Source: a virus
IMG/VR virus record: IMGVR_UViG_3300043399_000343
Coordinates: 1-26,915 of that record
DNA length: 26,915 bases
Strand: one strand, 5' to 3'
Part shown: positions 1-26,915 of the stretch, piece after piece
How the letters are laid out: each line of letters opens with the position of its first letter
Position numbering within the stretch: the stretch's first letter is position 1
Program-made: the position numbers and the translations under genes
Notes under the pieces: model-generated
What the model was told of the DNA's origin: nothing
Database searches by the model: none
What the model saw: only the letters and a program-made list of their open reading frames with translations

Positions 1-2
1 CC

Positions 3-3000
3 AACGCCGCGGGCGAGGGCGGTTCGTTCGAGCTCGAGGCCAACCTGAGCGGTTCAGCCGACCAGGCACGCATCAAGGAACTGCGCCGCATCCTGGACTC
101 GAGCAAGTCCAAGCCCGACGCCAAGGCGCAGGCCCGCGAAGAGCTCGCCGCCCTGGAGCGCACCGTCGACCGCTTTGTCGGTGGCCTGTCCATCCAGATG
201 TCCGCCGACACGCAGGGCCTCGACTTTGTGCCGACCGACGCCGACATGGCACGCCTGGCCGAGCAGGTCCGCACCGCGGTCTACGAAGCCGACGACGGCA
301 ACACCGTGCTGGCCTCCAAGACGTTGTCGACCCAGGGCCGCTACGGCGCCCCTGAGCGTGCGCTCGACCTCGAGGTGGTTGCGCGTGAAGGGTACAGCCC
401 CAACGCGCTGTGGCTCGAGATGCTGCGCCAGGCGCAAGCCACCAAGCAGGACAGCACGTTCCTGTCCCGCGTGCTGCGCGATAACGAAGACTACGACCCC
501 CTGGTGCACCGCCCAGGCGTTGAGATCTATTTCCGCGAAGCCGCCGCCCAGGAGCAGCTCGAGCAGGTGCTCGCCGACCTGGCCAAGGAAGGCGTCGAGT
601 TCCTGACCGTCATCGTCGACGGCCGTCGCATGTCAGCCGGCATGGCGGGCGAGATGCCCCCGGCGGTCGGGGTGCGCCTGCAGTACGTGCCCGAGTTCGA
701 GCAGCGCTACGGCATGGACGATTTCAGCCAGCTCGATGATTTAGCAATTGCTGCTAAAATGGAACAGAAAGCGGCCGAACTTCGGTCGGTGGCCGAGCGC
801 GTAAGCGCCGCGGTCGAGGGTGTCTCGTTCGCCGGCCAGTTCTGGTACGAGACACAAACCGCGTTCAGCACCGAATACCAGGAGAAAATCGATGCCCTCA
901 CAATTGGAAGCGCTGAAGAAGGCGCTGCTGGAGTCGGAGGCCCGCAGTGGTCCGGACAATCCGTTCGTCAAGGGGTTGAAAGCGCAGATCGCCAAGCTCG
1001 AGAAGCCACCGGCGGACAACCCGATGCAGACCTACTCGGCGGGGATGCGCTCGGCACCCTTGCCCAAGGAGAAATAAATGACCGACTGGAACAAACCGGA
1101 GACGGAGCAGGACGCGCAGCTGACGCAGGATCGTCGCCGCTTCCAGGCGCTCCGGTCATTGCAGGCGCAACAGGGCCAGACCCCCGCCTCGTCGCCGTTG
1201 CCGAGCAATACGCCCGCGACAACGGCATCGACCTCAAACGTCAATCCGAATACGTCCAAGTAGACCCCGAGCGCGCCGCGCGCATCGCGGCCGCCTACGA
1301 GGCGATGGCCCACGCACCGCAGGACCCTGCGGTCAAAGAGGCCTACGAGAACCTGATCCAGCAGACCACCGCGCAGTACCGTGCGCTTGAGGCGGCCGGC
1401 TACAAGTTCTGGTTCATCGACCCCACCAACGACCCGTACACAAGCCCCTGGGACGCCATGCGCGAGATGCGCGCCTCGCAGACCATGGGCGTGTTCCCAA
1501 CCGTTGCAGGCTTCGGCAGCAACGAAACCAATCCCTTCCCCGGCAACCCGCTTGAGGCCGACACCGGCATCCAGTGGCCCTACGGCTCGCCCGATGGCGA
1601 GCTGCGCCCCGTGCTGGCCAACGACCTGTTCCGTGCCGTGCACGACGCCTTTGGCCACGGCCTCGAGGGTGCAGGCTTCCGCGCCCAGGGCGAAGAAAAC
1701 GCCTGGCAGGCGCATGTCCGCCTGTTCACCGGCAGCGCGATCGCCGCGATCACCAGCGAGACCCGCGGCCAAAACAGCTGGCTGAACTTCGGCCCCTACG
1801 GCGAGCAGAACCAGACCGCCAAGGTCGAGGACACCGTGTTCGCCGACCAGAAGACAGGACTCCTGCCTGAGTGGGCCTGGACCGAAGGCCTGGCCGGCGA
1901 CATGCAAGCGCAGGGTGATGTGCTCGAGCAAGGCCCCCGCGGCACCTTCAGCCCCAGCCAGCTGCTGCTCACGCTCAACGAGAACGCCGACCTGTCGACG
2001 TTCCTGCACGAGTCTGGCCACTTCTTCCTCGAGGTGATGGCCGACCTGGCCAGTCAGCCCAACGCGCCCCAGCAGATCCGCGACGACATGGCCGCCACGC
2101 TCAAGTGGTTCGGCGTGCCGGACCTCGCCACCTGGAACGGTTACACCCTGGACCAGAAGCGGCCCTACCACGAGCGCTGGGCCGAGTCCTTCGAGCAGTA
2201 CCTGTTCGAGGGCAAGGCCCCCAGCCCCGAGCTGCAGCCGCTGTTCCGTCGCTTCCGCTCCTGGCTGGTCAACGTCTACAAGTCGCTCACGCAGTTCATG
2301 CGTGCCCGCGACCTCAAGCTCAACGACGAAGTGCGCCAGGTGTTCGATCGCCTGGTCGCCACCGACGAGCAGATCGCCCAGGCCGAAGAGGCCGCCGGCA
2401 TGCTGCCCGACTTCGAGGCCACCAACGAGGCGATCGAGCAACTGCAGGCGCGCTCACTGCGTGACCTCAAGTGGACCGTCAAGGCCCGCGGCAAAGTGCT
2501 CAAGGCCCTGGAGAAAGAGGCCAAGACACTGCGCAAAGAGGTCGAGGCCGAGGTGCGCGCCGAGGTCGAGAAGCAACCGCTGTACGCCGCCATGAACTGG
2601 CTGCGCAAGGGCGAGATGACCAACGAGGCCGGCGAGCAGGTCAAGGCCGAAAAGGGTTTCCGTTTGAACACGGCAGCGCTCACCGAGCTCTTCCCCGAGA
2701 CCATGCTGGCCCGTCCCGACCTCACGCGCCTGCGTGGCATGACGGCCAAGGACGGCCTGCACCCTGACCTGGTCGCCGACATGTTTGGCTTCGAGTCGGG
2801 CGACGCCCTGGTGCGCAACATCATCGACGCCGAGCCGATCGCGAGCGTGATCGAAGGCATGACCGACCAGCGCATGCTCGAGCGTCACGGCGATCTGGCC
2901 ACGCCCGAAGCGCGCGAGGCTGCAGCGAACGAGGCCGTGCACAACGAGGCACGCGCCCGCTCACTGGCCACCGAGCTCAAGTCCCAGGCCGAGATGCTGA

Positions 3001-5795
3001 ACCCGCGCCAGGACACTGGCCGCACGGCCACCAACGGCCGCGCCATCACCGTGAACGCGATCACCGCCGCGGCCAAACAGTTCGCCGAGAACCTGGCCGC
3101 ACGCCGTCGCATCAAGGATCTGAAGAGCGCCGCCTGGCAGCACCGCAGCGCCGAGGCGCGCGCCGGCAAGGCCTGGCAGGCCGCCACCGCCAAGGGTGAC
3201 ACCCAAGCCGCCGTGCAGGCCAAGCGCGACCAGGTGCTCAACAACGCCACGGTCAAGGCGCTGCAGGACGCGCAGGTCGAAGTGAAGAAAATCGTCGAGT
3301 TCTTCAAGCGCGTGGTCAAAGGCAACGACGAGAAGATCGTCGAGCGTGGCCGTGACCCCGATGTTGTCAACGCAATGCGCGCCATCCTGGCCGCCTACGA
3401 CGTGGCGCCTCGGCTCGAGAAGTCCGCGCTCGCCTACATGGAGGCCGTGGCCAAGAACGACCCCACCATGTACGCCGCGCTGCAGCCGAGCGTGCAGGGC
3501 GCGATGCTGAACGCCAAGCCCATGGTCGAGATGACCATGGAAGAGCTGCGCGGCCTGCACGACGAACTGCGCGCCATGTGGGTGCTGGCCAAGCGCTCGC
3601 GCCAGATGGAAGTCGACGGCGACCTGATTGAGATCGAGGCGGCCGCCGACCAGCTGGTCGAGCGCATGGGCGAGATCGGCATTCCCGACACGATCCCGGG
3701 CGAGAAGGGCGCGATCACCGACAAGCAAGAGCGCGGCATCAAGCTGCAGTTTGCCAAGGCGATCCTGTCGCGCGTCGAGCAGTGGTCCGAGCGCCTGGAC
3801 GGCAAGTTCGGCGGTCCGTTCCTGCGCCTGGTGTTCCAGCCCGTCAAGGACGCCGCCGATCGCTACCGCACCGACAAGGTGGCCTACCGCCAGAAGTTCA
3901 CCGAGCTGCTCAAGAACGTCGCGCCGTACCTGCCCGCAGGTCCGATCGAGGCACCCGAGCTCGGCTACACCTTTGGCAACGCCCGCGACTCGGGCGCTGC
4001 TGAACTGCTGCACGCGATCCTGCACACCGGCAACGACAGCAACAAGCGCAAGCTCTTGCTCGGCCGTGGCTGGGCCACGCAAGACGCCGAGGGCAACGTC
4101 GACACGACCCAGTGGGACAACTTCATCCAGCGCATGCAGTCCGAGGGCAAGCTCAACAAGGTGCACTACGACTTCGCCCAGGGCGTGTGGGATCTGCTCG
4201 AGGAAATGAAACCGCTCGCGCAGGAGACCCACCGCAAGGTGTTTGGCCGCTACTTCGCCGAGGTCACCGCCAACGAGTTCACCACCCCGTTCGGCACCTA
4301 CCGCGGCGGCTACGTGCCCGCGCAGACAGACAGCCGCCTGGTCAAGGACGCGAAGCTGCGCGAGCTGGCCGAGGGGGAAAACGAGTCCATGGCCTACGCC
4401 TTCCCGGCAGCGCCGAGCGGATTCACCAAGAGCCGCGTCGAGTACAACCAGCCCTTGCTGCTGGACCTGCGCGCGCTTGGCCAGCACATGGACAAGGTGC
4501 TGCTGTTCTCGCACATGCAGGGCGCGGTTACCGACGTGCGTCGCCTGCTGACCAACAAACGCGTGAGCTACGCGCTCGACCGCATCGACCCCGGTGCGTA
4601 CGAGGGCATGCTCATCCCCTGGTTGAACCGCTCGGCGCGCCAGGTGGTCGAGACCCCCGTGGTCGGCGATCGCAAGCTGTCGCGGTTCCTGAGTGCTGCG
4701 CGCTCGCGTGCGGGCATGGCGCTCATGTTCGCCAACCTGTCGAACACCGTGCAGCAGATCACCGGCTTCACCATGGCCGGCGTCAAGGTCAAGCCTGGCC
4801 TGATCATGAGCGCGACAGCCCGGTTCATGGCTGACCCCAAGGCGATGAAGACCACCGTCGCCGACAGCTCGCCCTACATGAAGGACCGCATGCTGAACGA
4901 GGTCGGCGCGATGAACGACGCGATCGAGGAGATCCTGGTCAACCCGACGCTGCTCGAGCGCGGCCAGACCTGGACCCAGCGCCACGCGTATTTCATGCAG
5001 GCCGCGGTCGACAACACCATGAGCCCGATCATCTGGACGGCCGCCTACAACCAGGCGCTCGAGCAGGGCATGCAGCACAACGAGGCCGTGCGCTTTGCCG
5101 ACGGTGTGATCCGCCAGACCCAGGGCACCACACTGCCCGAGGACATCAGCCGGTTTGAGTCAGGCCCAGGCTATGCACGACTGTTCACCCAGTTCGTGAG
5201 CTACTTCAACATGATGGCGAACACCAACGCCACCGCGGTGAAGCAGATCGCCGACGAGATGGGCCTGCGCAAGGGCGCCGGCAAGGTGCTGTACGTGGCG
5301 CTGGCCGGTTTGCTGGCCCCGATCTGGGTGGCTGAAGCGATCGCCCAAGCGTTCCGCGGTGGTCCCGAGGACGAGGACAAAGACGGCTGGCTGGACGACT
5401 GGCTCCTGGCCGTGTTCGGTATGGGCACGCTGCGGGGCTTGACCGCCCAGGTGCCGATCGTGGGCCAGGCTGCCCAGCTCGTGATCAACCGCTTCAACGA
5501 CAACCCGGCCGACGACAAGTTCTCGTTGTCGCCTGCGGTGTCGTTGATCGAGTCGACCGTGAGCGCGCCGTCGAGTGTGTACAAGGCGATCGTCGAAGAC
5601 GGCAACAAGCAAAAGGCCGTGCGTGACGTGGCCGCTGCTGCAACGATGATCACCGGCTTGCCGATCTACGGCGTCGCCCGACCCATCGGCTACCTGGCAG
5701 GCATGGCCGGCGGAAACATCGAGCCCACGGGCCCGGTGGACCTCGCTCGAGGCCTGGCAACCGGCACAGCGAGCCCAGAGAGCAAGCAGCGCTGA
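3..5795 (+). CDS. Giant polyvalent virion/ejection protein (5' end outside window)
   Basis: The frame is open from the left edge, so the true start lies outside; about 1930 residues are visible. Nucleotides 3-890 encode an unrecognised domain. From about 1185 to 1880 comes a conserved phage domain with HDAFGHG (1641-1661), GEENAWQAH (1689-1715) and TSETRGQNSW (1752-1781), function unknown. A putative zinc metallopeptidase follows, with HESGH at 2007-2021 and a downstream ERWAESFEQYL segment (from 2172) that could supply the glutamate ligand. Then come long charged helical and coiled-coil stretches, and near 5281-5370 a hydrophobic, probably membrane-inserting helix. This architecture matches phage large polyvalent proteins packaged and ejected with DNA; the virion role is inferred. 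Between 890 and 1185 third-position GC collapses in this frame and rises in frame 1, so the N-terminal block and the rest may really be two genes. The next gene is the tail fibre, 60 bp downstream. Confidence 0.8.
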   Translation, partial: NAAGEGGSFELEANLSGSADQARIKELRRILDSSKSKPDAKAQAREELAALERTVDRFVGGLSIQMSADTQGLDFVPTDADMARLAEQVRTAVYEADDGNTVLASKTLSTQGRYGAPERALDLEVVAREGYSPNALWLEMLRQAQATKQDSTFLSRVLRDNEDYDPLVHRPGVEIYFREAAAQEQLEQVLADLAKEGVEFLTVIVDGRRMSAGMAGEMPPAVGVRLQYVPEFEQRYGMDDFSQLDDLAIAAKMEQKAAELRSVAERVSAAVEGVSFAGQFWYETQTAFSTEYQEKIDALTIGSAEEGAAGVGGPQWSGQSVRQGVESADRQAREATGGQPDADLLGGDALGTLAQGEINDRLEQTGDGAGRAADAGSSPLPGAPVIAGATGPDPRLVAVAEQYARDNGIDLKRQSEYVQVDPERAARIAAAYEAMAHAPQDPAVKEAYENLIQQTTAQYRALEAAGYKFWFIDPTNDPYTSPWDAMREMRASQTMGVFPTVAGFGSNETNPFPGNPLEADTGIQWPYGSPDGELRPVLANDLFRAVHDAFGHGLEGAGFRAQGEENAWQAHVRLFTGSAIAAITSETRGQNSWLNFGPYGEQNQTAKVEDTVFADQKTGLLPEWAWTEGLAGDMQAQGDVLEQGPRGTFSPSQLLLTLNENADLSTFLHESGHFFLEVMADLASQPNAPQQIRDDMAATLKWFGVPDLATWNGYTLDQKRPYHERWAESFEQYLFEGKAPSPELQPLFRRFRSWLVNVYKSLTQFMRARDLKLNDEVRQVFDRLVATDEQIAQAEEAAGMLPDFEATNEAIEQLQARSLRDLKWTVKARGKVLKALEKEAKTLRKEVEAEVRAEVEKQPLYAAMNWLRKGEMTNEAGEQVKAEKGFRLNTAALTELFPETMLARPDLTRLRGMTAKDGLHPDLVADMFGFESGDALVRNIIDAEPIASVIEGMTDQRMLERHGDLATPEAREAAANEAVHNEARARSLATELKSQAEMLNPRQDTGRTATNGRAITVNAITAAAKQFAENLAARRRIKDLKSAAWQHRSAEARAGKAWQAATAKGDTQAAVQAKRDQVLNNATVKALQDAQVEVKKIVEFFKRVVKGNDEKIVERGRDPDVVNAMRAILAAYDVAPRLEKSALAYMEAVAKNDPTMYAALQPSVQGAMLNAKPMVEMTMEELRGLHDELRAMWVLAKRSRQMEVDGDLIEIEAAADQLVERMGEIGIPDTIPGEKGAITDKQERGIKLQFAKAILSRVEQWSERLDGKFGGPFLRLVFQPVKDAADRYRTDKVAYRQKFTELLKNVAPYLPAGPIEAPELGYTFGNARDSGAAELLHAILHTGNDSNKRKLLLGRGWATQDAEGNVDTTQWDNFIQRMQSEGKLNKVHYDFAQGVWDLLEEMKPLAQETHRKVFGRYFAEVTANEFTTPFGTYRGGYVPAQTDSRLVKDAKLRELAEGENESMAYAFPAAPSGFTKSRVEYNQPLLLDLRALGQHMDKVLLFSHMQGAVTDVRRLLTNKRVSYALDRIDPGAYEGMLIPWLNRSARQVVETPVVGDRKLSRFLSAARSRAGMALMFANLSNTVQQITGFTMAGVKVKPGLIMSATARFMADPKAMKTTVADSSPYMKDRMLNEVGAMNDAIEEILVNPTLLERGQTWTQRHAYFMQAAVDNTMSPIIWTAAYNQALEQGMQHNEAVRFADGVIRQTQGTTLPEDISRFESGPGYARLFTQFVSYFNMMANTNATAVKQIADEMGLRKGAGKVLYVALAGLLAPIWVAEAIAQAFRGGPEDEDKDGWLDDWLLAVFGMGTLRGLTAQVPIVGQAAQLVINRFNDNPADDKFSLSPAVSLIESTVSAPSSVYKAIVEDGNKQKAVRDVAAAATMITGLPIYGVARPIGYLAGMAGGNIEPTGPVDLARGLATGTASPESKQR
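740..758. promoter_or_regulatory. Operator-like palindrome inside the giant gene
   Basis: TTTAGCA and TGCTAAA form perfect 7-bp inverted arms around a 5-bp centre. The half-sites equal those of the phage operators listed elsewhere, although the usual spacer is 2 bp. The site uses a TTA leucine codon, rare in this GC-rich gene. It may be a repressor-binding site within coding DNA or a chance match. Confidence 0.35.
892..1077 (+). CDS. Small protein nested in the giant frame (frame 1)
   Basis: A 61-residue frame begins at ATG 892, preceded by GGAG at 881-884 with 7-nt spacing. Its codons end in G or C almost throughout, whereas the overlapping giant frame has mixed third positions here; this is the usual sign that frame 1 is the translated one. 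The product begins MPSQLEALKKALLE, is helical and charged, and ends QTYSAGMRSAPLPKEK. It ends in TAA directly before the ATG of another small frame. It could be an independent small virion protein, or the C-terminus of the upstream domain if there is a +1 frameshift at the A4 run (885-888). No family recognised. Confidence 0.5.
   Translation: MPSQLEALKKALLESEARSGPDNPFVKGLKAQIAKLEKPPADNPMQTYSAGMRSAPLPKEK
1078..1263 (+). CDS. Second nested frame, or true N-terminus of the downstream giant protein
   Basis: ATG 1078 directly follows the TAA of the preceding small frame and has AAGGAG at 1066-1071, 6 nt upstream. The first 30-odd codons (MTDWNKPETEQDAQLTQ..., through RSLQAQQGQ) have strong GC-ending codons. 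From about 1181 the frame turns into Ser/Thr/Pro-rich sequence while the giant frame regains coding character. A -1 shift at the C5 run (1181-1185) would join this N-terminus to the downstream polyvalent protein, giving it a normal start and ribosome site. Alternatively it is a 61-residue stand-alone protein. Both readings rest on composition and signals, not homology. Confidence 0.45.
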   Translation: MTDWNKPETEQDAQLTQDRRRFQALRSLQAQQGQTPASSPLPSNTPATTASTSNVNPNTSK

Positions 5796-5828
5796 TGTGT
5801 CCGTGAGCGGGGGCCCTGCACCTACCAT
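5796..5828 (+). promoter_or_regulatory. Putative late promoter, copy 1 (tail fibre)
   Basis: TGTGTCCGTG at 5796-5805, 16 bp, then CTACCAT at 5822-5828. The same two words at the same spacing occur before the lysis genes (9040-9072). It begins right after the stop of the giant gene and lies 27 nt before the fibre ATG. TACCAT could act as a -10 element. The promoter role is inferred from repetition and position. Confidence 0.6.
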
Positions 5829-5855
5829 CCCCGGTAATCGCAGGAGCCCCGCGCA

Positions 5856-8717
5856 ATGACCATTCCAAACACCGCCCGCAAGGCCGGGCCGCTTCTCGGC
5901 ACCGGCTCGCAAACCGCCTGGCCGTTCACGTTCAAAGTGTTCGCCGCCGGTGACGTGCAAGTCACCATCGCCAACAGCTCGGGCGTCGAAACGCTGCTGG
6001 TGCTCGGCACCGACTACTCGGTCTCGTTGAACGCCAACCAGGAGACAAGCCCCGGCGGCACGGTCACCTACCCGATCAGCGGCAGCGCATTGCCCGTGGG
6101 CAGCGTGCTCGCGATCATTGGTGACTTGGATTACGACCAGCCCCTGGACCTGCCGAGCGGTGGCAACTTCTCCCCGACCGCGCTCGAGAACCAGCTCGAC
6201 CGCTCCACGATGCAGATCCAGCAGCTGCGCGAGGAGATGAACCGCACGGCCAAGCTGCCGCCGACCAGCTCCGAATCCGTCGAGGCCCTGGTCGACGACC
6301 TGCAGCGCATCGCCGACAGCGCCGACAACCTGGACACCGTCGCCGACAACATCGCCGACATCAACACGGTGGCGGCCGACTTGAACGAGCCGGTGTCTGA
6401 GATCAACACGGTCGCAGTTTCGATTGCCAACGTGAACACCGTCGGCGCCAACATCACGAACGTCAACACGGTGGCGGGCATCAGCGCCAACGTCACGACC
6501 GTGGCGGGCATCGCCGCGAACGTCACGACCGTGGCTGGCATCGCTGCCAACGTCACGGCAGTGGCTGGCAACGCGACCAACATCAACGCGGTCGCAGGCA
6601 ACGCCACCAACATCAACGCCGTGGCCGCGAACGAAACCAACATCGACGCAGTTGCTGCCAACGAGGCGGCCATCGACACTGTGGCTGGCATCAGCGCCAA
6701 CGTCACGACCGTTGCTGGCATCTCGGCGGACGTGCAGACCGTGGCGGCCAACGTAGCTGACATCACCAACTTTGCCGACGTCTACCTGGGCCCAAAAACC
6801 AGCGACCCGACGTTGCGCAACGATGGCAGCGCGCTCCAGGTGGGTGACCTCTACTTCAACACCGTTGAGCAGGCCCTGCGCACCTACGGCGGTACGCAGT
6901 GGGTCGCAGGCACTGCGGGCACGATGTCCGTGCAGAACTTCTCTGGCAACGGTAGCACCACGGCGTTCACGCTGAACGCGGCGCCCGCCAGCGAGAACAA
7001 CACCCAGGTCTATATCGGTGGGGTGTACCAGCAAAAAGACCAGTACAGCGTCAGCGGCACCACGCTGACGTTCAGCAGCGCGCCGACCAGTGGCACCGAC
7101 AACATCGAGGTCGTGACGATCTCGACACTGGCGCTGGGCACCACCGACGCAGCGCTAGTCAGCACCACGCCTGGCACAGGGGGTTTGTGGTCGACAGTGC
7201 AGGGGTTCATCAACCAGCTGGTGAGCTCGATCGGCTCGTCGCTGATTGGGTTTATCCAGGCAGGCACTGGCGCAGTGCAGCGCACGACGCAAAGCAAGTT
7301 GCGCGACGCGGTTAGCGTCATGGACTTCGGGGCCAAGGGCGACGGCGTCACTGACGACACCGCAGCCATCCAGGCAGCGATCAACTACGTACGCAGCCAA
7401 CCGAATGGGCAGCTGTATTTCCCACCAAATTTGCCAAGCCAATTTTACAAAACCACCGCCCCGTTAACGTGCGATGGTTCGATCAAAATCGTTGGTGCTG
7501 GACCAAATTCGGTCACTGTTTTGGCTGTCGGCCTAAGTGCTGGCCAATACGTTCTTGACTTTGACCTGCCTGTTGCCACGAATTACTTTTTCCAAATTCA
7601 AGACATCACGTTTAGAAGCAACAACGGATCGCCCAGTGCTCTTCGCATGAAGAACACCGCGTATTTCCTGTTGAAAAACGTGCAGCTTTACAACGTCTAC
7701 GACGGCGTTCTCGTTACTGGTGGGAACTGCTTCTCAAACAATTTTGAGGAGGTTCATGGCTACAACATTGGGCGCAGCACGGTCTATTTCAGTGCGTTCA
7801 ACGGCGGCGGAAATTATAAATTTGACGCCTGCACATTCACTGGCCCCTACGGGTTTTACTTTGACAGCGCCAGTGCTGTTAATCAGATGACGTTCATTAG
7901 CTGCAACTTTGAGCAGTGCGTGACTAATAGCTTCCGATGTGACGGAACAATTCAAGGTCTTTCATTTTTTGGATGCCGCACGGAGGGCTCAGACGGTAAC
8001 GACTTTGTGGTCTACCCCTCGGCAGGAAACGAAGTTACAGGTCTTTCAATCACTGGCTGCTATTTCACAACCGACGCAGGGGCTTCTGTTCCGGTTCGCT
8101 TGGGTGGCAATGGCGGGCAAGTGCGCGGCTTCAGCATCTGCGGAAACCACGTCGAATACGCTGCCGCAAATTACTTTGTCGAGCTAAACGGCGAAGGCGA
8201 GTCCGGTGTTATTTCTGGCAACTACTTCAACCTTACGACAACGCTGCCAGCAAGCGCGCAACGCAACGGGGTCGTTGTTTTTGCAAACGAAAACGCTTCT
8301 GGCAAATGTGCCGAGTATTGGGGCGCAGAAAAATGGGGAGTTGTCACCGGCACCTGGACGCCAACCGATGCCAGTGGTGCGGGGCTCACGTTAGCCATTG
8401 CAGAAGGGCAATACATCAAGATCGGCCCGATGCTGCACTGGCGAGCGTTTGTTAGATACCCATCGACTGCAAGCGGTTCGGGGGCCGCCATCGGCGGGTT
8501 GCCTTACGCAATGAATACCCAGGGACAGTCCACGCTGGCACGAGCTGGCGCGTCTGTTGATTCCCATACCGCTGGCATCAATGTTGGAATTCGTCAATTT
8601 GTTGCGAGCAGCACCTCCTTTTCTTTCTACGATTCAATCAACCACGGCACCGCCAGGACAAATGCCAACTTGTCCGGTAGAGACTTAGAAATGTCCGGCT
8701 TCTACAAAATCGCATAA
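5856..8717 (+). CDS. Tail fibre / tailspike with T7-type N-terminus and beta-helix domain
   Basis: A 953-residue receptor-binding protein. Residues 1 to about 150 match the T7 gp17-type fibre N-terminus that attaches to the virion: a QTAWPFTF motif, a LxxGTDYSV motif, and LENQLDRSTMQIQQLREE before a proline-containing end. Residues about 157-305 are a decapeptide repeat array. A YLGPKTSDPTLRNDG module common in phage fibres follows. From about residue 485 (VMDFGAKGDGVTDDTAAIQ) comes the start signature of pectate-lyase-like right-handed beta-helices, so the C-terminal half is probably a trimeric spike that may bind or cut a surface polysaccharide. Catalytic residues cannot be assigned by eye. 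AGGAG lies 9 nt before the ATG. GC content drops sharply from about 7400, suggesting an exchanged module. Confidence 0.88.
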   Translation: MTIPNTARKAGPLLGTGSQTAWPFTFKVFAAGDVQVTIANSSGVETLLVLGTDYSVSLNANQETSPGGTVTYPISGSALPVGSVLAIIGDLDYDQPLDLPSGGNFSPTALENQLDRSTMQIQQLREEMNRTAKLPPTSSESVEALVDDLQRIADSADNLDTVADNIADINTVAADLNEPVSEINTVAVSIANVNTVGANITNVNTVAGISANVTTVAGIAANVTTVAGIAANVTAVAGNATNINAVAGNATNINAVAANETNIDAVAANEAAIDTVAGISANVTTVAGISADVQTVAANVADITNFADVYLGPKTSDPTLRNDGSALQVGDLYFNTVEQALRTYGGTQWVAGTAGTMSVQNFSGNGSTTAFTLNAAPASENNTQVYIGGVYQQKDQYSVSGTTLTFSSAPTSGTDNIEVVTISTLALGTTDAALVSTTPGTGGLWSTVQGFINQLVSSIGSSLIGFIQAGTGAVQRTTQSKLRDAVSVMDFGAKGDGVTDDTAAIQAAINYVRSQPNGQLYFPPNLPSQFYKTTAPLTCDGSIKIVGAGPNSVTVLAVGLSAGQYVLDFDLPVATNYFFQIQDITFRSNNGSPSALRMKNTAYFLLKNVQLYNVYDGVLVTGGNCFSNNFEEVHGYNIGRSTVYFSAFNGGGNYKFDACTFTGPYGFYFDSASAVNQMTFISCNFEQCVTNSFRCDGTIQGLSFFGCRTEGSDGNDFVVYPSAGNEVTGLSITGCYFTTDAGASVPVRLGGNGGQVRGFSICGNHVEYAAANYFVELNGEGESGVISGNYFNLTTTLPASAQRNGVVVFANENASGKCAEYWGAEKWGVVTGTWTPTDASGAGLTLAIAEGQYIKIGPMLHWRAFVRYPSTASGSGAAIGGLPYAMNTQGQSTLARAGASVDSHTAGINVGIRQFVASSTSFSFYDSINHGTARTNANLSGRDLEMSGFYKIA
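6325..6770 (+). repeat. Decapeptide (30-bp) tandem repeat array in the fibre
   Basis: About 13 degenerate 10-residue units of the type N-V/I-x-T/A-V-A-G/A-x-x-A, for example NVTTVAGIAA. Several adjacent 30-bp units are nearly identical at the DNA level (6477-6560), so copy number could change by slippage or recombination and alter fibre length. Repeats of this kind occur in other phage fibres. Confidence 0.85.
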
Positions 8718-8728
8718 AGGTAATAATC

Positions 8729-8980
8729 ATGGCACTGACTGAAAAACAATCCAGCAAAATCGAAATTATTAAGGACGGCACAGTATTTGTGCAGACTGAC
8801 ACGACCGTTTTGCGCGACGGCGCAGAAATCGCAACGACTGTTCACCGCAACAGTTTTGTGCCTGGCGCGGATGTGAGTTCGCAGCCCCAGCAAGTGCAAG
8901 ACGTGTGCGCTGCAGCTTGGACGCCAGAAGTTGTCGCGGCGTTCAAGGCAAAGTCAGAAGCCGCGGTTTCCTCTATGTAA
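8729..8980 (+). CDS. Small conserved tail-fibre-associated protein
   Basis: An 83-residue soluble protein beginning MALTEKQSSKIEIIKDG. The pattern of a beta-rich N-terminus, TTVHRNSFVPGAD, then a short C-terminal helix resembles small proteins often encoded just after phage fibre genes; their role (accessory or chaperone) is not established. AAAGGT lies 7 nt before the ATG, and the gene starts 11 bp after the fibre stop, so the two are surely co-transcribed. It shares the low GC content and looser codon use of the fibre C-terminal half, which suggests that fibre tip and partner were acquired together. The transcript ends at the terminator about 30 bp downstream. Confidence 0.75.
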   Translation: MALTEKQSSKIEIIKDGTVFVQTDTTVLRDGAEIATTVHRNSFVPGADVSSQPQQVQDVCAAAWTPEVVAAFKAKSEAAVSSM

Positions 8981-9008
8981 TCTGGCTTCCCTTGGCACCG
9001 GTCTTGCC

Positions 9009-9033
9009 GCCCGCCCCGTGCGGGCTTTTCTTT
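9009..9033 (+). terminator. Rho-independent terminator after the fibre operon
   Basis: Perfect 6-bp stem GCCCGC/GCGGGC around a CCCGT loop, followed by TTTTCTTT. It separates the structural transcript from the lysis genes. Confidence 0.85.
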
Positions 9034-9039
9034 GCCCGC

Positions 9040-9072
9040 TGTGTCCGTGTGCCAAGCGTCGCCCACTACCAT
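9040..9072 (+). promoter_or_regulatory. Putative late promoter, copy 2 (lysis cassette)
   Basis: TGTGTCCGTG at 9040-9049, 16 bp, CTACCAT at 9066-9072: identical words and spacing to the copy at 5796. It follows a terminator directly and lies 26 nt before the first lysis gene, exactly where a new promoter is needed. Phage-encoded activation is inferred because no good -35 hexamer for the main sigma factor is visible. Confidence 0.65.
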
Positions 9073-9098
9073 TCGGCAACGCTTAATTCCTTGCCGCC

Positions 9099-9344
9099 AT
9101 GACACCTGAAGAACGCACCCAATTCATCGCTGACGTGGCGGCCGCCATCAAGGCCTCAGAGCCCGCCCCGATCTTGACCGACGAGGAACAGCAGTGGGTG
9201 CGCTTGGCGATCCAGAAGGAAGCACAGAGCATCAAGCTGCGCCAGGCCGTGATCGAGAAAACCCTCTCAGGCCTGGCCTGGTCCGCGTTGGTCGGCCTGG
9301 GTTACGTGTTCTTGGATTTCCTTAAAAGCCACGGCCTCAAATGA
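9099..9344 (+). CDS. Small single-TM lysis-cassette protein, possible holin
   Basis: 81 residues: a hydrophilic helical N-terminus (MTPEERTQFIADVAAAIKA) and one C-terminal hydrophobic segment (LAWSALVGLGYVFLDFL) ending in KSHGLK. It overlaps the lysozyme start by ATGA, so it belongs to the lysis operon. Position and topology suggest a holin or pinholin-like or accessory membrane protein. A second, better recognised holin lies downstream, so this may be an antiholin or a different lysis function. No clear Shine-Dalgarno sequence precedes the ATG. Confidence 0.7.
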   Translation: MTPEERTQFIADVAAAIKASEPAPILTDEEQQWVRLAIQKEAQSIKLRQAVIEKTLSGLAWSALVGLGYVFLDFLKSHGLK

Positions 9345-9784
9345 GAACCGAGCTCACCCGACAACTCAAAGGCGACGAGGGCGTCAAGGCCCACGCCTAC
9401 CAGGACCACCTCGGGTTCTGGACGATCGGCATCGGGCGTTTGGTCGATGCGCGCAAGCCTGGCAGCGGCCTGCGCCCGCAAGAGATCACCTTCCTGCTGA
9501 ACAACGACATCGACGATCGCATCGACCAGCTGGGGCGCCGCCTGCCCTGGTTCTTGGATCTTGACCCGGCACGCCAGGGCGTGCTGCTCAACATGAGTTT
9601 TCAGATGGGCGTCGACGGCCTGCTGGGTTTCAAGAACACATTGAAGCTGGTGGAGCGGGGCGACTACGCCCAGGCCGCCGACAACATGCTGCTGTCGAAG
9701 TGGGCCACGCAAACGCCCGAGCGCGCTCGCCGCATGGCCGAGCAAATGCGCAGCGGCCAATGGCAATACGCTGAAGGAACCTGA
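9341..9784 (+). CDS. Endolysin, T4-lysozyme-type muramidase
   Basis: A 147-residue lysozyme that would cleave peptidoglycan glycan strands at the end of infection. The catalytic triad E13, D22 and T28 has the same spacing as E11, D20 and T26 of T4 lysozyme, within GDEGVKAHAYQDHLGFWTIG. No signal peptide or SAR segment is seen at the N-terminus, so export probably depends on a holin. It overlaps its neighbour by ATGA upstream and is followed 3 bp later by the 3-TM holin gene. Length is usual for the family. Confidence 0.93.
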   Translation: MRTELTRQLKGDEGVKAHAYQDHLGFWTIGIGRLVDARKPGSGLRPQEITFLLNNDIDDRIDQLGRRLPWFLDLDPARQGVLLNMSFQMGVDGLLGFKNTLKLVERGDYAQAADNMLLSKWATQTPERARRMAEQMRSGQWQYAEGT

Positions 9785-9787
9785 AAC

Positions 9788-10162
9788 ATGGCACTTGACC
9801 CTGTGACCGCAGCGCTCGACGTGGGTAAGACCCTGATCGACAAATTCTGGCCCGATGCGGGCGAGGCCGAGCGCGCCAAGGTGCAAACCTTCCTGGCCGT
9901 GTTTATGGCCCAAGCCGACATCGTCAAGACCGAAGCCGCAAGCAGCCACTGGCTGGCCGCCAACTGGCGCCCGCTGCTGATGCTGACCTTCGGGGCGCTG
10001 ATCGTGGCGCGTTGGTTTGGCTGGGCCGCACCCAACCTGAGCGAAGCCGAGTACCTCAAGCTCTGGTCGATCGTGGAGTTCGGCCTCGGCGGCTACGTCG
10101 TGGGCCGCAGTGTTGAAAAAATTGCGCCGAGCATTGCTGGCGCGCTGAAAGGGAGTAGATGA
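9788..10162 (+). CDS. Holin of the GTA/3-TM type
   Basis: 124 residues. After an amphipathic N-terminus come SSHWLAANWRPLLMLTFGA (hydrophobic through residue 80) and a second membrane segment around 92-107, with the signature GGYVVGRSVEK near the end. This matches the holin family of gene-transfer agents and many proteobacterial phages. It would open the inner membrane to release the lysozyme. AAGGA lies upstream of the ATG. Its stop overlaps the next start by ATGA. Confidence 0.82.
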   Translation: MALDPVTAALDVGKTLIDKFWPDAGEAERAKVQTFLAVFMAQADIVKTEAASSHWLAANWRPLLMLTFGALIVARWFGWAAPNLSEAEYLKLWSIVEFGLGGYVVGRSVEKIAPSIAGALKGSR

Positions 10163-10542
10163 CCACCCGTGTACCTGGCTCCATGACGGACCTCTCCGCT
10201 GGCTTCCCCAGCAACGCCCACACCCCACCGGGTGCGGTCGCCTTCAGTGCCACGGCCATGGCCGTGAACTGCGCGCTCTCCAACGTCTTCACCACTGTGC
10301 TCACGGCCAACGTGACCGTGGCGCCAACCTTCAGCAACCTGAAGGACGGCCAGACCATCAACTGGCGCCTGAAACAAGACGCCACGGGCTCGCGCACCAT
10401 GACCTGGCCCGCGGCCTTTGACTGGCCCGGCGGCACGGTCCCGGCGCTCTCCACTGCGGCCAACGCGGTCGACCTGCTGGTGGCGACGTACTTCGCCGAC
10501 ACCGGCCTCTGGCTTGCCAGCCTGACGAAAGACTTCAAGTGA
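10159..10542 (+). CDS. Small beta-rich virion-type protein
   Basis: 127 residues, no signal peptide or TM segment. The core pattern (NVFTTVLTANVTV..., DGQTINWRLKQDATGSRTMTW, then STAANAVDLLVATYF and a closing W-x-A-S-L-T-K-D-F) is found in phage fibre or decoration modules and suggests a compact beta-sandwich on the virion surface or fibre. It overlaps both neighbours (ATGA upstream, GTGA downstream), so its amount is coupled to the lysis cassette. The exact role is unknown. Confidence 0.7.
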   Translation: MTTRVPGSMTDLSAGFPSNAHTPPGAVAFSATAMAVNCALSNVFTTVLTANVTVAPTFSNLKDGQTINWRLKQDATGSRTMTWPAAFDWPGGTVPALSTAANAVDLLVATYFADTGLWLASLTKDFK

Positions 10543-10949
10543 CCTTTGCCGCGCGTCCGCACCTGAACCTGGGCATCGACGGCCCGGTGTCGCTCGGCAC
10601 CATTCGGATCGAGGACTACACCTTCCCCGACAGTGCGGGCGCGACCTTCAACACCGACGGCACGATCTCGATCAACCAGTACCTGATCTCGGGGCCCTCG
10701 AGCTGGTACACGCCGACCACGGCCGGCATCGGCTCGAGCTACCAGATCCGCTTCACCTTGCTGACCGGCAACGCCTGGGACGCCGGGTTGACCAGCGGCA
10801 CGCTCTACGCCCTGAGCAGTGCCCGCACGCTCACCTGGTCGTCCTCCACGGTCGACAAAGAAGCCACCGTCGGGGTCGAGATCCTGACCTTGGGCGGGGT
10901 GGTGGCGATCACGGCCACGCTCTCGATCGGCCTCTACAGCGAGCCTTAA
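10539..10949 (+). CDS. Small virion-type beta protein, GTG start
   Basis: 136 residues starting at GTG, overlapping the previous stop as GTGA. It is rich in Ser, Thr and Gly with alternating hydrophobic strands (GSSYQIRFTLLTGN, TLTWSSSTVDKEATVGVEI), resembling small phage particle-surface proteins. No enzyme motif or membrane segment is present. It is the last gene of the plus-strand late block; its TAA overlaps the TAA of the convergent minus-strand gene within TTAA at 10946-10949. No intrinsic terminator is visible at this junction. Confidence 0.68.
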   Translation: MTFAARPHLNLGIDGPVSLGTIRIEDYTFPDSAGATFNTDGTISINQYLISGPSSWYTPTTAGIGSSYQIRFTLLTGNAWDAGLTSGTLYALSSARTLTWSSSTVDKEATVGVEILTLGGVVAITATLSIGLYSEP

Positions 10950-11509
10950 CCGGCGAAGCCCATGCGGGCGTCGTTGGCCGCAGGTTCAAACCGCTCGAGC
11001 GCGTTCTCGGCGATCGCGAGCTTAACCTTCAAATCGTGGATCTCGCGCTGCTGGGCGGCGAGCTGCTGACGCAGCAGCCCCAAGGCCAGCACCTGGCCGG
11101 CGCTGAACGTGTCCCCGGCAGGGCTGCACAGTTTCCCCTCCCAGAACCGCCAACCCGACCAGGCGCCGGCCGTGCCGGGCAGGTCCCCCAGCAAGGCCTT
11201 GATCGCCAGGTGCTGGCGCCCAGGGATGGCCGAGCGCGCGGTGCGCCAGCGGTAGAGGGTTTTCTCGTGGACGTTGAGCTGCCGGCACACGCCCAGTTCA
11301 CTGACTTTCTCAATGAGTGTGTTCAAGTCTCTGAGCGGTAACCGATTGACCTCGAGCACCGGTTGCACCGGGGCCACTCGGGGAGGCATTTTCAGAACTT
11401 CGGCCGCCGGGCCCTGGTGGCGCCAGTCGGTGCAGCCGTCGTTCGGCGGCCTCAAACCGGGCGGCTGGACCGGTTCGGCGCGCTGCCAGGGGCGGGTGTA
11501 CTTGGGCAT
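10946..11509 (-). CDS. DUF3653-like phage protein, possible regulator
   Basis: 187 residues. The central part (KVSELGVCRQLNVHEKTLYRWRTARSAIPGRQHLAI) looks like a DNA-binding helix-turn-helix, followed by GWRFWEGKLCSPAGDTFSAGQVLALGLLRQQL and a short coiled coil, as in DUF3653 phage proteins. Function is unestablished; a regulatory role is inferred from the HTH. AAAGGA lies 11 nt before the ATG. Unlike its neighbours it has its own promoter region (11510-11660), carrying three operator-like sites. It converges on the late genes. A late-gene regulator or a lysogeny function would both fit. Confidence 0.65.
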   Translation of the reverse strand: MPKYTRPWQRAEPVQPPGLRPPNDGCTDWRHQGPAAEVLKMPPRVAPVQPVLEVNRLPLRDLNTLIEKVSELGVCRQLNVHEKTLYRWRTARSAIPGRQHLAIKALLGDLPGTAGAWSGWRFWEGKLCSPAGDTFSAGQVLALGLLRQQLAAQQREIHDLKVKLAIAENALERFEPAANDARMGFAG

Positions 11510-11523
11510 GTGCTACAGTTTCC

Positions 11524-11539
11524 TTTAGCAACTGCTCAA
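11524..11539. promoter_or_regulatory. Operator site between promoter and start of the DUF3653 gene
   Basis: TTTAGCAACTGCTCAA matches the 16-bp operator consensus TTTAGCANCTGCTAMA at all but one position. It lies downstream of the proposed -10 and upstream of the ATG. Confidence 0.6.
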
Positions 11540-11567
11540 CCGTCAACCCCCGTTTTAGGACGCATAA

Positions 11568-11596
11568 TGTATAGTATGCCTTTACAGAATTGTAAA
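11568..11596 (-). promoter_or_regulatory. Promoter of the DUF3653 gene with overlapping dyad
   Basis: On the minus strand TTTACA (11596-11591) and TATACA (11573-11568) are 17 bp apart, a plausible sigma-70 pair. The -35 lies inside the perfect 8-bp-arm dyad CCTTTACAGAATTGTAAAGG (11579-11598), whose core shares 12 of 16 bases with the cI/cro operator TTTACAGCCTGCTAAA. Repressor binding would cover the -35. Confidence 0.55.
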
Positions 11597-11635
11597 GGCG
11601 GCCAGCGCTTAGGAGGTACTCGGCGCTCGCGTCAA

Positions 11636-11653
11636 TTCTAGCAAGTGCTAGAA
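11636..11653. promoter_or_regulatory. Perfect operator-like palindrome
   Basis: TTCTAGCAAGTGCTAGAA: 8-bp perfect arms with a 2-bp centre, containing the TAGCA/TGCTA half-sites of the other operators. It overlaps the stop of the upstream minus-strand gene (11638). No T-run follows on either strand, so an operator is more likely than a terminator. Confidence 0.55.
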
Positions 11654-11832
11654 CCGAGTGCAGGATGCACCAGGGCCTTGTTCAAATCAAGCCACTGACC
11701 GTTCGCGTTGAGCACCAGGGGAGGGTGCTCGGGGTGCGTCACGATCACGCGGTTGTCGTCAGTCAGTGTCATCTGCGTGCGGCTGTCATAGCCCGCCGGC
11801 AGCTCGGCGAGGAACTTCATTTCACCGGCCAC
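11638..11832 (-). CDS. Small hypothetical protein, GTG start
   Basis: 64 residues beginning (V/M)AGEMKFLAELPAGYDSR. The GTG at 11832 is chosen because AAGGAGG lies exactly 6 nt upstream; the in-frame ATG at 11820 is 18 nt from it. The product is beta-rich (TQMTLTDDNRVIVTHPEHPPLVLNANG reads as strands) and unrecognised. It overlaps the stop of the zinc-finger gene by 11 bp and is the last gene of the long minus-strand operon before the DUF3653 promoter region. Confidence 0.72.
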   Translation of the reverse strand: MAGEMKFLAELPAGYDSRTQMTLTDDNRVIVTHPEHPPLVLNANGQWLDLNKALVHPALGSSTC

Positions 11833-12013
11833 GGCGTGCCTCCTTTTCCCACTGCTCGCGATGCTCGGCATCGCACCAGCGGCGCTGGTCGTCGAGGATC
11901 TCGTCGCAGTACAGGCAGCGCCCGGTGGCGGCCGGGCCTTCGGGCTTCTTCATGCGCATGGAGTTCTGGGTGGCCAGGTAGTCGCGCTCCTGGGCCAAGT
12001 CGATTTCATCCAT
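11822..12013 (-). CDS. Small zinc-finger protein
   Basis: 63 residues with RCLYCDEILDDQRRWCDAEHR: CxxC, then C and H in the order of a short treble-clef or DksA/TraR-like zinc finger, followed by a basic tail. Such proteins in phages may bind RNA polymerase, DNA or a partner protein; the target is unknown. GGAG lies 7 nt before the ATG, and the gene overlaps the DUF3310 gene by 8 bp. Confidence 0.72.
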   Translation of the reverse strand: MDEIDLAQERDYLATQNSMRMKKPEGPAATGRCLYCDEILDDQRRWCDAEHREQWEKEARRGR

Positions 12014-12383
12014 GCTGCTTCTCCATCTCGATCAGCAGGTCGACCTCGTGCTTGATCTTCTCGAGGTCCTGGAACCGGTGCTCGGCCGGCTTGTCACGCC
12101 AGCGCGTTATGCGCTTGACGATGCAGCCCTCGAGGAAGTTCAGCTTGTTGGCGTGGATGTACTCCACCGGCTGGATCTTCTTGTCCTTGTAGTGACCGCC
12201 GGCCACCTGGACGTTGAGCGGGTTGGCCGCGTCCGACGGCTTGGTGATCTCGACCATCGCCCCTGGGCGCACGGCCCAGTTGTCAATAAGGTTGGTCTCG
12301 TTGCTGCGCGAGCAGTCCTTGCACGGGGCTTCCTTGGTGGAAACGGGCATGTGCAGGCAGGTGCTGCAAGTTTTCTGAATCAT
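12006..12383 (-). CDS. DUF3310 protein (T7 gp1.7-like family)
   Basis: 125 residues. The N-terminus carries a four-cysteine knuckle (CSTC at 6-9, C21 and C24). The C-terminal half has the DUF3310 signature: GGHYKDKKIQPVEYI, ANKLNFLEGCIVKRITRW, DLEKIKHEVDLLIE. T7 gp1.7, placed in this family to my knowledge, acts as a nucleotide kinase, so a role in nucleotide supply during replication is possible here but not shown. It overlaps the helicase stop by ATGA and sits in the replication operon. The extra cysteine knuckle may add nucleic-acid or protein binding. Confidence 0.82.
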   Translation of the reverse strand: MIQKTCSTCLHMPVSTKEAPCKDCSRSNETNLIDNWAVRPGAMVEITKPSDAANPLNVQVAGGHYKDKKIQPVEYIHANKLNFLEGCIVKRITRWRDKPAEHRFQDLEKIKHEVDLLIEMEKQHG

Positions 12384-13774
12384 CGTTTGCCTTTCATGTA
12401 ATCCATCAGCGCGTCCTGCACGCTGCGTTTGGTTTGTCTGCGGCTCATCTCGAGCTCGTCGATCGTGCCCCCGGCGACCAGGTAATGCAGGAACACGGGG
12501 CGGTCCTTGCCTGCCTGGAATTGTCGCATCGGTCCCACGCGCTCAAGGATCTGGTCGTGGTACTCGAGGTTCGGGTCCTGTGCGAAGAACACCACGGTGT
12601 TGCAGTGCTCCTGCAAACCGTCCACGCCGTGGCCCATGCTGGCCGGGTGGCCCAGCCACAGCTTGCCCTTGCCGGCCTGAGCTGCGGCCAGGTCTTGCTC
12701 GTTGGCCAGGTTCAGGGCGTCTGGGAAGCGCTCCACGATGCGTTTGAACTCGTGGGTGTAGTGGTAGGACACCAGCAGCGGATCGTCGCCTGTGGCCTCT
12801 ACGAGCTCCTGCAGCGCGTCCAGCTTCTCGTCGTGGACCTTGACCCAGGTAACCCCGTCCTCAAGGAACACGGCGCCGGCGGCCATCTGCAGGCACTTGC
12901 CATACTTGGCCGCGGCGACCAGGGCCTCGACCTCGTGCGTGTCGATCATGGTGAAGAGCTCGCGTTCCATCTCGCGGTACTTGATCTTGGCCGTGGGCGG
13001 CAGCTCCACCTCGACCACGTTGACGATCGGGTCCTGCAAGTCGAACCAGTCTTTGGGGTCGAGCGTCAGACAGATGTCGGACAGCCTGGCGTGGATGTCA
13101 TCGGCGGCGTGCTCGGCTGCGCGCCACTGGTAGAACTGGCTGTTGCCGGCCTTCATCGGCACAAACCAGCGCTCACGGAATGCCGAGAACGTGCGGCCCA
13201 GGCGCTGGCCCGCATCGAGGAACCAGGTTTGGCCCCACAGATCTTCGAGGCCGTTGCTCGCCGGCGTGCCCGTGAGGTTGATCCAGCGCTGCACGTCCTT
13301 GTGCGCGACACCGGCCAGGGCCTGGGCGCGCACACCACCTTGGCGCAGGCGGAAGGACTTGAGCTTGGTCGACTCGTCGGCCACCACGGTGCGGAAGGGC
13401 CAGGCCTTGCCGCTGTCCTTGAAGTACTGACGCAGCCAGACCAGGTTGTCGTAGTTGGTGGTGTAGACCTGGGCGTCACGGCGCAGGGCAGCGGCGCGCT
13501 GCTTCACATCGCCCACGACCGGCACGACCTCCATGCCGGCGAGGTGTTCCCACTTGCTAGCCTCGTTGGCCCAGGTGTCACGCGCCACGCGCAGCGGCGC
13601 CAGCACCAGGCTGGGCGCATCCTCGCCCACGACGTTGTGCAGGTGGTCAAGGAACGTCATCGTGATCGAGGTCTTGCCCATGCCAGGCTTGGCCCACAGG
13701 GCACTGCGCTCGACGTTGGCCATGTGCTGCATGGCCAAGGGTGCGAAGGCGCGGGGCGTGTATACCTTACGCAT
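12380..13774 (-). CDS. SNF2-like DEAD/DEAH superfamily 2 helicase
   Basis: 464 residues from ATG 13774, preceded by AAAGG; upstream in-frame residues look non-coding. Motif I is KPGMGKTS (29-36), motif II DEST (133-136) in place of DEAH, motif III LTGTPASN (167-174). The C-terminal RecA lobe ends with HDQILERVGPMRQFQAGKDRP, the equivalent of motif VI (QxxxRxxRxGQ). This is the small SNF2-type ATPase common beside VRR-NUC and family A polymerase genes in phages, presumably a DNA translocase for replication or recombination. It overlaps the upstream wHTH gene by 8 bp and the downstream gene by ATGA. Confidence 0.9.
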   Translation of the reverse strand: MRKVYTPRAFAPLAMQHMANVERSALWAKPGMGKTSITMTFLDHLHNVVGEDAPSLVLAPLRVARDTWANEASKWEHLAGMEVVPVVGDVKQRAAALRRDAQVYTTNYDNLVWLRQYFKDSGKAWPFRTVVADESTKLKSFRLRQGGVRAQALAGVAHKDVQRWINLTGTPASNGLEDLWGQTWFLDAGQRLGRTFSAFRERWFVPMKAGNSQFYQWRAAEHAADDIHARLSDICLTLDPKDWFDLQDPIVNVVEVELPPTAKIKYREMERELFTMIDTHEVEALVAAAKYGKCLQMAAGAVFLEDGVTWVKVHDEKLDALQELVEATGDDPLLVSYHYTHEFKRIVERFPDALNLANEQDLAAAQAGKGKLWLGHPASMGHGVDGLQEHCNTVVFFAQDPNLEYHDQILERVGPMRQFQAGKDRPVFLHYLVAGGTIDELEMSRRQTKRSVQDALMDYMKGKR

Positions 13775-14012
13775 CGCTGCCTTTCGTGGGGTGCGGGCAG
13801 TTCGGTGGCGGAACCCACGCGCACCACACCGCCGGGTACTGGCCACGCACGGGCTCCAGATAGCGGTCGATGTAGACGTCGGGCATGTTCTCCAACGCCT
13901 GGCGCACGCTGTCCTGCTTGACCTTCAGCGCGTCGCTGATCTGGGCAGCGGTCAGGCCGTCATCGTTGGCGCGCAGCAGGGCGCGGATCTCGGGGTGTCG
14001 GGACCTGCTCAT
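13767..14012 (-). CDS. Small winged-helix protein
   Basis: 81 residues. MSRSRHPEIRALLRANDDGLTAAQISDALKV, then KQDSVRQALENMPDVYIDRY, reads as a winged helix (helix 2, recognition helix, wing), followed by VRGQYPAVWCAWVPPP. A DNA-binding role in early transcription or replication is likely; the target is unknown. GAGG lies 7 nt upstream of the ATG. It overlaps the preceding gene as ATGA (14009-14012) and the helicase by 8 bp. Confidence 0.72.
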   Translation of the reverse strand: MSRSRHPEIRALLRANDDGLTAAQISDALKVKQDSVRQALENMPDVYIDRYLEPVRGQYPAVWCAWVPPPNCPHPTKGSDA

Positions 14013-14413
14013 GCTGCGCCCTCAAATCGCAGGCGACCGTTGGCGGCCTGCACGTAGCGCGCAGTGCCAGCCATGACCTGGGCCATCTCCTGCGCTTTGC
14101 GCTTTTCGCGCAAGCGCTGTTGGCGCTCGGCGGCGGTGAGCTTCTCGCGCTTGGCGTCCTTGCCCACGCCAATTTTGTAGACCTTGATCACGTCTCGGCC
14201 AAGGCTGTCTTTCTCCCAGCTGCTGATGTGAGCGGCACCAGCGCGGTGTAGTTCGCGGGTGTACTGCTGGACGGTGACGTAGTGCAGGCCGGTGAGCTCG
14301 GCCAGCTCGTGGCAGTTGTAGGTGCCCTCAAGCATGTTCTTGATCAGCACGCCCTGGGTGAACGCGTTGATCTTGATGACGCTCTTGCCTTTGTTGCTGG
14401 GGGGCGTGCTCAT
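14009..14413 (-). CDS. Winged-helix DNA-binding protein
   Basis: 134 residues. YNCHELAELTGLHYVTVQQYTRELHRAGAAHISSW is a clear winged HTH; the wing continues to DVIKVYKIGVG. A long basic helix follows (KREKLTAAERQQRLREKRKAQEM) and may bind nucleic acid. It overlaps the VRR-NUC gene by ATGA. It differs from the smaller winged-helix protein next to it, so the operon has two putative DNA-binding regulators or replication accessory proteins in a row. Confidence 0.75.
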   Translation of the reverse strand: MSTPPSNKGKSVIKINAFTQGVLIKNMLEGTYNCHELAELTGLHYVTVQQYTRELHRAGAAHISSWEKDSLGRDVIKVYKIGVGKDAKREKLTAAERQQRLREKRKAQEMAQVMAGTARYVQAANGRLRFEGAA

Positions 14414-14730
14414 GACAGCAGCTCCTCGACCTGGTAGAGGGTGCCGATCACCTCGACGCGCTGGCCCATCTTGCGCATGCGCTCGTGCTCCCGGTGCTGG
14501 GCGCGCTCGCGTGCGTCAGCGGGAAAGGTCACGATGGTCTTGGGGTTTTTGAGCTCGACCCAGATGGTCTGATCCTTACCCCCGGAGTCAGCTTGTGAGT
14601 CAGCGCGCCAAGGCAGCATCACCAGGCGATCGGGTGCTGAGTTGCGGCCGATCCACTGGACCTTGCGCACCTCACCCCCCATCGCCTTCACCCGCTTGGT
14701 CAGGTAGTCCTCGATGTCGCGTTCAAGCAT
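14410..14730 (-). CDS. VRR-NUC domain nuclease
   Basis: 106 residues, the typical length of phage stand-alone VRR-NUC proteins. The PD-(D/E)xK core is visible: SAPDRLVML with D34, WVELK with E59 and K61, and the helix QHREHERMRKMG with Q78. These are structure-selective nucleases that act on branched DNA; here it would serve replication, recombination or maturation together with the SNF2-type helicase. It overlaps the upstream small membrane gene by 8 bp. No key residue appears to be missing. Confidence 0.9.
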   Translation of the reverse strand: MLERDIEDYLTKRVKAMGGEVRKVQWIGRNSAPDRLVMLPWRADSQADSGGKDQTIWVELKNPKTIVTFPADARERAQHREHERMRKMGQRVEVIGTLYQVEELLS

Positions 14731-14929
14731 GTGCTACCCCCACGAAGAAGGCTGCAGCAAACAGCACAGCGATGCAGATCAGCATCCACTTGGCCAGGTG
14801 CTTGACGTAGGCGCGCCAGGCCGAGTGGGGCAGGGCGGCGGGGGCGTGGTCGCGGCGCTTGACCTTGGCCACGCGAGCGGGGCAGTCGCGCCCCTGGCGG
14901 CATTCGCCGTATTCATCGCAGCAGTTCAT
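14723..14929 (-). CDS. Small Cys-rich, C-terminally anchored membrane protein
   Basis: 68 residues. The N-terminus MNCCDEYGECRQGRDCPAR has four cysteines in a tight cluster, followed by a basic stretch. The C-terminus (WMLICIAVLFAAAFFVGVAHA) is a single TM helix. Similar Cys-cluster plus TM mini-proteins are frequent in phage early regions, but their function is unknown to me. GGAGG lies 8 nt before the ATG, which overlaps the previous stop as ATGA. It is placed among replication genes and is probably membrane-located. Confidence 0.72.
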   Translation of the reverse strand: MNCCDEYGECRQGRDCPARVAKVKRRDHAPAALPHSAWRAYVKHLAKWMLICIAVLFAAAFFVGVAHA

Positions 14930-15759
14930 GCTTCGGCCCTCCCCACGAAAGCGATGCGGAAGGGGCCGCTCTTTGAGTAGTGCTCTTGCTCGCAGTACCT
15001 ACGAAAGGCCGCCTCGGGGCTTTCGCCAGGCAGCATGTCGATGCTGTGCCCGAGCGTGCCGCCTTTCCAAGAACCTTTCTCGCGGCCCACCTCGGCGCTG
15101 AACTCAAGGTCGAGACTGCGGCGAATCTTTGGCTTGCGAAACAGCGACAGCCACTTGAACCAACCGGCGCCGAAACGCCATTCGCGTTCCTGGACCCGGC
15201 AGGTCACGCGGATGCGCTGACCGTCGTAGTCATCGAACTCGAACACGGCGGCTGGGCAAGCCTTTTCCACCGCATAAAAAGCCTCCCAGGTGTTGCGGAA
15301 CGGAAAGCCACGGGGTCGGTCCCACTCGGTTGCAAAGTGCTTTCCAGCACCGTCGTAGAGGCTTTTGCGAATGTGGCGCCACTGCGTCCACGGCAGGTGC
15401 CAACACGAGCTCCTGGTCGTCACACTGTCGTGGGTCTGCGGCCCACGGAACACCTGCAAAAAACCCTCGTTCAGGGAAAAGCCGTACTCACGCGGAAACA
15501 CCTCGTAGTACCAGTTGCGTCCCAGACGGGCGATGGTGGCGTCGTCCCAATACTTGGCGATGTGCTTGACGCGGTGCGGCTGTACCTGGGTCGGCAGGTC
15601 GAGCCGGGCGACATAGCCAAAGGCGTAGGCCGTCAGGTGGTTGCGCGGGTGTTCATCTTCACCGCCGCCGGTGCTGAACACCAAACGCAGCGGATTCCAT
15701 GACGCTTTAGCCCAAGTCAGCGGGCCCCAGCGGCGGTCGTTGTTGGTCAGTCGTGTCAT
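14926..15759 (-). CDS. Conserved phage protein of unknown function (NNDRRWGP family)
   Basis: 277 residues from ATG 15759, with AGGGGG upstream; longer starts run into the neighbouring small gene. It opens MTRLTNNDRRWGPLTW and contains REYGFSLNEGFLQVFRGPQTHDSVTTRS, then LPWTQWRHIRKSLYDGAG. I recognise this pattern from conserved phage hypotheticals without assigned function. The second half has EFDDYDGQRIRVTCRVQEREW (beta strands) and RRSLDLEFSAEVGREKGSWKGGT. No classical catalytic motif or TM segment is visible, but the aromatic and histidine-rich conserved block suggests a structured enzyme or binding protein. Overlaps (ATGA) on both sides tie it to the replication operon. Confidence 0.7.
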   Translation of the reverse strand: MTRLTNNDRRWGPLTWAKASWNPLRLVFSTGGGEDEHPRNHLTAYAFGYVARLDLPTQVQPHRVKHIAKYWDDATIARLGRNWYYEVFPREYGFSLNEGFLQVFRGPQTHDSVTTRSSCWHLPWTQWRHIRKSLYDGAGKHFATEWDRPRGFPFRNTWEAFYAVEKACPAAVFEFDDYDGQRIRVTCRVQEREWRFGAGWFKWLSLFRKPKIRRSLDLEFSAEVGREKGSWKGGTLGHSIDMLPGESPEAAFRRYCEQEHYSKSGPFRIAFVGRAEA

Positions 15760-15917
15760 GCCAGCGCCCCCTGCAGACGTTGCAGCAGGCGGAACTTGCG
15801 CCAGGTGCGGCGCACGTCGGTGGCCGCAGCGCAGCGCCATTTGAATTTGGGATCGGTGCACAGCCTGGATGGCATCGTGAGCTTGGCGCCGGTTGCGGCG
15901 AGTTGTTGGGCAGTCAT
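15756..15917 (-). CDS. Small basic hypothetical protein
   Basis: 53 residues, MTAQQLAATGAKLTMPSRLCTD..., with a strongly basic C-terminus (RRTWRKFRLLQRLQ). ATG 15917 has AAAGGA five bases upstream; the in-frame start further up would translate the operator. It is the first gene after the operator-promoter at 15951-15969, so it may lead the downstream operon. Function unknown. Confidence 0.6.
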   Translation of the reverse strand: MTAQQLAATGAKLTMPSRLCTDPKFKWRCAAATDVRRTWRKFRLLQRLQGALA

Positions 15918-15950
15918 GTGAGTCCTTTCACTTGGGTTGGCGATTTGTGA

Positions 15951-15969
15951 ATTGTAGCAGATGCTAAAC
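15951..15969 (-). promoter_or_regulatory. Early promoter with embedded operator
   Basis: Minus-strand TTTAGCATCTGCTACA (15968-15953) is a close match to the operator consensus. Its right half forms an extended -10, TGCTACAAT, with TACAAT at 15956-15951. No good -35 is visible, as is common with extended -10 promoters. The block extends downstream into ATCGCCAACC, also shared with the promoter at 21838. It should drive 15917 and the operon to its left. Confidence 0.7.
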
Positions 15970-15970
15970 A

Positions 15971-18055
15971 TCAATCTTTGCGGTATCGGTACGTTTCAAA
16001 GCCCGCAGCGGCTAGGGGAATTCCCTGAGCCCAGGTCGGCGCGGTGGCCATCATTTGGCCGAGCTCGTCGGCGTTGAACTCTTCGCGGTCGGGCGTCTCG
16101 GTCAGCAATTCGTCGTGCACCGAGAGCACGATCTCGTAGCCCTTGGCTTCGATCGCCGGCATGTTGTAGGCCAGGATGTCGCGGGCGAAGGCCTGCGTGC
16201 AGTTCTCAATGATCTTGCCGCCGTAGGTCTTGATGCGCCCCCACTGGCGCGTGTACTGGTTCACGCCGAAGTAGGTGATCTGCCCGTCGTCATCGACGCT
16301 CGGGTTGATGTAGCAGAGGTAGCGGCCAGAGGGCAGGCGGATGCGCAGCCAGGCGCCATCGCGGCGGGCCTTCAGGTGCTGGCCGATCGGGAACGACTCG
16401 CCCGGGTTCTTGATGGCCAGGCGCACGGCCCCACCGGCAGCAGCCCACAGTGCCTGGGTCGCTGCGTGAGCATCGCGCCAGGCGCGCTTGAGCACCTCGC
16501 ACGCCACGTAGACGTCCATCGGCAGGCCGAGGGTGCGCTTCTTTTTCTGCGCCCAGTTCCACATGCCCTGCGCGTTCTCGAGCGCCTCGCGTGATGCGGT
16601 GGACCACACGGCCTTGGCCAGGTCCTCGAGGTCCATGTTGTAGACCGCGGCGAAGGTCAAGAACGCAGCGACGCCGCCCTCGTAACCCAGGCCCAGCTCC
16701 ATGACCTTGCCGATCTGGCGCTTCTGGCCGGTGGCTTCTTTGGGGTCGATGTTGAACGAGCGGCCGTAGGCCACCTTGTACAAGTCCTCGCCGATGCCGG
16801 CGTCGAAGTCGGCAAAGGCTTTGAGCTTCCAACGCTCACCGGCCAGGAACGCGAGGCCCCGGCCCTCGATGTTGGACAAGTCGGCGATGGTCAGCTTCTT
16901 GCCGTGCGGCGCCACGATGCAGCCGCGCACGGTGTTGGCGGTCAGGCGCATGGTGTTGCTGAAGAAGAGCTCGGCGCAGCCTGCCTTCAGTGCCTCGATG
17001 CCCTCGTCGATCTCGGGCTGCTTCATGTCAGGCCTGGGCATGTTCTGCGGCTGGAAGATTCGCCCGGCCCAGCGTGCTGTGCGCTGTGCACCAGCGAACT
17101 GCAACGTGTTGCGCAGGCGGCCGTCGTCGCTCGAGGCGTTGACCAGGGCCTTGTACTTGGCGGTCGATGTCTTGGTGGCCTCGAGGCGGATCGACAGCAG
17201 CAGGCGCACGCCCTCGGGCAGGTCGGGATCTTCAACTCGGCGGCGCAGCGTGTCGGCCTTCATGTCGGGCAGGTCGACGCCGTACTCGGCGCAGATGAAT
17301 GCGAGCAACTGGTCGCGCTTGCTGGCGCTGGCCACCAGGCCGTTGGTGGCGTCGACCACCTCGCGCTTCAGTCGCTTTTGCTCCCGAGCCACAGCTTCGA
17401 TAGCTGCTCCCGCGAGATCAAGATCGACTGCCACTCCGCGGTCGTTGATGCGCTGGTCCAAATGCCAGATGGCCAGCTCAGGATGACCGGATCGGTAGTT
17501 CCAGGACGGCAGGCGCTGGTCGATGGCGCGCATGGCGATGATGTCTTGCCTGGAATACTCGAGGAACTCGGCCCACTGTTCGGGGTGTGTTTCACGCGTG
17601 GCCCTTCGCAAAATGCTGTTCTTGGGGCGCGGCTTGCAGAAGAGCTGGATCAGCTCGCGGCCGCGTTTGTCTTTGGCCTGGTCGGCATCAAGACCGACGA
17701 TCTGCCCGATCTTATCCAGACTGCCGGGCAGGCCGTGCGACATGGCCTTGATCATCGTGTCCTGCCAGCGCTCGACGGGGATGTCGAGGCCCCAGACATG
17801 GCGCACCAGGGTGCGGTCAAACATGCTGTTGTGCGCCACGATCGTGACGGTAGGGGAGAGCATGAGCTCACGCAGCGGCGCAATGTCTTCGTACCATCCT
17901 GGCGCAGTGCAATCGACCACGGCCGGCTCGCGATCGTCGATGGCCCACTGGGCGACGGTGATCTCGGTGCTGGGGTGCGCAGCGTAGGCGTGGGTGCCGG
18001 CGCTCTTGAGGTCGCACTCGCTGAAGGTTTCGGTATCGAACCAGAGAATTGTCAT
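15971..18055 (-). CDS. Family A DNA polymerase with 3'-5' exonuclease domain
   Basis: 694 residues; the main phage replicase. Exonuclease motifs: DTE (D7, E9), AHNSMFD (N76, D80) and YSRQD (Y167, D171), all intact, so proofreading is expected. Polymerase motif A is ADLSNIEGR (D392, E397, R399), motif B KRQIGKVMELGLGYEGG (R446, K450, Y458), motif C SVHDE (D648, E649). There is no 5'-3' exonuclease domain. ATG 18055 is chosen because the protein starts directly with ExoI; the sequence upstream forms a long RNA hairpin. Only a weak ribosome site (GAAAGC, 5 nt spacing) is present, and the leader closely resembles that of the primase-helicase gene. Its stop lies next to the operator at 15951-15969. 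Confidence 0.95.
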   Translation of the reverse strand: MTILWFDTETFSECDLKSAGTHAYAAHPSTEITVAQWAIDDREPAVVDCTAPGWYEDIAPLRELMLSPTVTIVAHNSMFDRTLVRHVWGLDIPVERWQDTMIKAMSHGLPGSLDKIGQIVGLDADQAKDKRGRELIQLFCKPRPKNSILRRATRETHPEQWAEFLEYSRQDIIAMRAIDQRLPSWNYRSGHPELAIWHLDQRINDRGVAVDLDLAGAAIEAVAREQKRLKREVVDATNGLVASASKRDQLLAFICAEYGVDLPDMKADTLRRRVEDPDLPEGVRLLLSIRLEATKTSTAKYKALVNASSDDGRLRNTLQFAGAQRTARWAGRIFQPQNMPRPDMKQPEIDEGIEALKAGCAELFFSNTMRLTANTVRGCIVAPHGKKLTIADLSNIEGRGLAFLAGERWKLKAFADFDAGIGEDLYKVAYGRSFNIDPKEATGQKRQIGKVMELGLGYEGGVAAFLTFAAVYNMDLEDLAKAVWSTASREALENAQGMWNWAQKKKRTLGLPMDVYVACEVLKRAWRDAHAATQALWAAAGGAVRLAIKNPGESFPIGQHLKARRDGAWLRIRLPSGRYLCYINPSVDDDGQITYFGVNQYTRQWGRIKTYGGKIIENCTQAFARDILAYNMPAIEAKGYEIVLSVHDELLTETPDREEFNADELGQMMATAPTWAQGIPLAAAGFETYRYRKD

Positions 18056-18157
18056 GTCGTGCTTTCGTTCTTTTTGGTGAGGGCTTGTGATCTCCCCCGG
18101 GAACCCCCAGAGGCAAGCCCTCACCAAAAGACACCCGTTCCGAGACTTCCCTGAACG
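18056..18157 (-). promoter_or_regulatory. Structured RNA leader of the DNA polymerase gene
   Basis: On the minus strand a perfect 16-bp stem, CAAGCCCTCACCAAAA (18087-18072) with its complement (18129-18114), closes a 26-nt G-rich loop holding GGGGGTTCCC and GGGGAG. A small hairpin CGTTC/GAACG (18157-18153, 18140-18136) precedes it, then AACGGGTGTC. GAAAGC-N5-ATG follows. No T-run, so not a terminator. The primase-helicase leader has the same words in the same order. The remaining gap (18158-18289) holds further weak hairpins (CCGCCGC/GCGGCGG) but no frame I trust. Confidence 0.7.
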
Positions 18158-18289
18158 TGCTTGCGACCCTGCCAGGGTGACTCGGTGCACCGCCGCGCAA
18201 AAACTTAGCGGGAGCGGCGGGCACCTAAGCCTCGGCTGTTTAGCTGGTGGGTGAGTCCAACTGTGGAGGAATGCAGGGTCCCGCTTGCC

Positions 18290-18868
18290 TTATGCGAAGT
18301 CGTCGGCGCCGGCGCCTTCGGTGACTTCCTCGAACTCGTCGGCGTCGGCTGGGCGGCCGGCGCTGAACGAGTCGCCGTCAGCGTAGAACTGGATGCCACG
18401 CAGCTGGGCGTTCACGCGCTGGCCGTAGTTGTTGTCCTGCGCCCACAGCTCGATCGACGCGTTCACGTAGCAGCCAGGGTAGGGGCGGCCAGACTTGGCA
18501 GACAGCGGCGAGCGATCGCGGTCGATCACGGTCGGCGCGGCGTTCTCCTGGGCGGCAGCGCTCACGAAGAAGTTGCCGGGGAAACCGTCGTACTTGCTCT
18601 TGGTGTCGCCGTCGTGCAGCGCCAGCTTGTCCTGCTTGTCCAGGCCACGCACGATGGCGGCGGCCTTGTCGCGCCACTTCTCTTTGGCGATCGCGTCCTG
18701 GGCGGCGCGGATCTCAGCGATCTGTGGGTGGTCCGCAGGGATCAGCAGCGTGGCGCTGTAGCGGGGCTTGCCTTCGCCGGCCACGGTGGTGGGCTCGAAC
18801 AGGTTAGGGAATGCCAGGCGCACGTTTTTCAGGAGGATGCGGCCGATGGGTTTGGATTGTGTAGACAT
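18290..18868 (-). CDS. DUF2815 family ssDNA-binding protein
   Basis: 192 residues. The family hallmarks are an N-terminal ILLKNVRLAFPNLFEP, a TLLIPADHPQ strand-turn, DKAAAIVRG, and YPGCYVNASIELWAQDN followed by VNAQLRGIQFYADGDSF. The tail is acidic (DADEFEEVTEGAGADDFA), typical of single-stranded DNA-binding proteins such as T7 gp2.5, whose acidic tails bind polymerase and helicase. DUF2815 proteins are thought to share that OB-fold role. It sits between the RecB-like nuclease (26 bp upstream) and the DNA polymerase. AAAGGA precedes the ATG. Confidence 0.9.
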   Translation of the reverse strand: MSTQSKPIGRILLKNVRLAFPNLFEPTTVAGEGKPRYSATLLIPADHPQIAEIRAAQDAIAKEKWRDKAAAIVRGLDKQDKLALHDGDTKSKYDGFPGNFFVSAAAQENAAPTVIDRDRSPLSAKSGRPYPGCYVNASIELWAQDNNYGQRVNAQLRGIQFYADGDSFSAGRPADADEFEEVTEGAGADDFA

Positions 18869-18894
18869 GGAAAGGTCCTTTCAGGTTTGAAAAA

Positions 18895-20226
18895 TTAAGC
18901 GAGATCGTCAGCGGTGGTCACGTCGGTGAAGTCATCAACGACCGGCGTGACCACCAGGGCCGGACGTGAATCGGATTCGGGCGCCACATGTGGCTTGCCT
19001 TCGTTTTGGGTGATGAGCGTCTGCAGCTTTGGCCACTGACGCGGGCCGATCGTGCCGGCCTTGGCCAACTTGTCGGCGGTGGTCGGGCTGATCAACTTGA
19101 AGTCGTACATGTCCTCGAGCTTGACGCGCATGGTCTTGAGGGTTTCCTCGGCGACTTTGGCGTCAGCCCACTGGCGTGCACCACGCTTGCCCTGCACCAG
19201 CTTGAAGCCGGACACCTTGTCGCCAGCCAGCAGGCGGCGCTCTGTCTCGGCGCGGATCGCCTTGCACCAGTCTTCGATCAGGTCGACCTTGGACAGGGCC
19301 GCGGCGAGCCAGGCTTCGTCCGCATGCTTGAGCGCCTCGGTGGTGGCGGTCTCAACGTCGGCAAACTCGTCGGGCGTGGCCGGCGTTGCACCCAGCGTGC
19401 TGACCGTGGCGGCCACCTCGTTGCGCAGGGCAGGGCAGGTGGCCTTGGCCTTGCAGAACTTGCAGGCCTTCTCAGCGGGGCGCAAAAACGTGGCCTCCCA
19501 TTCGTTTCCAGCCATACCGCCCTGATCAGGCGAGAGGATGGCGCTGGCGGTGATGCACGAAGCCACCGCGCTGCGCGCAGTACTACGGCCCCAGGTCTCG
19601 AGCTCCTCGACGCTGCAGTCCCACTCGCTGGGCGCCGACTTGATGCGGGGCTGGCTGATGGCCATGCGCACGCGCTCGAAGTCAGCGACCAGGCCCTGGT
19701 AAGCCTGCAAGGCGCCAAGCCCGTAGAGGCTCATCTGCGGGTTCTTCTCGGCGTCGACCTCGACCCCACGGCCATACTTGAAGTCGACGACGATCAGCTC
19801 CTCGCCGCGGGCGATGATCACGTCGGCGGTGCCCCAGGCTGTGTGTTCTTCGACACCCAGGTATGTCGAATAGTTGACACGGATGTCGGCAAACACGACA
19901 CCGTCGTCGCCCTTGAGATCGGTGCAGTAGTCGATGCAGACCTGGACGTGCACGGCCATCTCGTCATCCACCTCGTAGGTGTAGACGCTGGCGTCGGGCT
20001 CGCAGGGCTTGCCTCGGCTGTCCAGGTGGATCAGGCGGCCGATGTAGGCAGACGCGGGGCGGTCATCCTGCAGCGCCCAGGTCAGTACCTGGTGCGCAGC
20101 GGTGCCTTCAGCCGCGTATGCGTTGGTGTTGTCTGGCGCGCCGTCCTCGAGCACGATCTTGCCCGGGCAGAGCATGAGCGACTCGAACTTGCTGGCGGAC
20201 CAGTAGCTGTGGGCGGGCTGAGACAT
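18895..20226 (-). CDS. DUF2800 RecB/Cas4-like nuclease with Fe-S cysteines
   Basis: 443 residues from ATG 20226, which overlaps the upstream TAA as TAATG. The PD-(D/E)xK core is EGTAAH (40-45), GTADVII (D135), VVDFKYG (D148, K150) and the QMSLY helix (Q164, Y168). One N-terminal cysteine (C20) and a C-terminal C255xxC258x5C264 cluster repeat the four-cysteine iron-sulfur arrangement of AddB and Cas4. It is probably a DNA end-processing exonuclease working with the DUF2815 protein in recombination-dependent replication; that pairing is inference from gene order. The C-terminal 170 residues are helical and charged. Confidence 0.9.
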   Translation of the reverse strand: MSQPAHSYWSASKFESLMLCPGKIVLEDGAPDNTNAYAAEGTAAHQVLTWALQDDRPASAYIGRLIHLDSRGKPCEPDASVYTYEVDDEMAVHVQVCIDYCTDLKGDDGVVFADIRVNYSTYLGVEEHTAWGTADVIIARGEELIVVDFKYGRGVEVDAEKNPQMSLYGLGALQAYQGLVADFERVRMAISQPRIKSAPSEWDCSVEELETWGRSTARSAVASCITASAILSPDQGGMAGNEWEATFLRPAEKACKFCKAKATCPALRNEVAATVSTLGATPATPDEFADVETATTEALKHADEAWLAAALSKVDLIEDWCKAIRAETERRLLAGDKVSGFKLVQGKRGARQWADAKVAEETLKTMRVKLEDMYDFKLISPTTADKLAKAGTIGPRQWPKLQTLITQNEGKPHVAPESDSRPALVVTPVVDDFTDVTTADDLA

Positions 20227-20738
20227 TAGGCAGCCTCGAGCTCGGCGAGCTTGTCGTTGACGGCGGCCAGGGCCTCGCCCCACTTGTCGGCGGGCAGTTC
20301 CTTGAACGTCTTCACGCCCATGCTGGCGGCCACGGCAGCAGCTGCCTCACGGCTCTTGCCGGCCAGGGCGAAAACTGCTTTTTGCAGCACTGGATAGTCG
20401 ACTGATTTCGAGGGCTCGCCTGAGGAGGCAGTCTGTGCAGCGGTCGCTTCCTGTGCGGAAGGTCCCGCAGCAGCGTTTCCCTCATTTGCACCACTTGCAG
20501 CGGCAGAGCTCGTGGTGGGGGATGTGTCCGAAGCGGGGGTCTTCGTCTCGGGCACAGCGGCCTTCTCCACAGTAGCGGGGGAAGTTGCAGCGGCCGCAGC
20601 CTTCTGTGCTTTTGGGGCAGGCTTGGTCTCCTGCACAGCCTCGGGCGCGGGGCCGCCGACCAGGGCGCTTTGGGAAATGTCGAGCAGCGCGGCGCGGGCG
20701 GCCTCGATCGACTTGAAGTTGAGAGTGATTGCAATCAC
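20226..20738 (-). CDS. Phage early protein with Ala/Thr/Pro-rich linker, GTG start
   Basis: 170 residues from GTG 20738, with AAAGGA 7 nt upstream. A short folded N-terminus (IAITLNFKSIEAARAALLDISQ) is joined by a long low-complexity linker of A, T, P, S and E (about residues 29-110) to a conserved C-terminal helical domain (YPVLQKAVFALAGKSREAAAAVAASMGVKTFKELPADKW). This looks like a flexible tethering protein, with one end binding DNA or a partner. It is the first gene after an operator-promoter and is translationally coupled to the nuclease gene. Function unknown. Confidence 0.72.
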   Translation of the reverse strand: MIAITLNFKSIEAARAALLDISQSALVGGPAPEAVQETKPAPKAQKAAAAATSPATVEKAAVPETKTPASDTSPTTSSAAASGANEGNAAAGPSAQEATAAQTASSGEPSKSVDYPVLQKAVFALAGKSREAAAAVAASMGVKTFKELPADKWGEALAAVNDKLAELEAA

Positions 20739-20776
20739 GGTGCTGTCCTTTCGGGTTTAGCGGTTGAGAAAATAAT

Positions 20777-20794
20777 ATTGTAGCGGCTGCTACA
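20777..20794 (-). promoter_or_regulatory. Early promoter with embedded operator (recombination and polymerase genes)
   Basis: TGTAGCGGCTGCTACA (20779-20794) is a dyad with 6-bp arms. On the minus strand its right half gives GCTACAAT, with TACAAT at 20782-20777 as -10. This lies about 40 bp before the GTG of the first gene of the nuclease, ssDNA-binding and polymerase operon. Confidence 0.62.
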
Positions 20795-20810
20795 GCTTTG
20801 GGGAAATTTT

Positions 20811-20909
20811 TTAGTTGGGGCGCCACACGAGCAGGTCCATCAGCAGCACGCCGATGGCAAAGGCGAGGAAGAGCACGCGGGAGGCGAGCTGGGCGGGGGT
20901 GTAGTTCAT
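20811..20909 (-). CDS. 32-residue membrane mini-protein
   Basis: ATG 20909 to TAA 20811, with AAAGG 8 nt upstream. The product begins MNYTPAQLASR and then has one hydrophobic segment (VLFLAFAIGVLLMDLLVW), ending RPN. It is a typical single-TM phage small protein. It starts 12 bp after the stop of the gene at 20922 and is likely the last gene of the small operon ending before the operator-promoter at 20777. Function unknown. Confidence 0.6.
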   Translation of the reverse strand: MNYTPAQLASRVLFLAFAIGVLLMDLLVWRPN

Positions 20910-20921
20910 GGTGGGGGCCTT

Positions 20922-21152
20922 TCAGTCGTTAAGAAAACGGCGGCGAGCGTTGCGGCTCATGCTGGCGTAGTGGGTGCGGGTATTGCGGTCGCGCTCTTCC
21001 TGGGCGGCGATCGCCTGGTCGATGGTGGCGGCCAGCAGGCCGATCGCGGCTTCCTTTTGGAAGGAGGCACCACCCCAGCGCACGAAGACATCGGCGCCGT
21101 TGGTTTCGATCGTGCCGGGCAGGCCCTGGTAGCTGAATGAAAGCGTGGTCAT
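20922..21152 (-). CDS. Small hypothetical protein
   Basis: 76 residues: MTTLSFSYQGLPGTIETNGADVFVRWGG (beta-rich), then a helix (AAIGLLAATIDQAIAAQEERDR) and a basic tail SRNARRRFLND. No family recognised, no TM segment. The ATG overlaps the preceding TGA (21149-21152), so it is co-translated with the adjacent HDFWLTRNGHGAG protein. Confidence 0.7.
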   Translation of the reverse strand: MTTLSFSYQGLPGTIETNGADVFVRWGGASFQKEAAIGLLAATIDQAIAAQEERDRNTRTHYASMSRNARRRFLND

Positions 21153-21508
21153 TGGTAGATCTTTCCGTCGTCGCCGACATAGAGGTCAATTGAAGGGAAG
21201 GCCTTGCAGGCTTCGGTGAGCTGGTCGCCGATGGCGCCCAGGCCACGGTCCCAGAAGCCGGCGCCGTGGCCGTTGCGGGTCAGCCAGAAGTCGTGTCCGA
21301 TCTGTGTGTCCTGCAGGCCCGAGGCTTTGAGCAAGGCCCGGTTTTGCAGGACGAAGGCGGTCACGTCGGCGCGCATTTTCTTGCGCGTCTCGGGTGCGAT
21401 GGCTTCAACGCCGAGTACGTCGAGGGGTTGGTCATCGTCGCCGGTGCTGGACCACAGGGCGCAGTCCAGGTAGCCGAGCTCGACGTCAGAGATGTCGGTG
21501 GTGTTCAC
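21149..21508 (-). CDS. Conserved phage protein (HDFWLTRNGHGAGFWDRG motif)
   Basis: 119 residues, starting at GTG 21508 overlapping the preceding stop as GTGA. The C-terminal block HDFWLTRNGHGAGFWDRG followed by LTEACKAFPSIDLYVGDDGKIY is widespread in small phage and plasmid proteins; I know of no demonstrated function. The invariant H, W, R, H and D residues could suggest a ligand or nucleic-acid binding site, but this is inference. It lies in the first early operon after the immunity region. Confidence 0.75.
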   Translation of the reverse strand: MNTTDISDVELGYLDCALWSSTGDDDQPLDVLGVEAIAPETRKKMRADVTAFVLQNRALLKASGLQDTQIGHDFWLTRNGHGAGFWDRGLGAIGDQLTEACKAFPSIDLYVGDDGKIYQ

Positions 21509-21807
21509 AGTGGCAACTCCAAGTTGTCGAGGCGTTTGATCTCTGCACGAGCGGCAGCGGCGGTGGGGAAGCTGTGGAAGTCGCCGATGGTCTTGATGTC
21601 ACCGTTGATGTAGCGGCGCACGCTGTAGGCCTTGACGCCCGAGGGGTTCACTTCGCTGGTAACGAACAAGGTGCCGGCGTTGGTTTGGTAGGCGACCTCG
21701 GGCAGCTTGGTGCTGAAGAACTTCATGCTGTCGCGGTCGAACCAGTGGCCGTCCGGGTTGTGCTGTGCGTAGGCGGTGCGGACTTCGGTGAAGCGGATGG
21801 TTTTCAC
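21505..21807 (-). CDS. Small early protein, GTG start
   Basis: 100 residues from GTG 21807, with AGGAG 5 nt upstream; the in-frame ATG at 21861 would translate the operator itself. Sequence (V/M)KTIRFTEVRTAYAQHNPDGHWFDRDSMKFFSTKLPEVAYQ and so on, mixed alpha/beta, ends in AAAARAEIKRLDNLELPL. It resembles small phage proteins of unknown function. It is the first gene behind the operator-promoter at 21838-21855, so it would be expressed immediately on infection or induction. Confidence 0.72.
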   Translation of the reverse strand: MKTIRFTEVRTAYAQHNPDGHWFDRDSMKFFSTKLPEVAYQTNAGTLFVTSEVNPSGVKAYSVRRYINGDIKTIGDFHSFPTAAAARAEIKRLDNLELPL

Positions 21808-21837
21808 AATTTCTCCTGTTTGGTTGGCGATGGAGAA

Positions 21838-21855
21838 ATTGTAGCAGATGCTAAA
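21838..21855 (-). promoter_or_regulatory. Early promoter with embedded operator (first minus operon)
   Basis: Minus-strand TTTAGCATCTGCTACAAT reads the same as at 15951-15968, including the extended -10 TGCTACAAT. The downstream stretch ATCGCCAACC is also shared. It lies directly after the repressor-operon terminator and about 30 bp before the GTG at 21807. Confidence 0.72.
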
Positions 21856-21864
21856 ACACACCCG

Positions 21865-21892
21865 AAATAAAAACCCGACTAAAAAGCCGGGT
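21865..21892 (-). terminator. Rho-independent terminator of the repressor operon
   Basis: On the minus strand ACCCGGCTTTTTAGTCGGGT folds into an 8-bp stem with a TTTT loop (one G-U pair) and is followed by TTTTATTT. It ends transcription from the repressor gene and its small partner before the early promoter. Confidence 0.82.
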
Positions 21893-21922
21893 CTTTACGC
21901 CACGAGCCCTGTGGCAAAGCGA

Positions 21923-22087
21923 TCAGCGCAAGAGCAACACCAGGCCGATCACGCCGCAAAAGCACGCGGCACTGGTCATGTAAAACAGGATGCGCACCTT
22001 GTTGCGCAGGTCCGCGATCGGGTCGTCGTAGAGGCCGCCGTGCTCGACCAGGTAGGCAATCCGCTGCCTGATGTATTCGTCGCTCAT
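21923..22087 (-). CDS. 54-residue membrane protein co-transcribed with the repressor
   Basis: ATG 22087 overlaps the repressor TGA (ATGA at 22084-22087); stop at 21923. N-terminus MSDEYIRQRIAYLVEHGGLYDDP is soluble; C-terminus (VRILFYMTSAACFCGVIGLVLLLR) is one TM segment. Since it is the only partner of the repressor before a terminator, it should be made in lysogens. A superinfection-exclusion or lysogenic-conversion role would fit, but this is inference. Confidence 0.7.
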   Translation of the reverse strand: MSDEYIRQRIAYLVEHGGLYDDPIADLRNKVRILFYMTSAACFCGVIGLVLLLR

Positions 22088-22500
22088 CGCCGTGTCAATC
22101 CTATGAGTTTGATGATGAAGGGTTCGTCCACCCGGCCGGTGAGCTTTGCGTGCTCGTAGGCCAGGCTGACTAGATTCGCGTAAACGTCGGGACTTGGATT
22201 GTGATCGGCGTCACGAAGCGCAGCAGCGACGGCGCGCACGCACGCAGATAAGGCGGCATCGTCCACTTGACGGGTGTTGCCGGCGTGCTCCTGGTCGAGC
22301 CAGCCGATCGGCAAGCCGAGCTTGGCCTCCATGTCCCGGGCGACTTTCTCGCTGATCTCGCGTGACGGGTTCGGGCCCACGAGCTGGGCCACGTATGAGC
22401 CGTTGCTGTGGCCGAGCTTCTTGGCCAGCGACGTCGGCCCGCCCCACTGGGTCATCAGACCGCGCAGGTTTTCGCGCCGGGTTTCATAGACGGATTTCAT
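22084..22500 (-). CDS. cI-like repressor (HTH, no peptidase domain)
   Basis: 138 residues from ATG 22500. The N-terminus MKSVYETRRENLRGLMTQWGGPTSLAKKLGHSNGSYVAQLVG is a lambda-repressor-like HTH (about 10-45), continuing with ISEKVARDMEAKLGLPIGWLD as in CI or Cro-type regulators. The C-terminus is helical and lacks the S24/LexA autocleavage domain, so classical RecA-driven cleavage is not expected. It is divergent from the cro-like gene across a 67-bp region with operators. No Shine-Dalgarno is seen before the ATG; a -10-like TACCCT ends 8 nt upstream, so the message may be leaderless like lambda cI from PRM. Confidence 0.82.
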   Translation of the reverse strand: MKSVYETRRENLRGLMTQWGGPTSLAKKLGHSNGSYVAQLVGPNPSREISEKVARDMEAKLGLPIGWLDQEHAGNTRQVDDAALSACVRAVAAALRDADHNPSPDVYANLVSLAYEHAKLTGRVDEPFIIKLIGLTRR

Positions 22501-22567
22501 GGCCGGGCAGGGTAGCAAGACTTAGCGGCTTGCTGCAATAGCTTTACAGCCTGCTAAACTCACGGCC
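22501..22567. promoter_or_regulatory. Divergent cI/cro control region with operators
   Basis: Contains TTTACAGCCTGCTAAA (22543-22558), TTAGCGGCTTGCTGCAA (22522-22538) and a TAGCA half-site (22513-22517). The first site embeds the extended -10 TGCTAAACT (22552-22560) of the rightward promoter. Leftward, TTGCAG (22538-22533) and TACCCT (22514-22509) could be the repressor promoter. Both transcripts would begin at or very near their ATGs. Confidence 0.7.
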
Positions 22568-22897
22568 ATGAAAACCATCACTTCCATGAAGGCCTGGATG
22601 GCCGCCGCCACCGTCGACGAACAGGAAACCCTCGCCGAGCGCGTCGGGACCACGCGCGGCATGTTGTACCAATACGCCGGCGGGCACCGCACCGCGAGCG
22701 CCGAGCGCGCCGGCGCCATCGAGCGGGCCACCGCCGAGATGCACAAGGCCAGCAAGGGCCGACTGCCCAAGATCTACCGCACCGATCTGTCTGAGGCCTG
22801 CCTTCAGTGCGAGTACGCACAGAAGTGCCTCAAGGGCCAGGCGGTGGTGTCCGAGTTCCCCATCGTTGACGCCCGACAACTGGAGCTGACCTTATGA
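22568..22897 (+). CDS. Cro/YdaS-like HTH protein with C-terminal cysteine cluster
   Basis: 109 residues, divergent from the repressor. DEQETLAERVGTTRGMLYQYAGGHRTASAERAGAIERAT is a Cro/YdaS-type HTH (about 18-55). The tail has CLQCEYAQKC (C78, C81, C87), a possible metal or redox site that lambda Cro lacks. It is expected to repress the cI promoter and favour lytic growth; that is inferred from position. It overlaps the next small gene as ATGA. A -10-like TAAACT ends 7 nt before the ATG and no ribosome site is visible. Confidence 0.8.
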   Translation: MKTITSMKAWMAAATVDEQETLAERVGTTRGMLYQYAGGHRTASAERAGAIERATAEMHKASKGRLPKIYRTDLSEACLQCEYAQKCLKGQAVVSEFPIVDARQLELTL

Positions 22898-23043
22898 GCT
22901 GGTGGCAAGTCTTGATCCTGTGCTGGCTCTGCTACATGGCAGGCTTTGCCACCGCGGCGCTCATGGCCGCTGCGCGCGACGATGAACTGATCCGCGAGCA
23001 CAACCGCGAGGCCCTGCGCTCGGCAGGGTTGAACGATGATTGA
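22894..23043 (+). CDS. 49-residue membrane mini-protein
   Basis: ATG 22894 overlaps the cro-like stop (ATGA); stop TGA 23041-23043. MSWWQVLILCWLCYMAGFATAALMAAARDDE is one TM segment with an N-terminal signal-anchor look; the rest (LIREHNREALRSAGLNDD) is soluble. It is made with the cro-like protein early in the lytic programme. Function unknown. Confidence 0.65.
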   Translation: MSWWQVLILCWLCYMAGFATAALMAAARDDELIREHNREALRSAGLNDD

Positions 23044-23209
23044 AGCGTTGGCCACCGGCATGCGCGTGATGCTGCCGAGTGGCAACATCGTGATCCTGGT
23101 GCGCCGCGAGCGCACCGAATGGATCTGTGAATACACCGAGCTCGCCCGTGCGCGCGGCGAGGTGGTCTTCACCGGCGTCTTCCTGCGCAAGTACGCGCGC
23201 CAGGTGTGA
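23036..23209 (+). CDS. 57-residue conserved small phage protein
   Basis: ATG 23036 overlaps the previous stop by 8 bp; stop 23207-23209. MIEALATGMRVMLPSGNIVILVRRERTEWICEYTELARARGEVVFTG..., ending FLRKYARQV. It is a small beta-barrel-like protein resembling mini-proteins seen after cro-like genes in other proteobacterial phages. It ends 4 bp before the next operator-promoter. Function unknown. Confidence 0.65.
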   Translation: MIEALATGMRVMLPSGNIVILVRRERTEWICEYTELARARGEVVFTGVFLRKYARQV

Positions 23210-23212
23210 CGT

Positions 23213-23230
23213 TTTACTTTCTGCTAAAGT
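23213..23230 (+). promoter_or_regulatory. Operator-promoter of the primase-helicase gene
   Basis: TTTACTTTCTGCTAAA (23213-23228) shares 13 of 16 bases with the cI/cro operator. Its right part gives an extended -10, TGCTAAAGT (23222-23230). A start near 23237 would leave a leader of about 130 nt. Confidence 0.65.
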
Positions 23231-23233
23231 CGA

Positions 23234-23345
23234 AACTGCCAACCAGTTAAACGTGTGCCCCTTGGTGGGGGCTGGGACCCGTACACGCGGGGAGGTTGGC
23301 GCTTCGCCCAGCCTCCACCAAGGTGCCTTTAGAAAGCGCCAAATG
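23234..23345 (+). promoter_or_regulatory. Structured RNA leader of the primase-helicase gene
   Basis: A small hairpin AACTG/CAGTT (23234-23248) is followed by AACGTGTGCC, then a 17-bp stem: CCTTGGTGGGGGCTGGG (23260-23276) with CCCAGCCTCCACCAAGG (23307-23323), one G-U pair, 30-nt loop with GGGACCC and GGGGAG. A competing inner hairpin GGCG-CTT-CGCC exists (23298-23308). GAAAGC-N5-ATG closes the element. The same words in the same order occur in the polymerase leader. Confidence 0.7.
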
Positions 23346-23372
23346 CCAACACCCACCGGAGGCCGCCCATGA
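23343..23372 (+). CDS. Nine-residue leader peptide MPTPTGGRP
   Basis: ATG 23343 lies 5 nt after GAAAGC, exactly as the polymerase ATG does in the sister element. The frame stops at TGA 23370-23372, overlapping the primase-helicase ATG (ATGA), so termination here could feed ribosomes to the main gene. The GGAGG serving the main gene lies inside this frame. The PTP and GGRP content might slow ribosomes. Existence as a translated peptide is inference. Confidence 0.4.
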   Translation: MPTPTGGRP

Positions 23373-25345
23373 ATGCGGTCACCACCATCAAACCCCATCT
23401 GACTTCGATCGTCGCACCCGACGAAATGCGCAACCTGCCCGCCTGGCTCGTGTGGCGCTTCGAGTACCACGAGGGCGAAGACAAGCCCCGCAAAGTCCCG
23501 TATTACACGGGCGGACCCAAGCGCCACGGCAAGCAGGGCTCACCACAAGATCTTCAGCAACTGACCACGTTTGACGCTGCGCGCACAGCTGCAGCGCGTC
23601 GTGGTTTTGATGGCGTGGGCTTCGTGCCCATGCCCGAGTTCAACATCTGCGCGCTCGACTTTGACCACTGCGTCACCAACGGCCAGGTGCACCCCGACCT
23701 CGAGGCGATCGTCACTGGCACGTATGCCGAGTACAGCCCCAGCGGCACGGGCGTGCGCGCCTTCGTCAAGGGCCAGTACGGCAACAGCAAGGCCCGCGGC
23801 GAGCCCTACGGGTTCGAGGTGTTCAGCTCCAAGGGTTTCGTCACGGTCACGGGCAACCGCCTGGACATCGTCGACATCCTTGGCAACGAGAACACGATCG
23901 CCGAGCTCGACGGTCCAGTGCGTGCCCTGTGCGCCAAGCGCTTTGCCCGCGAGCTCCCCGAGACCGGCGTCAGTGCCGGCGAGCCATTGGGTCTCACCCA
24001 GGCGCAGATCGACAAGTGCCTGAGCGTGATCGACGCCGACATCGGCCACGACGAGTGGCTCAGTGTGGGCATGGCGCTGCACCACGAGACCCAGGGCGAG
24101 GGCTTCGACCTGTGGAACGACTGGTCGGAGCTCGGCAGCAAGTACCCAGGGCGCGAGGTGCTGCTGCACCGGTGGTCATCCTTTGGCAAGACGCACGATC
24201 GCACCGTGACCGCGCGCAGCCTGGTGCACCTGGCCAACGAGCACGGCGCCGGCATCAACTTGAACGGCCCGGCGGCGCTCGAGGAATTTGACGATTTGGA
24301 GCCTGTCGACAATCCGACACCCGACGACAAGCCGATGCGCTTCCAGGTGCTCTCAGCTGACGAGTTCAGCAACCGGCCACCACCGACCTGGATCATCAAG
24401 CACGTACTACCCCAGGCCGAGCTCGTGGTGCTTTATGGTGCCAGCGGCGCCGGCAAGAGTTTTATGGCGCTCGACATGGCCGGCGCGATCGCTCGCGGCC
24501 TGCCCTGGCGGGGCAAGAAGGTCAAGCAAGGCAGGGTGGTGTACATCGCCGCCGAGGGCGCCGGGGGCTTTCGCAACCGCATGCAGGCCTACGCCACCCA
24601 GCACCAGGTCAACCTGGCCGAGCTCGACATCGGCGTGATCCACGCCGCACCCAACCTGATTCTGAAAGAGGACGCGCTCGACGTGGCCAAGGCCATCAAG
24701 GCCAGCGGTGGCGCCGACGTCGTCATCGTCGACACCTTTGCCCAGACCACACCAGGCGCGAACGAGAACGCCGGCGAGGACATGGGCAAGGCCCTGGCCC
24801 ACTGCAAAGGCATTCACCGCGCCACGGGCGCTGTGGTCGTGCTGGTGCACCACGCGGGCAAGGACCCCACCAAGGGGGCCAGGGGCTGGTCAGGCCTGCG
24901 CGCTGCAGCCGACGCCGAGCTCGAGGTCGTTCGCGGCGCCACGGGGCGCGCGTTGCGTCTGACCAAGAGCAAGGACGGCGAGGACGAGCTTGAGTGGGGC
25001 TTCGACCTCGAGGTGGTGCAGATCGGCGTCGACGAGGATCTCGAGCCCATCACCAGCTGCGTGGTGATCGAGACGGCCATGCCAGTGATCGGCGCCGGTG
25101 CCGTGCGCAAGCTGGGTGTGGTCGAGAAGGTGGTCAACGATGTGATCCAAGAGTTCGCGGTCGCACAGACCGAGGGCATCGAGGTGGGCCCGGTGCTGGC
25201 CGAGGCGGTCAAACGCATGGAGCCGCCGACCGATGGCAAGCGGGACACTCGCAAGATGCGTGCTCGCAAGGCGCTCGAATCACTGTGCTCGGGCGACGAT
25301 TCACCGTATTGGATTGCAGACGATGGCTGCATCGCGGTGTGCTGA
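23369..25345 (+). CDS. Bifunctional primase (prim-pol) and RepA-type helicase
   Basis: 658 residues. An N-terminal prim-pol-like domain has NICALDFDH (D97, D99), EYSPSGTGVR (121-130) and EVFSSKGFVTVTGNR (150-164). A PriCT_2-like linker (about 205-290, DEWLSVGMALHHE and W269) follows. The C-terminal RepA/AAA_25 ATPase shows Walker A GASGAGKS (357-364), Walker B VVIVDT (451-456) and LVHHAGKD (492-499), a hexameric-helicase hallmark. It should open and prime phage DNA for the polymerase encoded on the other strand. GGAGG sits 6 nt before ATG 23369. It lies beyond the immunity region, under an operator-promoter. Confidence 0.93.
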   Translation: MNAVTTIKPHLTSIVAPDEMRNLPAWLVWRFEYHEGEDKPRKVPYYTGGPKRHGKQGSPQDLQQLTTFDAARTAAARRGFDGVGFVPMPEFNICALDFDHCVTNGQVHPDLEAIVTGTYAEYSPSGTGVRAFVKGQYGNSKARGEPYGFEVFSSKGFVTVTGNRLDIVDILGNENTIAELDGPVRALCAKRFARELPETGVSAGEPLGLTQAQIDKCLSVIDADIGHDEWLSVGMALHHETQGEGFDLWNDWSELGSKYPGREVLLHRWSSFGKTHDRTVTARSLVHLANEHGAGINLNGPAALEEFDDLEPVDNPTPDDKPMRFQVLSADEFSNRPPPTWIIKHVLPQAELVVLYGASGAGKSFMALDMAGAIARGLPWRGKKVKQGRVVYIAAEGAGGFRNRMQAYATQHQVNLAELDIGVIHAAPNLILKEDALDVAKAIKASGGADVVIVDTFAQTTPGANENAGEDMGKALAHCKGIHRATGAVVVLVHHAGKDPTKGARGWSGLRAAADAELEVVRGATGRALRLTKSKDGEDELEWGFDLEVVQIGVDEDLEPITSCVVIETAMPVIGAGAVRKLGVVEKVVNDVIQEFAVAQTEGIEVGPVLAEAVKRMEPPTDGKRDTRKMRARKALESLCSGDDSPYWIADDGCIAVC

Positions 25346-25373
25346 ACATGCAAAACATTACGCATTCACCGAT

Positions 25374-25481
25374 GCAACACTGCAACACGACGTGCAACTT
25401 GCAATTTGTTGCAGTGTTGCGCAGCTTCAAAAAGTGCAATGCAACGCAACACCACCCTATAGGGGTGTTGCGGTGTTGCAC
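25374..25481. repeat. Clustered GCAAC/GTTGC repeats with two dyads
   Basis: Nine copies of GCAAC in both orientations within about 110 bp. Dyad 1 has 13-bp perfect arms, GCAACACTGCAAC (25374-25386) and its complement (25408-25420). Dyad 2 has 9-bp arms CGCAACACC (25445-25453) and GGTGTTGCG (25464-25472) around the palindrome CCCTATAGGG, with outer GTGCAA/TTGCAC. No convincing gene spans 25346-25586. Placement between the primase-helicase and terminase suggests a replication origin or a pac/cos site. Confidence 0.6.
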
Positions 25482-25586
25482 TGAAGCGGGGGCAATTACA
25501 TGCTGAATGAGCATTTGATTACGCGTTCAGCCCTGGAACACCGAGCACGCAACGAACGCGCAAAACTTTGCAAGAAAGGGCTGGTC

Positions 25587-25823
25587 ATGCAGAAACTGGT
25601 CGCACTGAACGAAAACGGCAGGCGCATTGGCGAGAGCCACCCACGCGCCAAACTCCTGGACCACGAGGTCGATCAGGTCCTGGCACTGCTGGAGGCTGGG
25701 CTGAGCTACGCCGAGGTGGCGCTCAAGTTCGACGTCAGCAAGTCCTGCGTGGCGCACATCGCCACCGGCCGACGTCGTGGCCAGGCCGTCGAGCGCACCG
25801 TGCGCGTGTCCGTCAACCGATAG
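25587..25823 (+). CDS. Small HTH protein upstream of terminase
   Basis: 78 residues from ATG 25587, with AAAGG 8 nt upstream; an in-frame ATG at 25500 is possible but lacks a ribosome site and adds non-conserved residues. RIGESHPRAKLLDHEVDQVLALLEAGLSYAEVALKFDVSKSCVAHIATGRRR is a resolvase/Hin-type HTH, widespread in phage genomes beside terminase. It may regulate late genes or recognise the repeats just upstream. Its last codons contain the late-promoter-like word GTGTCCGT. Confidence 0.78.
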   Translation: MQKLVALNENGRRIGESHPRAKLLDHEVDQVLALLEAGLSYAEVALKFDVSKSCVAHIATGRRRGQAVERTVRVSVNR

Positions 25824-25837
25824 CACACAGCTAAATT
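25805..25837 (+). promoter_or_regulatory. Possible late promoter, copy 3 (terminase)
   Basis: CGTGTCCGTC at 25805-25814, 16 bp, CTAAATT at 25831-25837. Eight core bases match the late element and the spacing is exact. TAAATT would place the start at the terminase ATG, making a leaderless message. It is weaker than copies 1 and 2 and overlaps coding DNA. Confidence 0.4.
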
Positions 25838-25843
25838 CACACC

Positions 25844-26383
25844 ATGAGCACCAAACCCTTCGACTGGAAACCCGCCTACCTGGCAGCACTGCGGCAAGTG
25901 CCGGTGATCAAGCACGCCTGCGAGGCGGCTGGCATCGACCGCACGACCGCCTGGCGAGCCCGTGAAGACGAGGAGTTCGCCAAGGCCGAGCAGGAGGCCA
26001 TGGAGGAGGGCATCGACCGCGCCGAGGCCGAGGCCTTCCGCCGTGGCGTTGTGGGCTTTGAGGAGCCTGTGATCGACAAGGGGCGCCTGGCCTACCGCTA
26101 TGAGCGCTATGAGGTCGAAGACATTGACGGCCACAAGGAAGAGAAATATCGGCTGATGCTGGACGAGCACGGCCAGCCGATCCCGCTCACCGTGCGTAAG
26201 CACAGCGACGCCATGCTGGGCTTGGTGCTCAAGGGCCGACGCAAGAAGGTCTACGCCGACCGCACCGAGCTCACGGGGCCCGAGGGTGCGCCGGTCGTGA
26301 TCGACGAGACCGCCAAGGCTGCGCGTGTGGCGCAGCTGCTGGCGCTCGCCCAGCAACGCAAAGATTTTGAGGACCTTGCATGA
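25844..26383 (+). CDS. Terminase small subunit
   Basis: 179 residues. An N-terminal HTH (VIKHACEAAGIDRTTAWRAREDEEFAKAEQEA), a middle region with GVVGFEEPVIDKG, and the C-terminal motif MLGLVLKGRRKKVYADRTELTG characteristic of this small terminase family. It would recognise the packaging site and load the large subunit. The start has no clear Shine-Dalgarno sequence. It overlaps the next small gene by ATGA. The GCAAC repeat cluster lies about 360 bp upstream. Confidence 0.88.
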   Translation: MSTKPFDWKPAYLAALRQVPVIKHACEAAGIDRTTAWRAREDEEFAKAEQEAMEEGIDRAEAEAFRRGVVGFEEPVIDKGRLAYRYERYEVEDIDGHKEEKYRLMLDEHGQPIPLTVRKHSDAMLGLVLKGRRKKVYADRTELTGPEGAPVVIDETAKAARVAQLLALAQQRKDFEDLA

Positions 26384-26493
26384 TCGCCGTCATCCTCGAC
26401 GCCCTGCCCATGATCGCCGTGTCCGTGCTGCTGGGCCTGTGGATCGCGCACATCCTGGGCATGTGGGCCAGCCTCTTCAAGCGCGACGAATGA
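26380..26493 (+). CDS. 37-residue membrane mini-protein between the terminase genes
   Basis: ATG 26380 overlaps the small-subunit stop (ATGA) and its own stop overlaps the large-subunit start (ATGA at 26490-26493). MIAVILDALPMIAVSVLLGLWIAHILGMWASLF is almost wholly hydrophobic, ending KRDE. Tight coupling on both sides supports real translation. Function unknown. Confidence 0.6.
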   Translation: MIAVILDALPMIAVSVLLGLWIAHILGMWASLFKRDE

Positions 26494-26915
26494 CGCCGAG
26501 CCAAGCGCGTGACCTCGAGCGCTACCTGACCCCAGCCGAGCGGGAGGAGCTCAACGCCCTGATCGTGGCCGACCTGGCCGAGCACCGCTGGCGCCCGCTG
26601 CCAGGCCCGCAGACCATGGCCTACAACTCCCAGGCCGACGTGATCGGCTTCGGTGGCGCCGCCGGCGGGGGCAAGACCGACCTGGCCATCGGCATGGCCA
26701 CGACGCAGCACCACCGCACGCAGATGTTTCGCCGTGAGGGCCCGCAGCTCAAGGGCATCATCGACCGCCTGGCCGAGATCCTGGGCAGCCGGCAGCTGAT
26801 CAACGGCAACCCGCCCGTGTACCGCGACGACGACGATCGGCAGATTGAATTCAACTCGATGCCCAACCTGGGCGACGAGACCAAGTACCAGGGCCGACCC
26901 AAGGACCTGCTGGTC
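26490..26915 (+). CDS. Terminase large subunit (3' end outside window)
   Basis: The first 142 residues are visible. After a helical N-terminus (MTPSQARDLERYLTPAEREE) comes the adenine-binding-like AYNSQAD and the Walker A loop FGGAAGGGKTDLAI (K62, T63), then MFRREGPQLKGIIDRLAEILG and EFNSMPNLGDETKYQGR as in large terminases. It is the ATPase motor that packages DNA into the prohead; the nuclease half lies beyond the window. It starts inside the ATGA overlap with the membrane mini-gene. Confidence 0.93.
   Translation, partial: MTPSQARDLERYLTPAEREELNALIVADLAEHRWRPLPGPQTMAYNSQADVIGFGGAAGGGKTDLAIGMATTQHHRTQMFRREGPQLKGIIDRLAEILGSRQLINGNPPVYRDDDDRQIEFNSMPNLGDETKYQGRPKDLLV

What the first reader, a model, noticed from the sequence alone, without database searches (positions are those of the whole stretch)
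25374..25481. GCAAC/GTTGC cluster: candidate origin or packaging site
Nine pentamers in two nested dyads (13-bp and 9-bp perfect arms) sit in a non-coding gap between the primase-helicase gene and the small HTH and terminase genes. Density, symmetry and the central CCCTATAGGG exceed what a promoter needs. No T-run, so not a terminator. The binding protein could be the HTH product at 25587, the terminase small subunit, or a replication initiator.
Basis: partly seen in the sequence, partly recalled or inferred. Interest (0 to 1): 0.57.

Follow-up and report, generated by a model that had tools for sequence, protein, structure and literature searches.

The report
Phage replication origin with matching initiator
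A cluster of short DNA repeats next to a phage's primase-helicase gene looks like the place where that protein starts copying the phage DNA, and across related phages the repeat sequence changes in step with one amino acid in the protein's DNA-reading helix.

Summary
The cluster is real: nine GCAAC/GTTGC copies in 108 bp (at most 3 elsewhere in the window; at most 5 in 200 Markov copies), in two adjacent dyads. It lies just downstream of the primase-helicase gene and recurs there in relatives. A blind scan called a short-repeat array within 700 bp of this gene in 104 of 192 distinct relatives (two low-complexity calls dropped). The architecture persists but the repeat unit changes (GCAAC, GCACC, GCCAC, GCTTC, CCTTCA, CGAACA and others). 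The unit follows the primase-helicase, not the HTH protein: of 652 primase columns, residue 631 in the recognition helix of a C-terminal winged helix best separates GCAAC from GCACC (MCC 0.96, next 0.58; best HTH column 0.61). R/K goes with GCAAC, H with GCACC. On a tree built without that domain the unit changed at least 13 times, and residue 631 went with it in 7 of 8 independent pairs. A rule noted beforehand held in 6 of 6 new loci. Best reading: iterons of a replication origin recognised by the fused primase-helicase, like SaPI/PICI and P4 replicons. Packaging site and HTH operator are not supported. Nothing was tested at the bench.

The parts
23369..25345 (+). Primase-helicase gene (658 aa): N-terminal primase-polymerase, PriCT-2, RSF1010-RepA-like helicase (AAA_25), C-terminal winged helix; proposed initiator
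   Evidence: Pfam PriCT_2 5e-18, AAA_25 1.3e-42; PDB sequence matches 7ola residues 14-180 and RSF1010 RepA 1g8y residues 331-506
25118..25342 (+). C-terminal winged-helix domain (residues about 584-658), proposed iteron reader
   Evidence: AlphaFold model of residues 559-658: mean pLDDT 86, three helices and a two-strand wing; winged-helix folds fill the structural matches
25247..25285 (+). Recognition helix (residues 628-639) with its N-cap T627 (p3); R631 (p7) is codon 25259-25261
   Evidence: Helix in the model; residue 631 is the best predictor of the unit among 652 columns; p3 and p7 tables
25349..25361 (.). Constant palindrome TGCAAAACATTAC, first copy
   Evidence: Motif within 500 bp downstream in 66 of 102 array loci, against 3 of 102 control stretches inside the primase gene
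25374..25420 (.). Dyad A: three forward and two inverted GCAAC units, perfect 14-nt arms
   Evidence: same layout in relatives
25424..25429 (.). 5' half of the outer stem of dyad B (GCTTCA)
   Evidence: Pairs with 25482-25487 in the fold; outer stem fits its own partner better than other loci's partners
25437..25483 (.). Dyad B: GCAACGCAAC, centre CCCTATAGGG (25455-25464), two inverted units
   Evidence: TA-loop hairpin in 46 of 102 arrays, 1 of 102 in each of two control stretches
25482..25487 (.). 3' half of the outer stem of dyad B (TGAAGC)
25559..25571 (.). Constant palindrome CGCAAAACTTTGC, second copy
25587..25823 (+).
   Evidence: PF02796 just below its cut-off; relatives match from about residue 26-30 on
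25844..26383 (+). Terminase small subunit gene; neighbour
   Evidence: phrog_4044, E 9.9e-26

Best explanation
The cluster is the phage's replication origin. The GCAAC units are iterons bound by the C-terminal winged helix of the primase-helicase encoded just upstream. Several copies in two dyads would load the fused helicase as oligomers on both sides of a meltable region; the DNA opens, dyad B and its CTATAG centre can form a hairpin, and the N-terminal primase-polymerase primes nearby. Shown here by sequence: the array, its conserved place and layout, and the covariation of unit and recognition helix. Inferred: binding itself, melting, loading, priming and origin activity. Each phage lineage has its own iteron/helix pair; residue 631 (R/K or H) goes with the fourth base (GCAAC or GCACC) and residue 627 (T/S, R/K or Q/N) with the third.
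For: Arrays called blind within 700 bp downstream of the gene in 104 of 192 distinct loci. Residue 631 best of 652 primase columns, MCC 0.96 against 0.58 for the next. In 72 of the 102 usable array loci where helix and GCNNC unit could be aligned: H with C in 18, H without C in 1, other residue with C in 1, other without C in 52; p3 T/S/A with base A in 63 of 63, other p3 with another base in 9 of 9. On a tree without the C-terminal 115 residues the unit changed at least 13 times; 7 of 8 independent pairs agree, 0 oppose, p = 0.016. Close sisters L141/L148: bodies 95% identical, H versus R, GCACC versus GCAAC. Rule noted held in 6 of 6 new loci. Three R-type loci without a nearby array carry a GCAAC array 0.7-2.2 kb downstream (L121, L150, L258). 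Winged-helix model, pLDDT 86.
Against: No binding or replication data. 88 of 192 loci have no array called nearby, many of them in a sister clade (helix KRDIRRQS and similar) whose origin I did not find. H-type L143, L245 and L249 show no array of either kind. Exceptions to the rule: L178 (R with GCACC) and L200 (H with GCTTC). Whole-domain similarity to the window predicts the unit only weakly (AUC 0.78, against 0.73 for HTH, 0.68 for TerS, 0.74 for the primase body). L433 (p3 R, p7 R) has another unit than GCCAC. GC skew gives no clear support.
Confidence: 0.88

Rival explanations
1. The array is an operator or autoregulatory site: the primase-helicase binds it mainly to control transcription of the downstream HTH-terminase genes or to limit its own action, with the true origin elsewhere.
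For: Lies between the primase gene and HTH/terminase genes; covariation shows only that this protein reads it.
Against: No sigma-70-like promoter was found; in bacterial-genome relatives arrays also lie directly downstream of the gene; TA-centred hairpin and two-dyad layout are more than an operator needs.
Confidence: 0.06
2. Packaging (cos or pac) site bound by the small terminase.
For: Close to terS; CCCTATAGGG is a rotationally symmetric centre; one 44.5-kb contig (L003) ends just after the HTH gene.
Against: Unit changes do not follow TerS (L014, TerS 43% identical, has GCAAC; L017, TerS 68%, does not); full-length contigs end at varied places, and the L034 contig overlaps itself inside the primase gene.
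Confidence: 0.03
3. Operator of the small HTH protein.
For: The HTH gene follows at once, and a relative lies downstream in most array loci.
Against: Best HTH column MCC 0.61 against 0.95 for primase residue 631 on the same rows. The constant palindromes at 25349 and 25559 are a better candidate for it, though HTH presence and palindrome are only weakly associated (p = 0.096).
Confidence: 0.02
4. A structured RNA or transcription terminator.
For: Strong hairpins; the outer stem fits its own partner.
Against: No T-run and no terminator-like site; no Rfam family near its gathering score; the repeat unit follows a DNA-reading helix.
Confidence: 0.01

Closest known systems
SaPI / PICI pri-rep-ori replicons
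   Same: Primase and initiator helicase (sometimes fused) followed at once by an origin of short iterons, read by the Rep C-terminal domain; two iteron sets flanking a melting region in E. coli PICIs (passages of PMC7581432, PMC6092414).
   Different: Here the carrier is a full-size phage with its own terminase and polymerase; the helicase is RSF1010-RepA/RecA-like; the centre is a GC-stem TA-loop hairpin; the unit is read by a helix whose residues can be matched to bases.
Satellite phage P4 alpha protein with its ori repeats
   Same: One protein with primase, helicase and a winged-helix origin-binding domain acting on repeats (as described in PMC4234260, passages).
   Different: P4 primase is of the Toprim type (same passages); here the N-terminus matches the primase-polymerase chains 7ola and 6a9w (that these are of the archaeo-eukaryotic type is recalled). 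P4's repeat layout was not compared here.
pRN1 and Bordetella phage BIP-1 stem-loop origins
   Same: AEP primase + helicase + C-terminal winged helix, with a large stem-loop origin just downstream of the gene, conserved in structure but not in sequence (PMC4234260 passages).
   Different: That paper reports no iteron structure in pRN1; here the stems are built of repeated units that follow the protein.
RSF1010 oriV (RepA helicase, RepB' primase, RepC iteron binder)
   Same: Helicase domain is similar to RepA (1g8y, E 8.4e-8); iterons plus hairpins.
   Different: RSF1010 uses three proteins with a separate iteron binder (PMC4234260 passage); here one protein carries all.
Geminivirus Rep and its iterons
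   Same: Short iterons that differ between close relatives and are matched to their Rep (abstract start of PMC12548392, search listing).
   Different: Unrelated protein and replication mode; analogy only.

Membership tests
Iteron-type replication origin | Several copies of a short unit in a small non-coding region | tested here: met
   9 in 108 bp
Iteron-type replication origin | Unit specific to, and covarying with, the replication initiator | tested here: met
   (6 of 6 new loci)
Iteron-type replication origin | Drives autonomous replication | not testable with these tools
   needs a plasmid assay
Iteron-type replication origin | AT-rich melting element | tested here: inconclusive
   Only short AT stretches (TTGCAATTTG, TTCAAAAAG) and a TA loop were seen in the sequence; not measured
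SaPI/PICI pri-rep-ori replicon | Origin directly downstream of a (fused) primase-helicase gene | tested here: met
   Array place; that it is an origin is inferred
SaPI/PICI pri-rep-ori replicon | Belongs to a satellite island without its own full set of packaging and replication genes | tested here: not met
   Own small terminase, a following terminase-like ORF and a DNA polymerase in the window; so it works like, but is not, a PICI
P4 alpha/ori | Primase, helicase and winged-helix domain in one protein | tested here: met
P4 alpha/ori | Homology of the winged helix to the P4 origin-binding domain | tested here: inconclusive
   P4 domain not among the listed matches; only a common winged-helix fold is shown
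cos/pac packaging site | Packaged DNA ends at or near the site | tested here: inconclusive
   Contig ends vary; virion ends not available
Intrinsic terminator | GC hairpin followed by a T-run | tested here: not met
   0 found

The most novel reading that the evidence does not exclude
A large, mostly uncultured phage family carries a readable recognition code for replication origins: two helix positions of the initiator specify two bases of the iteron, and lineages switch the pair repeatedly. Origin specificity would thus evolve quickly, perhaps to keep replicons of co-resident phages, prophages and satellites from using each other's origin, so that an origin could be predicted from protein sequence alone. 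A second subfamily in bacterial genomes fits: helix start K with CGGGAA or TGGGAA (9 of 9), D with CGGGGA (5 of 5) (post hoc).
Probability: 0.4. Interest if true: 0.75.

Novelty: new variant of a known kind. Interest (0 to 1): 0.64.

Why it matters
It gives a phage family known almost only from metagenomes a located candidate origin and a named initiator, and turns a general question (how initiator and origin change specificity together without losing function) into something directly testable with natural pairs. If the code holds at the bench, origins and replicon compatibility groups could be read from sequence for many uncultured phages and prophages.

Tried and rejected
Packaging site, HTH operator, terminator, promoter and RNA element were considered and set aside for the reasons given under the rivals. 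Overall protein similarity as a predictor of the unit was uninformative (AUC 0.68-0.78). A first test of the outer stem of dyad B with 22-nt flanks showed nothing against shuffled partners (6.21 against 6.13). A second on 25 rows chosen by eye was positive but selected; the unselected version on all 56 rows with shorter flanks gave 5.55 against 4.53, 0 of 2000 shuffles (GCACC rows alone 33 of 2000). Rows are related, and flank length was chosen, so I count it as suggestive only. A first tally of hairpins between units mixed dyads A and B and was not used. A hairpin count with a strict symmetric loop gave 34 of 102 against 7 of 102; the relaxed loop definition, chosen after that, gave 46 against 1 and 1. 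The whole-genome hold-out gave 84 loci but none new with the RD[TS]R helix, so it could not test the main rule; it showed the second K/D pattern after the fact. Isolated phages: only four Caulobacter phages match the whole primase (45%), and the one read (GB2A) had no array in the blind test. The Curvibacter phage PCA1 locus was not significant. GC skew was uninformative. Fold search found no match at E <= 0.001; VIA-align rows are generic winged helices. In one search my large-terminase query was translated in the wrong frame; nothing is drawn from it. L157 and L158 were dropped as low-complexity calls; L010 and L093 left out of the tree for short bodies; L619 dropped as too short.

Print search: searches of open PMC text listed no paper that I recognised as describing this code in these phages; subscription papers were not searched, so absence from print is not claimed. 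Papers: passages seen of PMC7581432, PMC7145576, PMC4234260 and PMC6092414; search listing or abstract start only for PMC12548392.

Full report
The observation. Nine GCAAC/GTTGC pentamers lie in 25374-25481. The rest of the window never exceeds three per 108 bp, and 200 Markov copies of the window never exceeded five. They form two adjacent dyads, A (25374-25420, perfect 14-nt arms) and B (25437-25483, centre CCCTATAGGG), and the strand folds with z = -7.6. There is no terminator-like or sigma-70-like site, no tRNA in the window and no Rfam family near its gathering score in 25200-25700.

Surroundings. Upstream is a 658-aa primase-helicase: primase-polymerase N-terminus, PriCT-2, an AAA_25 helicase similar to RSF1010 RepA, and a C-terminal winged helix. 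Downstream are a small HTH gene, probably starting at 25587 rather than 25500, then the small terminase gene and, from about 26490, an ORF that by position and its P-loop-like stretch is the large one (not searched). A repressor-like and a Cro/YdaS-like gene lie divergently at 22.1-22.9 kb, so the phage is probably temperate. Related proteins are rare in isolated phages but common in IMG/VR contigs (542 relatives in one scan) and present in genomes and MAGs of Azonexus, Hydrogenophaga, Zoogloea, Magnetospirillum and others (34 loci).

Conserved place, changing unit. In relatives the array stays between primase-helicase and HTH genes. Some relatives keep the layout (forward units, inverted units, spacer, forward units, TA-centred hairpin, inverted units) but with another unit: CCTTCA (L012, L017), CCTACT (L080), CGAACA (L027), CCAACA (L083), GCACC (L090), GCCAC (L162, L327), GCTTC (L236), GCTAC (L321) and others. 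A blind count of the commonest 6-mer in 200-bp windows against 40 dinucleotide shuffles called an array within 700 bp in 104 of 192 distinct loci. Two were low complexity and dropped, leaving 102.

Which protein reads it. I aligned the primases of 64 loci with GCAAC or GCACC arrays. Of 652 columns, window residue 631 stands alone: H against not-H separates the two units with MCC 0.96; the next column reaches 0.58. The best of 77 HTH columns reaches 0.61 in the 54 loci that have it, where residue 631 reaches 0.95. Residue 631 lies in the third helix (628-639) of the predicted winged helix. Over 72 of 102 loci that could be aligned, H goes with C as fourth base in 18 of 19 and other residues with another base in 52 of 53; the residue four positions earlier (627) goes with the third base without exception: T/S/A with A in 63 of 63, R/K with C in 4 of 4, Q/N with T in 5 of 5. 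The 30 loci left out have other helix or unit types.

Is it only kinship? A tree built without the C-terminal 115 residues (62 loci) needs at least 13 changes of unit and 12 of residue 631. In 8 independent pairs on supported branches the residue goes with the unit in 7, against it in none, and does not differ in 1 (sign test p = 0.016). The sisters L141 and L148 have bodies 95% identical but H/GCACC and R/GCAAC.

Prediction. The rule was written down. The genome searches that followed (draws of 399, 395, 399 and 296 genomes, overlapping in part) gave no new protein with this helix. The last two viral scans gave six usable new ones; all six obeyed, four H with GCACC and two R with GCAAC. Three R-type loci without a near array have a GCAAC cluster 0.7, 1.7 and 2.2 kb downstream (7, 10 and 8 copies in 200 bp). 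Against: three H-type loci (L143, L245, L249) show neither array; L178 and L200 break the rule; L433 does not fit it.

Mechanism. Shown: array, place, layout, covariation. Inferred from known replicons: the winged helix binds the iterons and the fused helicase oligomerises there, opens the DNA and primes. SaPI Rep and SCCmec Cch2 bind iterons downstream of their genes through a C-terminal domain (PMC7581432, passages); E. coli PICI origins have two iteron sets flanking an AT-rich region (PMC6092414, passages); pRN1 and phage BIP-1 have a stem-loop downstream of a primase-helicase-winged-helix protein (PMC4234260, passages). The TA-loop hairpin at the centre of dyad B (46 of 102 arrays, 1 of 102 in each control) and the matched outer stem (suggestive) hint that hairpin extrusion or single-strand priming is part of it.

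Not packaging. In 21 of 23 contigs of 42-47 kb the primase was found, at many positions relative to the contig ends, and one contig overlaps itself inside the primase gene, as expected of circular or permuted molecules. This does not exclude a pac site but gives no sign of one here.

Novelty. Origin-plus-initiator modules of this kind are known. New here, as far as the searched papers go, are the carrier family, the RepA-type helicase fused to an iteron-reading winged helix, the conserved two-dyad layout with exchangeable unit, and a residue-to-base correspondence strong enough to predict new cases.

Noticed in passing
25349-25361 and 25559-25571: A constant palindrome (YGCAAAANNTTRC) flanks the array whatever its unit: 66 of 102 array loci against 3 of 102 controls. 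Its binder is unknown; the HTH protein is a candidate, association p = 0.096.
   Followed up: partly
L435, L437, L444, L473, L484, L485, L487, L488, L489 versus L443, L446, L476, L482, L491: In a second subfamily from bacterial genomes, helix start K goes with CGGGAA/TGGGAA (9 of 9) and D with CGGGGA (5 of 5) downstream of the gene; some of these arrays fall short of the blind threshold.
   Followed up: partly
L256, L257, L273, L347, L384, L422, L427 and others: A sister clade of the primase-helicase (helices KRDIRRQS and similar) has no short-repeat array within 700 bp downstream; where its origin lies is open.
   Followed up: no
22084-22518 (-) and 22568-22897 (+): Divergent repressor-like and Cro/YdaS-like genes, the mark of a temperate phage.
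   Followed up: no
6181-6500: Repeated GCCGAC words within the long ORF 5856-8717, whose protein holds repeated 'NVTTVAGI'-like stretches.
   Followed up: no
L034 contig (44,698 bases): The contig's two ends overlap inside the primase gene (model positions 427-468 at both ends), so the genome of about 44.6 kb assembles as a circle.
   Followed up: partly
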